IMG/VR virus record: IMGVR_UViG_3300049489_000477
Coordinates: 1 to 64,000 of that record
Strand: one strand, 5' to 3'
DNA length: 64,000 bases
Origin: a virus
How positions within the stretch are numbered: position 1 is the first letter of the stretch; every line of letters begins with the position of its first letter. Positions 1 through 64,000 of this stretch are shown here, in pieces. The position numbers and the translations under genes were made by a program. The notes under the pieces are model-generated. The model did not search any database and was not told the origin of the DNA. It saw only the letters and a list, made by a program, of their open reading frames with translations.

Positions 1-1
1 A

Positions 2-982
2 GGTATCATAACATACTATGTACAAAACGGCGACTATGTTCGTAATTATGTTGTGTTATGTAAAGGAATGAATAATTGCACATACGCTCCATCTGGTCAA
101 TTTAAAGTCAATTTTACATCTTCATCCGAAATCATAAGACCAACCTCGCCATCAGCCGCATCAATGCCAACGACCGGATCATGGGGTCTGCCTGGTGGCT
201 GTGAATCGTGCATTGAAGTTCAAATAGATAATATTTTTGATGATTATAACTGGCAATACGCAAATATAGACGCTGTAAAAGCTGCCGCACAGCGATATGC
301 AGCATCTGTTCCTGCACCATCAACAGCAGATTCTTCAGCATATCCACCAGAATGTTGTCCAATCATTCCGTGTGCAAATACATCACCATCATCTCGTGGT
401 ACTCTTACGGGGCATTCTGCAACAAACGGGGCACCAGCTTATAGTGGTTGTACGACAACATTATCATTTAGTCTGAATACAGATAATCCGTGGTCTATTG
501 GCTCTGGTGCGCAGCCATGGGTGCCGCCTTCAAATGCAAGACCATGTAATTGGGTTGAACTTGAATTTGATAAGACTGTATATATGTCGCGTACCGCGTC
601 TCCAGGATGTGGTGGTTCGGTATCTCTTACAACGATGTATAGAGCTTATAAAAATAAAGGATCGGAAACTGCTTATGTGCTTGGTAATGTCACTATAAAT
701 GGAAGTGCTGCTTTTTATACCGATTATAGTCCGGGGTATACACCACCGTTGAGTAATATGCTTAATAGAATCTTTTATATTGGACATGTGGGTGATGCTC
801 CAAACTATTCTCCAGTTGCAGAAGAAGATTATCAATACATATCTTTATCACAGACACCGTATCGCATAAGGTTTGGTACATATTTTTCGGCTTGGTCTGG
901 ATATGATCTAAACAAACAAGGAGAAAATTGGGTAAGCGCAGAAATGGGAGTGAGTGCAATCCCTGTTACATTAATTGTATAA
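2..982 (+). CDS. Partial tail fibre or adhesin-type virion protein, 5' end outside window
   Basis: The frame is open from base 2 with no stop, so the gene begins before the window and 326 residues are visible; the GTG at 53 is probably internal. The visible part has clustered cysteines (ECC...C around residues 117-124, a CES and a PGCGG) and beta-rich, Thr/Ser/Gly-rich composition. It ends in PVTLIV, the same last six residues as the collar fibre at 33523-35046, which suggests a shared C-terminal element. The gene is followed after 21 bases by another fibre-type gene on the same strand. I do not recognise a specific family; the assignment to virion adhesins rests on composition, the shared C-terminus and context. 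Confidence 0.6.
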   Translation, partial: GIITYYVQNGDYVRNYVVLCKGMNNCTYAPSGQFKVNFTSSSEIIRPTSPSAASMPTTGSWGLPGGCESCIEVQIDNIFDDYNWQYANIDAVKAAAQRYAASVPAPSTADSSAYPPECCPIIPCANTSPSSRGTLTGHSATNGAPAYSGCTTTLSFSLNTDNPWSIGSGAQPWVPPSNARPCNWVELEFDKTVYMSRTASPGCGGSVSLTTMYRAYKNKGSETAYVLGNVTINGSAAFYTDYSPGYTPPLSNMLNRIFYIGHVGDAPNYSPVAEEDYQYISLSQTPYRIRFGTYFSAWSGYDLNKQGENWVSAEMGVSAIPVTLIV

Positions 983-985
983 ATA
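978..985 (+). promoter_or_regulatory. T4-type late promoter octamer
   Basis: TATAAATA, the exact T4 late promoter core, overlaps the stop codon of the upstream gene and lies 18 bases before the ATG at 1004. A purine-rich ribosome binding site (AAGAGAG) follows. In T4 this element is read by the gp55 sigma factor with the gp45 clamp; neither factor is in this window. Confidence 0.65.
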
Positions 986-1003
986 CATATAAGAGAGTAA
1001 CTC

Positions 1004-2002
1004 ATGGCTGGATTAAACAACATTGGCTTATATATTACCAATACAACAGCCGCCGATGCTTCCGCAAATGTATCATCTAACCATTGGAGACTATTTTCTG
1101 TTGGATCTGTAGCTACATCTGGTGGTGTTTATGCCGTCGATAGCTCTGGTAGCATTTTAAGATTAAGCGGTAGTAGCGGTGGTGGTAGCGGATCTATAAC
1201 CGTTTCTGGTAATGCGGTTGTAAGTGATGTAACAACACTTCAGTTTTCTGGACTGACGGTATCTACGCCAAATGCTGGAATTGCTCTCGTATCTGCACCA
1301 AATTATGGTAATGATATCGCAGCATTAAGTGGCGCAGTAGACACACTTGACCTTCGTGTTGATACACTTGAATCGACAACCAACAACCATGAAGTCAGAA
1401 TTGATAACCTTGAAACATCTGTTACCACGGTTTCAAATTCGTTGGCTACGATCATGCAAGGATCAGTCACATGTAATCCGTCAAGTTATGTGTACACGGT
1501 TTCCCATCCAGCGGTTCCGTCAAATGCTGTATTCCCTATAGTATCAATGGTCATTCCAAATAGCGGATCTGTCTTATATGTGCAAGGCGTAACCAACAGA
1601 ACAACGACAAGTTTTGATGTCATCATTTCAGAAACACCAACCATCACTGGTTATGCTATTAACTGGACCATCCCATTAAGCGGATCTGCGGTGGTTGTCC
1701 GCGCATATGATGTTTCAGTAACTAACATGATCAGCGGATCATATTCTCCAAATGCTGGGGCGTATGATACATTTGAATTGATTTACTCAAATGCGGTAAC
1801 TGTCAACCAGCCAACATCCATGGCAGCGGGTCAGACCATAAACATCATAACCAGATCCATCAGTGCAAGTAGTTCTCTGACATGGAGCGGTTATTTGTTC
1901 CCAGGAACTCCACCGGTTGCCACATCTGGCGGAACGGACATATACACCGTACTAAGAGCCGGTTCAAATTACTATGTAACATATGCCCAAATGTTTGGAT
2001 AA
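1004..2002 (+). CDS. Tail fibre/baseplate-associated protein with shared anchor and sandwich-like module
   Basis: 332 residues. The first 11 residues (MAGLNNIGLYI) resemble the starts of the proteins at 24062 and 30988, suggesting a common virion attachment segment of about 55 residues. A Gly/Ser linker follows (58-66). Residues about 104-150 look like a short coiled coil with regularly spaced Leu and Val. Residues about 151-224 form the sandwich-like module also found in the proteins at 33523, 35161, 37053 and 60047, with the pattern FPIVS..IP, YVQGxTNRTTTSFDV and GYxINW. The remaining 100 residues are a beta-rich Ser/Thr domain. A late promoter octamer and AAGAGAG site precede the ATG. Exact role is inferred. 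Confidence 0.65.
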   Translation: MAGLNNIGLYITNTTAADASANVSSNHWRLFSVGSVATSGGVYAVDSSGSILRLSGSSGGGSGSITVSGNAVVSDVTTLQFSGLTVSTPNAGIALVSAPNYGNDIAALSGAVDTLDLRVDTLESTTNNHEVRIDNLETSVTTVSNSLATIMQGSVTCNPSSYVYTVSHPAVPSNAVFPIVSMVIPNSGSVLYVQGVTNRTTTSFDVIISETPTITGYAINWTIPLSGSAVVVRAYDVSVTNMISGSYSPNAGAYDTFELIYSNAVTVNQPTSMAAGQTINIITRSISASSSLTWSGYLFPGTPPVATSGGTDIYTVLRAGSNYYVTYAQMFG

Positions 2003-2005
2003 TAC

Positions 2006-2650
2006 ATGGCAAACATGATCAGATCACCTGGGTTTGGACCAGCTTACTGGAAGAACCCGAATTCTTTACCGACATCAATGCCTATGTCTATGACATGGGA
2101 CAATATTTCTGAATTTGAAATTGTTGAGGCAAACACATTCAATGTAAATATGAATATTGGTGCTGCTAATGGTGGTGTAAAGACAAGAGGCTGGGATTAT
2201 GCCGTAACTATTGAAAACAATACGGATCCAACGAATGTAACCATAGCAAGTGGAACAGGAACACTGAATGCGGCTGGAAGTACGACTTTTACCGTATCAT
2301 TTCCAACATCAGCGTTCTTGGCAACCACCAATATGTCCGTTCCATCGTTAACTGAACTTGAAAATAAATTTGGACCTATTCGTGCTGGTGACAGTAATCC
2401 AAACAAATATTCGTCGCTGCTACGCAGCTTCGATAAACAACCAACTGCATATAGAAATGTATTGGTTGAAGAGATTGTCGATAATGTTGGTGTGTCACTT
2501 CCATCGATATTTGATTCATTTAATCCTCAATATAACAAATACGCTATTGTTTTTAAAATTGTCCGCTCAAACGCAACCGCGCCCGCCTTTTCGCTGACTG
2601 ACTATCGAGTATTGATTGTAAAATTCGCACCACTCATCGATATTGAGTAA
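2006..2650 (+). CDS. Hypothetical virion-type protein in fibre cluster
   Basis: 214 residues, starting three bases after the previous stop. The N-terminus (MANMIRSPGFGPAYWKNP) is aromatic and proline-rich; the centre is Asn/Thr-rich with a TFTVSFP-type beta pattern; the C-terminus has a YRVLIVKF strand. There is no signal peptide or membrane segment. I do not recognise the family. Its position between two fibre genes and directly before a strong terminator makes it the last gene of the first transcription unit and suggests a structural or fibre-assembly role. Confidence 0.55.
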   Translation: MANMIRSPGFGPAYWKNPNSLPTSMPMSMTWDNISEFEIVEANTFNVNMNIGAANGGVKTRGWDYAVTIENNTDPTNVTIASGTGTLNAAGSTTFTVSFPTSAFLATTNMSVPSLTELENKFGPIRAGDSNPNKYSSLLRSFDKQPTAYRNVLVEEIVDNVGVSLPSIFDSFNPQYNKYAIVFKIVRSNATAPAFSLTDYRVLIVKFAPLIDIE

Positions 2651-2664
2651 ATTTACATATTTTT

Positions 2665-2706
2665 AAAGAACCAGGAATTTTTCTTGGTTCTTTTTTTGTT
2701 TTTTAT
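2665..2706 (+). terminator. Rho-independent terminator
   Basis: A 13-bp stem (AAAGAACCAGGAA paired with TTCTTGGTTCTTT, one G-T pair) with a three-base loop ends in a long T tract. It follows the gene ending at 2650 by 15 bases and closes the first plus-strand unit. Confidence 0.9.
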
Positions 2707-2718
2707 AATATAAAATTG

Positions 2719-2726
2719 TATAAATA
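2719..2726 (+). promoter_or_regulatory. T4-type late promoter octamer
   Basis: Exact TATAAATA, 18 bases before the ATG at 2745 and just after the terminator, so a new transcription unit starts here. The site AAAGG (2732-2736) serves as ribosome binding site. Confidence 0.7.
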
Positions 2727-2744
2727 TGTTCAAAGGTGTGACTT

Positions 2745-3113
2745 ATGCCCTACGACAAGACCATTGGTGGTGACGATTTTACATTTGATGGAACTCTTAC
2801 TGCTACGCCTCAGACGATGTTTGATTTATTGTCGCCAGCCGATCAACAAGAACTTTTAGACGCTCTATTTAAAAATGGCAGAACAGATGGCATAAAGATA
2901 CGAGTAGCTGTCGATGGGTGGTTATATAGCACAAGCGATTTCTATACTTCACATAAAACTGGTGGCGCAGAAGAAACGATATTGGCGAATACTCGGTATC
3001 CTATGCCAGTTTATCAGTGGTGGCGCAAGCGTTTATTCCGTGGATTCGGTGGGCAGCCCGTCAAGATACGCATATTACTTTCCGCTAATTATGATAAAAG
3101 GAATGACTACTAA
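2745..3113 (+). CDS. Hypothetical protein, first gene of the second fibre unit
   Basis: 122 residues. The N-terminal half is acidic (DKTIGGDDFTFDGT, then SPADQQELLDALF, a likely helix); the C-terminal half is basic and aromatic (PVYQWWRKRLFRGF) and ends in beta-like KIRILLSANY. The stop overlaps the next start as TAATG, which implies translational coupling to the fibre at 3113. I do not recognise the family; a fibre adaptor or assembly factor is possible but unproven. Confidence 0.55.
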   Translation: MPYDKTIGGDDFTFDGTLTATPQTMFDLLSPADQQELLDALFKNGRTDGIKIRVAVDGWLYSTSDFYTSHKTGGAEETILANTRYPMPVYQWWRKRLFRGFGGQPVKIRILLSANYDKRNDY

Positions 3114-4516
3114 TGGGCATGGGTATTCTTCCTAGCTATGGTTTTGGAAGCGGTGGTGGTTCGGGTTCGATAACCGGAACCTTATCTGGACTTTCTGATG
3201 TTTCGATAACATCGCCAGTATCGGCGCAGTTATTGTCATTTGGTAATGCTGGTAAGTGGGTAAATACAAATTTAACTAATATTCCAGCATTCGTTACACT
3301 ACAAGCCCAAGTTAACAGCATTTCAGTTTCTGGTTACACACCACTTGCAACAACAGCAGCTTTAACCGGCGCACTTCAATCGCAGATATCATCGGAAATA
3401 ACGAACCGTCAACTTGGTGATCAGAATCTCCAGCAGCAAATCAATGAAGTGGTTGCTGGTTCACATGTTGTATTTTCGGAACAACTCACAGGTAATGGAA
3501 TATCGACACACTATCAGTTAACCGGTGCTATTACCAATGGTCAATTCATTTCTGGTGGTTGGGCTGTCATCAATGTTCTTTCATCGCTTGAGTCAAACAT
3601 AACAGATGTAAATGGCAAACCAATTTATGACGCTGGTATCTTGTCATTATTCACCAGACACCGCATTTACATTGATAGTATCGATCTATCTGGTGGCGTT
3701 AATCTTGATTATGCTCCACAGAATTCCCAAGTTTTCAAGTTGTGGTATTGGTATGACTTACAAGGTACAGATCGTATCAATAATTACTATCGTGATGATT
3801 TTGTTGCGAAGATGGAGCAGAATGATGGTGATTTGGCAACCAATGTTGTCGCAAATATTGTAAACTTTAATAACATATTAAGCAACACCGATAACACCGT
3901 CCAGAAAGCTCTTGAAACACTCGATGATCATACACATCCAGAAATAGCTTCGATATCCGCATCGGTCATTAACCTTGGTAATACAAAACAAAATAATATA
4001 ACGCTTATTGGTGGTGCGAATGTCAGTATCGTTCAAGCACCAGCCGCTACATGGACCATCAGCGTCACTGGTGTCGGCTCCGCATCAATAGCCGCTGGTA
4101 CTGGTATATCAGTCACACCATCGGGCGCAGTCTCTGTTATTGCTGTAGTAGATTATATTGGTAAGACCGAAGTAGCTGCCATTTCAGCAAGCTTAGATAG
4201 TCGCATACAACTTGTGGACGCGAGTGTTGTTCACTTAACGGGAAATGAATCTATTTCGGGTTCTAAAAACTTTGCACAAACACCATCTGTTTCGGGTCTA
4301 TATACGGTTCTTCATACGGGTAATGCGTTCTATGAGCATTATCAAGCAACACCATCCTCGTTATGGATCGTCGCACACAATTTGAATAGGCATCCATCTG
4401 TAACGACAACGAATTTATCGGGTTATGTCATTATAGGAGATGTGACTTATATAAATAACAATATCGTCACGATCAGTGTACAACCAGCCAGGGCGGGATA
4501 CGCCTACTTTAATTAA
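3113..4516 (+). CDS. Tail fibre protein
   Basis: 467 residues. After a glycine-rich N-terminus come coiled-coil or shaft elements (TTAALTGALQSQI), the phage motif DNTVQKALETLDDHTH (about 263-278), and a VVHLTGNESISGSKNF motif (about 371-386) that recurs in other fibres here. The last 55 residues (from SLWIVAHNL to YAYFN) match a C-terminal domain I associate with many phage tail fibres, with the pattern W.V.HNL.R.PSV followed by GDVTY and a final aromatic-Asn. The mosaic is typical of trimeric fibres. The start is the ATG inside the TAATG overlap; a second in-frame ATG lies two codons downstream. Confidence 0.8.
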   Translation: MGMGILPSYGFGSGGGSGSITGTLSGLSDVSITSPVSAQLLSFGNAGKWVNTNLTNIPAFVTLQAQVNSISVSGYTPLATTAALTGALQSQISSEITNRQLGDQNLQQQINEVVAGSHVVFSEQLTGNGISTHYQLTGAITNGQFISGGWAVINVLSSLESNITDVNGKPIYDAGILSLFTRHRIYIDSIDLSGGVNLDYAPQNSQVFKLWYWYDLQGTDRINNYYRDDFVAKMEQNDGDLATNVVANIVNFNNILSNTDNTVQKALETLDDHTHPEIASISASVINLGNTKQNNITLIGGANVSIVQAPAATWTISVTGVGSASIAAGTGISVTPSGAVSVIAVVDYIGKTEVAAISASLDSRIQLVDASVVHLTGNESISGSKNFAQTPSVSGLYTVLHTGNAFYEHYQATPSSLWIVAHNLNRHPSVTTTNLSGYVIIGDVTYINNNIVTISVQPARAGYAYFN

Positions 4517-4528
4517 AAGGAATATATC

Positions 4529-6802
4529 ATGCCAGAATTCGTCCAGACAGCAGACTTTACTAATTTACCAGTTGCAAACTTTGCTTTACAAAACTTTGCG
4601 CCTGCTGCCCCGGTAAGTGGATCGAAGTTTTTCGATCCGACCAACGGACACGAATATGTCTTTACGGGTACGGGTGGCTTAAGTGGTCAAGGCGTATGGG
4701 TAGCAACTGGTCAGATAGCCAATGTTGGTCCCGTATCGTCAACAACCAATAGCGACGGTACATTCACCGTAACTATCGCAGCCGCAACCCCATCAGCATC
4801 CGGTCTTATGTCGGCTTCTGACAAGACCAAGCTTGATGATGCGACAGCGACAGGAACTGCTGGCAAGATCGTATTGTGGAACGCTTCGAATGGATTGACC
4901 GCAAATGTAACAGGTAATTTGGCTGGAACCGCTAACAATGCCAACAACTTGAATGGTCAGCCTGGCAGCTATTACCTCGACCTTGCAAATAGTACCGGAA
5001 CATTGCCAACATCGGCTGGTGGTCTTGGTATTGATGTAAGTAGTGCTGGTAATGGTCAGATTCTCATTGGAAATGGTTCTGGTCTTTCGCTTAATGTTAT
5101 TTCCGCTGGTCCCGGTATATCGATATTGTCTGGTCCAGGCACAATAACAATCGCTGCAAATATTTCTGGAACAGTTGCTCCAGCAGATGCTTCCTATGTT
5201 GTTATCGGTACACATCCAACATTAACAAGTGAGCGTGTATTAACGGCTGCAAACAGCCAATTGACACTCACCGATGGCGGTGCGAATAGTGCAGTAACTC
5301 TCGGTCTTTCTGCTGTTGCAGTAGCTGGTGAGCAGCAACCAAAGGTAACCATAGACGAGTTTGGTCGTGTACTTTCAAGTACCGCTCTTACATCTGCTGA
5401 TATTCCTACGATACCAAAGAGTAAGATTGGTGACTTCGTAGAATCTGATTATGTCCACACAACTGGCAACGAAACAATTGGTGGAAACAAGACATTCTCC
5501 AATGCTGTGACGATAAATGGAGACTTGTTCGTATCGGGATCGACAACCACAGTCAGTTCACAGAGTCTTATTGTCAGCGACAATATGGTCGTTATCAACA
5601 GCGGTGAGCCTGGTGTCGGTGTCACGAACGTATCTGCTGGTCTACAAGTAGATCGTGGTCCTTCGGCTAATCCATACATCTTCGCATTCTTTGAAGATTC
5701 CGATACATTCCGTATCGGTGAGCCTGGTAGCTTCCAAGCCGTTGCAACACGCGCTGACACCATTGCCAACAACTCGCTTGTCAAGTGGGATGATGTTAAC
5801 AAGATACTTGTCGATACTGGTATAAATGCTGGAACAATTCTCACATCAGCATCATCATTGAATGGAGCCAATTTAATTCTTGGTTCTGTCGCCAACGATA
5901 AGCTCACCAATAGCAGCATCACCGTAGATGCCGGTGCTGGACTTGCTGGTGGTGGATCGGTTGCTCTTGGTTCATCAGTAACCGTAAGCTTGTCGCCAAC
6001 TGGTACTGCTGGAACATATACAAAAGTAACAACCAACATATATGGTCAAGTTGTATCGGGAACAACACTCACATCTGGTGATATCCCAGCCCATACACAA
6101 GCATGGTCAACCATTACCAATACACCAACAACATTGGCTGGATATGGAATAACAGACGCAGTAAATACAACTGGCGATCAGACCATCAACGGTGTAAAGA
6201 ACTTCGCTCTTACTCCAACCGTCAGTGGATCGTATGTTGTCTATCATACTGGTAACTTCGTCAATACTGGTGGTACGGTAACATCGGTAGCATTGACAGC
6301 ACCAACAGAAATATCTGTCGCTGGTTCACCAGTAATAAGTTCTGGAACAATTGCATTGACATGGGCTACTCAAGCATCTGGTGCGGTATTCGCTGGACCA
6401 ACTGCTGGTGCTGCAACAACCCCAGCATTCAGAAATCTTGTTGCGACTGATATCCCAGCCTTGGACTTCTCCAAGATCACAACAGGTATTGTTCCTGTCG
6501 CACAGGGTGGAACTGGTGCAGGATCAGCATCTGGTGCAAGAATATCATTAAGCATTGCAACCATTGCGGCTGCAACCATCGTGGGTGATGATGTAAACGA
6601 TACATTCGTCATAACCAACGTCTTCAATAATGCCGATGTGGTTGTCCAAGTCACAAGATCGGCTGGAGCGGTACTCGGAAATGTTGTCATCCCAACGATA
6701 AATATCGGTCAATCTTCACCATATGCTATTACCGTATCATTTGGTAAGAAGGTTCCAACGGGAACATCTTATCGCGTACAAATGGTCGGAGTTGGTGCAT
6801 AA
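4529..6802 (+). CDS. Large tail fibre protein
   Basis: 757 residues with an AAAGGA site seven bases before the ATG. Modules in order: N-terminal region with FFDPTNGHEYVFTG (34-47); SGLMSASDKTKLD (91-103), a very common fibre motif; LAGTANNANNLNG and STGTLPTSAGGLG, phage fibre linkers; TTGNETIGGNKTF; a SDNMVVINSGEPGVGVT module (about 350-366) also present in the fibre at 35161; AGYGITDAVNTTGDQTINGVKNF; and a C-terminal domain with DDVNDTFVITN and a YRVQMVG end. The modular, Ala/Thr/Gly-rich composition and lack of charged residues are characteristic of trimeric beta-structured fibres. Receptor specificity cannot be told from sequence. Confidence 0.85.
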   Translation: MPEFVQTADFTNLPVANFALQNFAPAAPVSGSKFFDPTNGHEYVFTGTGGLSGQGVWVATGQIANVGPVSSTTNSDGTFTVTIAAATPSASGLMSASDKTKLDDATATGTAGKIVLWNASNGLTANVTGNLAGTANNANNLNGQPGSYYLDLANSTGTLPTSAGGLGIDVSSAGNGQILIGNGSGLSLNVISAGPGISILSGPGTITIAANISGTVAPADASYVVIGTHPTLTSERVLTAANSQLTLTDGGANSAVTLGLSAVAVAGEQQPKVTIDEFGRVLSSTALTSADIPTIPKSKIGDFVESDYVHTTGNETIGGNKTFSNAVTINGDLFVSGSTTTVSSQSLIVSDNMVVINSGEPGVGVTNVSAGLQVDRGPSANPYIFAFFEDSDTFRIGEPGSFQAVATRADTIANNSLVKWDDVNKILVDTGINAGTILTSASSLNGANLILGSVANDKLTNSSITVDAGAGLAGGGSVALGSSVTVSLSPTGTAGTYTKVTTNIYGQVVSGTTLTSGDIPAHTQAWSTITNTPTTLAGYGITDAVNTTGDQTINGVKNFALTPTVSGSYVVYHTGNFVNTGGTVTSVALTAPTEISVAGSPVISSGTIALTWATQASGAVFAGPTAGAATTPAFRNLVATDIPALDFSKITTGIVPVAQGGTGAGSASGARISLSIATIAAATIVGDDVNDTFVITNVFNNADVVVQVTRSAGAVLGNVVIPTINIGQSSPYAITVSFGKKVPTGTSYRVQMVGVGA

Positions 6803-6806
6803 AACT

Positions 6807-6815
6807 TGATATAAT
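6807..6815 (+). promoter_or_regulatory. Extended -10 promoter placed for a leaderless mRNA
   Basis: TG-A-TATAAT with exactly six bases (ACCAAT) before the ATG at 6822, so the expected transcription start is the A of the start codon. The gene has no Shine-Dalgarno sequence. The same geometry occurs before 23976, 41053 and 55001. Confidence 0.55.
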
Positions 6816-6821
6816 ACCAAT

Positions 6822-9365
6822 ATGCCCGAACTATATGATGTTATCGTACAATCCCCAGCAATAACAGCCAATGGATTTGAATTCAAATTCCAGAATGTTG
6901 GGGGCACGCTTGCATTATTGGGTGATGTAGCTGCTGTTTCTGGATCACTTGGTGGTCGAGTAGGAAATCTTGAACAAATAAACGAAGATACTAACGAACC
7001 AACAGGTTTCGTTGATCGTACTTCTTCTGTTTTATTGTTTAATAATTCTACACGAACATTCACCATTTCTGGAACATATGGTGTTTATTGTGACGGTGTT
7101 AAATTCACAAAGACCGGTGAAACACAAGTCATCAATAATACCCATGGTATGCATTTCTTCTATTATGATCCGAATGGTAACTTTACCTATAGTGACGGTA
7201 CGCCTTGGAGTATATTAGCACCAGATGCCATGATTGCTGCTGTATATTGGGACGCTCAAAGTCAGCTTGGCGTATTAATCGAAGAGAGACATGGTTGTAT
7301 TCTGGATGCAGCAACCCACTATTATAATCATAATCTGTATGGAACACAAAGATTAACAACTGGTGCTATTGGTGGATTCACCATTCAAGATAGTTTATCA
7401 AATTCTTCTGTACAACTCAATGTTGGTCCAACGACATTAGCCGACGAAGATATCATTTATACAACCGTAAGCAGCATGATTTCCGGTAGTTACCGGTTTG
7501 CTTATCGTTCTGGTGCGTCAAATTGGGTCGTTGGTTCAACAAGCATCGTTCCGTTCATGTATGATGGTACGAACATCATAAAATTCAATAGTGTATCTGG
7601 TGGCGTCTATTCGATGCAGGATATCACAACAGCAGGAACGAATACCTTCGTAAATTACTATATAGTCGCATCAACTTCCGTTTCTGGCGCATATAGTTAT
7701 ATGATAGTCCCAGGACAAGCAACATATGCCACACTATCGTTAGCTCAAGGTGAAGCATTCAATAATCTCAGTCTTACGAATTTCCCATTCATTGAATTCA
7801 ATGCCGTTTATCAGTTGACATTCCGCTATAGTAATTCTTATAGCGGCATCAGTGGTAGAGCAAGATTAGAGGCAAACCCAGTTTTGTTGGGATTGCGATC
7901 ATCGACGCAATCAGTAGCACCAGCATCTACACACAATGCTCTTGCCGGTTTACAGGGTGGAGTTGCTGGTGAGTATTTCCATCTGACTTCGAACCAATTT
8001 ATCGATTATATCGGAAGAACCGAAGTAGCATCCATATCAGCAAACTTTAATACGAGAATATCTGGTATAACTGGAGGCATCGGACAGCTTGATAGCCGCT
8101 ATGCTAATATAACCGGTGATACATTTATAGGTAATATTTCAACTCCAACGATTTCTATTACTGGATACGCATCATTTACTCCACAATTATCTGGTCAAGT
8201 TCCTTGGGCAGAAGGACGAGTCTTCTATGATGCTGATGACCAGACATTATGTTATTATAACGATAACGACGAAGTAAAAGTAAATATTGGTCAAGAAACT
8301 CTAATTCGTGTTGTCAATAAAACTGGTTCTGATATTCCAAATGGAAAAGTCGTTTATATCAATGGCGCACAAGGAAATAGACCAACAATCGATCTTGCAG
8401 ATGCTGATATGGACACGGCACATGATGTTGTTGGCGTAACAACATGTGCAATACCAGATAATCAGACTGGATATGTAACAACAGATGGTCTTGTACGAGA
8501 TGTTGACACCAACGGTTGGGTACAAGGAACTCAATTATGGCTCAGTCAGACTCCGGGTGAATATATTGATACTCCACCAATATCTGCTCATAAGGTGTAC
8601 ATCGCCAGAGTCATTAGACAAGGATTAACGGACGGTATAATACTTGTTGCTGTAGACAATGGTAAAGATTTATCACAGCTTCATGATGTATCGATTTCTG
8701 GTGCCAACATCGGTGACTTGTTGGTTTATAATGGAAGCTTCTGGACAAATAACTATAATATAACTAACTATGCGACAACATCAAGTGTCACATCAATATC
8801 TGCTAGTTTAAACACCAGGATAACATCACTTGAAACACAAACAAGCGGTATAACTGGTGGCATATCGCAGCTTGATAACCGATTTGCTAATATAGACGGT
8901 GATATATTTACTGGTAATGTAACAGTTCCGTCTATCAATATAACGGGAAGCTCATTCATAACACCAGATACTGTCGTATTATCTGGTGCAAGTCAGGATC
9001 TTGTTGTCCGTGGCGTCTCGACGGGAACCACATATGTCACCCTCGGTGTGAAAAACTCTGGAACTGGTGTATCAATACCAACAAACTCAGCGGTATCTTT
9101 CAATGTACAGTTTACTGGCATAAATACTAATGGATCTGGTCAAGTTGGCGCATTCATATTGACGGGTGTAATTCGTAACACGGCTGGAACAACAGCAATT
9201 CAAGGATCACCGACAACAACCATTATAAGCCGACCGGGAGTACAATGGGAAGTCCAAGCAATAGCTAACGATACAAGCGACACTCTTGAGATTCAAGCGA
9301 AAGGACCAACAGCAACAACCATAAAGTGGGCAGCTAAAGCAACTCTTGTGTGGATAGGACTATAA
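6822..9365 (+). CDS. Large tail fibre protein, probably leaderless
   Basis: 847 residues. Contains DGVKFTKTGETQVIN and THYYNHNLYGTQ (phage fibre motifs), a HNALAGLQGGVAGEYFHLT motif (about 373-391) common in fibre shafts, two VASISANFNTRI/GITGGI.QLD coiled-coil-like repeats around 406-430 and 650-690, and a central beta domain with VVNKTGSDIPNGKVVYING typical of fibre and adhesin proteins. The C-terminal 120 residues (from ASQDLVVRG) form another beta domain. No Shine-Dalgarno precedes the ATG; an extended -10 box sits six bases upstream. Same-strand neighbours are fibres separated by 3 and 19 bases. Confidence 0.82.
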   Translation: MPELYDVIVQSPAITANGFEFKFQNVGGTLALLGDVAAVSGSLGGRVGNLEQINEDTNEPTGFVDRTSSVLLFNNSTRTFTISGTYGVYCDGVKFTKTGETQVINNTHGMHFFYYDPNGNFTYSDGTPWSILAPDAMIAAVYWDAQSQLGVLIEERHGCILDAATHYYNHNLYGTQRLTTGAIGGFTIQDSLSNSSVQLNVGPTTLADEDIIYTTVSSMISGSYRFAYRSGASNWVVGSTSIVPFMYDGTNIIKFNSVSGGVYSMQDITTAGTNTFVNYYIVASTSVSGAYSYMIVPGQATYATLSLAQGEAFNNLSLTNFPFIEFNAVYQLTFRYSNSYSGISGRARLEANPVLLGLRSSTQSVAPASTHNALAGLQGGVAGEYFHLTSNQFIDYIGRTEVASISANFNTRISGITGGIGQLDSRYANITGDTFIGNISTPTISITGYASFTPQLSGQVPWAEGRVFYDADDQTLCYYNDNDEVKVNIGQETLIRVVNKTGSDIPNGKVVYINGAQGNRPTIDLADADMDTAHDVVGVTTCAIPDNQTGYVTTDGLVRDVDTNGWVQGTQLWLSQTPGEYIDTPPISAHKVYIARVIRQGLTDGIILVAVDNGKDLSQLHDVSISGANIGDLLVYNGSFWTNNYNITNYATTSSVTSISASLNTRITSLETQTSGITGGISQLDNRFANIDGDIFTGNVTVPSINITGSSFITPDTVVLSGASQDLVVRGVSTGTTYVTLGVKNSGTGVSIPTNSAVSFNVQFTGINTNGSGQVGAFILTGVIRNTAGTTAIQGSPTTTIISRPGVQWEVQAIANDTSDTLEIQAKGPTATTIKWAAKATLVWIGL

Positions 9366-9368
9366 CAT

Positions 9369-12300
9369 ATGGCACTGATATTCGATAACGACAACAACCT
9401 CATAATGAACACAGAAACCACACCGGTAACCATTTCCGGTGGCGTCAGTGTCAATGCGTTGTTTATCAATAATGTTCCATTATATCTACCAGAAACAGCA
9501 ACATCTGGTATGTTGGCATTGGTATCAGATGTCCAAACATCATCTCAAGAAACATCTGCTGCTATTTCTACATTATCTGATAGCTTGAGTTATCTTGAAT
9601 CTGATGTTGTTCGATTGACCGGTGACCAAGACATTTATGGATTCAAGACGCTTCATGACAATGTTTCAATACATGTTGATGGTGATGATGCACTTGATAT
9701 GCGTGCATCTGAACTTTCTGGATATTCAGAAATAGCTTGGTCGTTCGCTGGAAATCCGCCAACATTTGGTGTGTATGTTTCTGAATCAACTGAAGGTTCT
9801 CCAATATGGACCGATGTTGCCGCAGGAAAGTACATAAGCTTCTGGGGATATGACCAAAATAAAGATTTAGTCACAATTGACGTATCTGGAAACCTCACAG
9901 TAAACGGTGGTGGCATTGCTATTCTTTCATTAGCCGAGACTTCGTGTGGAGCCGCACTTACAATCAGCCAATTAGGACAGATTATAAACAGTGGATATCA
10001 ATTGGACGGATTTGCACAAAAGTATCAATTAGATTCGTATACCTTATTGACTACGACTTCTGCGTTGACAGGAAGTTTACAAGCACAGATAAATGCCATA
10101 TGTGGTTCGTATGAATTATATACTCCGTTATCAACAACAGCGGCTTTGACGGGCAGCCTACAGCAACAGATAACAGTCGTAAGCAACTCACTAAGTGGTT
10201 ATACGACATTATCAACAACAGCGTCTTTGACGGGCAGCTTACAACAGCAAATATCGGTTGTAAGCAACTCACTAAGCGGCTATATTACAACGACTCAAGC
10301 AGCTTCCATAACCGCAGGATTAACACCACTTGCAACAACCTCGGCACTGACCAGCAACTTACAGTCGCAAATATACAATCTTTCAGCTTCCAATATCATA
10401 TACAGCCCAGATGTTATTTTGTATTGGTATGACTCGACAACACCAACCAATCTTCGCACAGCAACAGACAACCTTGCCAATAAGCTATTCTGGGCTGATT
10501 ACAGAACAAAGAGAATACTTTCAACTGGTAAATCATATGGTGGACATCTTGTTAAATCAAGTGCATCAACAATAACAATATCCGCTGGTGGTGGTACAGT
10601 AATAGATCAGAGTGTAACTGATAGTTCTGGTCTGTATCCACAATACACGGATGTGTCATGGGGAAACATCACAAATGTTTCTTTATCACAGTATATATCT
10701 GCTGGTAATATAGAAGTTGTCCATGTACTTATGGATTCTACAGGAACTCCGTTCCTACAGACATCAGATCCATATGGCACAACCATAAGAAATAATATAC
10801 TTCTTGGTAGAGTTTCTTTACGAAGCGGCGAGATATTCTTAACAAGACAATATGATCGTATACCTGTAGATACTTATGCGCAAATCGAAGATTTAGCTTA
10901 TGCTCTAGGTACTATAAACATATACGGTAATACATATTCAGCATCTGCTGGAAGTATTAGCTTAGAAAAATCTTCTGGACAAACATTCCGTTTGGGAAAT
11001 GTTACATCATCGATTAAGAATCCTAGTGTCATCGATGATCCAGCCCTTGTTCCGGCGTCTCTTACATACACATATTTGGCAGCCAACATGTCTGCGGCAC
11101 AGTATGTTGCTGCAAGTGTAAATGTCGATTCTAGTAAGTATGATAATGGATCTGGAACTCTACAAAATGTTTCTGGTGGATACTGGACCGTTCAACGAGT
11201 GTACTATTTCTCCCAATCAAATAACACATATGTTTGGTATGGAAGAAATCAATATGCCACATTCGATGATGCGCAAAGCGGATATGTGCTGGAAGATACG
11301 ACGATACCACCAAATTCTCGCTTTGATTCGCAAGTTTCATTTAGAGCTTTGATGTTTGTTAAGCAAGGCGCTACAGATTTATCTGACCCAGCCAGTTGCT
11401 CAATACAAAACCTTGGTAAGTTGGGTGATACGGGTGGAACTGGTGGAGGTGGTGGAGGTGGTGGATCACAATTAACCAATTTCTCCGACGCAGATTTTTA
11501 TATCTACGATAATCTCAATAACACACATAAGTTGATGTTTAATCTTGATGATATTACCGATGGTGCAAAAACAATAACATTCAAGGCACAAGATATTGCG
11601 GCTGATATTGTTTTAAGTATTCCTATATCAAGCGGAACATTGGCTCTTGTATCAGATATTGCTGGCATCAGTGCGGCTCTCACACCATTAGCAACGACCG
11701 CTGCTCTTACAGCAAATCTCCAGACACAGATAAACAATATCTCTGCTCCATCGCTATCTGGTTACACACTGTTGACAACAACTGCCGCCTTGACAGGAAA
11801 CTTGCAGACGCAAATAACCAATGAAGTCAATGCACGAAGCAGTCAGATAGGTCAGATAACAGGATCGCCGTTCGTCCTTGATTCGCGTTACTATCCAAGT
11901 ATCAGCGCAGATGCTCGATTTGTCCACTTGACCGGCAACGAAAACATATCGGGAAATAAGAACTTCGGTGGTGTCGTTAGAGTCAATAGCGATTTGTATA
12001 GTTTCAAGTATATTTTGGGTACAGGACCAGATTTGAGTCTATTACCAGTTGTGGGTGGTCAATCGGTTATCACTACATGGTGGGGATTGCAGCTTAGAGC
12101 AAATCAACAATCCAGTGTTGAAGCTGCTGTATCGAATGTTGGTGGTGCGGGGGACTATGGAGTAGTAGTTCCATCACAGACACCAACAGTTTCCGCAGAT
12201 ATCATGCAACGTGGTAGATCCGGTCAAACCGCAGACTTCTTCCAGTGGCAAAATTCATCTGGTGCAGTTCTTTCAAGAATTCGCTTAAATGGTAACTTCG

Positions 12301-13097
12301 GCGGCGATGTTGATTATACACCAGCTATTTCTGCAAATTGGGTTGTGCAACCAACAGTTGTTAGAGAAGCATTGGATAATTTAGCATTCTACTCAAATCC
12401 AGGTCAAGTTCAAAATAGAAGTATATTGTTCTGTTATGATGATATGCTTTGGGGTAAGGAATCGACCACAACTACTCTTGGACCAGCAGGATCTGTAGGA
12501 TTTAGATTTGATAATGCCAACGGTGGATTGGTAGCTCCAGTTAACGGTGAGTTACATCACCCAGGAGTTATAGCGGTTAGTACGGGAACATCAAACAATT
12601 CCACTGGTCGAGGCGCTATTACGACATCTGGTTCTACGACAACATCACTTGCGCCAAGTGGCAAGATTATTTTTGAGGGTATCGTTGAAATTCCTACATT
12701 GTCAGTCGTAGCAACAGAATACACAGCTATTGTTGGTATAACAGATACCTCTACTGCAACACCAAATAACGGCATATACTTCATTTATGACAGAGTTAAT
12801 GGTGGAAATACATGGAGAGCGGCAACAGCAAATGGTGGTTCTCGTACTCTCACCAATACAGCGTCGGTTGTGGCAAATGCGTGGTATAGATTGAAGTTCA
12901 TTGCTGATTACACGCTTGCGACACCACAAGTGCAATTCTTCGTTGATGATGTTCTACAAACCACCATTACAACGAATTTGACCCTCAATCTATGTAGTCC
13001 AAGATTCCAAATTCTCAAAACAGGATCATCATCGACAAATTCAAGATCACTATATGTCGATTACTTCTCAATGATTATGACGGGGATAAGTAGATAA
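9369..13097 (+). CDS. Very large tail fibre with lectin-like C-terminal domain
   Basis: 1242 residues. Contains repeated shaft units of the form STTAALTGSLQQQI (several between residues 220 and 335, two nearly identical), a poly-glycine hinge at about 694-702, a phage fibre segment FYIYDNLNNTHKLMFNL, further TTAALTGNLQTQI units, and VHLTGNENISGNKNF (about 855-869). The last 230 residues, from LGPAGSVGFRFD to the end, have the strand pattern of a concanavalin A-like jelly roll (FEGIVEIP, AIVGITDT, WYRLKFIADY, VQFFVDDVLQTTI), suggesting a carbohydrate-binding tip. The fold is inferred, not proven. The gene starts three bases after the preceding stop, with AGGA upstream. Confidence 0.82.
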   Translation: MALIFDNDNNLIMNTETTPVTISGGVSVNALFINNVPLYLPETATSGMLALVSDVQTSSQETSAAISTLSDSLSYLESDVVRLTGDQDIYGFKTLHDNVSIHVDGDDALDMRASELSGYSEIAWSFAGNPPTFGVYVSESTEGSPIWTDVAAGKYISFWGYDQNKDLVTIDVSGNLTVNGGGIAILSLAETSCGAALTISQLGQIINSGYQLDGFAQKYQLDSYTLLTTTSALTGSLQAQINAICGSYELYTPLSTTAALTGSLQQQITVVSNSLSGYTTLSTTASLTGSLQQQISVVSNSLSGYITTTQAASITAGLTPLATTSALTSNLQSQIYNLSASNIIYSPDVILYWYDSTTPTNLRTATDNLANKLFWADYRTKRILSTGKSYGGHLVKSSASTITISAGGGTVIDQSVTDSSGLYPQYTDVSWGNITNVSLSQYISAGNIEVVHVLMDSTGTPFLQTSDPYGTTIRNNILLGRVSLRSGEIFLTRQYDRIPVDTYAQIEDLAYALGTINIYGNTYSASAGSISLEKSSGQTFRLGNVTSSIKNPSVIDDPALVPASLTYTYLAANMSAAQYVAASVNVDSSKYDNGSGTLQNVSGGYWTVQRVYYFSQSNNTYVWYGRNQYATFDDAQSGYVLEDTTIPPNSRFDSQVSFRALMFVKQGATDLSDPASCSIQNLGKLGDTGGTGGGGGGGGSQLTNFSDADFYIYDNLNNTHKLMFNLDDITDGAKTITFKAQDIAADIVLSIPISSGTLALVSDIAGISAALTPLATTAALTANLQTQINNISAPSLSGYTLLTTTAALTGNLQTQITNEVNARSSQIGQITGSPFVLDSRYYPSISADARFVHLTGNENISGNKNFGGVVRVNSDLYSFKYILGTGPDLSLLPVVGGQSVITTWWGLQLRANQQSSVEAAVSNVGGAGDYGVVVPSQTPTVSADIMQRGRSGQTADFFQWQNSSGAVLSRIRLNGNFGGDVDYTPAISANWVVQPTVVREALDNLAFYSNPGQVQNRSILFCYDDMLWGKESTTTTLGPAGSVGFRFDNANGGLVAPVNGELHHPGVIAVSTGTSNNSTGRGAITTSGSTTTSLAPSGKIIFEGIVEIPTLSVVATEYTAIVGITDTSTATPNNGIYFIYDRVNGGNTWRAATANGGSRTLTNTASVVANAWYRLKFIADYTLATPQVQFFVDDVLQTTITTNLTLNLCSPRFQILKTGSSSTNSRSLYVDYFSMIMTGISR
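10128..10289 (+). repeat. 81-bp tandem duplication in fibre shaft
   Basis: Two adjacent 81-bp units (10128-10208 and 10209-10289), each coding 27 residues of the form LSTTAxLTGSLQQQI.VVSNSLSGY. They differ by few substitutions, so the duplication is recent compared with the more diverged copies of the same shaft motif elsewhere in this protein. Confidence 0.8.
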
Positions 13098-13098
13098 T

Positions 13099-13653
13099 AT
13101 GAGTTTTTACAAACATATCATTCACGATAGTACCAATAATCAAGATCATGAGTTTACAGATACAAATGCAAATGTATCCAACGAAACTCTTTTGACATTT
13201 GGCAATATCGAAAACTTGACGGTTTCGAATGTTGATATAAGCGCCGAAGTAGCACTGGAAGTTAACGAAGCAAAGCGTAAACTACAAGATGAAGCACTTT
13301 CTGTTGCATGGGATTTCATAACTCCATACTTTGACCAACCAGCATTTATTCAGATGGCGGATTGGAAGCATTCATTAGCGTCTGATCATGTCATACAACC
13401 ATATATAGCAGCGGTTGAAGCATGGAAAGCCGCCATTATGTTTGAATACTTAATGGTTAAAAAACCATCATTGTGGAACGGTTTGCCGTATGATCTAGAT
13501 TACAGTTTTGTTGGCTCGCCACCTTGTAAATTCACTGATATATTTTTACTAGCTAATCCTCAATTCCAACCCTATGCTGTGGGTTGGTCGGCTCCTGATA
13601 TTACTAATTATGCGCCTGGCAGTCGCCAGAACCCAAAGCCGATATTATTTTAA
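13099..13653 (+). CDS. Hypothetical protein, possible fibre-assembly partner
   Basis: 184 residues, starting one base after the large fibre ends. The N-terminal third is polar (HDSTNNQDHEF), the centre is helical with EVNEAKRKLQDEALSVAWDF and IAAVEAWKAAIMFEYL, and the C-terminus is aromatic and proline-rich. A small helical protein directly after a fibre gene is a common position for a fibre chaperone, but I do not recognise a family and this is inference. Its 3' end overlaps the convergent clpS-like gene by four bases, marking the end of the plus-strand fibre block. Confidence 0.55.
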   Translation: MSFYKHIIHDSTNNQDHEFTDTNANVSNETLLTFGNIENLTVSNVDISAEVALEVNEAKRKLQDEALSVAWDFITPYFDQPAFIQMADWKHSLASDHVIQPYIAAVEAWKAAIMFEYLMVKKPSLWNGLPYDLDYSFVGSPPCKFTDIFLLANPQFQPYAVGWSAPDITNYAPGSRQNPKPILF

Positions 13654-13967
13654 TCGGCAGGCTCAATAGAACACGGCAGCGGTACCTTCGGACCCTTCGT
13701 AGCATCGGGATCACAACCATAACCCTTGACCAGATCCTTGAGCATTTCGGCTCGTTCCTTGTGGGTCGTAACCACGATGCACTGACCTTCAAAATGAATT
13801 TTCTTGGTCAGTTCGAATGCCTCATCAAAATTCTTATTAAAGACCACCATAATCAGCTTCACAACCCACTCGACGGTATGAAAATCGGTATTGTGCAGCA
13901 GAACATGCCACTGTGGCATGTGTTGAACCTTGTCCTTCTTCTCAACTTCGGGTAGCGATGTGGTCAT
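13650..13967 (-). CDS. clpS: ClpS-like ATP-dependent Clp protease adaptor
   Basis: 105 residues. ClpS binds N-degron substrates and delivers them to the ClpA or ClpC unfoldase. The core matches the family: PQWHVLLHNTDFHTVEWVV (residues about 18-36), then a helix ending in KKIHFEGQCIVV with the conserved His and Gly, then a helix with KERAEML and a terminal PLPCSIEPAD. The usual Asn-Asp-Asp pocket reads Asn-Thr-Asp here, so one acidic residue is replaced. The N-terminal extension is short and charged, as in bacterial ClpS. An AAGGA site precedes the ATG. Length fits the family (about 100). Inference: the phage redirects host N-degron proteolysis; the pocket change could alter specificity. Confidence 0.85.
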   Translation of the reverse strand: MTTSLPEVEKKDKVQHMPQWHVLLHNTDFHTVEWVVKLIMVVFNKNFDEAFELTKKIHFEGQCIVVTTHKERAEMLKDLVKGYGCDPDATKGPKVPLPCSIEPAD

Positions 13968-14020
13968 TTTCTTGTCCTTTCTGCCGTTACCTTATCTGAC
14001 TTTTAAAAGTATTCAATAAC

Positions 14021-14515
14021 CTAGACGGCGGCTTGAAGCGTAGTGTGTGATACACCAGAATCTACAATGTGGTTACCATGGGAATCCTCCCAATAGAACT
14101 GAACCCATGATGTTATATTATTATGGACATAGTAATCAGCTTGGATCTTTGACGTAGGCTTGACCAAGACCACAGCGGTTTTTACTGACCCTGCTTTCTT
14201 GAGTATGTGCATATTTTGTATATACGATATGGTATCACCACTATCTAAAAGATCATCACATATAAGAACCCGCTCTGACGCATTAAACACCTTACAGGCT
14301 GGGTATTCAATGTGGGGCTGCTCTTGCTTTATATCCCCTTTGTAGAAAGAAACTTTAATGGGGACCACAATGGCTCTCGGAAAGTATTTAATTAATTCCC
14401 GTGTCACATAACCACCCCCACGCTCCACGCTTAATATGTGGGTGAAGGGGTAATCGTTGACGCGATCTGCAAGGATCTTGCAATCCTTACAAAAAGCTTC
14501 AATAGTATATTGCAT
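14021..14515 (-). CDS. Purine-type phosphoribosyltransferase
   Basis: 164 residues. The PRPP-binding loop is clear: VLICDDLLDSGDTI (about 88-101), with the paired acids and the SGDT phosphate loop of type I phosphoribosyltransferases. An N-terminal ILSVERGGGYVTREL supplies the pyrophosphate loop, and the C-terminal WVQFYWED resembles the aromatic-Glu/Asp end of xanthine-guanine phosphoribosyltransferases. The likely reaction is transfer of ribose-5-phosphate from PRPP to guanine, xanthine or hypoxanthine; which base is not settled. The start overlaps the stop of the upstream 85-aa gene as TAATG, so the two are probably co-translated. Together with the GMP reductase at 39052 it could redirect guanine towards IMP. 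Confidence 0.75.
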   Translation of the reverse strand: MQYTIEAFCKDCKILADRVNDYPFTHILSVERGGGYVTRELIKYFPRAIVVPIKVSFYKGDIKQEQPHIEYPACKVFNASERVLICDDLLDSGDTISYIQNMHILKKAGSVKTAVVLVKPTSKIQADYYVHNNITSWVQFYWEDSHGNHIVDSGVSHTTLQAAV

Positions 14516-14772
14516 TACGCTGCCTTGCGCTTATCGTTAATCTGCCAGCCATGCTTATGGACGAAGAAGCATGCCGTCATTTGGGCTTCCTTATCCTCTT
14601 TAAAAATACCACGGCTCAACAATTCTGTGGCAAGCCAGCGGGTGTAATCGTCGCGCTGGGTTGTGGTCCACTGGTGGCTGTACATCCAACCAGCCTTTTC
14701 GATATAGTCGTTTGTGAACCGCTCACTAACGAGTTCAAACAGTTTATAAAAAGCAAAGCGATCATTACGCAT
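14515..14772 (-). CDS. Small hypothetical protein
   Basis: 85 residues, mostly helical with alternating aromatic and charged residues (FAFYKLFELVSERF, DYTRWLATELLSRGIF) and a basic C-terminus (KHGWQINDKRKAA). AAGGA lies eight bases before the ATG. It overlaps the phosphoribosyltransferase start by one base. No membrane segment, no cysteine pair beyond one Cys. I do not recognise the family. Confidence 0.6.
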   Translation of the reverse strand: MRNDRFAFYKLFELVSERFTNDYIEKAGWMYSHQWTTTQRDDYTRWLATELLSRGIFKEDKEAQMTACFFVHKHGWQINDKRKAA

Positions 14773-14784
14773 GGTATATCCTTA

Positions 14785-15075
14785 TTATTGTTTCTTCTTC
14801 AATTCAGCAGCAACCTTTGCTGCGAATGTTGGGTCATCGGACAGTTTCCTAATCAGAACCGCCATGAAGTTTTCATCTGTTTTTAAAGTTGTGGTAATGG
14901 TCATCGGCTTGTATTGTTCTAAGTACGCCAATACAACAGCCCGATCAGCGATATCCTGTCTCTTGGCTTTTTCAAGCTTGTAGATATAGAATGCTATAAA
15001 AACACACCAACCAAAAACAAACAGTAGCATAAGTATGCGAGTTATCTTGTCAGTCACGGTTAGCTCCATTTGCAC
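14785..15075 (-). CDS. Small single-pass membrane protein
   Basis: 96 residues if the GTG at 15075 is used, or 94 from the ATG at 15069; neither has a strong ribosome binding site, though GGAAAG lies 11 bases before the GTG. Residues about 13-33 (ILMLLFVFGWCVFIAFYIYKL) form one membrane helix, preceded by a short N-terminus and followed by a charged, helical cytoplasmic or periplasmic part ending in lysines. It could be an inner-membrane spanin-like or superinfection-type protein, but no lysis gene lies beside it and no function can be assigned. Confidence 0.6.
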   Translation of the reverse strand: MQMELTVTDKITRILMLLFVFGWCVFIAFYIYKLEKAKRQDIADRAVVLAYLEQYKPMTITTTLKTDENFMAVLIRKLSDDPTFAAKVAAELKKKQ

Positions 15076-15114
15076 AAGTATATCGTCTTTCCATATTCGT
15101 CAATACTATATTAT

Positions 15115-18102
15115 TTACGATGCACATGCACATGCGCTAAAATCTGTCGCAAATGCTGAACATGGAATTGGAGCTATCCAGCCTCTAAAATGTGGACTGA
15201 CCCACAATGAACAGTTTGCAACCGCTAATGGTCTGCCTGCTGATATGCCCGAGTTTAAAAGTCTATTAAAGGTATTAACGGCGTTCTTTCCATCGGCAAT
15301 CAACTCTTCGATACTCTTGCCCTTATCGCCACACAATGATGGAATAGTAATAGCGGGGAAAGGAATACCTATTTTTGGAAGCGTTGGTGAGCCAAAAGCA
15401 AGCCCACCCGTGAATGGAATATTTAATTTCGGAATATTCAAAATAAGCGAAGGTATCTTTATAAATGGCAACTCGATCTTCGGTAACTTCAAATCAATTG
15501 ATGGAATTGGTATATAGACATTCAATGTCAATGGAATTTTTAGACTGAAATTGATTGGAAAGGTCGGAAGACGAATATCGAGCTTTGGTAATGGATAGCC
15601 ACCAAACTTCATACGGAAATTTGGTAGTGCGATGTTAATAGGAGGAATAATCAGACCAGGCAATTTTGGTAAACTGATTTGTGGAATTGGTAAAGTGAAA
15701 GCAGCTTTTGGGAACTTTGGTAGAAGCTTTTCAAGTGCCTTCAATGATAACGGAACATTCAATTCTGGTAAACGAATGGTTGGTACGGTAATGGTTGGTG
15801 GGAATAGCGGAGGATCTGGAATACGAGGGAAATTGATTTTCGGAAACGGAACATTGATAGCGACTTTAAATCCAGTTGGTGCGACAATATCTGGAAACAC
15901 GATAGGTACTTTGAAATCAATATCGGGGAATGACAAGTCCAGCACAGGTATCTTCAAGTTCAATGGGAAACCAACACCAAACTCAAAGGCACCAGTAAAG
16001 TTAAATAGACCGTTGAATTCAAGACATGGAAGCGGTGGTAAACAACCTTGAAGCGACATAAGCGAATCAATGCCCATTTGCATGATGTTGTTCGCATATG
16101 CTTCCATTTCAGCAAGCATTTGTTCTTTTGACGGAATTATGGTTGCCAGTTGTTCCTTAATAAGCAGAAGATTCTGATATGTCTGCTGGATTGCGGCTTG
16201 TGATGATGCAAGAATAGCTCCTATATTTGACGATGGTATAAGAACGGACGGATCGCTTGCAAGAACTTCAAGGGAAGGATTCGTACCAACAAGTGTCGGA
16301 TCCATGCTGACGAAATTAAAATTACGGATATCGCTTCCCAATTCAGAAACTTCAAGAGCGAATTGTTCGACCTCTTGTTGGGGCAGCGTCAAACATTGCT
16401 GCTTCATCTGATTTAATATTGCGGTCAGTGGACTTGGATTTATAATATTACCAGATCCATCGCGTGGTGCTGACGAAAATTGTGTCATGAACTCTGTCCA
16501 TTCACCAAGCAACTCAGATGATGTGTCGGCTGAATAGTTCAAGTATGACTTGACGCTTGCCGTGACGCCCATGCTTCTATAGATTTTATCCAGTGTTGAT
16601 TGTCTGAACAATGTCATGCTATCGATAGGATTCATACCAGCCGCACCAGTAGCCAATCCCAGATTACCAACCCCGACATCAATCAAAGCTTGAGAAATCA
16701 AACCATTTTTTTCCGCCGTTCCATTGATGGATTGTAATAGGTCTTTAATGGAATTTTTCACATCATTTTGAAATTGTACGATATCACTACAGCCTTCATT
16801 GATTCTTGGTTCTGGGCATATGACGGTACTGCTTGGAGGTGGTGGTATAAGAAGGTTTAATGCATTTTCTCTGGCGTTCATCAAATCACCAAAGAAATGC
16901 TGCATGTCGGGATCAGATCGTATGTAATCGGCTAGTGCATCTACGGGATTACTTAAAACATAATCAAGCTTATCTCTCACACTCTTGACTTTATCAACAA
17001 TGTCTTTTAAATTGTTTGAATTTTTTCTATAATTGTCTCTTAGTCCTAGAATGGAGTCAGCGGCATCCAAGGCAAGGTTTATAGCTTCTGCTGAATTCGA
17101 AGGAAATTCATTAGGTAAGCCAGCACGCAATTCGCGGGCATAGTCTTTCATCTTTCCATCGAAGTAATTCTTTATGTCTGTTGTCTGTGAAATCAATTCA
17201 ACATCATGTTTGGAAAGATACCCTGAGACTTTATCCGCAAATGACATATTGAGTGATGATTCCATACGAGAACTCAAATACTTCATATGTTCTGAAACAC
17301 ATGGAGCATTTGCGTTTATCGGGGTGGATAATACATCATTGGCAGTTGAACATATATCGTTATTTGACTTACCAAATAGATTGGCTTCGAATCTAATATC
17401 AACAGGGGCATTACCACACAGACCCTTCTTCAACTTCTCATTCAGCTTGGTCAGGTGATCAATACCAACCTTCTTCAATGCGCCTTCAAGATTGAAGTCA
17501 TCGACCGACTTCAATCCAAAGTTTTCTACGGGGTTGTTGCAGCTTCCTAAAATATCCCGCAATATTTCTGGAAGACAGTTAGCCAGGTCACCAGAGGCAA
17601 GACATGGATCGATCTTCTCAAGAATAATAGGATTTAAAACAAGCGGATCGTATAGCGGTATGGCTGGCTTTCCAGCACAACCACCAGCCAATCCACCACC
17701 AGCATATGGTAAACCGCTTCCAATGGCATTGTTTCGTACATCCATGCAACCAGATGTAATAACACCTAATTCGGCAACTACGGTTATACCGACAATACCC
17801 ACTACGAATACTAGATCACCGACTCTTGCGAGTGGCTTATAGTCGCAGAAAGACATGAAATCTGATGTGAGAACATGCCCATACAATACATTGACACCAA
17901 AAATTGGATCGAATATCTTTGCTGGTACTTTTAGACCAGACGGTGGTTTTGGAGTCGTTGATGCCCCGACCAATGTATCATGTAATTTATTTTCAAGACC
18001 GTTAACGCCATCTTGCATCGACTTCAACGAGTCCATAGCCGCCTGCATGTTTTCAGTCGGTGATAGTGATTGGTTAAGATTTAATAAATCAACAGTAGCC
18101 AT
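15115..18102 (-). CDS. Large virion-type protein with proline-rich beta repeat domain
   Basis: 995 residues. The N-terminus is helical (about 1-45); residues about 58-130 contain FMSFCDYKPLARVGDLVFV, then GVITSGCMDVRNNAIGSG, loosely like a PAAR spike domain (weak). Residues 180-650 are mostly helical with cysteines. Residues about 690-920 are a striking repeat in which proline recurs every few residues between aliphatic ones (IPQISLPKLPGL, PLPKLDIRLPTFP, LKLPKIELPFIKIP). Such regular P-x-aliphatic patterning would fit an extended or beta-helical fibre. No membrane helix or signal peptide is evident. It could be a tail-tip, fibre or spike protein; the family is not recognised. Confidence 0.6.
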   Translation of the reverse strand: MATVDLLNLNQSLSPTENMQAAMDSLKSMQDGVNGLENKLHDTLVGASTTPKPPSGLKVPAKIFDPIFGVNVLYGHVLTSDFMSFCDYKPLARVGDLVFVVGIVGITVVAELGVITSGCMDVRNNAIGSGLPYAGGGLAGGCAGKPAIPLYDPLVLNPIILEKIDPCLASGDLANCLPEILRDILGSCNNPVENFGLKSVDDFNLEGALKKVGIDHLTKLNEKLKKGLCGNAPVDIRFEANLFGKSNNDICSTANDVLSTPINANAPCVSEHMKYLSSRMESSLNMSFADKVSGYLSKHDVELISQTTDIKNYFDGKMKDYARELRAGLPNEFPSNSAEAINLALDAADSILGLRDNYRKNSNNLKDIVDKVKSVRDKLDYVLSNPVDALADYIRSDPDMQHFFGDLMNARENALNLLIPPPPSSTVICPEPRINEGCSDIVQFQNDVKNSIKDLLQSINGTAEKNGLISQALIDVGVGNLGLATGAAGMNPIDSMTLFRQSTLDKIYRSMGVTASVKSYLNYSADTSSELLGEWTEFMTQFSSAPRDGSGNIINPSPLTAILNQMKQQCLTLPQQEVEQFALEVSELGSDIRNFNFVSMDPTLVGTNPSLEVLASDPSVLIPSSNIGAILASSQAAIQQTYQNLLLIKEQLATIIPSKEQMLAEMEAYANNIMQMGIDSLMSLQGCLPPLPCLEFNGLFNFTGAFEFGVGFPLNLKIPVLDLSFPDIDFKVPIVFPDIVAPTGFKVAINVPFPKINFPRIPDPPLFPPTITVPTIRLPELNVPLSLKALEKLLPKFPKAAFTLPIPQISLPKLPGLIIPPINIALPNFRMKFGGYPLPKLDIRLPTFPINFSLKIPLTLNVYIPIPSIDLKLPKIELPFIKIPSLILNIPKLNIPFTGGLAFGSPTLPKIGIPFPAITIPSLCGDKGKSIEELIADGKNAVNTFNRLLNSGISAGRPLAVANCSLWVSPHFRGWIAPIPCSAFATDFSACACAS
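15335..16040 (-). repeat. Proline-aliphatic repeat region of the 995-aa protein
   Basis: About 230 residues dominated by degenerate units such as LPKIxLPxIxIP. The DNA repeat is too diverged for exact unit boundaries. The complementary strand reads as a spurious Gly/Asn-rich frame (15632-16051), which is a by-product of this composition. Confidence 0.75.
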
Positions 18103-18161
18103 TTATAATCCAGAGTCTAAAATAACATAGTCGTTTTCTTCATCATAATCATCAATGCCGA

Positions 18162-18641
18162 CTAGTTTTTTGGTGGTTGTTGCTCCGTGGGTCCGTAAAC
18201 TTCATCTTCCATGCTACGAACAGCATCTTTTAAAATTCCAAGGCGACGATTTGTATCTTCCTTGAATTTAGCATCTGCTTGTTTATTTGATGCGTCTGCT
18301 TTTTCATTTTCTTCAAAACGCTCATTAATCTGCTTTAAAACATCTGCCATCTCTGATTCGTATTTTGCGGCAAATTGAGCCATAGCTTGTTTTAGCTGCT
18401 CTATTTCGGACGATGAGGATGTAACAATCGCATCCTTCTCTTGCTGAATAGCCGTGACTTGCTGTTGTAAACGATTTTGAAATGGCGTTTTTAATGTAGC
18501 TGGAGTCTCGTCAGCAACTTGCTGGAGAAATATGTAGGAAAGTGGCGTTGGTGATTCCACAACTTCGCCTGGTGAGATAAGATATTTCTTACCAGCCATC
18601 ACAAAGCTGTGTCTAAACTCGGAAATGCTTTTGTATTTCAT
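18162..18641 (-). CDS. Coiled-coil hypothetical protein
   Basis: 159 residues. The first 40 form a small domain (ISEFRHSFVMAGKKYLISPGEVVE), similar in style to short beta domains of phage structural proteins. Residues about 55-145 are a long helix or coiled coil rich in Gln, Glu, Lys and Ala. The C-terminus is acidic and Pro/Gln-rich. It lies nine bases after rmlA on the same strand and before the 995-aa protein. I do not recognise the family. Confidence 0.55.
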   Translation of the reverse strand: MKYKSISEFRHSFVMAGKKYLISPGEVVESPTPLSYIFLQQVADETPATLKTPFQNRLQQQVTAIQQEKDAIVTSSSSEIEQLKQAMAQFAAKYESEMADVLKQINERFEENEKADASNKQADAKFKEDTNRRLGILKDAVRSMEDEVYGPTEQQPPKN

Positions 18642-18649
18642 ATGGTTCT

Positions 18650-19465
18650 TTATTTGAAGGGAATAATATAGTTATTCTTATTTATCCATTCTTGTGCATG
18701 TAACATGCTAGGAATTGTACCTAAATCGTGCCAGAAGCCCTTAAGAATGGTTGATGTCATCTTGTTATTCTGGACATACCAGTTATTCAAGTCCGATACT
18801 TCCAGTTCGCCTCGACCAGAAACAGTAAGTTTCGGAAGAAGATTAAACACATGTCCCGTAAAGAAGTATAAACCGGTTACGGCGTAATTGCTTTCTGGAT
18901 TCTTTGGTTTCTCAACAATCTTCGTTACTTTATCCCCGTCAATGGTCGCAACGCCAAATCGCTCAGGATCATGTACTTCCTTGAGAAAAACATGGGCTAT
19001 ATGTGTTGTATCGATACCATCTGATCTAAAAGAATTTGACCATACATAGTCACAGAACTTAGCAAATTCATCCTCGAAATTATTTTCATAGAAGTTATCA
19101 CCAAGTATAACCATAAACGGATCTATGGGGCTTACAACTCCCTCAATAAGTTTCATGGCGCTGGCAATGCCTACTGGTCTTGCTGGATCATTGTGATCTT
19201 GGACTTTATAGCAGATATCGACGCCGAAACGCCTACCATCACCAAGGAACTCCATGATGTCACCACAATGTTCCTGGGAAGAAACGATGATGATCCTATC
19301 GCAGCCACTTGCAACAAGAGTGTGAAGCGGATACCAGATCATGGGGATAGCCCCCTGTGGACCATATACAGGAAGTAGATGTTTATTCTGAATTTCTGTT
19401 TGTGGTGCAAGTCTTGTACCCCGTCCACCACTCAATATTACGCCGGTCTTTGGTTGCATACGCAT
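18650..19465 (-). CDS. rmlA: Glucose-1-phosphate thymidylyltransferase (RmlA-type)
   Basis: 271 residues from the ATG at 19465, chosen because GGAG lies eight bases upstream; a longer frame to 19498 has no such site. The enzyme would make dTDP-glucose from dTTP and glucose-1-phosphate. The nucleotidyltransferase signature is intact: GVILSGGRGTRLAPQT with NKHLLPVYG, then MVILGDNFYE for the metal-binding Asp, VEKPKNP, and TGLYFF. Length is slightly shorter than the usual 290. It heads a unit with its own extended -10 promoter just after a terminator, downstream of the galactofuranose genes. No rmlB, C or D is visible, so the product must feed host enzymes or phage enzymes encoded elsewhere. A related uridylyl- or other sugar-1-phosphate nucleotidyltransferase cannot be excluded. 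Confidence 0.85.
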   Translation of the reverse strand: MRMQPKTGVILSGGRGTRLAPQTEIQNKHLLPVYGPQGAIPMIWYPLHTLVASGCDRIIIVSSQEHCGDIMEFLGDGRRFGVDICYKVQDHNDPARPVGIASAMKLIEGVVSPIDPFMVILGDNFYENNFEDEFAKFCDYVWSNSFRSDGIDTTHIAHVFLKEVHDPERFGVATIDGDKVTKIVEKPKNPESNYAVTGLYFFTGHVFNLLPKLTVSGRGELEVSDLNNWYVQNNKMTSTILKGFWHDLGTIPSMLHAQEWINKNNYIIPFK

Positions 19466-19481
19466 AACAATCTCCACATAA

Positions 19482-19511
19482 ATTATAGCATATATCAAAG
19501 AAAAACGCCAA
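19482..19511 (-). promoter_or_regulatory. Sigma70-type extended -10 promoter of rmlA
   Basis: On the minus strand TTGGCG and TATAAT are separated by 18 bases, and TG-C precedes the TATAAT. The -35 element is built into the stem of the overlapping terminator. Expected transcripts begin about ten bases before the GGAG site of rmlA. Confidence 0.55.
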
Positions 19512-19530
19512 GCTTTTGGCTTGGCGTTTT
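19501..19530 (-). terminator. Intrinsic terminator after the 67-aa gene
   Basis: A 12-bp perfect stem (AAAACGCCAAGC with GCTTGGCGTTTT) with a five-base loop. Minus-strand transcripts would end in TTTTTCTTT. It also carries a T run on the plus strand, but no plus gene lies upstream. Confidence 0.85.
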
Positions 19531-19552
19531 CTGCATTATATAAAAATTAAGC

Positions 19553-19756
19553 TTATATCATTTCTTTGAGCTTGGAACGATATTGAATCATCCAAGGAAC
19601 CTCATTCGCATTATCCATGCGACCCAATTCCATGTCTATAAGTTGCTTGGCATTAGCTATCATGACGCGACCCGATTGCTTTGGAAACCGCTTACGGACT
19701 TCCTTTTCAAGCGTAACGACATCATCGTAAAGCTTATCTTTATCTGCTACTTTCAT
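19553..19756 (-). CDS. Small hypothetical protein
   Basis: 67 residues from the ATG at 19756, chosen for the near-perfect AGGAGGA site five bases upstream; the frame extends to 19807 without such a site. The protein is charged and helical (KDKLYDDVVTLEKEVRKRF, then GRVMIANAKQLIDMEL). It is the last gene of the galactofuranose unit before the terminator. Family not recognised. Confidence 0.6.
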   Translation of the reverse strand: MKVADKDKLYDDVVTLEKEVRKRFPKQSGRVMIANAKQLIDMELGRMDNANEVPWMIQYRSKLKEMI

Positions 19757-19815
19757 ATATTCCTCCTGGTTAGCATGGTTATTATACTCTTGATTTTTAA
19801 AAATCAAGAAAATCT

Positions 19816-20823
19816 CTAAAAGCTTTCTTTTACAAGTGTTATGGCATTTTTTACAGCTATGTCCATATCAATATATGCATTCGTGCCAAGCCGTCCAGCT
19901 AAAATCATATTCGGAAATTCCTTTTTTACCATGTCCCTAATTCTTAAATAGGTATCTGTATTATCATTGGTTGGAATTGGATAAAATGGTGTCTTGTCTG
20001 GAACCATTGCAGCTTTGGGTGTTTCATAAGTAACTATTTTTGAATACGATTTATAGACATGTCCAAAATAGGATTTGCGGGTATATGGTGTTTTTAAATG
20101 ACAGAAGTTTACAACGGTTGCTGGTGAGTCCCATGGTTCATGCTTGAATGTAAAATCCAAGTTTCGATATTGCAGCCAATCGCCACGCATCGCCCCAAGC
20201 TTCAAATTACCTATCTGTATGTGATCTGGACGCCCGCAGTATATGATCTTTTTTGCTGGTATGCCTTGCCAGTAATTGCAATCGACTCCTAGCATGATAT
20301 CGACGCCTTGAAGCATCTTATTCATCATTTTGGTATAGCCACGCTTTGGTAATGCTGTAAATTGCCCTTCAAAATAGTTAGATACTTCTTTTGTATCTTT
20401 AGGAATTCGTCGTGTTATTGCTGATGGTAATTCGTCCCATGTCGTGCCCCACATCTTTTGAGAGTATGGTTTGAAAAATGTATCAATAACTTGAGTCTCG
20501 TTGAGTGTCTTACCCAATGCCGCTGCTGTTTCCTTTGAATATGGGAACGGAACACGAATGCCTGGTTCTATCTCGGCTTCTACAGTATGTTGGTATGGAA
20601 TCCATTCGGTGTAATTGGAAAGAAGATCGACTACATCGGGAAACTTCGAGTGAAAAATATGCGGACCATATCGGTGAATATAACCACCATTGCTGGAGTA
20701 ATCATAACAATTGCCGCCTATGTGATCACGAATATCAACGACAAGTATCTTATACTTGTGCTTACATAAAGCACAGATTGTCGCTGCGGTGATTCCAGAG
20801 CCAATAATGAGAATGTCCAACAT
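19816..20823 (-). CDS. glf: UDP-galactopyranose mutase
   Basis: 335 residues. Glf interconverts UDP-galactopyranose and UDP-galactofuranose using reduced FAD. The FAD fold is seen at the start (LDILIIGSGITAATI, then ILVVDIRDHIGGNCYD), followed by the family hallmark YGPHIFHS (about 52-59), FNxPY-like FKPYSQKMWGTTWDEL, PKRGYTKMM, and the C-terminal FAD contact LAGRLGTNAYIDMDIAV. Length is a little under the bacterial 360-390. AGGA precedes the ATG, which begins directly after the stop of the neighbouring glycosyltransferase-like gene. It implies that galactofuranose is added to a glycan or virion protein during infection. Confidence 0.9.
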   Translation of the reverse strand: MLDILIIGSGITAATICALCKHKYKILVVDIRDHIGGNCYDYSSNGGYIHRYGPHIFHSKFPDVVDLLSNYTEWIPYQHTVEAEIEPGIRVPFPYSKETAAALGKTLNETQVIDTFFKPYSQKMWGTTWDELPSAITRRIPKDTKEVSNYFEGQFTALPKRGYTKMMNKMLQGVDIMLGVDCNYWQGIPAKKIIYCGRPDHIQIGNLKLGAMRGDWLQYRNLDFTFKHEPWDSPATVVNFCHLKTPYTRKSYFGHVYKSYSKIVTYETPKAAMVPDKTPFYPIPTNDNTDTYLRIRDMVKKEFPNMILAGRLGTNAYIDMDIAVKNAITLVKESF

Positions 20824-21546
20824 TTATATCCTCGTATGCTTCCAGCCTTTTTTCTTGAATTGGAATGTCTTATATTTATGTCCGAATATTTCGGCAACAT
20901 ACCAAAGGAAGGTATCTTGTGATACACGATATTCTTTACTGCTTATTGATGGCAACTTATATATGGTTTCGTCATAATGGACATGTTTAGCCATCTGCGC
21001 TGACCATTCTGTTTTACACAGGAACAACCATGAAATAATGCGTTTGTGATAAATCTTTTTCTCTGATGGATCGAATGGTAGATTCAAAGGAGCTTTTGAT
21101 CCGACAAATCCTTTATCTTTAGCCCATTCATCCAACAACTCAACAGCATTGGCTGGCTTAGTGGATCCCCAAGGATTGGTAATGAACACATAGTCCTTTT
21201 CAAGCCATGATTCATCGAACCACTTCTGATTGTCTGTTGCTATACAGTCCGTGTCGATTTTTAAGTACCATGGGGTTTTTACATGAATGCCTGGCAGAAC
21301 AGTCAGTGCTGTTAGCATCTTTTCGCGCTGCGATTGATATAAGTGCAACGGATCTTCCCAGCTAACATATTCAACTTGTAAGTTTTTAAATATTTCGAAA
21401 CGATCCTCTGATGGAGTGACTTGTGACTTATCGAAAATTACAAGAAACTTATACTTATCGAAATTTTTATACTTTATCCAAGTCGGCAAAGAGACTTGCA
21501 GTTCATCAAGATGCTGATTATCGACGGCAAGAACGATGGTTATCAT
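20824..21546 (-). CDS. Glycosyltransferase-like protein
   Basis: 240 residues from the ATG at 21546, chosen because it overlaps the upstream stop as ATGA; the longer frame to 21567 is unlikely. The N-terminus (MITIVLAVDNQHLDEL) and the central YLKIDTDCIA, a DxD motif, fit a GT-A type nucleotide-sugar transferase. The C-terminal part is Lys- and Trp-rich (FQFKKKGWKHTRI). It sits between the mutase and a second transferase in a translationally coupled run, so it may use UDP-galactofuranose, but donor and acceptor are unknown. Confidence 0.65.
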   Translation of the reverse strand: MITIVLAVDNQHLDELQVSLPTWIKYKNFDKYKFLVIFDKSQVTPSEDRFEIFKNLQVEYVSWEDPLHLYQSQREKMLTALTVLPGIHVKTPWYLKIDTDCIATDNQKWFDESWLEKDYVFITNPWGSTKPANAVELLDEWAKDKGFVGSKAPLNLPFDPSEKKIYHKRIISWLFLCKTEWSAQMAKHVHYDETIYKLPSISSKEYRVSQDTFLWYVAEIFGHKYKTFQFKKKGWKHTRI

Positions 21547-22445
21547 AAGATAAATTCCTGGTAGCACTCAAACGGTAGGTTGGGTTGTGTCTGCAATACT
21601 TCGTATACTCCACCAGTTGCCGTCAACTCCCACATCTTCGCATCGGGTACTAAACCAGAATTATAGAATTCATGTAGATATGCCATCCATAACCTGGATG
21701 ATCTACGGCGTTTCTCGTACCGCACATCAGCCTCGCCGCCACCAAATGAGCCGCCATGGTAATGAACAATGTGATTATCTTCGATGTGGCTTAAATCACC
21801 TATCTTGGCAGATGCGTTGTATGTCGAATCAGCTATGTATGGTGATGTCTCTGAGACAATCAATGCATGTGCGGCTATTTCATCGGCTATGTGTTTACCA
21901 GCAAGCTTTTCGGTTACATTCTCCCATAACTCCAATGACTTAGTAGCCTTATTAGTAAAGCCCATAACGCCAATATTAACTGCTGGGTATCCAGCCGATA
22001 AACGATTCAATAGCTTTTCGTCCAAGATGCCTTTCATCTGCGACATTCTCGCACCCATGATCTTACCATCCGTTCTCCAATTGCAGAAATGTGTTAAGAG
22101 AACACCATTACCTTCAAGTGGATTCCACAATTCATCAAATGGCTTCAAGAACAGAAGATCCCCGTCGCACATGATGACCGACTCGTATCCCATGGAAAAC
22201 AGCTTCTTGAAGAGACTTGGTTTGATTGCACTCTTGGTATTTCGTTTAATATGGGCAAAGTCGGTCCATATGATGTTGACATGTAAATTGTGGACCTGTT
22301 GAGCCAGTTTCTTATTTGATTCATCGTTATTAGCCAACATCCACACGATTTCGCCCGTGTAGTGTTTACGCAATGTATATGTGGCTACCAGAAGCTCAAG
22401 TATACATTTACTTCCAAAGTTGAAAAAGGCTATGCATCGTTTCAT
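21543..22445 (-). CDS. Glycosyltransferase, GT8-like
   Basis: 300 residues from the ATG at 22445, which overlaps the previous stop as ATGA. It begins CIAFFNFGSKCILELLVATYTLRK, the usual pattern of a GT-A fold, and has a DGD metal site in VIMCDGDLLFLKPFDEL (about 95-111), a strong feature of family 8-like transferases. A YPAVNIGVMGF segment and a HYHGGSFGGG loop with a late His (about 232-240) match the second metal ligand and donor site region of these enzymes. The two ATGA couplings place it in a single operon with glf. Confidence 0.7.
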   Translation of the reverse strand: MKRCIAFFNFGSKCILELLVATYTLRKHYTGEIVWMLANNDESNKKLAQQVHNLHVNIIWTDFAHIKRNTKSAIKPSLFKKLFSMGYESVIMCDGDLLFLKPFDELWNPLEGNGVLLTHFCNWRTDGKIMGARMSQMKGILDEKLLNRLSAGYPAVNIGVMGFTNKATKSLELWENVTEKLAGKHIADEIAAHALIVSETSPYIADSTYNASAKIGDLSHIEDNHIVHYHGGSFGGGEADVRYEKRRRSSRLWMAYLHEFYNSGLVPDAKMWELTATGGVYEVLQTQPNLPFECYQEFIL

Positions 22446-22744
22446 GGTGTTCCTATACTTTCGCAAATGTATTCGAGATTTTCATTGAACTCTGAATCTT
22501 CTGTGTCTATTGTATCGTCGCGTAATGTGACGCATTTTACACCGCTTCTTTTTGGACTAAAGAAGAATTCCACTTTATCTGGATACAATTCAATATCGAA
22601 GTAGTATTTCTTCGTACTCCAGGCAATGCCTTTGCCTCCGTTTTGGAGGTCAATAACATCGGTAGGCGGCGTGCCTTTGTTGGTCATGTATGTGATTACA
22701 TAATCAAATAACAACTCTATGTTATTCACTTGATGATGCCCCAT
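22442..22744 (-). CDS. Small hypothetical protein in glycan operon
   Basis: 100 residues from the ATG at 22744. A GTG at 22729 is a fair alternative: it overlaps the upstream stop as GTGA and has GGGG nine bases before it, matching the coupling style of its neighbours. The protein is a mixed alpha-beta polypeptide with KKYYFDIELYPDKVEFFFSP strands and an acidic C-terminal helix. No catalytic motif is recognised. Confidence 0.6.
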   Translation of the reverse strand: MGHHQVNNIELLFDYVITYMTNKGTPPTDVIDLQNGGKGIAWSTKKYYFDIELYPDKVEFFFSPKRSGVKCVTLRDDTIDTEDSEFNENLEYICESIGTP

Positions 22745-23976
22745 ATCTTATTTTTAACTTCTTCACATGCTCTAAAAGATTGGCGAGCAGATGTGATGGC
22801 ATTTTCCAATGCTTCTAGATGTTCTAGTTTTCTATCTGGCATCATTTTATACATGTCGCGTTGATGCTTTAAATCATTCAGACGCTTGCGGTGACCGTCT
22901 AATTCTTTTTTGATGTTCGCTTTATCTTCCTCGGTGAATTCCTTTTTTGATAAATCGATGTTACTCCAAGTCAAATTCGTTTGTGGAGGTGGAATGCCTT
23001 GTAACGGTGGTCCTTTTTTGGCTTTTTCTTTATCTTGTGCTTTTCTATCGTATAAACCAGCGGTTCTTTCCGTTACTATGTTTGGCATTTCGGCGGTTGC
23101 TATCGTAATGGCTTCATCGAATGGAATGTGTGGAAACACTTTTAATCCAGAGTCTGGATTGCAGTTGAATACTTTTAAACCAACCTTTTCGAAGTGTGGT
23201 ACCAATGCCTCGAATCGTGCCTTTAAAATATTGTATGTTGAGTTGTTTCCGCGCTGTGATGACGGTGACCTGTCCTGATCGAAGTGATATTTCGTATTAT
23301 CGTCCATTTTGAAGTCACAGCCAAGTAAGAATATCTTTCTAATGCCAAGATAATACAATAGCTTTATCGCAACCAACATAACGGATCGACCACCCTTGTT
23401 ACCAAGCTCATCCAAAGAATCTGAATGCTCACCCCAATTGAATGTGCCTTCATTAAGCCACTGATCGGGTGCAAAGTGTTCATTTCTTCTGTAATATAAA
23501 ACATTCGGGCATTCCCCTGTAACTATGTCCATCTCTGTCCATGCTTCATTATCAAATATCTTCTTTTCGGAATGATCGAACGGTACGAATTTTGTTATTT
23601 TTGGATCCAACCAGATGGACTTTATAAAGTTCCCCGGATCATCCACCATTGTCCATAAATTTGTGCGGAATGTTTTAGGAGCATTATTCGTCGCCATTGT
23701 GACGAAGCCGGGGTGGTTCAATAAATCTTTATTGGGTGTCTCTACCCCTCTAAAAACACTTGACCCTTTTAGAAGTTCACCGAAAGATGGACCACCAAGA
23801 ACAAGAAAAGCTGCTCTGCCACGGTATATGTCACCCATAAACACATTCAGACCATCTCGATTAAAAAGTAACGGAGGTGGTTGGATGTATTGACCAGTAG
23901 GAAACCCCAGATTTCTGTCTCGGTTGTGGCGCAATCTCGCATGATCATTCAAATCAAGTCGCTTACTCTGTCCCAT
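22726..23976 (-). CDS. Possible MptE/DUF115-like glycan-associated protein, probably leaderless
   Basis: 416 residues. Residues about 54-65 (RAAFLVLGGPSF) and about 225-240 (KIFLLGCDFKMD) resemble the phosphate-binding and GxD-type segments of DUF115/MptE-like Rossmann proteins such as Maf flagellin glycosyltransferases. This is a resemblance only. The last 100 residues form a Lys/Glu-rich coiled coil. It is the first gene of the glycan unit. No Shine-Dalgarno precedes the ATG; TATAAT lies exactly six bases upstream. Alternative: a nucleotide-sugar or lipid-linked sugar enzyme of another Rossmann family. Confidence 0.55.
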   Translation of the reverse strand: MGQSKRLDLNDHARLRHNRDRNLGFPTGQYIQPPPLLFNRDGLNVFMGDIYRGRAAFLVLGGPSFGELLKGSSVFRGVETPNKDLLNHPGFVTMATNNAPKTFRTNLWTMVDDPGNFIKSIWLDPKITKFVPFDHSEKKIFDNEAWTEMDIVTGECPNVLYYRRNEHFAPDQWLNEGTFNWGEHSDSLDELGNKGGRSVMLVAIKLLYYLGIRKIFLLGCDFKMDDNTKYHFDQDRSPSSQRGNNSTYNILKARFEALVPHFEKVGLKVFNCNPDSGLKVFPHIPFDEAITIATAEMPNIVTERTAGLYDRKAQDKEKAKKGPPLQGIPPPQTNLTWSNIDLSKKEFTEEDKANIKKELDGHRKRLNDLKHQRDMYKMMPDRKLEHLEALENAITSARQSFRACEEVKNKIWGIIK

Positions 23977-23982
23977 TCGACT

Positions 23983-23988
23983 ATTATA
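23983..23988 (-). promoter_or_regulatory. -10 box placed for a leaderless mRNA
   Basis: TATAAT followed by AGTCGA and then the ATG at 23976: the six-base spacing puts the expected +1 on the start codon. No TG precedes it and no clear -35 was found. It lies in an AT-rich divergent region with the late promoter of the plus-strand gene at 24062. Confidence 0.5.
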
Positions 23989-24038
23989 TAATAAAATTCC
24001 ACAATGAAAGATATAATATTATAATAACAGCAATGTTT

Positions 24039-24046
24039 TATAAATA
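24039..24046 (+). promoter_or_regulatory. T4-type late promoter octamer
   Basis: Exact TATAAATA 15 bases before the ATG at 24062, followed by the ribosome binding site AGAGGT. It begins the third plus-strand unit. Confidence 0.7.
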
Positions 24047-24061
24047 ATGAAGAGGTAATAT

Positions 24062-24598
24062 ATGGCTGGATTAAGACATAACGGATTGTTTTTAAATCCA
24101 ATAACAGTAGCTCCGAGTAGCCAAAATGGCGAATGGATCATATATGCCAATGCCGCCCAGGTATATACCAAAGATCCGTCTGGTGGAATTGATGCCTTGG
24201 CTGATATTGCGTATTTGGAACAAAATTATACATCGCTTGTTGCCACCCACTCATTAACTGGTCAGCTACACACATTGATAACCGTCACTTCGGGTGGCGT
24301 ATCCGATACCATTGGTACGGGAACGACTACTATCGTAGCTCAAGAAACTATCGTTCCAAACACATCAGGAACCCGTGATCTTGGCTCTGTTTCCAATCCG
24401 TGGCGCGACATATATCTTATGAATTCAACCATTCACATGGGTGGTTCTACTATTGGTGTCAGCGGCACAATCAGTGGTTCAAAAATAATGTTCAACGGAG
24501 CTTTAATCGAAAATAGTGCATACAGCAAATACACCATACAAGTTGGTTCGTTTAGCGACCCCGGCGGTGAAGATGGTGATATTGTTTATGTGATATAA
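24062..24598 (+). CDS. Short tail fibre or collar-type virion protein
   Basis: 178 residues. The N-terminus (MAGLRHNGLFLNP) and the following 45 residues match the anchor segment of the proteins at 1004 and 30988. The centre includes a SLTGQLHTLI shaft unit. Residues about 103-127 (SGTRDLGSVSNPWRDIYLMN and GGSTI) match a motif widespread in marine and freshwater T4-like phage structural proteins, of the form DLGS...W.DIYL....I..GG. The C-terminus ends GEDGDIVYVI. A late promoter and AGAGGT precede it. It is probably a small virion decoration or short fibre. Confidence 0.68.
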   Translation: MAGLRHNGLFLNPITVAPSSQNGEWIIYANAAQVYTKDPSGGIDALADIAYLEQNYTSLVATHSLTGQLHTLITVTSGGVSDTIGTGTTTIVAQETIVPNTSGTRDLGSVSNPWRDIYLMNSTIHMGGSTIGVSGTISGSKIMFNGALIENSAYSKYTIQVGSFSDPGGEDGDIVYVI

Positions 24599-24608
24599 TG
24601 TATATCAC
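24590..24608 (+). promoter_or_regulatory. Extended -10 promoter inside an 8-bp palindrome
   Basis: TG-A-TATAAT (24591-24599) overlaps the end of the previous gene. It is centred in a perfect inverted repeat, GTGATATA-ATG-TATATCAC. Transcription from here would start about 20 bases before the ATG at 24629, which has a GGAG site. The palindrome could be an operator or chance in AT-rich DNA. Confidence 0.4.
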
Positions 24609-24628
24609 ATCTTTATATGGAGACTAAC

Positions 24629-25069
24629 ATGGATAATACATCGTATCAAATCTCATCACCCGACACGTTTGTGGTTACTGATTCGTTGGATAACGAAAGA
24701 AACGATTTGATGAATAAGATACTTGGTGAAAATGTGGCGGTTTCAATTGGTAATTATATTTTTATACCACCACTCAATAATCCTAAAGTTACTTCACCAG
24801 AAAAAACTTATGAACTTATAAAGAATCCAAATTTCACAGAAAATTATATACGGACACCAATCGACATTGATGGTGAAAATGTTATTTTTATGACCCACAT
24901 TTCCCGCATCGTGCATGAAGGTCAACCATCAAGTGTTAGCGTTTATTCAGTAGATAAATTCAACGAGAACGATTTACGCATTGCTTTCAAAAACGAATTC
25001 CCACAGACCCTGGTTGAAGTCATTGCTCTCTACACGGATTATAAGAAATCTATAGAGCATAAGGATTAA
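24629..25069 (+). CDS. Hypothetical protein upstream of propeller protein
   Basis: 146 residues from the ATG at 24629, chosen because GGAG lies seven bases upstream; an ATG at 24617 is less likely. The protein is acidic and polar, with GNYIFIPPLNNP and ENVIFMTHISRIVHEG beta segments and a C-terminal helix. There is one base between its stop and the giant repeat protein's ATG, so the two may work together, for example as chaperone and adhesin. Family not recognised. Confidence 0.55.
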   Translation: MDNTSYQISSPDTFVVTDSLDNERNDLMNKILGENVAVSIGNYIFIPPLNNPKVTSPEKTYELIKNPNFTENYIRTPIDIDGENVIFMTHISRIVHEGQPSSVSVYSVDKFNENDLRIAFKNEFPQTLVEVIALYTDYKKSIEHKD

Positions 25070-25070
25070 C

Positions 25071-28000
25071 ATGCCATTACGAAAGAAAGATTCTGGTGTA
25101 TGGGCTGAAGTCAATGAAATGTGGATTAAAGACACCACATGGAAAGATATTCAAGAGGGTTGGATAAAATCTGGTGGAGTTTGGAGCCAATTTTTTTCTA
25201 AAACATTGCCATTTTTGTTGTATGTTGGTGGTGATTTTACGACCGTCAGTGCGTCGGCTCGAAATAGAATAGTATCGACCGATAAAGAAAATGTATTACA
25301 AGGATTTAACCCGAATGCTGGAGCCGCTGTTTATACAATTTTGCCTAGTGGCTCTACTATTTTCATAGGCGGCTCATTTATCACCATGGGTGGTGTGACA
25401 CGAAACAGAGTTGCATCTGTACAGATAGATAGTATTTCTGGAGTTTTAACTGCATGGAACCCAAACTGTAATGGTGGACCTGTGCAAGCATTGGTTGCTG
25501 ATGATACTTCCGTATATATTGGTGGATCAGCATTTGGAACAGTCGGTGGTGTTACACAAAACCGCATTGCAAAAGTAACATCGGACACGGGATCTGTTAT
25601 TTCTCTAAAACATCATTTAACCGGCGATAACGTGTACGCTCTTGATATTGATAACGATAAGAATATTTACATTGGTGGTGGTATGACTTTGGTGTATGGC
25701 GAAGATAGAAATAGAGTATTGTCTACGAATATGAACAATGGTCTTATTTCTAGCTTCAATCCAAATGCTGGCAGCACCGTATATAGTCTCTTACCAAGCG
25801 GCTCTACCTTGTTTATAGGTGGTGCATTTACCACCATGAGTGGAGTGACACGAAACCGAGTTGCCTCTGTGGTACTGGATGGTATTTCTGGATCATTAAC
25901 CGCATGGAATCCAAACTGTAACGGTGGACCTGTACGAGCATTGGTTGCCGATGATGCTACGGTATATATTGGTGGTGATGCATTTGGTACGGTTGGTGGT
26001 GTTACACAAAACCGTATCACAAAAGTAACATCAGACACGGGAGCCGTAATTTCTTTAAAACATCATTTAGCTGCTGATAACGTATCTTCTGTTGATATTG
26101 ACAGTGATAAGAATGTTTACATCGGTGGCGGCATGACTATAGTATACGGTGAGACTAGAAACCGAGCATTATCTACGAATATGAATAATGGTCTTATTTC
26201 TAGTTTTCATCCAAACTCTAATGGTGCAGTAAATACTATTTTACCTAGCGGTACCACCATTTTCATTGGTGGTGCATATACCACGCTCCAAGGAACGGCA
26301 CGAAGTAGAGTCGGAGCTATACAATTGGATGGTATTTCTGGTACATTAACCGCATGGAATCCAAACTGCAATGGTGAAGTCAAATGCCTTGTTGCAAAAG
26401 ATACATTGGTACTTATAGGTGGATTGTTTTCGACAGTTAATGGTGTTGCAACAAGTAGATTTTCTCCAGTCACCTCTGATGTAGGAACGAAAATTCCACT
26501 TTCAAAATATCCAAATAATGATGTGTATTCCATCAGCGTTAGTGGAGATTCGATATATTTAGGTGGTACATTCGCATCAACAAACGATGAAGTAAGAAAA
26601 TATGCACTTTCTGTAAACACGCTAAATAGTAAATTATTAGGGTTCAATCCAAATGCTAACGCTGATGTAGTTACCATTTTGCCAAGCAGTACAACCATTT
26701 TCATGGGTGGGTCGTTTACCACACTCCAAGGAACAACACGAAATAGAGCAGGGGCTATACTATTGGACGGAATTTCCGGCACAGTAACATCGTGGAATCC
26801 AAACTGTGGTTCTACAGTCAATGCTTTGGCGGTCAGTGAGCTTGGAATTTATCTGGGTGGCGCATTTACAACAGTTGGAGGAGCTACATCAAATGGTTTG
26901 ACCGAAGTAAATGCTTCAAATGGAGGTATTGTCAGAAAACCAAAATGGACATCTTCTACTACTATACAATGTGTTCATGTCAGTGGTAGTAATGTATTTG
27001 TTGGTGGAACATTTACATCAGTAGCAATTTCAGCTAGTTCATATCTATGCTCTTCTGATATTTCTGGTAATAAAGCTAACCAAGATTTCGTAGCAATATG
27101 CAATAATACGGTTACATGTTCTTCTATAATAGGAAGCAACTTATATATTGGCGGTCAATTTACCAGTGTTGGTGGTTTGACAAGAAATCGTTTGGCTAAA
27201 GTTTCGTTGTCAACTGGCGCGGTAGATACTTGGAATCCAAATGCTGGTGGAAATGTCATATGTATGGCAGCCGATAGTAGTAATATATATGTGGGTGGTC
27301 AGTTTACGACTCTCGGTGGTATTCCTAGAATAAAATTAGGTAAAATAAGCGACACTGGTACTATTTCAGCAACATGGACACCAAGTGCTTCCAATGATGT
27401 TTTTTCATTATTTTTACGAGAAGGAGAAGAATACATATATATCGGCGGAACATTTGCTCTTATGAATCTAACCGTGACGAGAAACAACGGTGCAAATGTT
27501 TCAACGACTGCTGGTACTTTAGGAAGTTGGGATCCAAATTGTAATGGTGTTATACGCGCAATTTATGTAACTGATTCATATGTGTACATAGGTGGTGACT
27601 TTACAGCCGTTAATGGTGGAACGGGAAGAAACAGAATAGCTGCAACTGATAAAACAAATGGAACACTTATCGGTTGGAATCCTAACTGTGGTAACAATGT
27701 TTATTGTATAACAAAAAACTCATCCACAATATACTTTGGTGGAATATTCGGTACGGTAAACAGTGTAACTAGAAATTATGCTGGAGCGTGGACAGAAGCA
27801 GTAAACACAACTGGTGTTGGTACATTATCATCATGGAATCCTAACTGTGGTGGTAATGTCTACTCGATGTGTGTTGCTAATGGTGGTGTGCATTTAGGTG
27901 GAACATTTACGACCGTGAATACTTTATCGTATAATAATATTGTAAAAGTTGCTTTGGATACGGGAGGAATAGATAATCTTTTTAATTTTTATGTAACACA

Positions 28001-30431
28001 CTCAGCTACAGCCGCCGTAAATACTATTGTCTCATATTCAGATAAAATGTATTATGGCGGGGCGTTCAATGCTGCTGGATTATGGAGAAGTCGTGCATTG
28101 GCTGTTAGTGCATCAATGGATATACTTGATTGGGTACCAAAGTGCAGTAGCACTGTGCAGACTATAGCAACCAGCGCCAATAGAGTTTATCTTGGTGGAA
28201 GTTTTACAACTGTTAATGGTGTATCCCGGCAGACGCTTGCATCCGTAGATCCAGACCTTGGTTATATAAACACATGGAATCCAAATCCAAGTGTTTATGC
28301 ATCTACAGCCGTAGCATATACCATAAAGCCACATAGAAATCTTATGTATGTCGGCGGTAACTTCCAAGCTCTTGGTGGAACAACACGCATTCATACTGGA
28401 GCGGTTGATCCAGATACTGGTGGTTTAAATGCTGCATGGAATCCTAGTATTGCAGTTTATGGTGGAACAGGTGGTTCTTTCGTAAGATCCATAAACATCA
28501 GCGGTACTAATGTATATCTTGGTGGAGCATTTTACTCTGTTTCGGGTGCTACACAGTATCCGTTTACGGTTGTTAACGACACAAATGGTGGTCTTGAACA
28601 AAATTCAAACGTCTTCATATCTAATTCAGCCGCAACTGTTAGCACATATGTAATAGTTCCCGGTGATGATGCTATATATGTGGGTGGAACATTTGACCTT
28701 AATGCTAATTTAAGGCGTGAAAAACTCTGTAGGTATGACAATTACATATTGTCTGATTGGATTACCCACTGTAATGGTACTGTTGTAAATTCTGTTGTGG
28801 CTATAAGTGGTATATTGTATTTTGGTGGAAATTTTACTGGCGCAAACGGTGTGGCGAGAAATAGATGTGGTGCAGTAAACGCAGAAACTGGAGAATTATT
28901 GGCATGGAATCCAAACGCAAACGGTACTGTTAACACTATATATCCAACAGACTCTAAAATATATATTGGTGGAGCATTTACCTCCATTGGAGGTCAATCT
29001 CGTTCGTATGCTGGTGCGGTTGATACTGTAAATGGAACAGCTACTATATGGAATCCAAATTTGGTTGGTACAAACATATTTACAATAGCTGGTAGCGGAT
29101 CTCTTATTTACATAGGAGGTAACTTATCAAGTTCTAATGGAACCACCCAATCCATGGCTACCGTGGTTGATTCTATTTCTGGAAAGACGGATCCAAACTC
29201 GTTATGTGGGTATGACAATGATACTAGTAACGCATATGTGTACAATATAGTGCCTTATGATGGTAGTTTATATATTTGTGGTTTGATGCAATACGGTAGA
29301 TATTATAGAAATAGAGTGTATTCGTTAACACAAAGTGGTAATATGCGTGTATGGACGCCAAATGTTGGAGGAACTGTTCGCACATTAAATGTTAGTGGAA
29401 ATACTGTTTATATTGGCGGTGATTTCACTCTCACAAATAACACAACAAGAAATAGAGTTGCCGCCATTAATAGAGAAACTGGTGAATTATTTTCATGGAA
29501 TCCTAATGCCAATAACTCAGTATATTCGATGCATCTGAAAAATTCTACAGTATATCTTGGTGGTGCCTTTACCACCGTTGGTGGTCAGTCTCGTTCGTAT
29601 GCTGGCGCGGTTGATCATGTTAGTGGACTAGCTACAATATGGAATGCTGCTCTAGCTAGTACCAATATACTTACAATAGAGAGTAGTGGATCAATGATTT
29701 TCTTGGGTGGTAACATATCAAGTTCAAATGGTGTTGCTCAATCAATGGTTACTGTCGTTGACGAAATATCTGGAAAATTAGATCCAAACTCGTTGTGTGC
29801 ATATAATAACGGCACCAGTAACGGATATGTTGAGCGTATTAAAGCACATGACGGTAATTTGTACATTGGTGGTGCAATGACATTTGGACAATACTACAGA
29901 AACAAAGTATACTCATTAACTCAAAATGGTAATATGCGACCATGGACACCAAATTTTGGAAACACGGTTCGTGTCGTTAGTATTAGTGGTGATACAATTT
30001 ACATAGGTGGTGATTATACATCAGTAAATAGCATAACAAGAAATAGAGCCGCAGCTATTGATAAGCAAACTGGTGACCTTTTACCATGGAATCCAAACTG
30101 TAATCAAGCTGTTTATACCATAGAACCAAGTGGAGATAGGGTGTATATCGGTGGTAATTTCACGACAATTGGCGGTACTAGTCGAGGTTATGCTGGTGTA
30201 GTTGATAGTGTAAACGGAACTTCTCTCTATCCATGGAACCCAAGTTGTAATGCTCTCGTTAACTCATTAACATTCAACGGAAGAAACATATATCTTGGTG
30301 GAAATTTCACGACCGTAGCCGGCGGTGTATCACGAAATTACGCATGTTCAGTTCATGCCGTAACTGGTGGGGTAACCGAATGGAAGCCTAATCCAAACGG
30401 ACAGGTTCGGATAATAAATATCGGTTATTAA
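25071..30431 (+). CDS. Giant adhesin with 35 delta-60/DUF5122-type beta-propeller repeats
   Basis: 1786 residues. The first 45 (WAEVNEMWIKDTTWKDIQEGW) have the Trp-spaced pattern of phage tail adaptor segments. From residue 52 to the end the protein consists of about 35 units, counted by the motif [IVL]GG.FT...G.TRNR, averaging about 50 residues, with WNPN...G.V..... linkers. This is the pattern of DUF5122 or delta-60 beta-propeller repeats. Two nested duplications are seen: a three-unit block (450 bp) and a four-unit block (591 bp). No signal peptide or membrane segment is present. Repeated propellers could make a rod of several propellers at a fibre tip. Ligand unknown. AAGGA precedes the ATG. 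Confidence 0.8.
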   Translation: MPLRKKDSGVWAEVNEMWIKDTTWKDIQEGWIKSGGVWSQFFSKTLPFLLYVGGDFTTVSASARNRIVSTDKENVLQGFNPNAGAAVYTILPSGSTIFIGGSFITMGGVTRNRVASVQIDSISGVLTAWNPNCNGGPVQALVADDTSVYIGGSAFGTVGGVTQNRIAKVTSDTGSVISLKHHLTGDNVYALDIDNDKNIYIGGGMTLVYGEDRNRVLSTNMNNGLISSFNPNAGSTVYSLLPSGSTLFIGGAFTTMSGVTRNRVASVVLDGISGSLTAWNPNCNGGPVRALVADDATVYIGGDAFGTVGGVTQNRITKVTSDTGAVISLKHHLAADNVSSVDIDSDKNVYIGGGMTIVYGETRNRALSTNMNNGLISSFHPNSNGAVNTILPSGTTIFIGGAYTTLQGTARSRVGAIQLDGISGTLTAWNPNCNGEVKCLVAKDTLVLIGGLFSTVNGVATSRFSPVTSDVGTKIPLSKYPNNDVYSISVSGDSIYLGGTFASTNDEVRKYALSVNTLNSKLLGFNPNANADVVTILPSSTTIFMGGSFTTLQGTTRNRAGAILLDGISGTVTSWNPNCGSTVNALAVSELGIYLGGAFTTVGGATSNGLTEVNASNGGIVRKPKWTSSTTIQCVHVSGSNVFVGGTFTSVAISASSYLCSSDISGNKANQDFVAICNNTVTCSSIIGSNLYIGGQFTSVGGLTRNRLAKVSLSTGAVDTWNPNAGGNVICMAADSSNIYVGGQFTTLGGIPRIKLGKISDTGTISATWTPSASNDVFSLFLREGEEYIYIGGTFALMNLTVTRNNGANVSTTAGTLGSWDPNCNGVIRAIYVTDSYVYIGGDFTAVNGGTGRNRIAATDKTNGTLIGWNPNCGNNVYCITKNSSTIYFGGIFGTVNSVTRNYAGAWTEAVNTTGVGTLSSWNPNCGGNVYSMCVANGGVHLGGTFTTVNTLSYNNIVKVALDTGGIDNLFNFYVTHSATAAVNTIVSYSDKMYYGGAFNAAGLWRSRALAVSASMDILDWVPKCSSTVQTIATSANRVYLGGSFTTVNGVSRQTLASVDPDLGYINTWNPNPSVYASTAVAYTIKPHRNLMYVGGNFQALGGTTRIHTGAVDPDTGGLNAAWNPSIAVYGGTGGSFVRSINISGTNVYLGGAFYSVSGATQYPFTVVNDTNGGLEQNSNVFISNSAATVSTYVIVPGDDAIYVGGTFDLNANLRREKLCRYDNYILSDWITHCNGTVVNSVVAISGILYFGGNFTGANGVARNRCGAVNAETGELLAWNPNANGTVNTIYPTDSKIYIGGAFTSIGGQSRSYAGAVDTVNGTATIWNPNLVGTNIFTIAGSGSLIYIGGNLSSSNGTTQSMATVVDSISGKTDPNSLCGYDNDTSNAYVYNIVPYDGSLYICGLMQYGRYYRNRVYSLTQSGNMRVWTPNVGGTVRTLNVSGNTVYIGGDFTLTNNTTRNRVAAINRETGELFSWNPNANNSVYSMHLKNSTVYLGGAFTTVGGQSRSYAGAVDHVSGLATIWNAALASTNILTIESSGSMIFLGGNISSSNGVAQSMVTVVDEISGKLDPNSLCAYNNGTSNGYVERIKAHDGNLYIGGAMTFGQYYRNKVYSLTQNGNMRPWTPNFGNTVRVVSISGDTIYIGGDYTSVNSITRNRAAAIDKQTGDLLPWNPNCNQAVYTIEPSGDRVYIGGNFTTIGGTSRGYAGVVDSVNGTSLYPWNPSCNALVNSLTFNGRNIYLGGNFTTVAGGVSRNYACSVHAVTGGVTEWKPNPNGQVRIINIGY
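25365..26264 (+). repeat. 450-bp direct duplication (three repeat units)
   Basis: Two consecutive 450-bp blocks (25365-25814 and 25815-26264), each coding units ordered SFITMGG/AFTTMSG, SAFGTVGG/DAFGTVGG and GMTLVYG/GMTIVYG. High similarity at the protein level, with scattered substitutions. Confidence 0.8.
28821..30002 (+). repeat. 591-bp direct duplication (four repeat units)
   Basis: Two consecutive 591-bp blocks (28821-29411 and 29412-30002), each coding units ordered NFTGANG/DFTLTNN, AFTSIGG/AFTTVGG, NLSSSNG/NISSSNG and LMQYGRYYRN/AMTFGQYYRN. A third copy begins at 30003 but covers only two units. Confidence 0.8.
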
Positions 30432-30440
30432 AGGAATCAT

Positions 30441-30737
30441 ATGGAATATAACTTCGAAACAAACTATACGACAACAACCAATGATGGCAGAGCAACCTAT
30501 TACTCTGTACATGGAATATTGCACCGTACAGACGGTCCAGCCATTGAATACGACCACGGAGGAAAAGAGTGGTATATAAATGGACTTTTACACCGTACAG
30601 ACGGTCCTGCTATCATAACATGTGAAAATGACCAATATTATTACAATAACGGTGAGTTACATCGAGTCGGTGGTCCTGCTATTATTCATAGTAACGGAAC
30701 AACCGAAAATTGGGAAAATGGCGTCAAAATAGATTAA
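30441..30737 (+). CDS. Small protein with LHRxDGPA repeats
   Basis: 98 residues with three units of the form NGxLHRxxGPAI followed by a Trp/Tyr strand (GGKEWYING, NDQYYYNNG). This MORN-like or YwqK-like repeat is known from many phages and giant viruses, where its function is not established. A clear AAAGGA site precedes the ATG, nine bases after the propeller protein. Its end overlaps the convergent gene by four bases. Confidence 0.7.
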   Translation: MEYNFETNYTTTTNDGRATYYSVHGILHRTDGPAIEYDHGGKEWYINGLLHRTDGPAIITCENDQYYYNNGELHRVGGPAIIHSNGTTENWENGVKID

Positions 30738-30988
30738 ATCACCGTCGCGCCAAAATCATCAACAATTTTTCTCAGTTCATCAATCTTATCTTCGGTGGTG
30801 ACAACAGATGCTATCAATGCCTCCGGTTGAAATGATGTATTATCTATTCCTACAGCACTCAAAGCAGCTTTGAATTTCTCCAAAGTTTCGTAGACATTTT
30901 CAATAGGCGACTTATCAAAAGATATATTGATAGTTCTGTTGTCTTGAGCAAAGAATATATTTTCAAGTAATTGCTTGAGTTGTTTCAT
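30734..30988 (-). CDS. Small hypothetical protein
   Basis: 84 residues, helical and acidic, with MKQLKQLLENIFF and ENVYETLEKFKAAL. The ATG is coupled to the stop of the collar fibre as TAATG, so it is translated after that fibre and might assist its assembly. Family not recognised. Confidence 0.55.
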   Translation of the reverse strand: MKQLKQLLENIFFAQDNRTINISFDKSPIENVYETLEKFKAALSAVGIDNTSFQPEALIASVVTTEDKIDELRKIVDDFGATVI

Positions 30989-33111
30989 TACTTATACCTT
31001 ATGATCTTGTTAAACGCCAAGTATGGAGGCATGTTATTGTGATACTTACTTCCACCAGTGTTTTCTGTGTATGGGTTATTCTTCCAATATGGACCGGAGC
31101 CATCAGAGAAGTTAGAACTTCCGCCACCGACTTTACCAAGAATTTGGTGATTGTGAGATGCCAACTCAGCGACTGTTAACTGATGTCTATCAGAGCCACC
31201 AGCTTCACCAACTTGATAGGTATAAACAACAGCATTACCACTGATATCAAGAATGGTTGTTTCACCAGCAGCTAAAGTCATTCTTCCATTTGCCAACGGC
31301 AACAAGAAGTGACTTATAGAGCCAGAAATACCGCTTTGAACGAATGTTGGTGTACCTGTTATGTTCTGAACAGTTCCGGCAAAGAACCATGGAGTTCCAC
31401 TCACATCGGCTACTTGTGAGTAGACTTGATATGGGGTGCTGCCAGATGGGGTGATGGTCAATCCAAAGACATATACGCCAGAAATGGATGTTGTGTATCG
31501 ACCCATAGCTGTCGCTGGTGTGCCAGTGATATCAAATGATGTCATTAAGCCGAAATTAAATCCAATCTCATTGAACAACAGATCGAAGCCAGTTATTGAA
31601 CATGCTGATCCTTCACACATGAGCCAATTGGTTGGTGGTGTGTTGCCGCCAAAATCAAGAACCGAGCCGACTGGCGTTACGATGCGACTGAATTCAACAT
31701 TGACAGCATCGCCAGGTTCATCGATTCTTGCAAATCCAACATTCTTTATAATGTGATCAGTCAAGTCCATCATTCCAGCAGAGGATGAGAATGAGACGGT
31801 TAAGATATCGACTGTCAGGTTATCCAACTTGACATTGTAACCATATTTCAAAGCAGTTGAGTCTTTGTTAACAAAGATAACTTCTCTTGTTGCATCATTT
31901 TCACGACCATATGGTGTTGCTACGAACGGTGCGCTTCTATCTGCAATATTGTTGGTTATATCCAACTGACGAGGCTTCATGAACCAGCCGACTATTTGAG
32001 CGCGTTGTGTCTCGTTGCCGACAGGTATTCTATCGTCACTTGCTGGAATCCATGATTCGATAGCTCTATTCGTTGGATATATGACGCTGAATGTTGCGGA
32101 AGGTACGGTTGAATCAACATAAACATCGCTACCTTCGAAGATAGCGCAGTATTGTGATCCAGCACCACTTGAATCTTGACCAATGACACCGGCATATTGT
32201 GATGCTGCGCGAATAGCTTTTACAAGACCAAATCTATCAAGCTGATCAAGCAAGCTGCCAATGGTCAAGTTCCAATAGGCGGCAGAAATGGACGAAGCTG
32301 ACATTCCTACTGATTCTGTTCTTAACTTTCTCCACAGTAATGTTTCCCATGCTTCGCGGCTGTTCAAGATACCAACATGCTTGCTATCGTTCATCAAACG
32401 GAACATATCAAATGCAAGATCGGTAACTCTGAATTGTGAGCCTGCTGTATCGTAGACTTCATCATGAATGAGACTAAATGATTCACGATTAAGAACCGTG
32501 AAGCGAAGTCCTCGATCCGTTTGCTTGAATTCGTTGTAGATTTTTGTATTACCGACAATAAGCAAGCGAGGATCGTTGCCACCTTGTGGTTGCATACGAT
32601 TTGCCGACGATCTGATGAAGAATGGAACAATAGCTTCTAATGTGCCTGGTGTTCCAAATCTATTTGAATTTGTTGTTCCGAATACATTGATATTTGTTAG
32701 GGCTGATATATCTTCGGTATGAACGACCGGGCAATATGTCTTAAAGCTTCCAGCCGAAATATCAACATTACCAATAATATGAAGGTCACTTGAAATGGTT
32801 TGAATTTCTGACGAGTTTTTAAAGACAAGACCAGCACTCATGAATGCTGAGACGGCGGGATAGATGTAGTCTAATTTTGCGCTTGTTTCTGCTACCTTTG
32901 TTTCCAACCAATCATTCGTTATTTCGTGTAAGCCACCTGACGCATCGGCTAACCAAAGCTGGATGGTACTTTCGGAGGTATATGATCTGGCTGATGCTGA
33001 CTCTGTTGTTGAAAGGGCGAAAATCGTAATACGCTCACCAAGAGGTGAGGTCAATGTGCTAAATCCATCCTTTAAATTCAACTCAAGCCCGTTGTCTCTA
33101 AAACTTGCCAT
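30988..33111 (-). CDS. Tail fibre with C-terminal tail-collar domain
   Basis: 707 residues. It begins with the anchor segment MASFRDNGLELNL. The C-terminal 250 residues carry a phage tail-collar domain: SVLDFGGNTPPTNWLMCEGS (about 490-509), FLLPLANGRMTLA, then HQLTVAELASHNHQI, and a final NNMPPYLAFNKIIRYK. The His-x-His of this domain is the metal-binding type seen in T4 gp12-like short fibres. Between anchor and collar is a long beta-rich body with a phage fibre segment around VIYPTNRAIESW. GGAG lies eight bases before the ATG, with a TATAAATA octamer further upstream. Confidence 0.82.
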   Translation of the reverse strand: MASFRDNGLELNLKDGFSTLTSPLGERITIFALSTTESASARSYTSESTIQLWLADASGGLHEITNDWLETKVAETSAKLDYIYPAVSAFMSAGLVFKNSSEIQTISSDLHIIGNVDISAGSFKTYCPVVHTEDISALTNINVFGTTNSNRFGTPGTLEAIVPFFIRSSANRMQPQGGNDPRLLIVGNTKIYNEFKQTDRGLRFTVLNRESFSLIHDEVYDTAGSQFRVTDLAFDMFRLMNDSKHVGILNSREAWETLLWRKLRTESVGMSASSISAAYWNLTIGSLLDQLDRFGLVKAIRAASQYAGVIGQDSSGAGSQYCAIFEGSDVYVDSTVPSATFSVIYPTNRAIESWIPASDDRIPVGNETQRAQIVGWFMKPRQLDITNNIADRSAPFVATPYGRENDATREVIFVNKDSTALKYGYNVKLDNLTVDILTVSFSSSAGMMDLTDHIIKNVGFARIDEPGDAVNVEFSRIVTPVGSVLDFGGNTPPTNWLMCEGSACSITGFDLLFNEIGFNFGLMTSFDITGTPATAMGRYTTSISGVYVFGLTITPSGSTPYQVYSQVADVSGTPWFFAGTVQNITGTPTFVQSGISGSISHFLLPLANGRMTLAAGETTILDISGNAVVYTYQVGEAGGSDRHQLTVAELASHNHQILGKVGGGSSNFSDGSGPYWKNNPYTENTGGSKYHNNMPPYLAFNKIIRYK

Positions 33112-33113
33112 TT

Positions 33114-33518
33114 TTATGCTCCAGATTTGTTTTGAGGTGGAACCTCAGTGTTATTTATAGTTTTTTGAACGAGTTCGCTATTAAATACGACATTAATCGT
33201 TCGTGATGGGTCGTATCCTTGACCAAGGAACTGCGTTAAACAAAAGATTATCCACGTTGTGCCGCTGTAGATGGCACCATTGAAGATAATGTTGTATGCG
33301 GGAAATGGACCCATGAAGATGCCAACAAGAATGCCTGCCCAGAACCCAAAACACATCGGACAATTCAATAGCTTATAAAAACTAGCGTATATTTTTGAAA
33401 GCTTACCATTTTGTTGTGACTTTTTTATAAACCATTCTCTGAAACTGTAAAATATAGATCCTTGCGTCACAATGTTTGTGATGCCGTAAGCAAGTAGGAT
33501 GGCTATAAGAAGTTGCAT
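33114..33518 (-). CDS. Membrane protein with CPMCFGFW motif
   Basis: 134 residues from the ATG at 33518; the longer frame to 33590 overlaps the fibre gene and lacks support. Residues 1-18 (MQLLIAILLAYGITNIV) are a membrane segment or signal anchor. LNCPMCFGFWAGILVGIFMGPF begins near residue 51 and holds a second helix with a CxxC. A third helix follows (IYSGTTWIIFCLTQFLG). The motif is reminiscent of DUF1360-type proteins with CPxCxGFW. It lies between two collar fibres, which is an odd place for a membrane protein. Possible roles include membrane recognition or superinfection exclusion; no evidence decides. Confidence 0.6.
   Translation of the reverse strand: MQLLIAILLAYGITNIVTQGSIFYSFREWFIKKSQQNGKLSKIYASFYKLLNCPMCFGFWAGILVGIFMGPFPAYNIIFNGAIYSGTTWIIFCLTQFLGQGYDPSRTINVVFNSELVQKTINNTEVPPQNKSGA
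33152..33159 (-). promoter_or_regulatory. T4-type late promoter octamer
   Basis: TATAAATA on the minus strand inside the 3' end of the membrane protein gene and 40 bases before the start of the collar fibre at 33111, further than at the other late sites. Confidence 0.5.
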
Positions 33519-33522
33519 GTTT

Positions 33523-35046
33523 TTATACGATAAGTGTGACGGGAACCCATGGACCAGCCGATGTATGTTGTGTAACCCACATCTGTCCACCGATTATACC
33601 AAGAGCAAGCGTTCCTGTAGCGGTCGGATCACCGAATATGAGTGCTTGTGGGATAGCTGGCAATATGGTCGATGTTAAGAATGTCTTTTGTCCAGAAATG
33701 GTTTGCGTTGATGTAGCATCGACAGGAATAATTTGTTCTGGTGTAAATAACTTGATGTAGTAGTTGAGAGCCACGTTGCGTGGTCTTGATTCAGAACCTT
33801 CTGAACTTAATGTGACCGAGTGGTTATGTCCACCAGCAGCATCAATGGTTGCTGTGTGATTATGATTACCAGCAGAACCTGTTTGTGAAACATGGTCGCC
33901 ATCCGATGTCGCGTCTGGACCGTCATGGGCGGTGCCCGTATCCGTAACCAATGCTGGTGTTAATGCGTGGGTATGTGATCCGTTTGAATTAATAGTTATG
34001 GTGTGACTATGTGATCCAGCCAAATTAACGGTTGTTGAGTGGTCATGTGCCTTGTTATCTTCTGCTTGTGTGGATCCAAATACGCGACCAGAATCTACAC
34101 CGCGAGCAGCATCCCAGCCACGAATAAACTCGCCTCGTAGGTCTGGTATCTGGAAGAATGCACCGGATCCACCAAATGTATATCCATAGACGCTGAATAA
34201 TTCTGCATTTCCAGTGACGGACAAGAATGCACCATTTGCTAGTATCCAATCGATACCTGGAGGTGTCGCTGATCCGAATGATATGATAGTACCAACAGGA
34301 ACAGCACCACCACCATAAAAACGATTTCCAGTTATGGACATCATCATGGTGTTTAATAAATCAACTTGTGCTTGTAGTTGTGCTGTGGTTGTGAGTGGTG
34401 TATATGATCCACTAATAGCTGTGATTTGGCTTTGAAGAACGAGGTCGGCTGCAATTCTTTGTGTTGTTTCGTAATTGTCTCTTGCGTCTGTGTATCCTTT
34501 GTTTGCTGCATCTAACACAACCTTTGGTGTGTTGACTTGACAACGACCTTCGGCATTACGAAGCATCAAAGTATCAGCTAACTGTGTATATGATCCCCAT
34601 TCGTCTATTTGTGCGTTAACAACATTTGGAATTTCGGATTTTGTATAGTAGAGGTTATTGTGATTATGACTATTCTGTAGACCCTTTGGAGATAAGTCGG
34701 GAGCGGCTATAACATTTCGCCAGTGGACGCGAGATAGCTTGGCATGAGCGATTTCTTCTTTCGAAAAATACCGTCTATCATTTATGTATTCATTTGGACC
34801 CGTACCAGGAATATTGATTTGCCAATTGATTTCATATCCAGAAACCACAGGAACAGATGACAAAACGATATCAAACCCCGTAGTTGTTCTGTTAAGAATT
34901 CCTTGAACAAACAAATTAGCACTTGATGTCGGAGCTACTAATGAAACAACAGGATGCGAATAGAGTAAATTGAGTGCATTGTGTGAAACATGGTATATAC
35001 CCGCGCTTACAACACAACTTATAGAACCACTATAGAATTCCGTCAT
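33523..35046 (-). CDS. Tail fibre with sandwich-like N-terminal module and tail-collar domain
   Basis: 507 residues. Residues 1-76 are the shared sandwich-like module (FVQGILNRTTTGFDIVLS, GYEINWQ), here N-terminal instead of C-terminal. A YSKEEIAHAKLSRV and YTKSEI linker follows, then a LTTTAQLQAQVDLL shaft unit. Residues about 245-410 form a tail-collar domain: PVGTIISFGSATPPGIDWIL, then PDLRGEFIRGWDAARG and a histidine-rich stretch (HDHSTT, SHSHTI, SHTHAL, NHNHTA, HNHSV) of the metal-binding kind in short fibres. The end repeats PVTLIV of the first gene. Preceded by late promoter and GAGGGA. Confidence 0.82.
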   Translation of the reverse strand: MTEFYSGSISCVVSAGIYHVSHNALNLLYSHPVVSLVAPTSSANLFVQGILNRTTTGFDIVLSSVPVVSGYEINWQINIPGTGPNEYINDRRYFSKEEIAHAKLSRVHWRNVIAAPDLSPKGLQNSHNHNNLYYTKSEIPNVVNAQIDEWGSYTQLADTLMLRNAEGRCQVNTPKVVLDAANKGYTDARDNYETTQRIAADLVLQSQITAISGSYTPLTTTAQLQAQVDLLNTMMMSITGNRFYGGGAVPVGTIISFGSATPPGIDWILANGAFLSVTGNAELFSVYGYTFGGSGAFFQIPDLRGEFIRGWDAARGVDSGRVFGSTQAEDNKAHDHSTTVNLAGSHSHTITINSNGSHTHALTPALVTDTGTAHDGPDATSDGDHVSQTGSAGNHNHTATIDAAGGHNHSVTLSSEGSESRPRNVALNYYIKLFTPEQIIPVDATSTQTISGQKTFLTSTILPAIPQALIFGDPTATGTLALGIIGGQMWVTQHTSAGPWVPVTLIV

Positions 35047-35065
35047 ATTTGTTCCCTCATTTACT

Positions 35066-35073
35066 TATTTATA
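35066..35073 (-). promoter_or_regulatory. T4-type late promoter octamer
   Basis: TATAAATA on the minus strand, 19 bases before the ATG at 35046. A 7-bp inverted repeat (35046-35052 and 35073-35079) flanks the leader, but it is AT-rich. Confidence 0.7.
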
Positions 35074-35110
35074 CAAATAATTACACAATTATTATAACAC
35101 AAAATAGAAA

Positions 35111-35135
35111 GACCTCCGGTTTTTAGTCGGAGGTC
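35111..35135 (-). terminator. Intrinsic terminator after the alanine-rich fibre
   Basis: Perfect 8-bp GC-rich stem (GACCTCCG with CGGAGGTC) and nine-base loop; minus-strand transcript ends in TTTCTATTTT. It closes the unit of the gene ending at 35161. Confidence 0.85.
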
Positions 35136-35160
35136 ATTTCTTTTAAAACTCTTTCAATCC

Positions 35161-37014
35161 TTATGAGCCGTAAGCCTTGAGAAGTACCCAATTAATCTCA
35201 TATCCAGCAACATCAGGAATATCGGACAATACGACATTGAATGATGTTGTTGTACGGTTCGTTATGCCTTGTACATACATGATTGACGAACTTACAGGTA
35301 TGGTCAACGAAACGATTGGGAACGATGTGGCGACTGTGCTATTCGAGTGTGTTACTTCATACACATAGTTACTTGTTGTGCAGGAAATCTTTCCACCCTG
35401 TACCATTGCAGCCAAATTCGAAGTTATAGCACCACTTACAACATTTGTGTATGCTACGGAAGCGTCATAGGCATGAGCAGATGCGTTAGCTGCGAATGTC
35501 TTTGCTTCGGTTACTGCAAGGTTATAAGCATTAGCCGATGCGGCTGATGCAAATGTCTTGGCGTCAATGATAGCAAGATCGTAAGCATGAGCAGATGCTG
35601 CGTATGTTACGACCAATGATGCGTCATAAGCATGAGCAGATGCAGCGTATGAAAGAGTCTTTGCTTCGTTTACTGCAAGATCATAAGCATTAGCCGATGC
35701 GGCTGATGCAAATGTCTTGGCGTCAATGATAGCAAGATCGTAAGCATGAGCAGATGCTGCGTATGTTACGACCAATGATGCATCGTAAGCATGGGCAGAT
35801 GCTGCCGAGGCGAATGTCTTAGCATCTGTGATAGCAAGATTATAAGCATTAGCCGAGGCGTCTGATGCGTATGTTCTGGCTTCAATGATAGCAAGATCAT
35901 ATGCGTGAGCAGAAGCAGCGTAGGATGCTGCGAGGGCGGCACCAGTGATCGAGTCTGCTGTGACAGTTTCAAATCTGGATGTTGTTGCATTCCAACGTGG
36001 AATACCAGATGCTAATGGGTTATCTTCACGGGTAGCAACTGCTTGTGTCGATCCAGAAATACCAACGGCAAATACGTCTCTGGCTTCGTCAAATACGAAC
36101 CAGTACGCAGCACTTGGTGAACCTCTATCAACTTGTATACCTGCGAATCCTTTTGTTACGCCAGGACCAGGCTCACCACTATTGATAACGATGATGTTAT
36201 CACTAACAATAAGTTCTTGAGACGATACTGTTGTTGTTGTACCGGAAACGAAGAGGTTACCGCTAACAACAACATTATTTGTGAATGTCTTTATACCAGC
36301 AATTGATTGGTCACCAGTTAGATGAACAGTTGCATCGTAAACACTGGATGATGCTGCTGCTGCGTATGTCTTGGCTTCGGTTATTGCAAGATTGTATGCG
36401 TTAGCAGATGCGTCTGATGCGAATGTCTTGGCATCAACAATGGCGGCGTCATAAGCATGAGCCGATGCGTTGGCTGCAAAGGTCTTGGCATCAACAATGG
36501 CGGCGTCATAAGCATGAGCCGATGCTGCCGATGCAAATGTCTTGGCGTCAATGATGGCGAGGTCATATGCATGGGCAGATGCTGCATAGGTTACAACCAA
36601 GGATGCATCAAGAGCGTGGGCAGATGCGGCTGATGCAAAGGTCTTGGCATCAACAATGGCAGCGTCATAAGCATGAGCCGATGCGTTGGCTGCAAAGGTC
36701 TTGGCGTCAACAATGGCTGCATCGTAGGCATGAGCAGATGCGGCTGATGCAAAGGTCTTGGCATCGACAATGGCAAGATCGTATGCATGGGCAGATGCGG
36801 CATAAGTCGCTGTCAATGCTGCACGATAAGCATTGGCAGATGCGGCATCAGATGCGCCGACAACCGTACCATCACTTCTCTTTATTTTTATATCGTCTAT
36901 GGTAGCAAACATGAAAACGCCAGTGTTTGCTGGGTTTGTTGCTAGAGTTCCGGTCAGACCGGCTGAGATATCTATAATTTCGGTTGATATACCACCTTTG
37001 AATACGCCTGCCAT
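35161..37014 (-). CDS. Alanine-rich repetitive tail fibre
   Basis: 617 residues. An N-terminal anchor of about 57 residues is followed by two repeat blocks (58-230 and 363-520). Each block is built of units ASAHAYDxAIxDAKTFAxx, 19 residues, or the shorter ASAHALDASLVVTYA, 15 residues; about 19 units in all. Between them is a fibre module with VHLTGDQSIAGIKTF and SDNIIVINSGEPGPGVT, as in the fibre at 4529. The last 80 residues are the shared sandwich-like module. Alanine-rich repeats with regularly spaced aliphatic residues suggest a long trimeric coiled-coil shaft. AGGAG and a late promoter precede the ATG. Confidence 0.8.
   Translation of the reverse strand: MAGVFKGGISTEIIDISAGLTGTLATNPANTGVFMFATIDDIKIKRSDGTVVGASDAASANAYRAALTATYAASAHAYDLAIVDAKTFASAASAHAYDAAIVDAKTFAANASAHAYDAAIVDAKTFASAASAHALDASLVVTYAASAHAYDLAIIDAKTFASAASAHAYDAAIVDAKTFAANASAHAYDAAIVDAKTFASDASANAYNLAITEAKTYAAAASSSVYDATVHLTGDQSIAGIKTFTNNVVVSGNLFVSGTTTTVSSQELIVSDNIIVINSGEPGPGVTKGFAGIQVDRGSPSAAYWFVFDEARDVFAVGISGSTQAVATREDNPLASGIPRWNATTSRFETVTADSITGAALAASYAASAHAYDLAIIEARTYASDASANAYNLAITDAKTFASAASAHAYDASLVVTYAASAHAYDLAIIDAKTFASAASANAYDLAVNEAKTLSYAASAHAYDASLVVTYAASAHAYDLAIIDAKTFASAASANAYNLAVTEAKTFAANASAHAYDASVAYTNVVSGAITSNLAAMVQGGKISCTTSNYVYEVTHSNSTVATSFPIVSLTIPVSSSIMYVQGITNRTTTSFNVVLSDIPDVAGYEINWVLLKAYGS
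35455..35928 (-). repeat. Second alanine-rich repeat block
   Basis: About nine units of the AHAYD or ANAYN type, coding residues 363-520 of the fibre. Confidence 0.8.
36325..36843 (-). repeat. First alanine-rich repeat block
   Basis: About ten units of the AHAYDxAIVDAKTFA type, coding residues 58-230. Adjacent units share long identical DNA stretches, indicating recent unequal recombination. Confidence 0.8.
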
Positions 37015-37034
37015 GGTTGTCTCCTAGTGCTATT

Positions 37035-37042
37035 TATTTATA
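37035..37042 (-). promoter_or_regulatory. T4-type late promoter octamer
   Basis: TATAAATA on the minus strand, 20 bases before the ATG at 37014; AGGAG follows. Confidence 0.7.
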
Positions 37043-37052
37043 TATGATTTCC

Positions 37053-37547
37053 TTAAATTGGGTTATGAACTACCCAATTTATATAATACCCCGATATATT
37101 CGTTGTACCAGACAATACAACCTTAAATGCTCCCGATACCGTATTTGTTACTGAACATACATATTGTACAGCCGATACACTCGGAACTTTCATAGTTGCA
37201 TTAACATTTGCGTCTTGTGGAATAGATGGATGGGTAATTGTATAAATGTCTATGTTTGGGTTACATTCAACGGTACCATACAGTGACGAACCTCCACCAC
37301 CAGTTGCATATATTATCCAATTGCTGTTTGTAATACCACCATATAGCTGGTATGTTTTATTATCAGCAACGACATACACCAACATACCTTCTTTTCTACG
37401 AGGTGACGGTATGGCGTCTCTTTCAGCTACGGTGGCTACCGCTCTATATCCACCGCGACCGTATGTATCGTCATGGGTTGCGTATGTATCCGCTGTATCG
37501 AACGGTACTACTCTTGCTGCGACATTGGTTCCGGGTATGGCTGTCAT
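37053..37547 (-). CDS. Virion protein with RDAIP-type domain and sandwich-like module
   Basis: 164 residues. Residues about 33-78 (YRAVATVAERDAIPSPRRKEG and MLVYVVADNKTYQLYG) match a small domain common in phage fibre and baseplate proteins. Residues about 90-164 are the shared sandwich-like module, more diverged, ending GYYINWVVHNPI. A GAGG site lies six bases before the ATG. The two-domain build suggests a fibre adaptor. Confidence 0.65.
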   Translation of the reverse strand: MTAIPGTNVAARVVPFDTADTYATHDDTYGRGGYRAVATVAERDAIPSPRRKEGMLVYVVADNKTYQLYGGITNSNWIIYATGGGGSSLYGTVECNPNIDIYTITHPSIPQDANVNATMKVPSVSAVQYVCSVTNTVSGAFKVVLSGTTNISGYYINWVVHNPI

Positions 37548-37556
37548 ATAACCTCG

Positions 37557-38540
37557 TTATGAAAATACCGCAGAGATTGAAGATCCATTCTGAACATTAT
37601 AACATCTGTATATGTAATAATTTTCTACAACACTCGTTCCACTGGTAACAGAAATGGTCGCTGGGGATACCGTTGAGACTGGAGGATTTAAAGGGTCGTA
37701 CCAATCAGTGAAAACTAAACTATTAATGACGGCTGTAGCTGTTCCAAGAGCCGCTGGGTAAGCGTAATAAAAATAATTTCCGCCAGAAGGAACAGCACAA
37801 TTAAATGTCATGGATTTTGCTTTGGCATTTGACAATTCATTGAATCCAGCCAATAGTTGTGCATTTGACGGTAATGAACCAGAGGCTGGTATGGTTCCCC
37901 AATACCTTCTCTTAAGGAATGTCATCGTGGCGTTTGCGGAAACATTTGTTATACCATTGGATGCTGTTAATGTAAATGTTGTGGTGGATGTATATGGTCC
38001 AGTTGCGAAGTGGTTTAAAGATGGTGGGGGTGATATAGATTGTCCAAGAATGCCTTGGCTTATCACTGGATTACTACCACCATATGACCATGTTAAGCTG
38101 GCTGGTGATTGTGATACGCCAAGTTCAACGGTTGATGGTGACACATTCAAGCTTGCCGACAATGGTGTATATAATGAAATGATAAATCTGTTGGCGGTTA
38201 CTTCTATAACTTGTATGCCGTTTACGCCTGTTATACCGACTGAAATATCCGAAAGAATGGATAGTGCGAATGTATTGGCTGCTACAAGTGTTGATGCTGT
38301 TGCTTCTGCAACGGTTGTGTCGAGTGTTGCATTATCAACGATGTTTAATTGATCTGGAGTTACGAATTGGAGCATATCTCCAGACAAACCAGTTGCGGTT
38401 GGTGCTGGTGCCATACCCAATAATGTTAGATTCTGTCCTCTTTCATAAGGAAGAACATATCCAGCCGAAGGATTAGACGATTGTGCGCCTACCTTAACTA
38501 CACCGTAAATCTCAAGGTCACCGTAATTTGTATTTGCCAT
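37557..38540 (-). CDS. Fibre-type virion protein with Ig-like domain
   Basis: 327 residues. The N-terminus (NTNYGDLEIYGVVKVG, then GQNLTLLG) is a phage fibre start motif. A segment of about 90 residues (from SLNVSPSTVELGVS to TMTFLKRRYWGTIP) has the strand pattern of a phage Ig-like domain, with TFTLTASNG and NATMTF strands, and the following YYAYPAALG and WYDP segments are typical of proteins with that domain. Start is within a TAATG overlap with the 136-aa gene. Confidence 0.65.
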   Translation of the reverse strand: MANTNYGDLEIYGVVKVGAQSSNPSAGYVLPYERGQNLTLLGMAPAPTATGLSGDMLQFVTPDQLNIVDNATLDTTVAEATASTLVAANTFALSILSDISVGITGVNGIQVIEVTANRFIISLYTPLSASLNVSPSTVELGVSQSPASLTWSYGGSNPVISQGILGQSISPPPSLNHFATGPYTSTTTFTLTASNGITNVSANATMTFLKRRYWGTIPASGSLPSNAQLLAGFNELSNAKAKSMTFNCAVPSGGNYFYYAYPAALGTATAVINSLVFTDWYDPLNPPVSTVSPATISVTSGTSVVENYYIYRCYNVQNGSSISAVFS

Positions 38541-38950
38541 TATGCGATACTTTCAGCGATTTTAAGTGGTGGAAGTAGATTCGTCATGTTTGAATTGTGC
38601 TTCATGTTTATAAGTCTCATGGCTTCATCACTTATTTTCCTAACTATCTCTTTATCGGCGTCTGGTAACGAATTCCACATCTGAGCTATATCCGTATTTA
38701 ATGTAACTTGTATTTTATCTAAATTTTCTCTTGATCCTACAACATTTTTAACAGCAATCGGATATATTGGAGCCAACATGACAATAATGCTATTTTGATC
38801 GTTTCGTGGTAGTTGTTGTATTTTTCCATCAGACAATAACCAAATGACTACTCGCTGTAACGGTACATAGTTTTTTGCACCACCGGAAAATGTTGGGTCT
38901 TCGTATAAATTAGTATAGAAGCTCTCAAGAAGCGTAAGCCACAAATCCAT
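38540..38950 (-). CDS. Hypothetical protein, first gene of the fibre unit
   Basis: 136 residues, mostly helical, with DLWLTLLESFYTNLYEDPTF and an acidic, Met-rich C-terminus. AGAGGT precedes the ATG and a late promoter octamer lies 15 bases upstream. Its stop overlaps the next ATG. No family recognised; a baseplate or fibre adaptor is possible from position. Confidence 0.55.
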   Translation of the reverse strand: MDLWLTLLESFYTNLYEDPTFSGGAKNYVPLQRVVIWLLSDGKIQQLPRNDQNSIIVMLAPIYPIAVKNVVGSRENLDKIQVTLNTDIAQMWNSLPDADKEIVRKISDEAMRLINMKHNSNMTNLLPPLKIAESIA

Positions 38951-38965
38951 GAATGACCTCTAACT

Positions 38966-38973
38966 TATTTATA
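38966..38973 (-). promoter_or_regulatory. T4-type late promoter octamer
   Basis: TATAAATA on the minus strand, 15 bases before the ATG at 38950. Confidence 0.7.
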
Positions 38974-38990
38974 CAATTCGACAGTTATTA

Positions 38991-39026
38991 AAAACAAAAA
39001 AATAAGCCACTAAAAAGTGGCTTATT
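38991..39026 (-). terminator. Intrinsic terminator after guaC
   Basis: Perfect 11-bp stem (AATAAGCCACT with AGTGGCTTATT), four-base loop and minus-strand TTTTTGTTTT tail. It separates the GMP reductase unit from the late unit beginning at 38966. Confidence 0.92.
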
Positions 39027-39051
39027 TAAAAGTGTCGTTAACGAGGTAATA

Positions 39052-40038
39052 TTAACTAACGGTTATCAACTCAGCACCCATTAAGTCATGTAATACGGTG
39101 CCACCAGCATAACTCACGCTGCTTTGAAGGTCTTCCTTCAACTCAATAAGCAATTTTTCCATACTTCCCTTGTAATCGATGAGGATCTTCTTTCCTTCGA
39201 CGTTTTTATACTCGCCTTTGTTGTATTGGCTAGCCGAGCCATAATATTCTTTATATTGGTGCGGACGAAGCCCATCAAGAGACACTTCAATGATGTTTCC
39301 TGCTGATTCCTCGTATCCAGCAAAGAAACTGCCAGCCATGACCATATCGGCTCCACAAGCGATTGCTTTGGCAATATCACCATGCTCAACAATACCACCA
39401 TCGGCAATGAGTGGAATGTTAACGCCATTACAGTATTCCGCACAATCTAATACCGTGGAAACCATGGGGCGATGAAATCCCGTCTTGTTTTTTGTAATGC
39501 AAACTTTTCCACCAGCAATTCCAGCCTTAATAGCTGATGCACCCCACTTGTGTAACTCTTCACATGCTTTAGCGGTTGCGACATTCCCGACAATAAGGAA
39601 TGTTTTACCAACACAAAAGTTTTCATTAACATACTTGATCATTTTCTCAGCTTTTGGACACCAGCCATTCGCCACATCAAGTGTGATATATTCTGGACAT
39701 AGATGTGCTTTCACAAGTTCATCTAACTGGCTATAAGTATCTTCATTAACCCCTATGCTTACTGAGGCTATAAGATTCTGAGACTGCATTCTGTGTGTAA
39801 ATGCTACCAAGTCAACGCCGAAGCGGTGCATCGTATAAAATATATTCTTTTTTGCCAGGTACTCGCATGTTTCTTCGTTGACAACCGACTTCATATTCGC
39901 TGGATATACGGGCAATGCGAATTTTCGACCTCCGAACACAACAGAAATATCACATTCTTTTCTACTTCCGACCTTAGTTTTACCTGGAAGAAGATAAACA
40001 TCCGAGTAGTTGTATTCGCGTCTTAATATTTTAGACAT
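39052..40038 (-). CDS. guaC: GMP reductase
   Basis: 328 residues from the ATG at 40038, which has AAGGA five bases upstream; an in-frame ATG two codons earlier overlaps that site. The TIM barrel of the IMPDH/GMPR family is clear: [31 protein letters not shown], the catalytic loop [15 protein letters not shown] (Cys near residue 178), [27 protein letters not shown], and the C-terminal EYYGSAS with NVEGK and [10 protein letters not shown]. The single Cys loop GGKVC.T, the absence of CBS domains and the length of about 330 favour GMP reductase over IMP dehydrogenase. It converts GMP to IMP with NADPH. It has its own promoter and terminator. Confidence 0.85.
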
Positions 40039-40056
40039 ACGCATCCTTTCTCAATC

Positions 40057-40083
40057 ATTATAAGAAAGGATAAAGATTTTCAA
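40057..40083 (-). promoter_or_regulatory. Sigma70-like promoter of guaC
   Basis: TATAAT (40057-40062) with TTGAAA 15 bases upstream (40078-40083) on the minus strand. The short spacer makes the -35 uncertain. The leader contains the AAGGA site. Confidence 0.45.
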
Positions 40084-40460
40084 TCTGCTTTCTTGGGAAA
40101 CCAGCAATCCATATCAACCTTGAAACTAAAAATTATAGATTCAGTCTCACGAAGGTTGGCTTTTATAACTTCCAATTCGTTGTTTGAAATTTTAAAGCAC
40201 CGCACAACAAACCAATCTTTTCCATCTTTTGATTTGGTGACGGCTTTATCTTTATAAACACCGGTCTGATCAAATACCATAAGCGGCATATTTTTAGAGA
40301 AAAATTCTTTCACTTCATCCAGTGTCGTGAAATATTTTGATTCCATCAAATGAACCTTGTTGGCATCGGCTGTTGCGGCAAAAACGGGAACATTAACGAC
40401 AATGAAATTACATCCAAGCTCACGAAGTTCCTTTTTACCAAGCCACTTTAAGTCACCCAT
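40080..40460 (-). CDS. Hypothetical protein between methyltransferase and guaC
   Basis: 126 residues from the ATG at 40460, which follows the upstream stop by two bases and has GGAG six bases ahead; the longer frame overlaps the methyltransferase. The pattern FIVVNVPVFAATADANKVHLM suggests an alpha-beta fold; KSKDGKDWFVVRCFKI and SIIFSFKVDMDCWF are strands. No catalytic motif recognised. Confidence 0.58.
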   Translation of the reverse strand: MGDLKWLGKKELRELGCNFIVVNVPVFAATADANKVHLMESKYFTTLDEVKEFFSKNMPLMVFDQTGVYKDKAVTKSKDGKDWFVVRCFKISNNELEVIKANLRETESIIFSFKVDMDCWFPKKAD

Positions 40461-40462
40461 AC

Positions 40463-41053
40463 TTACTCCTTTGTAATGTGCCAACAACGTCCGTTATTAG
40501 CAACGTTAAATTTGTTATTTTTGCAAAAGTCCACAACGGCTTCCCTAACCGTGAATCTTTTCTTTAGGCGACGATTTTTCCATGCCCAATCGTCTCCGAC
40601 TATTATAGCAGATGGGAACAATCTAAATGAAGTTTCTAAATCTTTTAAAACATCTTGATATTCATGACTCGCATCTATAAAGATCATTTCTGGACTGAAC
40701 CCCATATCTTTACACCACATCAATCCTGTTATCGTGTCGGTTTTAACTGGTAATATGCGGTCCCGATACTCCCAGCAGTTGACTATAAAAGTTTCATATA
40801 AAGTTGGCAGCTTACCTTTTACATCCGATCTTTCCAAGTGTTCAATCGATCCCTTCCAGTGATCAATCGCTATGACTTTGGCTTGTGTATTTTCACAAAA
40901 CCATCGGGTGCTTGATCCAAGCCATGATCCCAATTCAATAATAGTTTTCATGTCTGGTTTTAAAAGAGGCTTAAGGTAATCTTTTAAATCACGATTAAAC
41001 CAGCCATGATTATCGGCTGGTACAGCCGGTTTTTCTGCGGGGTATGTAAACAT
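40463..41053 (-). CDS. Class I SAM-dependent methyltransferase, probably leaderless
   Basis: 196 residues. The SAM motif is TIIELGSWLGSSTRWF (about 37-52), with an acidic AIDHWKGS following and FIDASHEYQDVLKDL at about 125-139, the pattern of Methyltransf_24/CmcI-like enzymes. The C-terminus has basic residues (KNRRLKKRF). Substrate is unknown; small-molecule or sugar methylation is typical for this family. There is no Shine-Dalgarno; an extended -10 with six-base spacing precedes the ATG. Confidence 0.75.
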   Translation of the reverse strand: MFTYPAEKPAVPADNHGWFNRDLKDYLKPLLKPDMKTIIELGSWLGSSTRWFCENTQAKVIAIDHWKGSIEHLERSDVKGKLPTLYETFIVNCWEYRDRILPVKTDTITGLMWCKDMGFSPEMIFIDASHEYQDVLKDLETSFRLFPSAIIVGDDWAWKNRRLKKRFTVREAVVDFCKNNKFNVANNGRCWHITKE

Positions 41054-41059
41054 AAGTTA

Positions 41060-41068
41060 ATTATAACA
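41060..41068 (-). promoter_or_regulatory. Extended -10 promoter placed for a leaderless mRNA
   Basis: TG-T-TATAAT followed by TAACTT and the ATG at 41053. The six-base interval predicts transcription from the start codon. Confidence 0.55.
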
Positions 41069-41070
41069 GA

Positions 41071-42729
41071 TTATGGTGAGCTAGACGAACTGTTGTCCAT
41101 AATTATTATACCAGAGAAACTACTGATACTTGATTGTGAATCGGACCATGTACTGAATGATCTACTTGAATGACTGCTATCCGAGCTTGACGAGCTTGAG
41201 CTTGAGGATGATGAGCTATTTGACGATGAGCTATTTGACGAACGGCTGGATGAGCTAGATGACGAGACGCTAGATGATGTCAGCAATGGACCCATCGAAT
41301 CTGAATCGCTCATTGACGATGATGAGGACGATGGCTTTGGTTGACACAATGATGTAGCCTTGACATCGGCATATGTGTTTGTGTTTTCGGTATGTTGTGG
41401 ACCATCAAGGTACAATTCTGAAACATTTAACTGCAACATATCCGATTCTTCGGATTCATATGTTGGCATGGATGTTTCATCTATCCATTCTCTCGTCAAC
41501 TCTTCGTTATATAAGAATCTGCCTTGTGGTTGCATCTTATCGGATCTAGTAAACAGATCGAAGAAACCGCTTGTAGCTTTGGTAAGTACCAAAAGCTCAA
41601 CATCTTGACGGTATACTTTGTTTTCTTGCTTATCCCAATCTCTTTCAAATGTTCTGTAGTAATCACTGGATTCATCGTCAGAGCAATTTCTATAATGAGT
41701 CGTATACTTCATGATTCTATAATTCCACATGAAGTAACCGTCTGTTGTCTCTTCTGCCTTGACTCTGTAGTACCAACCACTTCTTATGAAATATGGAACA
41801 ATAGGTGAACCAGAAATATCAGGATCGTATGGTCCAGATGTGACTGTGAATGTATATGTGTCTGCTGTCCAGCTACAGAATTCACCATCACAGCCAAGTG
41901 TGGCAAGTTCTTGCTTCTTTCTAAAGTCATATCCACAGACATATGTGATGGCTTTCTCTGAGCAATAATCTTCCGGTTGGACTGAGCTTGAAATCGACAG
42001 TGGATCATCGATATCTGCACCACTGTAATATGGATCGTCACAACATGGTATTGGTCTGGTGCATTCTTCGTCAAACCGTAACTGGAGTGTATTTCCAGTG
42101 TCTTGAATTTTTACACACTTACCAGCTATCAGCTTATTCATGTAAAAAGTCGTATTACCATACTTATCAACAGTCTTGTGGGTGAATAAGCTTGGGTTGA
42201 ATGACGATGTATTCTTTATATCAAAGGTATGTGCTTTGACTACCAATGAGTCTGGTTTCACCGATTGAGTAACCGTCGAATATGATCCATCTGGTTGCTT
42301 ATAGTAGGTTACGCCGTCGTATCCAACATAGAAGCTTGCGTCACTGGCTTCAAGAACGATCCATGCAGCCGATGATGTTGTTCCAGTATTTGTCAGACTC
42401 TTGAAGAAGTAGGATATATCACCACTTGCATGTTGTGTATATGAAAGGAGATTGTATGCGCTCAAATTCGGTGTGTATGGTTCGAAGTCAAAGAATTTTG
42501 CATCAATGAATGTATTCGGATCTATATCGGTTGGATTATCAATGCGTATGTTACGACCAGGCACAATGGTTCCAAACATGAATGTGGCGAAACAATTGTC
42601 GCCTTCTTTTAAGACATTCTGCTTCTGTGGGGTATCAACTAAATGCGTTTTACCGACATAAACGAAGCCCTCTGTCGTTGCGAGATTTTTCACTTCAAAT
42701 ACATTGGCTGGTACTGAGTTTTCTAACAT
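41071..42729 (-). CDS. Virion-type protein with serine-rich C-terminal tail
   Basis: 552 residues. Residues 1-230 form a beta-rich domain (VYVGKTHLVDTP, FATFMFGTIVPGRNI). A Cys-rich region (CTRPIPCCDDPYY, CSEKAITYVCGYD, LGCDGEFC) at about 228-285 may bind metal or form disulfides. The last 87 residues are about 60% serine with Asp, Met and Asn, ending in a short hydrophobic GIIIMD before more serines. It lies three bases after a second serine-tail protein of similar length, so the two may act together or be paralogues. Family not recognised. Confidence 0.6.
   Translation of the reverse strand: MLENSVPANVFEVKNLATTEGFVYVGKTHLVDTPQKQNVLKEGDNCFATFMFGTIVPGRNIRIDNPTDIDPNTFIDAKFFDFEPYTPNLSAYNLLSYTQHASGDISYFFKSLTNTGTTSSAAWIVLEASDASFYVGYDGVTYYKQPDGSYSTVTQSVKPDSLVVKAHTFDIKNTSSFNPSLFTHKTVDKYGNTTFYMNKLIAGKCVKIQDTGNTLQLRFDEECTRPIPCCDDPYYSGADIDDPLSISSSVQPEDYCSEKAITYVCGYDFRKKQELATLGCDGEFCSWTADTYTFTVTSGPYDPDISGSPIVPYFIRSGWYYRVKAEETTDGYFMWNYRIMKYTTHYRNCSDDESSDYYRTFERDWDKQENKVYRQDVELLVLTKATSGFFDLFTRSDKMQPQGRFLYNEELTREWIDETSMPTYESEESDMLQLNVSELYLDGPQHTENTNTYADVKATSLCQPKPSSSSSSMSDSDSMGPLLTSSSVSSSSSSSRSSNSSSSNSSSSSSSSSSSSDSSHSSRSFSTWSDSQSSISSFSGIIIMDNSSSSSP
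41074..41334 (-). repeat. Serine-rich low-complexity tail
   Basis: Codes the last 87 residues of the 552-aa protein. Serine is encoded by TCN and AGY codons mixed together rather than by one repeated codon. Confidence 0.8.
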
Positions 42730-42732
42730 GTA

Positions 42733-44406
42733 TTACTCGCTAGATGGACTTGATAGGCTTGATGGACTTGTTGAGCTTGACGAATTACTCGAACTTGAGG
42801 AACTGGATGAGCTTGATGTGCTGGATGGGCTTGGTGAACTGGATGACTGTGACGATGATGTGTTGCTTGAGTCACTTGAATCGCTTGAGTCGCTTGAGTC
42901 ACTTGATGACGAATTACTGGATGAACTATCGGAAGATGAACTCAAAGATGCGCTGCTAAACGATCTGGAATACGAAGAAGAAGATGTAAGTGTCGAATCA
43001 GAACTTGATGAATTTGTTGAGTTTGAAGAATCAGAACTGAATGAACGCGAGAAGCTACTTTCAGAATTTGTCGATACGCTAGATGGTGACGATGCTGTTG
43101 AAGACGATGAATCGCTGCTTTGCGATGTCTGTGAAATCTCATTTGAACTTGATGAGCTATTCGATGAGCTACTTTCAGAGCTACTGGATGAGCTTGTTGA
43201 TGAGCTACTGGATGAGCTACTTGATGTACTGCTTGACGAATTCGATGAGCGTGAACTGAAGCTTGATTCGGATGAAAGACTTGAATCTGAAGATTCTGAT
43301 TGCGATGATTGATCTGCACATTCGCAGCAATTGCCGTTGTGGAAGAAATCGACTCCGATTTCAATTCCACCATCTTTTTCTTGTATGGTTATGCCACGAC
43401 CCTCTTCGAAAGATTTCAAGAAATATGAGGCTATTTGGCGACCATATATTTTGGAGTTTTCATAGGGTTCTAGCGTGCTTCCACCGATGATACTTACTTG
43501 ATTCTTAAAATGTTCTTGTGGTGCATCTTCAAGTAGATATTCCCATCCTACTAACTTGATAGAGGATTGTGTATATTCATAATTTATTTCGTTAAGACCA
43601 AATTCGTTGTCAATTTTGTCTGATGCACCGAATGATTTTACTAAGAATATACTTCCATATGCCCATTCATATCGTGAACCCACGGAATATGGCTTACCAG
43701 CCTTATCAACCGCATTTGTATATCCAACACCAACACTGTTTGTGCTAAATGTTTCCCATGATCCATCAAACCATGTATCGTAGTGGGTCGGTATATCTGA
43801 TACGACCGATATTCCGCTTCCGTTCTTAACAACAAGCAACTCAATTGCTCGTAATTCAACTTGTGAATCACGCTGATTGATGAAAATTGTTTGCGTTTGG
43901 TTAGAATTTTTTGGGACAACAAAGCCAGCGTTATATGGGGCTACAGTGTTATCTGCTGTATTTACGGTAACACCACGATTGAGAGATTTTTTAGGAATGA
44001 CATTCGCAAAAAGAAATGATGTTTCGCAATCCTTTACCAATTCTGAGAAAAAACTAGGCTTATATTGGCGAACTTCTGGATTAAAATATAGAAACTCTTC
44101 TGTTGGATCTTGTGGTGAGCCTATAAAAATAGGAACTGGTGTGAATGTTTCTTTTCCGTTGCTTTTAAAACCACGATGATTGGCAATAGACTTTAACTGC
44201 GTGCCGGGAATGGTCGCATCTTTACTTTCATCAATTTTTAAAAGAGACTCTAGTAATTTTTTGGCATTGGTATCTTCAACATGTGCGTTAATGAACTCGA
44301 TGTTTATTTCTGGATAGACTTTCGTTGTGGTATACGGTAAATCTTTGACCGCATCTGGATTGGCATCTTTATATGGTATGGTTCGTGGTTTGTTGAATAA
44401 TGCCAT
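42733..44406 (-). CDS. Virion-type protein with long serine-rich tail
   Basis: 557 residues. Residues 1-362 form a mixed domain (PEINIEFINAHVEDTNAK, ETSFLFANVIPKKSL, RQIASYFLKSFEEG, GITIQEKDGGIEIGVDFF) ending with CCECA. The last 190 residues are dominated by serine with Asp, Asn, Thr and Pro, longer than the tail of the downstream protein. The start overlaps the upstream stop as TAATG. Low-complexity serine stretches are found in linker regions of surface proteins and might be O-glycosylated, which would connect with the sugar genes; this is inference. Confidence 0.6.
   Translation of the reverse strand: MALFNKPRTIPYKDANPDAVKDLPYTTTKVYPEINIEFINAHVEDTNAKKLLESLLKIDESKDATIPGTQLKSIANHRGFKSNGKETFTPVPIFIGSPQDPTEEFLYFNPEVRQYKPSFFSELVKDCETSFLFANVIPKKSLNRGVTVNTADNTVAPYNAGFVVPKNSNQTQTIFINQRDSQVELRAIELLVVKNGSGISVVSDIPTHYDTWFDGSWETFSTNSVGVGYTNAVDKAGKPYSVGSRYEWAYGSIFLVKSFGASDKIDNEFGLNEINYEYTQSSIKLVGWEYLLEDAPQEHFKNQVSIIGGSTLEPYENSKIYGRQIASYFLKSFEEGRGITIQEKDGGIEIGVDFFHNGNCCECADQSSQSESSDSSLSSESSFSSRSSNSSSSTSSSSSSSSSTSSSSSSESSSSNSSSSSNEISQTSQSSDSSSSTASSPSSVSTNSESSFSRSFSSDSSNSTNSSSSDSTLTSSSSYSRSFSSASLSSSSDSSSSNSSSSDSSDSSDSSDSSNTSSSQSSSSPSPSSTSSSSSSSSSSNSSSSTSPSSLSSPSSE
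42736..43311 (-). repeat. Long serine-rich region with alternating serine codons
   Basis: About 190 codons in which TCN and AGY serine codons frequently alternate (TCA-AGC, TCC-AGC), giving a loose hexamer repeat GCTTGA/GATGAGCT on the plus strand. Confidence 0.8.
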
Positions 44407-44684
44407 TAGGTTTCTTTGTTAAGTAGCTGCTCCGCTTTTTCCTTTGGAATGTCTATCTTGAAATAGAATGGTAACTTCTCTACATCTGATAAGTCTAAGC
44501 CAACATCAATCCGAGAAACGAATTCTTCACCCAATCTTTCATGAACGAGTGATGTAATCTTTGAACGGAGGTAGTGTAGGCTATCGGCAGTAAAATACTT
44601 TGATTCATCAACATACTTGTTGACTACTTCAGTAATGCACTTTTCTACAACGGCTTGTGAGGCTGAATCTAGTTTATTATCCAT
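44406..44684 (-). CDS. Hypothetical protein
   Basis: 92 residues, helical N-terminus (AVVEKCITEVVNKYVDES) and a charged C-terminus. AAGGA is seven bases before the ATG; the stop overlaps the serine-tail gene start. No family recognised. Position suggests that it is expressed with the virion genes. Confidence 0.55.
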   Translation of the reverse strand: MDNKLDSASQAVVEKCITEVVNKYVDESKYFTADSLHYLRSKITSLVHERLGEEFVSRIDVGLDLSDVEKLPFYFKIDIPKEKAEQLLNKET

Positions 44685-44707
44685 GAGTTATCCTTTACTC
44701 TATTATA

Positions 44708-45964
44708 CTACGGACTACCCAAAGCCGCGTCCAATTTTGATTCTAAATCTTCCCCACCAGCGTCCCCACCAGCATCGGCTTCTGGGGCTGCTCCTGCGTC
44801 TGCACCAGCGTCCGCGCCACCTTCGGCACCAGCTTCTGGAGCGGCTTCACCACCAGGCGGCATTTCGGCTCCCGTATCCAATGCTTCGTCGCTTGGGGCT
44901 GCATCTGGTGCGGCTTCTCCACCAGCAGCATCGGCTTCTGGCTCTTCTTCAACTTTTATAGTAGCGAACACACCATTTCTATCTGTCGAACTTTCCAAAT
45001 ATCCAGCAGCCATGGCACGGTATACGGAACTGCGGAGATAATCTTGATTGTCTTTGTTTTCTTTTATAAATTCATCAACGGATTTTGGTGTCTTAACATA
45101 CAGCTTATTGAACGGGATCATATCGTTGTCTGATTTATCAAAAAACTTCAAAGTCAACATGTTTGGGGTTATGGATTCTCTTTCAGCGAAATTGACTTTT
45201 ATGCTTTGAACGAAATCCAACGCATCCATGTTGTCAACCCAATTCTCACCAAAACGCTGGGTTACGAACGAGTCTATTTTACTAAATGCATTCTTTAACA
45301 AGTTAGGATCGCTATCATCGATTTTCTGCATTTCGTTTGTGTTTTTATCTAAATGATAGATTGGTATTCTTGAGTTGAAAAGAACGATATTCTTCTCTCT
45401 TTTATTTAACAAATCGTATTCTGCTCGTAGGTCTTTACCCTTGGTCAAGTATGATTCGTATTGTTCTGGTGTTAGTCTGAAAATAAGCTTATCAACAGGT
45501 AGACCGGCTTTTCTTTCAGCATCACTCATCAATTGACCGGGATCAATACCCGCATTATTGAAACGGAATTTAGCTAATCTAATGTTGTTTGGATTGGTTA
45601 AACCATAATCGGTTTCTGGGGTACCGACATCGGTAAACATTTCTTGTATTTTGCTCTCGTCAGATCCACCAGCATCACTACCAACCATTATAGTGTCACC
45701 AGTGCCTGGTACTTGCTCTTCGCCACCAGCATCAGGTTCATTCAAAGCGGCTTCTGCGTCTGGACTTGTTGGTGCTGCATCTGGTGCGTCTGCTGGATCG
45801 GCGGCGGGATCGGCTGGTTTAGCAGGGTCCGCTGCGGCTGGATCTTCACCAGCTTTATCTTGACCCAACGAAGGATCGTCTAAAATATCATCTAATTTAG
45901 CATCAGCATCTTCATTTATACCGAATATCGTTTTTAGGCTCTCACGGAGCAGATTACCAGCCAT
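44708..45964 (-). CDS. Virion-type protein with Asp/Ala/Pro-rich ends
   Basis: 418 residues. The N-terminus (residues about 35-95) is rich in Ala, Asp and Pro (DPAAADPAKPADPAADP), the central domain (about 105-345) is ordered, with PDSV-type helices and KLIFRLTPEQYESYLTKG, and the C-terminal 70 residues are again Glu/Ala/Gly/Pro-rich. This composition is similar to disordered segments in phage prohead core and structural proteins. A late promoter precedes it and GAGG lies nine bases before the ATG. The function is unknown. Confidence 0.55.
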   Translation of the reverse strand: MAGNLLRESLKTIFGINEDADAKLDDILDDPSLGQDKAGEDPAAADPAKPADPAADPADAPDAAPTSPDAEAALNEPDAGGEEQVPGTGDTIMVGSDAGGSDESKIQEMFTDVGTPETDYGLTNPNNIRLAKFRFNNAGIDPGQLMSDAERKAGLPVDKLIFRLTPEQYESYLTKGKDLRAEYDLLNKREKNIVLFNSRIPIYHLDKNTNEMQKIDDSDPNLLKNAFSKIDSFVTQRFGENWVDNMDALDFVQSIKVNFAERESITPNMLTLKFFDKSDNDMIPFNKLYVKTPKSVDEFIKENKDNQDYLRSSVYRAMAAGYLESSTDRNGVFATIKVEEEPEADAAGGEAAPDAAPSDEALDTGAEMPPGGEAAPEAGAEGGADAGADAGAAPEADAGGDAGGEDLESKLDAALGSP

Positions 45965-45966
45965 AG

Positions 45967-46005
45967 TAATACCTCATAAGCATATTTATATAACTTTAGG
46001 TATTA
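45967..46005 (-). promoter_or_regulatory. Late promoter within an inverted repeat that covers the ribosome binding site
   Basis: TATAAATA (45983-45990) lies inside a loop between perfect 8-bp arms TAATACCT and AGGTATTA; the downstream arm contains the AGG of the ribosome binding site. Late transcripts would start about 45977 and lack the upstream arm, so the site would be free. Read-through transcripts would fold and hide it. Confidence 0.55.
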
Positions 46006-46218
46006 GCCCTTTATTACTTGTTTTGCATTTACTGGTCTAAAAGGACAATTTGTGCAATTCGTCACATGCATGTTTTTTACAGCATAGGCTTCACAATTCA
46101 CATATTTTGGATCTTGATGATATGTATTGTTACATGTACAACCAGCATATCCCATTCCGACTCGATGTGGACATGGATATTTGCTTACTATTTCGTCGTA
46201 CTTTTCTTGAGGGGTCAT
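46003..46218 (-). CDS. Small cysteine-rich protein
   Basis: 71 residues with eight cysteines in ordered spacing: CPH, CTC, CEAY and CTNC with a His in the first and middle part. The pairs (C-x-C and C-x2-C) could bind zinc. No further domain is visible. It is coupled to the tube-fold gene through TAATG. Family not recognised. Confidence 0.55.
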   Translation of the reverse strand: MTPQEKYDEIVSKYPCPHRVGMGYAGCTCNNTYHQDPKYVNCEAYAVKNMHVTNCTNCPFRPVNAKQVIKG

Positions 46219-46877
46219 TATACTCTATTATACACGGTCTTGTATTCGTCAGCCATGACGAAACTGGTATAAATCCAGTTAACAGTTATAAAAGCTTTAT
46301 TTGGATCGGCAGAATCCATTTTTATAGAGCTAACCGACTGTGGGTGCATGCCTTCGAATTTTATTTCAACGGTCTTGTCACGATTGTTGTCCAATAGCAA
46401 TAGGTGACCATCGGTATAAAATGATCTGTTGTATCTATGAGCCGTATATTGCATGATGGCTTCTGGATTCGCTGCTGCAACCAACCAGTAATAGAAAAAT
46501 CTTGGTATAAAGAAGTTTTCATCGACTTGCAGCGTTGTGGTCAGAGCATCGAACTTCATTTTACCATTGGCAAACTTGACATCGGCTGTTGAGAACAAAC
46601 CAAGTGATGCTGCATCAATGGAGCAACCCGGTATATCAATAGACTTTAAAAATAATGCTAAATTTTTAACATCATTGTTCGCTTCGATGTATGCGTCCTT
46701 ATTATTGAACTTCGCATAATCGTCGGGTCTTGGACCAAGCGCATTTAAGCACTTGGTATTAAACTTTGACATTAAAAAACTTACAGGAATATTGTCTAGA
46801 ACGAATACGAAGTTGTTCGTATGAAATTCATTGAGTATGACTTCACTGTTATAGACTATGTTGCAGCAAGATGCCAT
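46218..46877 (-). CDS. Tail-tube-fold protein, baseplate or tube-associated
   Basis: 219 residues. The pattern NFVFVLDNIP, LKSIDIPGCSID, LTTTLQVDENFFI and a final FITVNWIYTSF matches the beta fold of tail tube and tube-initiator proteins (T4 gp19/gp54-like), with the IPG segment before a Leu-rich strand. It is clearly different from the two gp19-like proteins at 54414 and 55042. GAGG lies ten bases before the ATG. Baseplate placement is inferred from the neighbouring hub and wedge genes. Confidence 0.5.
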   Translation of the reverse strand: MASCCNIVYNSEVILNEFHTNNFVFVLDNIPVSFLMSKFNTKCLNALGPRPDDYAKFNNKDAYIEANNDVKNLALFLKSIDIPGCSIDAASLGLFSTADVKFANGKMKFDALTTTLQVDENFFIPRFFYYWLVAAANPEAIMQYTAHRYNRSFYTDGHLLLLDNNRDKTVEIKFEGMHPQSVSSIKMDSADPNKAFITVNWIYTSFVMADEYKTVYNRV

Positions 46878-46879
46878 GT

Positions 46880-47299
46880 TTAGACCTCATCATCCAAAAT
46901 ACGGAAATGCTTTATTGACTTGGAAACTGCTTGATAATTAGGAGCCGGTGAACCCGATGTGCCGGATGTTCCCGTTGTTCCAGGTGTTCCAGAAGTGCCA
47001 GAGGTGCAGACTGTGCTACTTTCTGGGACTGTATTTGTAAGTGATATATCCACTTTGTACAACCCCACAGGGTAGTTCTCATCCGTTTGCAGTCGATAAA
47101 GATACCACCCGATGCGATCTGCGCAAGGCGTCATTGGACAGTCAACGAAAAGGTTTCCGCATGGCTCATAAATCTTGATCCATGCCAAATCAGCTACTCT
47201 ATAGTCGTTCAACGACATAGGAACTGTTCTATCAACATATGGGCGATTGCTGACTTCGAATGTTATGGAATCGCCGCGTCTAAAGTCTGCATCTGGCAT
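46880..47299 (-). CDS. Small virion protein with collagen-like GTSG repeat
   Basis: 139 residues. The N-terminal 100 form a compact domain with aromatic residues (GWYLYRLQTDENYPVGLYKVDISL); residues about 96-116 (CTSGTSGTPGTTGTSGTSG) are a collagen-like low-complexity stretch, and the rest is short. AAGGA is eight bases before the ATG. This could be a baseplate or fibre-attachment protein; family not recognised. Confidence 0.55.
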   Translation of the reverse strand: MPDADFRRGDSITFEVSNRPYVDRTVPMSLNDYRVADLAWIKIYEPCGNLFVDCPMTPCADRIGWYLYRLQTDENYPVGLYKVDISLTNTVPESSTVCTSGTSGTPGTTGTSGTSGSPAPNYQAVSKSIKHFRILDDEV

Positions 47300-47301
47300 G
47301 T

Positions 47302-47568
47302 TTATTTCCTTATTCCGTCACCGTATATATAAAGCTCAACAATTGATGATGGGACGATACGAATATCATCAATTCTTGGGGGCATGAATCTCTGACAACC
47401 AGATAAGCCTGGGGTTGGGGTTGGGTTTCCCGAGGGGCTTGCTGATACGCCTGGTATTTCAGAAGCACATGGATAGGTATAATCTGTACGATGAATATCA
47501 CCTTGTGGTGTACCGCTATCGTCGGTCACCACATCCCATTCGTCCCAATTGAATCTCTGTATAGGCAA
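47302..47568 (-). CDS. Small hypothetical baseplate-region protein
   Basis: 88 residues from a TTG start, which has AAGGA eight bases ahead. The sequence has a Pro/Ser/Gly-rich centre (GVSASPSGNPTPTPGLSG) and a beta-like C-terminus (PPRIDDIRIVPSSIVEL). It ends two bases before the next gene's ATG. Family not recognised. Confidence 0.5.
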   Translation of the reverse strand: MPIQRFNWDEWDVVTDDSGTPQGDIHRTDYTYPCASEIPGVSASPSGNPTPTPGLSGCQRFMPPRIDDIRIVPSSIVELYIYGDGIRK

Positions 47569-47580
47569 AGTTAATCCTTA

Positions 47581-48999
47581 TTAGCTTTCTAAGTCTTCTG
47601 GTTCATTCGTTCCCGTAATGGTATTTATATTTTTAACTGTATTTGTCGGATCTTTAATATCCACAAATCCATCATTTATAAATGTAATTGACGAATAACA
47701 GCTATTAATGAGGAATGTATCAACAACTTCCCATGTTATCCATGCGCCCGAAAACATCTTATCATTCGCATCTTGGTTGTCATCGGATCCTCCGTTAAAT
47801 ATCAATTCGGCTCGTTCTCCGACTTGTCTACCTTCAAATATAGGGGTCATTGCCTTGCAATTTATTCCAGCTTTTAAAAGAATTTTACCGTAGTAGTTTT
47901 TCATTTCATTTTTTATTAAAAGTTCGCCCTCTTTTTTATTCCATGGCGCGGTTAAAAAGGAACTCCATTGGTTTCCGTAGCTGTGTTGATTAGCCACAAA
48001 TTTATTGAGTCCTTTGTATCTTTTTATAAAATCCTTGACATCGGAATTCACATATTCATTATCTTCAATGTAATCAAATAATACATTTGTCGTGCCGCTC
48101 ATATCAAGTGATTCTTTTGCATCGTAGTAGTTAAATGAAAAACTATTTATGACATCGGTTACATTGTATCTTTCATTTTGCGTCGATGATAATTTACTGA
48201 CTTCTTGATATGTATTTGAATACAGTCTAAATTTTTGTGAATCGTCTACGAACGAAAAAATTGGTTTTAGTTGTAAGACCGCTTTATCTTTATCTGGTTT
48301 TGAACTCATGTTAAATACATAATTCGAATATTTTTTCTTCTCCGACAAAGCGTATTTGTTGCAGAAATTAGCAACTTTCATGAGATTCCAACCAGGAACA
48401 TAGAAGTTAATATTGTCTTTTACGCTATCTTCAATTTCCACATCGTACCATGTGTCGAAATTCTTTATTTGCTTAATACAATCTTTTACGATATCTGTAA
48501 GGCGTAATTTTGGTGTATTATATGCATCGATTGGATATGTTTTATATAGCTGTTGGGCGAGCAAAAAATTGAATATTGGAAATTCTACGAGTTTTATGAT
48601 AAGTGACTTATTTCTATTGGCTGATTCACCGTATGATGTATTTTCTTCGGTTATCTTGAGTATTCTAAAAATAAGTATCTTTTCTTTTGATGTAGATCCC
48701 GATACATTGCTCTTGTATGCAATCGCCACCAATTCATTACCAGTAAGCGGTGCAACTGATCGCCAACCAAGCGGATCGGTGACATTCATGTCAGCAATAC
48801 GGAACATACCATCAAGAGAATCGTAAATTGAAAATGACTCAACAAATTCTGATATTTGATTTTTAAAGCATTTTTCTATAATAGCTTCTGGACCTTCTTG
48901 AATAGATTTTTCTGTGAATCGAGTAACACCGATACGACGATCACATGTGTATGATAATTTTTGTGCGCTATTCTGATCTAGTGCTGGATTATCTGTCAT
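47581..48999 (-). CDS. Baseplate hub protein, gp27-like
   Basis: 472 residues. An early segment (FSIYDSLDGMFRIADMNVTD, then PLGWRSVAPLTGNELVAI) has the pattern of the first domain of gp27/VgrG-type hub proteins, in which a strand pair is followed by lP..GNE. Later parts have PGWNLMKVANFCNKYA and a long beta body. The length (T4 gp27 is 391) is larger. It lies directly after the gp53-like gene and overlaps its end by 11 bases. Position next to tube cap, wedge and tape measure supports the hub. Family assignment is by pattern only. Confidence 0.55.
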   Translation of the reverse strand: MTDNPALDQNSAQKLSYTCDRRIGVTRFTEKSIQEGPEAIIEKCFKNQISEFVESFSIYDSLDGMFRIADMNVTDPLGWRSVAPLTGNELVAIAYKSNVSGSTSKEKILIFRILKITEENTSYGESANRNKSLIIKLVEFPIFNFLLAQQLYKTYPIDAYNTPKLRLTDIVKDCIKQIKNFDTWYDVEIEDSVKDNINFYVPGWNLMKVANFCNKYALSEKKKYSNYVFNMSSKPDKDKAVLQLKPIFSFVDDSQKFRLYSNTYQEVSKLSSTQNERYNVTDVINSFSFNYYDAKESLDMSGTTNVLFDYIEDNEYVNSDVKDFIKRYKGLNKFVANQHSYGNQWSSFLTAPWNKKEGELLIKNEMKNYYGKILLKAGINCKAMTPIFEGRQVGERAELIFNGGSDDNQDANDKMFSGAWITWEVVDTFLINSCYSSITFINDGFVDIKDPTNTVKNINTITGTNEPEDLES

Positions 49000-49372
49000 T
49001 TGTTATCTCGTTATCTTTTGCGTTTTTAAATCTACTTAGCGTAAACAATAATGAGAAGAGATATGTAGGTCTTAAGATATTAATACTTTCGTTATTGTCG
49101 CGCACATCGTCTAAAAAGTCAAATGGATCTTCTGCATCATTTACCAGTGGTATTATCCACCACAATTTTGGATCATCATAAAACTTTTTAGCAATTCCAT
49201 CCAAAGTATCTGTTTTTACTGGTCGGTACACAACATAAGAATCTGATTTATATAACTCTGGAATAACAATAACTCTAAATGAATTCCATATGTCTAAAAT
49301 ATTATAATTGTCATCATCAGTTATTTCAGGAAATAGATTTATAAAGCTTCGTTGTGAAAATTGCTGTATCAT
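48989..49372 (-). CDS. 53: Baseplate wedge protein, gp53-like
   Basis: 127 residues, shorter than T4 gp53 (196). The core (VYRPVKTDTLDGIAKKFYDD then PKLWWIIPLVNDAEDPFDF) is the LysM-like segment of gp53 homologues, in which DTLxxIAxxxY and LWWIIxxxN are the hallmark. gp53 joins the wedges of the baseplate. No strong ribosome binding site is seen. It lies three bases after the tube cap gene. Confidence 0.75.
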   Translation of the reverse strand: MIQQFSQRSFINLFPEITDDDNYNILDIWNSFRVIVIPELYKSDSYVVYRPVKTDTLDGIAKKFYDDPKLWWIIPLVNDAEDPFDFLDDVRDNNESINILRPTYLFSLLFTLSRFKNAKDNEITNDR

Positions 49373-49375
49373 ATA

Positions 49376-50413
49376 TTAACTTTCAAATTGTGAATATGTT
49401 GTTTGTGACGAAGACATAATACTATTGAAGCTATTATAAATCTTTTCGAAATCGTCCTTGAACATTCTTTCGCCTGATCTGAAAGACATGCTTACTTTTG
49501 CAACGGAAGGAAATGCCCTGGTTTCGATCTTTGCAGATGGTTCAGATCCCCGTAATATGTTAAATTGGCTGGTTTCTGATGCGGTAGCGTTGTACCAAGG
49601 ACCATCGTATGTAACGGTAAAACCCATACAGTGACAATTTGTGTATGAATATAAGCCAGATTGGTGGTATATGTTGAACAAACATGGCGGCTTTAATGTA
49701 TATTGGCGTGCCGTCAGTGAACCTTGTTCTGTAACTGCTTGCGCGGCTTCACCAAGTGCCGCAGTACCTTCTTCTATGATGCTTCCACCCTCTGTATTTG
49801 AGTATCTTTTTGGATATGTTAGCGACACCAATCCCATGATTGGCTTATATATGTCTCGTAAAAAATTGTTATTTGTGAAAAGTTCAAAATTTATGGTGAC
49901 TGTTTGATATTCTGTGTCTGCGTATGTATATTGGTAATCGGTACGACGAGTTGACGGAACTGCGAAATCGTCGCCGCCTTTAAAATATGTTACCGCATTC
50001 TGTGCCAGTGCCCCATAAACCGCTATAGTTTCTGGTGCTTTGTTAATGGCATTATAGAAAAAATCCAGTGGTCCTTTTCCGCCAGGATTCCATGTGTGCT
50101 TTCCTTCTATAGTTGGTTGGTTCTTCAAAAGAATTCTAAATTTACCTTCAAATTTTGACGGACCAGAGCCGCCGCCATAATCCAGTTTTACCTTCGGTAT
50201 TGGACCCGAATTGTCGGTAGTTACTTTCACTGGCTGATAATTAAATGCATGTAATACTACTTCGTTAAGGAATGCATCTGATGCTGGGGACGATGGGTTT
50301 GTGTTTGGTGCCTTTATAAATGGATTATTTTTTGCATCAACTTGGGTTGGTGTTCTCGTCAAACCAAAATCACTTAATGCTTCTGTTGTTGGTAACTTTA
50401 TTTCGTCGGTCAT
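49376..50413 (-). CDS. Baseplate tail tube cap protein, gp48-like
   Basis: 345 residues. After a proline-rich N-terminus, the body reads TVTINFELFTNNNFLRDIY, then LVSLTYPKRYS, PPCLFNIYHQSGLYSYTNCH, CMGFTVTYDGPWYN and FPSVAKVSMSFRSGERMF. This order of strands (P..f.i, c....v.y.g, fPs...vs.sfr) resembles T4 gp48, the cap that starts the tail tube. T4 gp48 is 364 residues. Position between the tape measure and gp53-like gene supports it. Sequence similarity is low, so gp54 is a possible alternative. Confidence 0.55.
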   Translation of the reverse strand: MTDEIKLPTTEALSDFGLTRTPTQVDAKNNPFIKAPNTNPSSPASDAFLNEVVLHAFNYQPVKVTTDNSGPIPKVKLDYGGGSGPSKFEGKFRILLKNQPTIEGKHTWNPGGKGPLDFFYNAINKAPETIAVYGALAQNAVTYFKGGDDFAVPSTRRTDYQYTYADTEYQTVTINFELFTNNNFLRDIYKPIMGLVSLTYPKRYSNTEGGSIIEEGTAALGEAAQAVTEQGSLTARQYTLKPPCLFNIYHQSGLYSYTNCHCMGFTVTYDGPWYNATASETSQFNILRGSEPSAKIETRAFPSVAKVSMSFRSGERMFKDDFEKIYNSFNSIMSSSQTTYSQFES

Positions 50414-50414
50414 A

Positions 50415-53324
50415 TTATGCTATCCCTTTCGATAAGCTTTGTATGCCCAGCATGGAGTAATCTGGTGGGGTGAAATGTTGAACTGGCGGCTTTTCTTTCG
50501 CTGATGTCTTGTCTAATTTATTAGCTATATCATTCAAAACTTTTAAGACTGTAGAATTCTGGTCAGAAATAGTTGACTTCAAATCACCAACTTGGGCGGC
50601 TGTCTTGTCGGATGTTGGTGTCTTACTAGCATTATCAAGATTAGACTTCAATTGGTCAGCCGGATCTCTATATCCTGCTGGTGGTTCTATTGGCTTTCCA
50701 GTTTCAAGTGCTTTATCCATTCTACTGAATGCATCGTCGCTCTTATCAAGTGCTGTACTTGGTGATGCTGCCTTCTTCTCAGCTTCTACTTTTGGTTCAG
50801 CCGATTTCTTTGGCTTCATGAAGTTGTTGATATATTCTTCCATGGTTCCTAAACGCTGTGGAAGAAGTTGTGAGTAGAACAAGTCACCTTTTGCCAACAT
50901 ATCTGGGTCGAGATTGGATTTTGAATCTTCCTTACTCTCAACAATTCCTTTGATTTTACTCCATATTCCAGATACGCTTCTGAGTTTATCCAACGCAGAT
51001 TTGGCTTTATTTACATTTATTCTACCAGTTCGTGTATCGACCATCAAGTCGCCTGCTGCCGAGCTTAATATGGATGTTATCTCATTTCCTAATTCCGAAA
51101 TGGATCCTTGCGATTGGCTAGCCATCATAGCTGGTCCAATACTCATTTTACGCAAAGCTTGTGATACAGCCGCTGCCCGAGCAACCTCTTCTGATACTTG
51201 TTTTCCGTCCGGTAACGGTTTCATGAATTGATTAACTGATTGTTCGTAATCATCACCAGACATATTTTTTATACGATCAGTATTCTTTGATTCGACGCCA
51301 GATTTTTGTGAGTTAGCTTGTGCGGTGTCGAATAAAAGTCCACCAGCGGTTCCTATGTTCTTGCCCCACTGAACTGGAGCAGATAAAACATCAAGTGCAG
51401 TTTTTCCAGTGCCCGACCAGAATCCATCTTTATAATTTTCCTTAACATTTCCAAATCCCAAAGTATCAGCGACTCTTCCACCAACACCTTTTTGAGATAA
51501 GCGCATAGCTTCTTTTCCACGCGCATCTTTGTCAAAGGCGGTTGTATATGCACCATATGCTGCCATTGCTGGACCCATAAAGGCGGCGGCTTTACTCGCA
51601 ACACTTCCGACTTTACCAAGTCCCGCCATTAATCTAGGAGCCATCGATGTCATTTTTCCAACATTTGTGGCTACGCTAGAACCGACATTACCAATAGCCG
51701 AAGCCGCTCTACCAGCGACCCCAGCAGCCTTTGAACCAATACTACGGAAAGCCGAGCCGACTCGACCAGTAGCGCCGGAAACTGCTCTTCCCATTGATGC
51801 TTTGGCACCGGAAACTGCACGCCTGGCTGCTGATACTGCTCTACCGGCTTTTGATCCACGCATTGCAAGTTTAGCTTTTCTAAATGCTCTGCTTAAGCGA
51901 CCACCCTTTCGTGCGCCAGCGGCTCCTTTACCACCACGGCGTAGGTCCAATAGGTCTAATAATGAATCAAACAGACCTCCACCACCTTCGCCGCCTTCGC
52001 CAAGTAATCCACTTCCTTTCAATTTAGCAACAATTTCGTCAACCAAATTGTACTTTACATATTTTTCAAGTCTATCGACCTTTTCATCAACATCCTCTGT
52101 GCTTTCGGCAAGTCCGTCCGCTTCGTTATCTATTCCATCGACTTTTCTAACCAATCTACGCATAGCAGCGTCATTATCATCATCAATATCCGCTTCGTTA
52201 CGCATATCGTTTGAAATAAGTTCAATAGCTTTCTCTGTATCTTTCTTAATTTGTTCACCAAGTGTCCTTGGCATAGGTTCATTATCCATGGATGGGTCGA
52301 ATCCTGGCAACGGAGTTTCGCCAGATTGTTTTTTGTCTTTCATGTACCTTGGTTGAATCTTTGCACCCACATATCCAAATGCTTTCTGAAGACCACCACC
52401 AAGCGATTGTTCGATACTGGCTTGTGTCGATGGTGCTGAATGATCTTGAGCAAAATATCCGAATGCGTCACTAATAAGTGACCTTGCTGCCGTCATGCCT
52501 CCAGAAAACTTCTCCTTGAGAATTTTAAGCTTCGATTCTTGTTCAGCTATGATCTTATCTTTTTCTTCGTCTAGTTTTCGTAACTTCTTTTCCTTTTCGA
52601 TTTCTGATGGTGTTTTATTATTGTTATCATCTAGCTCTTTGTTGAGGCTCTTTGCTAAACTCTTTACTTCCGTATCAGATAATTTTTCGCCCTTGTTTAT
52701 TTTCGCCATCAATTTTTCAACGGTAGAATTGACGGCTTTAAATTGGTTATCTATCTTATTGGTTAATTCTTTGTGATTTTCTTTGGCTGTTTTCTGAAAA
52801 TCTTGAAATGTTGGTAGCAACTTTTCTTCTTGCTTAGGTTCTACATGTGACTTTGGGGCAATCAACTTCGACATGCCGCCAAACATGCTCTGAATCGACT
52901 TACCAAGTGATTGCTCAATACTTGCTTGTGTTGCTGGGGCTGAATGGTCTTTAGCAAAATATCCAAATGCATCGCTTGCGACTGACCTGGCTCCTGTTAC
53001 GCCACCCGAAAGATACTTTTCACCAAATACCTTGAATTCACCTTTTATTTTGGCTAATGTTTCTTCTTTATCTTTATCTCTTTGCTTTTTAAATTCATTA
53101 AGTATTTCGTCTGATAGTTGCTGTGGTGTCTTCTGTTTGCTTTGAGCTTCGAATTTTTCTTTTAATGCTTTGATGGTATTTTCACTACCGCCAAATTTTG
53201 TCATCAATTCAGCCATTGATGCAGAAAGAATATGCATCTCATGCCGCATGTCCATTAATGCTTGCTTCATGAGGTCTTGGTCAGACACCCCTATTTGATC
53301 AGCAATAATGCGACTATCAGCCAT
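50415..53324 (-). CDS. Tape measure protein
   Basis: 969 residues. The N-terminal third is coiled coil. Residues 107-149 and 275-317 are a near-identical internal repeat (SDAFGYFAxDHSAPxTQASIEQSL). A Gly/Arg/Ala/Lys-rich segment (about 465-580) is followed by a hydrophobic segment around 590-625 (KAAAFMGPAMAAYGAYTTAF), typical of the DNA-ejection and membrane part of tape measures. The C-terminus is Lys/Pro/Asp-rich. The gene lies directly after the chaperone frameshift pair, in the conserved tube-chaperone-tape order. At about 1.5 A per residue, known for tape measures, the tail would be about 145 nm. Confidence 0.82.
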   Translation of the reverse strand: MADSRIIADQIGVSDQDLMKQALMDMRHEMHILSASMAELMTKFGGSENTIKALKEKFEAQSKQKTPQQLSDEILNEFKKQRDKDKEETLAKIKGEFKVFGEKYLSGGVTGARSVASDAFGYFAKDHSAPATQASIEQSLGKSIQSMFGGMSKLIAPKSHVEPKQEEKLLPTFQDFQKTAKENHKELTNKIDNQFKAVNSTVEKLMAKINKGEKLSDTEVKSLAKSLNKELDDNNNKTPSEIEKEKKLRKLDEEKDKIIAEQESKLKILKEKFSGGMTAARSLISDAFGYFAQDHSAPSTQASIEQSLGGGLQKAFGYVGAKIQPRYMKDKKQSGETPLPGFDPSMDNEPMPRTLGEQIKKDTEKAIELISNDMRNEADIDDDNDAAMRRLVRKVDGIDNEADGLAESTEDVDEKVDRLEKYVKYNLVDEIVAKLKGSGLLGEGGEGGGGLFDSLLDLLDLRRGGKGAAGARKGGRLSRAFRKAKLAMRGSKAGRAVSAARRAVSGAKASMGRAVSGATGRVGSAFRSIGSKAAGVAGRAASAIGNVGSSVATNVGKMTSMAPRLMAGLGKVGSVASKAAAFMGPAMAAYGAYTTAFDKDARGKEAMRLSQKGVGGRVADTLGFGNVKENYKDGFWSGTGKTALDVLSAPVQWGKNIGTAGGLLFDTAQANSQKSGVESKNTDRIKNMSGDDYEQSVNQFMKPLPDGKQVSEEVARAAAVSQALRKMSIGPAMMASQSQGSISELGNEITSILSSAAGDLMVDTRTGRINVNKAKSALDKLRSVSGIWSKIKGIVESKEDSKSNLDPDMLAKGDLFYSQLLPQRLGTMEEYINNFMKPKKSAEPKVEAEKKAASPSTALDKSDDAFSRMDKALETGKPIEPPAGYRDPADQLKSNLDNASKTPTSDKTAAQVGDLKSTISDQNSTVLKVLNDIANKLDKTSAKEKPPVQHFTPPDYSMLGIQSLSKGIA
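52374..53006 (-). repeat. Internal duplication in tape measure (two copies with spacer)
   Basis: Copies at 52374-52502 and 52878-53006, each coding 43 residues beginning with GGxTxARS and including SDAFGYFA and DHSAP. The spacer between them is about 125 residues and unrelated. Confidence 0.8.
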
Positions 53325-53326
53325 AA

Positions 53327-53584
53327 TTAACCTCGAATTGCCTTATAAAGATTGGTTATACCTTCAATGATAAGTTCATTCATTTGTTCTTTTTCTCTTG
53401 TTTCATCGTTTCTTTTCTCTTCGTATGTGTTTTTAAAAGTAAACGAATGGAAAATAAACTCAAAAAACTCTAGTTCTTCCGCCTGATGTATATTTATACA
53501 ACCTTCGGAATTTTTTATAAGCTCAAGAATATCACGAAGCAATTCGAGGTAATATTCTCGTTCAATTGTTATTTTATAAAAAAA
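53327..53584 (-). CDS. Tail assembly chaperone -1 frame extension (GT-like)
   Basis: The frame has no credible start of its own; a TTG at 53542 lacks a ribosome binding site. It is open from 53584, inside the 3' end of the zero-frame chaperone gene. After a -1 shift at T TTT TTT the product would read FF-YKITIEREYYLELLRDILELIK and continue for 83 residues, making a 342-residue fusion. The sequence is helical and charged, with a coiled C-terminal part. It ends two bases before the tape measure, as in lambda gpG-T pairs. Confidence 0.7.
   Translation of the reverse strand, partial: FFYKITIEREYYLELLRDILELIKNSEGCINIHQAEELEFFEFIFHSFTFKNTYEEKRNDETREKEQMNELIIEGITNLYKAIRG
53540..53584 (-). promoter_or_regulatory. 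Programmed -1 frameshift signal
   Basis: Slippery heptamer T TTT TTT (53584-53578) in the zero frame GAT TTT TTT, followed after nine bases by a stem-loop: arms CAATT and CGAG pairing with CTCG and AATTG (53568-53540) with a three-base bulge. The zero-frame stop TAA lies in the spacer. Confidence 0.65.
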
Positions 53585-54354
53585 TCAATAAACTTGACCT
53601 CATCTTTACTCTGTTGTTGACAATGAACGCATGTAAAGTCCATTTCTAAAAATGTTCCAAAACCTTTGATCTGCGCGAAGTAGTTTTTTATGCGTTCAAA
53701 ATCATCCAGGGTCAACGATTCAGCAAATTCAACTCTTTCTTTTATAGATGGTGTTACTTCTTTCTTCACATCATCAATAGATACCGTTATTGCTTTGATT
53801 GTAGATGCCAAGAAAATAAAATTCTTCTCTACCTCACTCGTTACCTTGGAATCCTTAATATATTTCTCTATTTCAAGGTTGTCGCCACGCGACAGCAAGC
53901 CGACTGCGAAGGAAACATCACCGTTTTTAGAAACAATAACATTCGTTTGCTCTGGTTCTTTAAAAAACTTGGTCGTGATGTTTGTAAATGGGAATTTTAC
54001 ATCAACATTTGTCTTACCGCATGCTGAACATACATGGTCTATGGAGGCGTAGTCAAATTCCGTTGAATTTTTTCGTATTTCAGTCAAAATCTGCTGCCGT
54101 TCTTGATCTACTAGCTTTTTAGCATCAATGGGCACTTCATCATCGGTTGCTGCGTATTTTTCAATAAGTTTGTCTGCAAAGGCATCAATAGCCGTCTCAT
54201 CAGAACCTTCCAGCACCTTTAAAAATTCCTTTTTGTCTCGTATTTTTATAGGGCGAAGCAAAATTTCTTTCCCGCTATAACATAATGTGACGGGCTTTGG
54301 TGCCGCTTTTGTTAAATACGCTTTTTTAATATCAGACATATTAATATCAGACAT
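53569..54354 (-). CDS. Tail assembly chaperone / gp26-like protein
   Basis: 261 residues. The pattern (RPIKIRDKKEFLKVL at about 34-48, a helical middle, HVCSACGKTN around 107-116, and FTCVHCQQQ near the end) matches gp26-type T4_baseplate proteins with two C-x2-C pairs that may bind zinc. The first pair is in the middle and the second near the C-terminus. It is located between the second tail tube gene and the tape measure, where lambda has gene G. The -1 slippery sequence is at its 3' end. AGGGG lies nine bases before the ATG and a TATAAT box upstream. A second in-frame ATG lies five codons downstream. Confidence 0.72.
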   Translation of the reverse strand: MSDINMSDIKKAYLTKAAPKPVTLCYSGKEILLRPIKIRDKKEFLKVLEGSDETAIDAFADKLIEKYAATDDEVPIDAKKLVDQERQQILTEIRKNSTEFDYASIDHVCSACGKTNVDVKFPFTNITTKFFKEPEQTNVIVSKNGDVSFAVGLLSRGDNLEIEKYIKDSKVTSEVEKNFIFLASTIKAITVSIDDVKKEVTPSIKERVEFAESLTLDDFERIKNYFAQIKGFGTFLEMDFTCVHCQQQSKDEVKFIDFFIK

Positions 54355-54376
54355 GAGATATCCCCTTGTTGTTTAA

Positions 54377-54382
54377 ATTATA
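54377..54382 (-). promoter_or_regulatory. Possible -10 box for the chaperone gene
   Basis: TATAAT on the minus strand, 22 bases before the ATG at 54354, with no convincing -35. Transcripts would carry the AGGGG site. Confidence 0.35.
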
Positions 54383-54413
54383 CCCTAAAAACCAATTACT
54401 TTTTATAAGAAAA

Positions 54414-55001
54414 TTAGTCGGTAGGTCTGTTGTTTGTTTGTTTTGGCTCTTGTTTATTTGACGGACTAAACAACTCTATTGTGTAGAAATCATATGTAAA
54501 ATTAACATTAAAATGAGCCAAATCATTAGATGCGTTGTTTAATTCGTACCCACCAACCTTGCGTGGGAAGAAACCATTCATGGTATATTTGCAAACTGGT
54601 TGACCAACTCTATTCAATTGATATACATGCGCAATTCTCTTGTATGACTTTTGCGTGGCAGCAGCTTTGCGGTTAAAATCCCATGCCAAAGATGACCATG
54701 CCAGAAAAGTTGATCGCAAAATATACGAATCGTCTGACCAAAATGTAACCGCCCAATCATCATCAAATCGTATACCCTCAACTGCCTTTATACTGAGATG
54801 TTGAAACTCTATATTTTTTGATTTTAACTCGAAATTTGGTAAAGTTAGTGTTTGTGCAAATGCTGTTAATGTCGTTTTATCATCGGGTACGATACCAATG
54901 GCTGGTATTTCGATAGCAAACATGTAAGAACGAGCAAAATCGCCGCCCAAAGCGGCGATTTTTTCTCTAAAACCTACAAGATTGATGTTGTGTATAGTCA
55001 T
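54414..55001 (-). CDS. Tail tube protein, second paralogue, probably leaderless
   Basis: 195 residues. It has the same pattern as its neighbour at 55042: NLVGFREKIAAL with GGDFARSYMFAIEIP, then LTLPNFELKSKNIEFQHLSIKAV, SYKRIAHVYQLNRVGQPVCKY, NGFFPRKVGG and HFNVNFTYDFYTIEL, and ends in a NRPTD tail close to the NRPIDA of the other. This is the gp19-like fold. The two proteins differ across most of the sequence. It has no Shine-Dalgarno but an extended -10 with six-base spacing, so the second tube protein could be expressed differently from the first. Confidence 0.82.
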   Translation of the reverse strand: MTIHNINLVGFREKIAALGGDFARSYMFAIEIPAIGIVPDDKTTLTAFAQTLTLPNFELKSKNIEFQHLSIKAVEGIRFDDDWAVTFWSDDSYILRSTFLAWSSLAWDFNRKAAATQKSYKRIAHVYQLNRVGQPVCKYTMNGFFPRKVGGYELNNASNDLAHFNVNFTYDFYTIELFSPSNKQEPKQTNNRPTD

Positions 55002-55007
55002 AAAAGA

Positions 55008-55016
55008 ATTATACCA
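55008..55016 (-). promoter_or_regulatory. Extended -10 promoter placed for a leaderless mRNA
   Basis: TG-G-TATAAT followed by TCTTTT and the ATG at 55001. It lies between the two tube genes. Confidence 0.55.
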
Positions 55017-55041
55017 ACAAAACCAACAACATTAAGCGTTT

Positions 55042-55707
55042 TTATGCGTCTATTGGTCTGTTCGCTACCTGTGCTGGCTCGTCTGTGTTAACTTCATTAC
55101 TTGGAATGTTACGGTTAGGTGCAGATACAACCGCTCTTTCACTGTTATCACTTCCAATGTTGACTGCCTTGGCGTTAGCACCAGTAGCTACGGTATAGAA
55201 GTCATATGTAAATGTTACATTAAACTTCGCTGGTTCTACATCGTCGTGTCCCAACTTTGGTGATTCAACGATACTTGGGAACAAACCATAGAAGGCATAA
55301 ACCAATACTGGTGATCCAAGACGATCAAGCTGGCTTACATATATCTTATCCTTCTTATAGCTGGTAAGAGCAGCCCCTTCCATCGTTCCTGGGTCATGAA
55401 TATACGAGGTCCAGCGAAGGAGGTTTCCGCGAAGAGCCTGCGCTTCATCAGCCAAGCACTCGACTTGCCATGTTTGGTCAAATTCGACTACCGATGCGAC
55501 TTGCATCTTCATGCCTTGGAAACCGATTGGACTCGTCTTGACCTTGTACGCAGGAAGAGTTATTGATCGAACCATCATTGATAATGTGTTCGTTCCAGCA
55601 TCATCAAGCCACTGTGGCATGTCGATTTTGAACATGAATGACCTGGACCAATCTCCAAGTACAGTTCTAAATCCTACCAAGTTCTGGTTAAAAGCTTTGA
55701 TTGCCAT
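55042..55707 (-). CDS. 19: Tail tube protein, gp19-like
   Basis: 221 residues, a little longer than T4 gp19 (163). The core has NLVGFRTVLGDWSRSFMFKIDMP, ITLPAYKVKTSPIGFQGMKM, VEFDQTWQVECLAD, KIYVSQLDRLGSPVLVYAFYG, and KFNVTFTYDFYTV, the strand order of gp19-type tube proteins. A disordered, charged C-terminal tail ends NRPIDA. GGAG lies 11 bases before the ATG, and it follows the sheath gene by 22 bases, the usual order. It is the more canonical of the two and is probably the main tube protein. Confidence 0.85.
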   Translation of the reverse strand: MAIKAFNQNLVGFRTVLGDWSRSFMFKIDMPQWLDDAGTNTLSMMVRSITLPAYKVKTSPIGFQGMKMQVASVVEFDQTWQVECLADEAQALRGNLLRWTSYIHDPGTMEGAALTSYKKDKIYVSQLDRLGSPVLVYAFYGLFPSIVESPKLGHDDVEPAKFNVTFTYDFYTVATGANAKAVNIGSDNSERAVVSAPNRNIPSNEVNTDEPAQVANRPIDA

Positions 55708-55729
55708 TGTTTTTTACTCCTTAATTAGA

Positions 55730-57742
55730 TTAGCCTCTGCCGACCAACTCTTGGAAATTGACTCCAGTAGCTACAGCGGTGAATATGAGCTTGATGAACT
55801 CTATTACACGAACTGGCTTTACTAATATTTCAGCGACGAATTCGTTACGGTCGATGACTTCTGGTGTGTTGTTTCTTTCGTCAGCAACAACCAAGTAGTC
55901 ATAGACGCCGCGCTTGGCTTTGATTTCAGCAAGGAAGTTGTTGACACTGTTGCTGAAGCGTGAGCGTGTAACTTCATCATTCAACTCGAATATGTAGTAG
56001 CGAGCAAGTCTCTCGATTGAACGCTCCAAGTAGAGGAACAAACGACGGACATTGACGCGATCAAATGCCGATGGCTTGGCTTGAAGTGTCTTTTGACCCC
56101 AGATAACGATACCTTGACCAAGGAACTTCACAATAGGATTGATACGGTTCTGGTAAAGGATATCGCGTTGTGCCTGTGTAGGATTGACGATGGTATCAAT
56201 GACATTATCAATGATGCCACGGTTCAAGCCGGCAGGTGCCCACCACTGTGCGTATGCGAAGTCGGTACGGGCATATGTTGCGCCGACGAAGCCGGTTGCT
56301 GGGATCCAGCGTTCCTTCTCGCCATAGTTATCAAATATCTTGAAGTAGTTTCCGTAGATAGCGGAATAGCTACTGTTGATATTCAAGTCACCAGCAACAT
56401 AGTTAGCCATCTTGGTGTAAACTTGATCAACGACCTTCTTGGTTGTTGGGTTTACCATGATGGTTTCTGGTACATTCAATATTGCGAAGCAATCCTTACG
56501 GATGTTCTTGGCAAGATTGTCCATTTCTCTCTTGACATTATCCGAGTAATCGGCATCCAAGAGAAGGTCTACTTGCTGAGATTCCTTGTTTCCAAAGAAC
56601 TTCTGCCATGCACCGAAGATTTCACCTTCGAGTTGACCAAGACCAGGATCTGCGTCAAGAACACCATCGTGTGATGCATCCGAGTAACCAGCCAATCCGT
56701 CTGCTCCCATAAGTGGGGTACGACCAATAGACCATGTTACTTCGATAGCATCTGAGGATTCTTCACTTGTACCGGTAAATACATTAAGGTACTTGTTGTT
56801 TCCGTTGATAACGGATGGACCAAACATGTTGTTACCGTATCCGTCTCTCTGTTCTGGATTGGTCGAAACCATATATACATCGTCTAATGTATCATTTTCG
56901 TTGAACACATAGAAGAGGTATGTATCGTAGAAGTATACTGGATTGCCTGACATGTCGTATGATACGACTGTTGGTTCTGGACCATATTCTGGTGAGGTAT
57001 AGTTGCCCAACATGACTGAATCGACAGCCCAGCCAGCCGATGTGTTGCTTGTATCAACTTGACCGCCGCCAGTGCGTGGTTGTGCGACAATGACATCATC
57101 ACGGAGAGATGGAGCGCGGCTCAAAAGAGCATCGCCCGATGTTCCCGACCAATACATAGCAATAATTGCTTGACGATCTGAATCAAGAACGGCTTGTGCC
57201 AAGTCGCGCTTGAGGTTTTGAAGTGTCTTGTATTCGAAATTCGAAACAACGGAGAATGAAATGTTTTCGTAGAATGGACCAGCGCCAACTGCGTACACAT
57301 GGAACAACTTTTCAGCACCAGATACGTCAAGAGGTCCACCAGTTGTTGTAGCGGTTCCGACAGAATCATACACAAGAGGATATTGCTCAACCTTCATTGG
57401 TTCTGGTTGTGCAGTCAAATCACCCTGTGGTTGGGTTGATGTTGGTGGTGTGAAACCAACGACTACACCAGCCGCATTACGAGTAGAATCTTCAATACGA
57501 ACAACCTTGAGGGCGCTCGAAGCCTCGGAGAACTTCAGCGCAGTCCAAGCGAACTTGTAGTTAACATCATCTGGCTTACCAAAAACTTCTATATAGTTAC
57601 TTGGGCTTGTGATGTCTACAATTTGATTAACTGGACCTTTAGTTGAGTGAACAACTATCGCACCCGTTGACGAGGTGACCGTTTCAATACGGAGTGTTCC
57701 GTCGCGCTCGATTACTTCTACGCCTGGAGAAAGAAGTGTCAT
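55730..57742 (-). CDS. 18: Tail sheath protein, gp18-like
   Basis: 670 residues, matching T4 gp18 (659). It begins LLSPGVEVIERDGTLRIETV, the standard sheath start, with GAIVVHSTKGPVNQIV and an EVFGKP segment following. The C-terminal domain with YVAGDLNINSSYSAIYGNYFKI, WIPATGFVGATYARTDF, and QNRINPIVKFLGQGIVIWGQKTL, then NVRRLFLYLERSIERLARYYIFELND, contains the conserved sheath motifs (G..G..A..D and a QGI.IWGQKTL motif). The last residues (VNFQELVGRG) are typical of gp18. AGGAG and a late promoter precede it. Confidence 0.92.
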   Translation of the reverse strand: MTLLSPGVEVIERDGTLRIETVTSSTGAIVVHSTKGPVNQIVDITSPSNYIEVFGKPDDVNYKFAWTALKFSEASSALKVVRIEDSTRNAAGVVVGFTPPTSTQPQGDLTAQPEPMKVEQYPLVYDSVGTATTTGGPLDVSGAEKLFHVYAVGAGPFYENISFSVVSNFEYKTLQNLKRDLAQAVLDSDRQAIIAMYWSGTSGDALLSRAPSLRDDVIVAQPRTGGGQVDTSNTSAGWAVDSVMLGNYTSPEYGPEPTVVSYDMSGNPVYFYDTYLFYVFNENDTLDDVYMVSTNPEQRDGYGNNMFGPSVINGNNKYLNVFTGTSEESSDAIEVTWSIGRTPLMGADGLAGYSDASHDGVLDADPGLGQLEGEIFGAWQKFFGNKESQQVDLLLDADYSDNVKREMDNLAKNIRKDCFAILNVPETIMVNPTTKKVVDQVYTKMANYVAGDLNINSSYSAIYGNYFKIFDNYGEKERWIPATGFVGATYARTDFAYAQWWAPAGLNRGIIDNVIDTIVNPTQAQRDILYQNRINPIVKFLGQGIVIWGQKTLQAKPSAFDRVNVRRLFLYLERSIERLARYYIFELNDEVTRSRFSNSVNNFLAEIKAKRGVYDYLVVADERNNTPEVIDRNEFVAEILVKPVRVIEFIKLIFTAVATGVNFQELVGRG

Positions 57743-57768
57743 AATTTACTCTCCTATTATCTTGATTA

Positions 57769-57776
57769 TATTTATA
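57769..57776 (-). promoter_or_regulatory. T4-type late promoter octamer
   Basis: TATAAATA on the minus strand, 26 bases before the ATG of the sheath gene. It lies in the 100-base gap after the terminase gene, which otherwise holds only AT-rich DNA. Confidence 0.7.
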
Positions 57777-57842
57777 TGCCTTATGTGTTTATCTTTTGGA
57801 TTTTTTATATGCATCGATAAACCACCAACATTTAAATATTTA

Positions 57843-59453
57843 TCAGATTCTCCCTAGCTGCTTTTTGAAAATATCCTTGTCTGACAGTGGGCGCACATAT
57901 TTATTGAAGCTCTTAAGAATATCTTCATCTGTTTCGGCGTTTGGATTGTTTTCTTTAGTTTGTGCCGCCTTGCCAGCATAATACATGAAATCGTCTTGAT
58001 AGTAGCGGGATCGTAAGGCATATGATACCCAATATGCCGATGAAATCGTATCGTCGTGTAGATTTCGACCCACTCTTGCTTTAAAAACTCCTGGGGTTAC
58101 TTCTTCAAAATAGGTGAGTTCTGTGTACATATCACGCGACCGGATGCGTATCTTTCCACATTCCACATCATCTTTAAAAAAGTTTAAAGCCATAGGCTTG
58201 GTTTTTACATTGGCATTTATGCCATGTTCTGCTCGTTCATAGTCAAAAAAGACATTTTCATACTCTTTATCGTGATAAAGAACCTTACACACGACTTCAC
58301 CAGTTGTGTTGTTTTCCACAATGACCATTGGGTTATTGAACATAGGGGTTAACTTGAAAAGAACATCAATAAAATCAAATAACACAATATCATTTTTCCT
58401 GAATATGCCAACTTGCTCAAAACACTGAGTTGTATTGAACTCGGTAACATCAAAAATGTTTATTACAGAGAAGTCTGTGTTGTTTCCAGCACCTTTAGAT
58501 ACATCGACACCAAATGCATACAATCTTCCCTTCTGTGGTTGCTTCCACATATGAAGACCTTCTTCGGTGATATATGCTGCGTCACTTACTTGTTCAGCGA
58601 GACGCAAAAGAGCCTCACCAGAAATAAGTGTATTTGTTGATCCAGTGAAACTACATTCATGTTCTTGATTAAAACGAACCTTACCAAGTATTGCCAATGT
58701 TGTATCGTGCCACGCTTGATCACGATCAGGATGTCTATCCCACTTGACCTTTTTAGAGACGAATGGGTTGGTTATACCATTGATGACTTTTCCAGCGCCA
58801 GTGAATATTTCATAGAACTTACCAGTTGATCCGTTTGGTGTAGATACCATGATCATACGACCACCTGTGCTGATGGTCGGGAATACGGATGTGAAGAAGT
58901 TTTCTGCTATTTCTTGTGGCACATGCGCGAACTCATCGAGAGCGAGAAGAGATAACGATTCACCACGGAACGAATCTTCAGCGGTTGTTCCGCCCATGAT
59001 GGTCGATCCGTTATCAAAACCTATTACTGTCTGGTCCCACTTTTCTGCGCCTGGCTTCAAGAAATCCGGCATTTCAAGATATGCCGTCTTAATATCTTTC
59101 ATAAGACTCTTTGCCGACGCTTCTTTGTTCGACAAAATACCAACGGTCTTATCGACATCAAACATGGCAAGCCACAACATATAAATGGACAGACATGTTG
59201 ACTTACCAAGCTGACGCCCGAAATTTAGAACGATGAATCTGTGTTCAACGAATGCAAGTAATGTCTCAATTTGGTAATCGAATAATTTGATGATGTGCTT
59301 GCCGCGTTTTTCTTCGATAACCGTAAAATACTTTTCGGCAAAGTAAATAATATCTTTGGAGCATTTCTTTATTTCGTTGATCTGCTCTGTCGTAAACTCT
59401 GTATCAGAATTTGGACGCTTAAGACCTTTTACTTTATCATAACTTACGGGCAT
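57843..59453 (-). CDS. 17: Terminase large subunit, gp17-like
   Basis: 536 residues, shorter than T4 gp17 (610). The ATPase has Walker A GRQLGKST (79-86) and Walker B LSLLALDEFAHV with Asp173 and Glu174, then a C-motif MVSTPNGSTG. The nuclease domain has GVDVSKGAGNNTDFSV (metal-binding Asp), VENNTTG and a late acidic HDDTISSAYW. It packages the genome into the prohead. The start overlaps the gp16-like stop as TAATG. All key catalytic residues are present. Confidence 0.93.
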   Translation of the reverse strand: MPVSYDKVKGLKRPNSDTEFTTEQINEIKKCSKDIIYFAEKYFTVIEEKRGKHIIKLFDYQIETLLAFVEHRFIVLNFGRQLGKSTCLSIYMLWLAMFDVDKTVGILSNKEASAKSLMKDIKTAYLEMPDFLKPGAEKWDQTVIGFDNGSTIMGGTTAEDSFRGESLSLLALDEFAHVPQEIAENFFTSVFPTISTGGRMIMVSTPNGSTGKFYEIFTGAGKVINGITNPFVSKKVKWDRHPDRDQAWHDTTLAILGKVRFNQEHECSFTGSTNTLISGEALLRLAEQVSDAAYITEEGLHMWKQPQKGRLYAFGVDVSKGAGNNTDFSVINIFDVTEFNTTQCFEQVGIFRKNDIVLFDFIDVLFKLTPMFNNPMVIVENNTTGEVVCKVLYHDKEYENVFFDYERAEHGINANVKTKPMALNFFKDDVECGKIRIRSRDMYTELTYFEEVTPGVFKARVGRNLHDDTISSAYWVSYALRSRYYQDDFMYYAGKAAQTKENNPNAETDEDILKSFNKYVRPLSDKDIFKKQLGRI

Positions 59454-60031
59454 TAAGTATCCTTCTTCTCAACAACCTCTGCTGTTGCTTCGACAATCTT
59501 CTCTTCCTTTTCGGCTTGCTTCAATGCTCGAATAAGGTCGCCTGTCGATCCAACATGAACGATGTTATTAACTGTCTTACCTTGCTCACCACCAAATATA
59601 CTTGCTTTATTGACGATGGACTCTGCCTTCATTCTATTAATGCCGACCTTTTCGCGCTCAATGCGTAATTTCTCTTCGTCTAATTCGACATTTTTTAGAC
59701 CGTCCAAGGCTTGTGTTACGGAATTGGCGGCGGCTGCCAATGCTTCTACATTTTTATAGTCGCCGGTCATACCAGCTTCTTCTTGCATGATACGAACAGC
59801 CATCATACTTGTTTCGGCAACTTCACGATATAGATCCTTGATGAAATCCTTGTCTTGTTCGTATGTTGCACGCTTCTTTTCAAACTGATCCTTAATGGCT
59901 TTGAGTTTCTTCTGCCGTTCCTCATACATTCTTTTCTTCTCATTGTCGGTAGACTCGACATTTAACTTGTTAATATCATCAGCGATACCAAGTGCCTTTT
60001 CTATACTCTTTGTTGATGGTGCCTTTGCCAT
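59453..60031 (-). CDS. 16: Terminase small subunit, gp16-like
   Basis: 192 residues (T4 gp16 is 164), a highly helical protein with coiled coils at about 28-65 and 115-140 (EEKLRIEREKVGINRMKAES), matching the phage T4 small terminase pattern; the central DFIKDLYREVAETSMMAVRIM resembles the oligomerisation helix. It directly precedes and is coupled to the large subunit. An AGGGGA site lies four to nine bases before the ATG. Function as DNA recognition subunit is from family knowledge. Confidence 0.75.
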   Translation of the reverse strand: MAKAPSTKSIEKALGIADDINKLNVESTDNEKKRMYEERQKKLKAIKDQFEKKRATYEQDKDFIKDLYREVAETSMMAVRIMQEEAGMTGDYKNVEALAAAANSVTQALDGLKNVELDEEKLRIEREKVGINRMKAESIVNKASIFGGEQGKTVNNIVHVGSTGDLIRALKQAEKEEKIVEATAEVVEKKDT

Positions 60032-60045
60032 AAAATCCCCTATAT

Positions 60046-60051
60046 ATTATA
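60046..60051 (-). promoter_or_regulatory. Possible -10 box for the small terminase
   Basis: TATAAT on the minus strand, 14 bases before the ATG at 60031, with an AGGGGA site in between. The transcript would have a short leader. No -35 was identified. Confidence 0.35.
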
Positions 60052-61243
60052 CATCATCTGGATTGCTATTATACTTCTGATATGCGTACCAAACAACCGA
60101 GTATGAAGTATCTGGCGGAATAGCTGATAATCTTACTTGGAATTGACCAGGCTGGATATTCTCGAAATTCGTGATTGTAAACGGCGCTGTTCCCTGTTTT
60201 GTATTGATAATAGCTTGTGGAATATATTCTGGAGCGTTCTGGAGCGTTGTGCTTGTAATTGTGATGATATCTGTGGTTCCGTCCAACTTTACCTCACCAT
60301 ACGCAAGTGGCGGTGGTGGTGTTGATGTTGGTGGCATAATGTCTTGTTTCGAAACTTGGCAATTCCAGAAAGGTTCGTATTGATTTGCTATCTGTGAATG
60401 CTCTGGATCAGAGAACTTCTTAATGTAATTGACAATATCTGCATCATAATCATAGAAACAGTATCCAGATGTGGCAGATGTTTGGGCACTATCGCTATCG
60501 ACTGTTTGTGAAACGGTTTGCTCACCCAAATCAACGCCAGGTGTGCGAGGTTCAGTAACTGCCGAGTATCTGACTGTGACTTTCTTAATCGGATCAGCCA
60601 CTGGTTCTTCTGGCTTGTAGAGGTTACATTCGACATCAAAATTGAAAGAATATGTCAAGAACTTCGAGCGGAATTCTTTTTCTGGTATGTCGGGATTGAA
60701 TTGAGCAGATTCGGCTGTTTTTACAACTCTTATCTTTCTTCCTATGCCAATTCCCTTTTCATACATTTCAAGATATATTTCTGGATGTATAAATGAATCG
60801 ATATTCTCAATGATTTGAACCAAGTGGTCCATATACTTAGCCCATACGATGACATCGAATGACAACTTATATGGTATGGTCTGCATATCCAAATGCTGCT
60901 TCTCAAGCGGCTTTGAAGTTCCCGGCTGTTGAAGATATTCCACATATATCTTTCTCTTCTCACGAATACCTCTCATGCGTTCCTTGTCCAAACCCATCGA
61001 CTTCCATTGAATTGAAATCAACGGAAGCACATTTTCGTTGTCACGCATCAAATATGGATTGGAGGTATTGTTATTCATGAGCATCTGAATAACTTTTTCT
61101 TTGTAAGTCAGCTTGACAGGAACTGGTACCCGTCCAGTGGCTTTACCATTCTCATCAAAATCGAAGACTTCCATTTCATCAAAAATGGACGCGAATAGAA
61201 GAACATGTGTGTGAAGGACATGGTTATAAAACCAATTACGCAT
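60047..61243 (-). CDS. 15: Tail completion and sheath stabiliser protein, gp15-like, with extra C-terminal module
   Basis: 398 residues; T4 gp15 is 272. The first 230 residues match the family: FYNHVLHTHVLLFASIFDEMEV, VPVPVKLTYKEKVIQML, ENVLPLISIQWKSMGLD, LSFDVIVWAKYMDHLVQIIENI and FNPDIPEKEFRSKF. A linker with repeated Pro follows, and residues 315-398 add a module like the one in four fibre proteins (FQVRLSAIPPDTSYSVVWYAY). gp15 forms the hexameric ring that joins the tail to the neck. The extra domain would sit at the neck surface. Confidence 0.78.
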   Translation of the reverse strand: MRNWFYNHVLHTHVLLFASIFDEMEVFDFDENGKATGRVPVPVKLTYKEKVIQMLMNNNTSNPYLMRDNENVLPLISIQWKSMGLDKERMRGIREKRKIYVEYLQQPGTSKPLEKQHLDMQTIPYKLSFDVIVWAKYMDHLVQIIENIDSFIHPEIYLEMYEKGIGIGRKIRVVKTAESAQFNPDIPEKEFRSKFLTYSFNFDVECNLYKPEEPVADPIKKVTVRYSAVTEPRTPGVDLGEQTVSQTVDSDSAQTSATSGYCFYDYDADIVNYIKKFSDPEHSQIANQYEPFWNCQVSKQDIMPPTSTPPPPLAYGEVKLDGTTDIITITSTTLQNAPEYIPQAIINTKQGTAPFTITNFENIQPGQFQVRLSAIPPDTSYSVVWYAYQKYNSNPDDV

Positions 61244-62606
61244 GTGTTAGCTCTTTATAAAGATATTTAATAAACTTCGTTCTGTTCTCTGGTGTGAGGT
61301 CATTCATAAACTCATCAATCTCTTTCATTCCCAACGCTTTTCCTTTTCTTATTCTATCAAGAATTTTCATTTTATTTTCATCTGTTAAGTGATTTATCTG
61401 ATCAATGTATTCTCTGGCGAATGCTGGGAATTCGATATCTGAATTGATGGTGTCGGTATATGATCCTGGTTTAACTTGTTTTTTCATGTTCGTAACGCCT
61501 GGATCCATCATATGGGTCACTTCATGAACCAAGCCGCTGATCAGTCCATTTTTAAGGTCTTTTTTATAATCATTATAGAAGTTCGTAGCATTGACCAAAA
61601 TGCGCGAATTAGGAACATCGATTCTAAAGTAGCTACCACCTTCTGAGGATGACATAACATTTTTTTGCATCTCAACGGTCAAATCCAGTTGCTCTTGGTT
61701 GTATGGATTGGTGAGAATCAAACCATCTTCAATATATGTGTTGTAGCCTTTAGTAAGCGTTTCTTTTAATTTGTTAACGAATTCGTCGTAGTGTGTTTCC
61801 ACCCAACTGCGTATGTCATCAACTGGAACTTGTACAACGCCCTCATAGAAAATAGCATTAAGAGACTTTGTAAGAGATTCTCTTAGATTATCTGTTGCGA
61901 TTGGCTTGGGTGATACGACAAACAATATGTCTGGGTTGCCCATCATCTCTCTGGTGAATTCTGGTATCTCTTTATATTTTCTATTTTCTGGGCTGTATAG
62001 ATACTTGTGTGGGAAGTATCGTCCCAACTTTGCCCACACATCAAACGAACCCTTACCAGTTTCACCGGTCAAGTAGTTGTCAGAGTATAGTGCCCCAAAA
62101 TAATTCTCTATCATGTAGATGTAGAGATTTATGGCAATTCCTCTTCCTTGATATTCGGTGACGATACCTACGCTTTCTGTTTTCCAGCCATATGCGTTTT
62201 TATACCAGCAAAATTCACCAATGGCATCTTGGGCTTTATTGAAAACATCGACTAATATGGTTTTTCCGCCGCTTCTTTCCCATACAATACATGTAAACCT
62301 CTCACTACTTGCTATTAATTCAAATTTTCCCTTTTTCGTAAAAGATTGGTCCATTCTTTTGCTGATTATGCTACTGACATCACCAAATATTTCTTTCGAT
62401 ATATTTTTATTGGCATCGTTCCATGCGGGCATTTCAGATAAAGGCTTTTCTTTCGGTATGTTTGTATCTTCTTTACCATCCCAATTCGCGTATATAGCAG
62501 CTTGTTGTGCGCGAGCTTTCTCTTTACTCATGGGATGCTTACTCTTGTCCCCACTAGGACTAGATACTTTATAGCCACCGTCAACTTTGTGTACTTTAAA
62601 AGGCAT
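61236..62606 (-). CDS. Neck-region protein with GNAT-like and HEXXH metallopeptidase-like segments
   Basis: 456 residues. The N-terminal 45 have the KAxAQQAAIYAN pattern common in phage head proteins. A segment around 140-170 has VGIVTEYQGRGIAINLYIYMI, matching the Q/RxxGxG/A acetyl-CoA loop of GNAT enzymes. A second domain from about 300 has HEVTHMMD (361-368), an HEXXH zinc site, and DIEFPAFAREY (390-400) supplying a plausible Glu third ligand (Glu392). It overlaps the gp15-like gene by eight bases and is coupled to the gp14-like stop by TAATG. It could be a virion-associated protease or a processing factor. The acetyltransferase part may be inactive; neither activity is proven. Confidence 0.6.
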   Translation of the reverse strand: MPFKVHKVDGGYKVSSPSGDKSKHPMSKEKARAQQAAIYANWDGKEDTNIPKEKPLSEMPAWNDANKNISKEIFGDVSSIISKRMDQSFTKKGKFELIASSERFTCIVWERSGGKTILVDVFNKAQDAIGEFCWYKNAYGWKTESVGIVTEYQGRGIAINLYIYMIENYFGALYSDNYLTGETGKGSFDVWAKLGRYFPHKYLYSPENRKYKEIPEFTREMMGNPDILFVVSPKPIATDNLRESLTKSLNAIFYEGVVQVPVDDIRSWVETHYDEFVNKLKETLTKGYNTYIEDGLILTNPYNQEQLDLTVEMQKNVMSSSEGGSYFRIDVPNSRILVNATNFYNDYKKDLKNGLISGLVHEVTHMMDPGVTNMKKQVKPGSYTDTINSDIEFPAFAREYIDQINHLTDENKMKILDRIRKGKALGMKEIDEFMNDLTPENRTKFIKYLYKELTHA

Positions 62607-63355
62607 TACCAGCCTCCCCAGCGTCTGGAGATTTCATCGCTCTTTGGTGGAGCAATACCGTCGCCTTGACCAGTACCATCGACTTCTTTCTTCACTTCTT
62701 CATTATCAATCATGGTATTTGGTGAAGCTTTTGGTTGCTGAACATCGTATTTCGCAGCAACACGACCAGATCCGTCATTAACCAAAGCATCGGCTGGAGC
62801 GTCTGGGCGTAGATTGCCTTGGCTATCGACCACACCAAATCTTTCACCATATCCAGCACTATGAATTGTAACGGCTCTTTCACGGGCATTAAGAACGAAC
62901 AAGCTTTTGAATCCAAATATATTTCCTTCGCGTCCAAGAGCAGCATGAACGGCATGCGATACTTCGTACACGAATGTTGAATTGAATGGTAAATAAAATT
63001 GATCACCAGCTATAGGTTCGCGTCCGACTGCTGCTAAAAATGTCGGTAAGTGCAAAAAGACTCTGAATTCAATATTGTTAAGCTCACCGAATCCCGTGTA
63101 TAAAAGATTCTCGTCAAATCCTTCGGTATCAATCTTACCTTTTATAACATGCTTTCTCATGTATCTTTTGGTTGTATCCTCACCAAATGCGATATCTTTA
63201 CGAATATTGACTTCCACGGGGTAGTAATCCATAGGGATTCCATACACATTGATCATTTCGGCTTGCATACTATCTAAAGTCGAAATTTCATTACCCTGGT
63301 TTTGTGGACCAGTACCTTGTGGGAAATATTTTGTGTATGAAAGTGGATCTTGCAT
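62606..63355 (-). CDS. 14: Neck protein, gp14-like
   Basis: 249 residues, close to T4 gp14 (256). The segment MQAEMINVYGIPMDYYPVEV, FGEDTTKRYMRKHVIKGKID, LLYTGFGELNNIEFRVFLHLPTF and REPIAGDQFYLPFNSTFVYEVSHAVHA has the order of gp14 proteins (E.I...G....YLPR-like, f.g.gd, GI...n.v...). The last 60 residues are disordered and end RRWGGW. gp14 closes the head and joins the tail. It is coupled to the next gene by TAATG. Confidence 0.72.
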   Translation of the reverse strand: MQDPLSYTKYFPQGTGPQNQGNEISTLDSMQAEMINVYGIPMDYYPVEVNIRKDIAFGEDTTKRYMRKHVIKGKIDTEGFDENLLYTGFGELNNIEFRVFLHLPTFLAAVGREPIAGDQFYLPFNSTFVYEVSHAVHAALGREGNIFGFKSLFVLNARERAVTIHSAGYGERFGVVDSQGNLRPDAPADALVNDGSGRVAAKYDVQQPKASPNTMIDNEEVKKEVDGTGQGDGIAPPKSDEISRRWGGW

Positions 63356-63358
63356 AAA

Positions 63359-64000
63359 TTAATGGATAAGTAAGAGAGTTCCTAACACATCTGTTCTGGC
63401 AGCAGCATCGTCGCCGTCACCTGGCTTAACAATAACATTATATTTCTTGGTATTATCAACGGGAAGCTTTACAAGTTCATCATAAGTTACGACGGAACCT
63501 GGATCTAAATCATACTTGAAAGTGACTCTCTTCTTTATCTCTTCCTTGTCTTGAGGTGAAAGTGGTTGACCTTTCACAAGATTCAAATCTCTGAACAATT
63601 CATCTGGTACAACTTTTGAGTGCTTTGCCGTGGTAAAATCAACATTTCTATCTTGTGTTCCACCCTTCGAGAAATTGAATATGAAATTATCTGGCTTAAC
63701 ATCATTGTATTTGTTGACTAAATCGACTTGCTTTGTGTAAGCATAGTGGCGAGTTTCTGGTGTCTGTTTTGCAACATCGAACGCAAGCATGAGATAGGTC
63801 TTTGAGAAGAAATCTCCTGCATCATGCCAACGCAATACAACTTTCTTGCCTCTCTTTGCGTTTGCTGCTACTGCCGCCTTCAATTCACTCAAAACTTTTT
63901 GCTTAAATCCTTCATAGTCATTCATCAAAAAGTTTATTGTCCGAGTTGCCGACAACCATGGTCCTTCGTATTGAACATAACCACCCGATGTGGCATAACA
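63359..64000 (-). CDS. GP88-like phage protein, 5' end outside window
   Basis: The frame is open from the right edge, so the gene extends beyond it; 213 residues are visible. It reads CYATSGGYVQYEGPWLSA, then RTINFLMNDYEGFKQKV, VVLRWHDAGDFFSKTYLMLA, TPETRHYAYTKQVDLVN, matching the GP88-type family of phage proteins with a CYA motif, an R-x-H-x-x-GDF segment and an FYAYTK-like segment. The family's function is not established to my knowledge. The TTG at 63955 is internal. It lies three bases upstream of the gp14-like gene, an unusual neighbour for a family found elsewhere in genomes. Confidence 0.7.
   Translation of the reverse strand, partial: CYATSGGYVQYEGPWLSATRTINFLMNDYEGFKQKVLSELKAAVAANAKRGKKVVLRWHDAGDFFSKTYLMLAFDVAKQTPETRHYAYTKQVDLVNKYNDVKPDNFIFNFSKGGTQDRNVDFTTAKHSKVVPDELFRDLNLVKGQPLSPQDKEEIKKRVTFKYDLDPGSVVTYDELVKLPVDNTKKYNVIVKPGDGDDAAARTDVLGTLLLIH

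Follow-up and report, generated by a model that had tools for sequence, protein, structure and literature searches.

A T4-like phage ClpS with threonine at the near-invariant aspartate site of the family

Introduction

ClpS is a bacterial protein that passes selected proteins to a protein-shredding machine. In Caulobacter ClpS, Asn47, Asp49 and His79 hold the alpha-amino group of the degron and Asp48 is listed among the specificity-pocket residues, and in E. coli ClpS E79 and E82 contact ClpA, according to the parts of PMC12493166 used here. The aspartate equivalent to Asp48 is called universally conserved in the relevant section of PMC6274998, where molecular dynamics made it the main ClpC1 contact, with almost 42% of the energy of ClpC1-ClpS binding, and where this contact is described as absent from ClpA-ClpS structures. 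Tandem prolines keep E. coli ClpS from degradation, as stated in the portion of PMC9663308 that deals with them.

Phage ClpS as such is already published. The ClpS proteins of jumbo phages are regarded as likely adaptors for host ClpAP in the pertinent parts of PMC7824862 and PMC6102473, and in the former the jumbo-phage authors proposed delivery by phage ClpS to host ClpAP. We found no paper on the D35 site in phage ClpS in the open-access literature. Here we describe a ClpS of a T4-like phage in which this site is changed; sites are numbered as in E. coli ClpS, and residues of the phage protein by their own position.

Results

The clpS gene and its surroundings

The window analyzed here covers positions 1 to 64,000 of a virus record of 116,506 bases. 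Seven of the ten larger record proteins tested match PHROG families, including terminase large subunit (which also has a Pfam match), major head protein, tail sheath, DNA polymerase, an SbcC-like nuclease subunit and thymidylate synthase; the record is a T4-like myophage of 116.5 kb. On the minus strand, an ORF at 13650-13967 runs from ATG to stop without an internal stop, encodes 105 aa, and is the last gene of a minus-strand run. The first-pass annotation had called it a phage-encoded ClpS, and this identification holds. The product matches Pfam PF02617 (ClpS) at E 1.2e-16 and 60.7 bits against a cut-off of 23, and was the sole ClpS match in the whole record. The NCBIfam ClpS equivalogs gave a best score of 40.5 bits, below their cut-off of 117. 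As the Pfam family does not formally require an aspartate at site 35, its absence leaves membership intact, and the product is a genuine ClpS.

The predicted model (pLDDT 83.6) adopts the ClpS fold. All 38 Foldseek matches at E ≤ 0.001 were ClpS, either bacterial, plant, or a malarial ClpS fusion, and VIA-align superposed the model on E. coli ClpS (PDB 2wa8; Z 15.0, 93 residues, rmsd 3.7) and on peptide-bound Caulobacter ClpS (PDB 3dnj; Z 14.8, 80 residues, rmsd 1.5). An N-terminal extension of ~18 residues (13914-13967, minus strand) is modeled with low confidence, like that of other ClpS. A chance ORF is ruled out by the intact reading frame, the Pfam ClpS score and the Foldseek fold matches.

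A plus-strand gene (13099-13653) converges with clpS and overlaps it by 4 bases. Ahead of clpS, the sequence contains a Shine-Dalgarno-like AAGGA (13975-13979, minus strand) resembling a ribosome-binding site, and the next gene upstream (14021-14515, minus strand) encodes a phosphoribosyltransferase domain by Pfam. Promoter scanning returned 6 sites (4.2 expected by chance) and terminator scanning 1 (1.4 expected). The GC3 of clpS (0.547) is the highest among the 124 called ORFs (mean 0.365), consistent with a donor of higher GC or with strong expression. Further along the minus strand lie a gene for a 995-aa protein outside any Pfam family (15115-18102) and, at 18650-20823, genes which we take to resemble those for glucose-1-phosphate thymidylyltransferase and UDP-galactopyranose mutase.

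Threonine at the most constrained site

As the first-pass annotation had noted, the Asn-Asp-Asp motif reads Asn-Thr-Asp in the phage protein: N26-T27-D28, encoded on the minus strand by AAT (13890-13892), ACC (13887-13889) and GAT (13884-13886). Asn26 and Asp28 are the kept equivalents of N34 and D36, and Thr27, the changed residue, takes the place of E. coli D35 and Caulobacter D48. For comparison we used a cellular sample drawn with the Pfam model from genomes of Planctomycetota, Verrucomicrobiota, Actinomycetota and Bacteroidota, which also takes in 23 named genome hits from a pattern search and represents Pseudomonadota by E. coli only, itself with D35. Merging of identical rows reduced 162 rows to 155 distinct sequences; two loci (G070:C78 and G078:C41) and 12 matches listed without a locus were left out of the D35 count. 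The D35 column holds D in 154 of 155 sequences, N in one and T in none. Its neighbors in the motif vary more, with N in 116 and D in 39 at site 34 and D in 90 and P in 41 at site 36, and H66 is kept in 125; the D35 site is the most constrained ClpS site in the cellular sample (n=155). At least 70% cellular agreement was found in 14 columns, and the consensus is departed from, in one or both of the phages carrying this ClpS (see below), at four of them: the D35 site (99.4% agreement) and three columns of 71-80% agreement with the conservative changes L to I, V to I and V to L. Furthermore, in one Planctomycetota class (that of genome G092) 15 of 17 genomes had a ClpS match, with D in all 15 aligned rows, although 4 of the class genomes were already in the first cellular sample.

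A sequencing error is unlikely, because Asp to Thr takes two base changes and Thr is also present in a separately assembled relative (G003). We reject N-T-D as a trivial variant of N-D-D, given that 0 of 155 cellular ClpS have T. The phage motif, with an acid at site 36 only, appears to mirror the cellular N-D-P motif, which has an acid at site 35 only.

The claim of the first-pass annotation that the binding pocket is altered stands in part. The equivalent of the changed residue, Asp48, belongs to the listed specificity-pocket residues in the part of PMC12493166 cited above, while the equivalents of the triad that holds the alpha-amino group (N26, D28 and H58) are all present. Because Asp48 lies in the specificity pocket and its equivalent is a modeled ClpC1 contact, its replacement by T may act on the choice of cargo, on docking, or on both.

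Other pocket and docking sites

His58 (13794-13796, minus strand) is the kept equivalent of H66, and the equivalents of N34, D36, H66, V43, G69, E79 and E82 are kept both in the window ClpS and in the G003 ClpS. The last two of these sites are spanned by Glu71 to Glu74 (13746-13757, minus strand). The gate position (E. coli M40) holds Val32 in the window ClpS (13872-13874, minus strand) and Phe in G003, the pocket site M62 is T, as in 25 of 155 cellular ClpS, and the K84 equivalent is L. Thus the fold, the triad equivalents and the ClpA-contacting glutamates are as in the E. coli and Caulobacter proteins (2wa8, 3dnj), whereas overall identity to these is ~26% and the phage protein differs at T27, at the gate and at K84, and lacks the tandem prolines. 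Of 18 NDDDH-type relatives read by eye (L013-L029 and L032), 16 have such prolines; over the whole cellular set a crude pattern counted 36 of 154, too crude to inform.

A relative with the same substitution

Related IMG/VR contigs were found by scans with the terminase and the major head protein. Among them, G003 (59 kb) is the one relative found with a record that extends into the ClpS region, and it carries a ClpS that is 52% identical to the window ClpS over 98 residues, with Thr at the D35 site in both. The two records have a common gene order, which runs from a sugar-nucleotide transferase-like gene through a 159- or 172-aa protein, the 995- or 991-aa protein (61% identical), a small gene and the phosphoribosyltransferase to clpS, followed by the convergent genes. 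Since Thr is also found in the G003 ClpS, the substitution is inherited, and the two phages point to its retention. A decaying pseudogene is ruled out, as the ORF is intact, 52% conserved with G003, and retains its core.

A ClpS match was absent from two of the three terminase relatives and from all 16 further records, most of which are short fragments. The 16 include two large records (141 and 163 kb) with a terminase 33% identical, and therefore distant relatives may be without ClpS. Scanning viral records with only the window ClpS, or with the phosphoribosyltransferase, gave no relative; scans with the 995-aa neighbor and with the ClpS pair gave none beyond G003, and a plasmid search gave no match.

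Cellular relatives

In the pattern search 17 of 23 genome hits bear planctomycete titles, a share that is biased because the patterns (T or D allowed) favor this ClpS type. The NDDDH-type ClpS of Planctomycetota (L013 and others) belong to the same family and are 30-42% identical to the G003 ClpS, and the closest eleven from the G092 class (L233-L243), a class arrived at through the Planctomycetota sampling, are 37-45% identical to it. Planctomycetota and phage ClpS have stretches such as ERAEL and a C-terminal IEPA/LEPA in common; in contrast, the Planctomycetota proteins all have D where both phages have T, and most of the NDDDH type have tandem prolines before the core, which the window ClpS lacks. 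In each of two trees the phage pair stays together (98; 100/99) and lies close to Planctomycetota sequences, but its sister group differs between them. One of them was built without 7 long-branch rows, 4 rows duplicated by the class search and roughly half of those that remained; in the other, Bacteroidota and Actinomycetota were thinned. By these sequence comparisons, the nearest cellular ClpS found are those of Planctomycetota. Several Planctomycetota genomes carry two or three ClpS genes, which in a few (e.g. G057, G096) are clustered on one contig.

ClpS in other phages

Six ClpS queries in tblastn searches of 50,697 phage-collection records matched 3, 43, 21, 23, 3 and 16 records in overlapping sets, in agreement with the earlier statement that phages carrying ClpS are uncommon. 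We left CAKLQF out of the phage ClpS count, since its clpS is followed by clpA, the arrangement seen on chromosomes. The ClpS of jumbo phages (RaK2-like phages such as GAP32 and CBB; PA5oct; Atu_ph07; Phosso) are phage-encoded, like the window ClpS, but are different ClpS, the RaK2-like ones being mostly ~170-180 aa long compared with 105 aa in the window. PHROG 27368 and 15940, both annotated as ATP-dependent protease, are distant from the window protein and match it weakly (31.1 and 29.0 bits), whereas the general Pfam ClpS model reaches the score given above.

Outside the window lineage, all nine non-RaK2 phage ClpS that we read have D35. In the nine RaK2-like ClpS the site holds D in five, N in two, S in one and T in one (GAP32), so that D35 is replaced in four of nine. 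In GAP32, T35 comes together with the loss of D36 and H66, whereas the window ClpS keeps both equivalents. As a group, the RaK2-like ClpS (L005, L169-L176) are degenerate at sites 34, 35, 36 and 66. In Sinorhizobium phage Phosso and Agrobacterium phage Atu_ph07 (L179, L180), clpS adjoins a thymidine kinase gene; this neighbor and the phosphoribosyltransferase neighbor in the window may both be nucleotide-salvage genes.

Nine other viral contigs from IMG/VR, 31-203 kb in length (L208-L216; match from 5001 in each), carry a Planctomycetota-type ClpS with NDD intact, and since the search pattern included NDD, their D35 is uninformative on frequency. In the stretches read, the ClpS gene lies away from clpA in all nine; the C-terminal domain of Clp unfoldases is matched in four contigs, and ClpP in one. 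None of the nine matches Terminase_6N, and their phage nature is putative; G248 has phage-like replication genes. A YPxGYxGxGxYP-like protein is encoded near clpS in three of these large contigs (L210:9539-9994, minus strand; L213:8957-9373, plus strand; L214:5917-6354, plus strand), which hints at kinship.

Discussion

The changed aspartate suggests that the virus redirects or blocks host protein disposal via ClpS. Our preferred reading, which we hold at about even confidence, is that of a working adaptor, probably of Planctomycetota-type origin, that docks on host ClpA or ClpC and has an altered choice of cargo. A T4-like phage would have taken the adaptor up from a bacterium of Planctomycetota type and retained it. 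The protein would dock on the N-domain of host ClpA or ClpC, its flexible N-terminal extension would enter the pore, and proteins with bulky N-terminal residues would be delivered to ClpP. Replacement of D35 by T, along with the other pocket changes, would shift which cargo is preferred. As an effect, host proteolysis would be redirected in infection and a chosen set of proteins cleared, and the phage ClpS would also keep the protease off ssrA-tagged substrates, as cellular ClpS does. We infer the expression, host, docking, cargo and effect of the phage protein.

Searches of the phage record, which may be incomplete, matched neither the ClpP family nor ClpB_D2-small, the C-terminal domain of Clp unfoldases, and a working phage ClpS would therefore need host partners. 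This need, together with the kept E79 and E82 equivalents and the flexible N-terminal extension, is why we favor the adaptor. We also counted for it the ClpS family and fold, the kept triad, V43 and G69, the conservation of ClpS and gene order between the two phages, the cellular-type donor (Planctomycetota), and the proposal in PMC7824862 that phage ClpS delivers to host ClpAP. Counted against it were the loss of the most constrained residue, so that cargo binding may be impaired, the absent tandem prolines, the lost K84 equivalent, and a gate residue that is V in one phage and F in the other.

The loss of the near-invariant D35, which has also gone from the four RaK2-like jumbo-phage proteins, is also what might be seen in a decoy or inhibitor that docks on ClpA or ClpC, competes with host ClpS, binds little or no cargo, and would block both ssrA-type and N-degron degradation. 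Such a cargo-poor decoy is the main rival to the adaptor, and we consider it somewhat unlikely. The kept ClpA-contacting glutamates agree with it, and so does the divergent Leptospira ClpS1, which still binds ClpA and suppresses ssrA degradation according to the part of PMC12493166 that describes it. However, a pure plug would not need the triad equivalents and the aromatic or hydrophobic pocket that are kept here, and if D35 contacts ClpC as modeled in the cited section of PMC6274998, docking itself would be weakened.

The same family, fold, triad and overall pattern could also belong to an ordinary host-like adaptor, in which N-T-D works as well as N-D-D and the phage gene adds only ClpS dosage. 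Many cellular ClpS have a single acid in the motif (N-D-P, with P at site 36 in 41 of 155), but all of these keep it at site 35, where none of the 155 has T, and we regard this explanation as improbable. It is highly doubtful, moreover, that the protein is a repurposed ClpS fold that is no longer Clp-linked and serves, for example, a phage or ribosome-linked role. The fold does recur in ribosomal L7/L12 (VIA-align Z up to 9.0), and clpS sits beside the phosphoribosyltransferase and structural genes rather than Clp genes; yet both sequence and fold place the protein much nearer to ClpS (Z about 14 to 15), and the triad and the ClpA-contact glutamates are kept.

Taking the phages together, we tentatively raise the possibility that two groups, the T4-like phages with a Planctomycetota-type ClpS and the RaK2-like jumbo phages, each lost the aspartate because they turn ClpS against the host. 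It would serve them either as an adaptor with switched specificity or as a cargo-poor ClpA/ClpC plug suppressing the N-degron and ssrA turnover of the host in infection.

Planctomycetota are the likely hosts of this T4-like lineage, as judged from one gene. If the preferred adaptor reading is true, the phage would be a clean case of steering the bacterial N-degron pathway by adaptor supply alone. The window ClpS would then be a natural variant at a position that evolution otherwise leaves alone, and can reveal the role of that residue in ClpS.

Follow-up and report, generated by a model that had tools for sequence, protein, structure and literature searches.

A putative -1 frameshift fuses the two parts of the tail assembly chaperone in a divergent, uncultivated T4-like phage

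The window analysed here, a stretch of 64,000 nucleotides, comes from an IMG/VR virus record of 116.5 kb. It carries a tail module that includes a probable tail assembly chaperone (TAC) locus, and the features of this locus and of its surroundings are the following.

57843-59453, minus strand: terminase large subunit, T4-like (phrog_5989, E=1.6e-57)
55730-57742, minus strand: tail sheath protein (phrog_23, E=4.6e-107)
55042-55707, minus strand: second tail tube-like protein (phrog_45, E=2e-31)
54414-55001, minus strand: tail tube protein, gp19-like (phrog_45, E=1.3e-22)
53569-54354, minus strand: TAC-N, short form of the tail assembly chaperone, gp26-like, 261 aa (PF12322 and phrog_150)
53598-53601, minus strand: SD-like GAGG, candidate frameshift stimulator, 13 nt 5' of the heptamer
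53578-53584, minus strand: slippery heptamer T TTT TTT, read GAT TTT TTT in the zero frame
53569-53571, minus strand: zero-frame stop TAA, separated from the heptamer by two sense codons
53327-53584, minus strand: TAC-C, the -1 frame extension, 85 residues counted from FF, plus stop
53524-53560, minus strand: predicted hairpin, RNA fold of -12.0 kcal/mol, with a spacer of 17 nt 3' of the heptamer
50415-53324, minus strand: probable tape measure protein, 969 aa, directly after the TAC, with homologues of varying length

The TAC locus is located between the phrog_45 tube genes, upstream, and the probable tape measure gene, downstream, whose open reading frame starts 2 nt past the stop of the -1 frame. 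The 969-aa protein had no match in the Pfam and PHROG family searches, and its name is a probable one, based on its position and on the pattern of its homologues: these comprise 902 aa in L019 and 1118 aa in L021, two related contigs, with conserved ends and a variable middle. The terminase large subunit is 33% identical to T4-type terminases. The tail module contains three distinct phrog_45 tail tube-like proteins (46218-46877, 54414-55001 and 55042-55707, minus strand), which corresponds to a duplication of the tube protein.

The 261-aa TAC-N protein matches the Pfam family PF12322 'T4_baseplate' (E=2.7e-18, 66.9 bits for a cut-off of 24.5) and phrog_150 'baseplate hub' (E=2.1e-14). Its AlphaFold2 model has a pLDDT of 85, and the two best PDB matches of this model are both the tail assembly chaperone of HK97 (2ob9; E 0.055 and 0.083, prob 0.97 and 0.93), which ranks first of 350,542 chains with a TM-score by target of 0.44-0.51. 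As the E value is 0.055, this modelled fold kinship is suggestive, not decisive. T4-type 'baseplate hub' proteins are among the best viral structure matches of the same model. The model of the C-domain reaches a pLDDT of 60, which is too low for a fold search. The functional logic, the gene order and a weak fold similarity are thus common to the window TAC and to lambda gpG/gpGT and HK97 gp13, whereas no sequence similarity to these systems was seen and the heptamer is different, the slippery heptamer of lambda being G GGA AAG.

The 3' end of the 261-aa frame reads GAT TTT TTT ATA AAA TAA. The -1 frame is closed by a stop at 53587 and is open from 53584 to its own stop at 53327, so that joining TAC-N and TAC-C gives a fusion of 342 aa (TAC-NC). 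The first-pass annotation of this DNA had proposed precisely these elements, and the zero-frame gene, the phase of the heptamer, the opening of the -1 frame at 53584 and the 342-residue product were all verified. Such a site is rare in the window: among 20,260 in-frame codons, T TTT TTT occurs once and T TTT TTN six times, and the TAC-N site is the only T TTT TTN located within 10 codons of a gene end. Two of the 57 genes of the window have, among their final 10 codons, a slippery heptamer that is followed by a long open -1 frame. The second of these candidates, C CCA AAG at 13099-13653, was rejected because its -1 frame runs into a convergent ClpS-like gene that occupies this region. That gene (13650-13967, minus strand; PF02617, E=1.2e-16) encodes a ClpS, the Clp protease adaptor; as an auxiliary gene of a T4-like phage it is unusual. 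It is adjoined by a gene for a protein with a phosphoribosyltransferase domain (PF00156, 14021-14515).

We compared the window with its three nearest IMG/VR relatives, L018 (the same contig as L002), L019 and L021. The useful relatives were obtained with the sheath protein as query of IMG/VR; the gp26-like protein and the -1 frame alone each gave a single contig. Acinetobacter phage nACB2, which was matched through its terminase, has no syntenic TAC locus. Protein identity to the window is 82% for L018, 52% for L019 and about 48% for L021. The comparison of homologues suggested with the original proposal was in its favour: T TTT TTT is identical in the three relatives, and the heptamer together with the ATA AAN stop spacing is present at the same place in all four clade members. 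A -1 frame of more than 80 codons is kept in L018, L019 and L021, with identities to the window domain of 86%, 54% and 53%, respectively. Most substitutions in this region affect the third position of the -1 codons, and the region compared contains no stop in the -1 frame, against 6-15 codon positions with stops in the other two frames. The dN/dS of the -1 frame is 0.125 between the window and L018 and 0.20 between the window and L019. Judged from these substitution patterns, the -1 frame is under purifying selection and evolves as a protein (dN/dS 0.13-0.20).

A coding -1 frame could also be a separate small gene. Its translation would begin at a start of its own, the TTG at 53542 or some non-canonical codon, or ribosomes would re-initiate once past the gp26 stop. 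This TTG is indeed present and is the earliest ATG, GTG or TTG in the -1 frame of the window, and two distant T4-like phages, Cygsa01 and D495, have no heptamer and carry an overlapping TAATG instead. However, the anti-SD pairing upstream of the TTG is weak (-3.0 kcal/mol, versus -7.6 and -7.1 for the starts of gp26 and of the tape measure, respectively), and a start at this codon would lose the conserved FFYK and Y12 positions. Furthermore, starts are not conserved in the clade: a TTG at +29 is found in the window and in L018, a GTG at -1 in L019, and in L021 no start codon appears until 116 nt past the stop. A separate gene would also leave the conservation of T TTT TTT in four of four members unexplained. 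We therefore reject a gene with its own start for the window clade, in agreement with the earlier remark that the -1 frame has no convincing start, and consider a separate gene in any form highly unlikely.

Outside the clade, a heptamer precedes the gp26 stop in most of the isolates examined, which belong to several host groups. T TTT TTC is found in the cyanophages ACG-2014d, S-SCSM2R, S-SM1, P-SSM7 and S-H34, as well as in Vibrio nt-1, Stenotrophomonas Yut3, Aeromonas AS-szw and the marine virus AG-345-D19. The gp26 homologue of Pseudoalteromonas XG4 ends with T TTT TTA, and that of phage C48C1 with a run of eight T (T TTT TTT T). Pelagibacter Mosig differs in that its zero frame continues beyond the equivalent FF site. 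T TTT TTC stands one codon before the gp26 stop in all 80 of the 80 cyanophage-type IMG/VR loci, although among the other Phe codons of those genes TTT outnumbers TTC (659 to 234). In Pseudomonas phage Cygsa01 (L013, 1700-1911) and Vibrio phage D495 (L014, 1560-1765), TAC-N and the -1 frame are connected by the overlapping TAATG, which looks as though stop-start coupling had taken over from frameshifting.

These relatives also bear on the origin of the long form. Slippage of the RNA polymerase on the T run could produce the same protein, and the seven T of the clade and the eight T of cyanophage C48C1 would suit it. Yet nearly all relatives have T TTT TTC, with six T only (80/80 cyanophage-type loci), and this heptamer keeps the tandem re-pairing of tRNA-Phe in the exact zero-frame phase, which is a need of the ribosome and not of the polymerase. 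Slippage by the polymerase is thus extremely improbable. The probability that a real or assembly-generated indel split one gene, and that the frameshift is an artefact or a pseudogene, is close to nil: homopolymer runs are prone to indel errors, but four samples yielded independent contigs, 48-82% identical in protein, that share the seven T and the stop position, and the equivalent site is present in isolates of many genera.

Across the junction, the window fusion is collinear with the cyanophage-type fusions (hhalign prob 98.4%, E 6.5e-15). Taken by itself, the C-domain of the window has no significant match to phrog_634, to which the -1 domains of cyanophages belong, or to those cyanophage domains, and its hhalign prob is 2.6%; it aligns with the cyanophage fusions only within the full fusion. 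We assign the window TAC to the T4-like TAC family, of which it shows every testable feature except recognition of the C-domain alone. The likeness to the T4-like TAC-N/TAC-NC of Vladimirov et al. 2022, as far as this work is represented in later papers, comprises the PF12322/phrog_150 family, the place before the tape measure, the poly-T site, and a short and a long product. The differences are that the usual T4-like TAC has T TTT TTC and one codon before the stop, whereas the window has T TTT TTT and two codons, that the C-domain of the window is too divergent for phrog_634, and that the lineage is a new, uncultivated one. A conserved -1 poly-T site also ends TAC-N in the Vandenendeviridae/Andersonviridae, as in Pseudomonas phage Adele, with the difference that the motif is an invariant GTTTTT and that these phages belong to another group (PMC12846349).

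In T4, gp26 and gp51 are encoded by separate genes, as the first-pass annotation stated. However, T4 gp51 is a fused form of full length and is paralogous to gp26. The counterpart of the short form is T4 gp26, whereas T4 gp51 (249 aa) covers both domains: its residues 1-201 match PF12322 and its residues 147-246 match phrog_634, and it aligns with the fusions across the frameshift junction (prob 96%, E 1.6e-9). T4 therefore encodes the long form as a second gene. No heptamer was found at the 3' end of T4 gene 26. T4 has two copies of PF12322, whereas each of the 15 other records searched has one; the window genome, whose record may be incomplete, has a single copy combined with the frameshift. 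In T4, a short gene and a pre-fused paralogue have thus taken the place of slippage.

This arrangement has a history in the literature. A 2016 review presented T4 as an exception to the conserved G-T frameshift (PMC5009743). The explanation came with Vladimirov, Gautam & Davidson 2022 (Virology 566:9-15): the PRFect paper (PMC10885494) credits them with T4-like phages that have one short and one longer fused gene, and in the Adele paper (PMC12846349) they are the source given for poly-T slippery sites within T4-like TAC-N genes. The link between T4-type and lambda-type arrangements that the original proposal drew from the frameshift is thus real, and, going by these two citing papers, it was already published, as were the T4-like TAC frameshift and the T4 two-gene variant. 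The window locus is a new and well-supported example of a device already described. With it, the tail-chaperone frameshift reaches a T4-like lineage that is deeply divergent and uncultivated, and the T4 alignments confirm from an independent angle that the long-cited exception has both products.

Taken together, the central proposal, a -1 frameshift that fuses the tail-chaperone parts before the tape measure, is well supported by the conservation of the heptamer and of the -1 frame at 47-82% identity, and further by coding selection on the -1 frame, by the cyanophage-wide site and by the match to the HK97 chaperone fold. Both refuting conditions set with the proposal failed to overturn it, the heptamer being conserved among relatives and no start codon being conserved. 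We consider it very likely that a programmed -1 ribosomal slip at T TTT TTT yields a short and a long tail-assembly chaperone. The locus is best explained as the TAC of a divergent T4-like myophage. Most ribosomes would synthesize the 261-aa TAC-N and terminate at the TAA at 53571-53569, while a minority would move one base back on T TTT TTT (53584-53578), both tRNA-Phe re-pairing on TTT TTT, and read the -1 frame to 53327, producing the 342-aa TAC-NC. The latter would possess an extra helical domain at its C-terminus, encoded only in the -1 frame. If the division of labour is that of lambda gpG/gpGT, the tape measure protein would be coated by numerous copies of TAC-N and a small number of TAC-NC, whose C-terminal domain would recruit tail-tube subunits. 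Points that count against the model are the lack of a conserved 3' RNA structure, the absence of a significant match for the C-domain by itself, the E value of the PDB fold hit and the fact that in E. coli slippage is usually weaker on U UUU UUU than on A AAA AAG.

The bulged stem-loop previously noticed nine bases 3' of the heptamer exists, with a stability of only -5.3 kcal/mol, and it is not kept in L019 and L021. The minimum-free-energy fold of this stretch is another hairpin, the one at -12.0 kcal/mol (z about -1.4), which is present in L018 and missing from L019 and L021. No RNA structure located 5-9 nt past the heptamer is conserved across the clade, the structure being different or absent in L019 and L021. 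Given its low stability and its absence from two of the relatives, the 3' stem-loop was rejected as a conserved stimulator.

The GAGG located 13 nt before the heptamer is found at an identical position in the four clade members. In the clade, anti-SD pairing of the stretch 6-22 nt before the heptamer amounts to -5.8 to -7.0 kcal/mol, the background over the genes being about -1.6 to -2.0; in the cyanophage loci, the mean is -7.0 against -1.5. The upstream GAGG is a better stimulator candidate than the 3' stem-loop; it is a lead, not a result, because the SD-like element of cyanophages is partly dictated by a conserved Glu-Gly and because the clade comprises only four sequences. As a tentative and somewhat doubtful generalization, the T4-like TAC frameshift could be stimulated upstream, by GAGG or the Glu-Gly codons 9-13 nt 5' of the site, and not by a 3' RNA structure, with U UUU UUU as the addition of this clade.

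These observations have consequences for annotation. The -1 frame of cyanophages carries the annotation 'gp51, baseplate hub assembly catalyst' and is often mis-started or omitted; what is listed in many of these phages as a 'separate' gp51 is the -1 half of a single fused protein, for which the records often give an arbitrary start or lack a CDS. In the public records L003, L005, L008 and L016, this 'gp51' half is annotated as a stub of 31-35 aa or is absent, and these cases look like annotation errors due to an unrecognised frameshift. Besides correct annotation, the junction has a practical value, as it provides two diagnostic peptides, FIDFFYK for the fusion and FIDFFIK for the zero frame.
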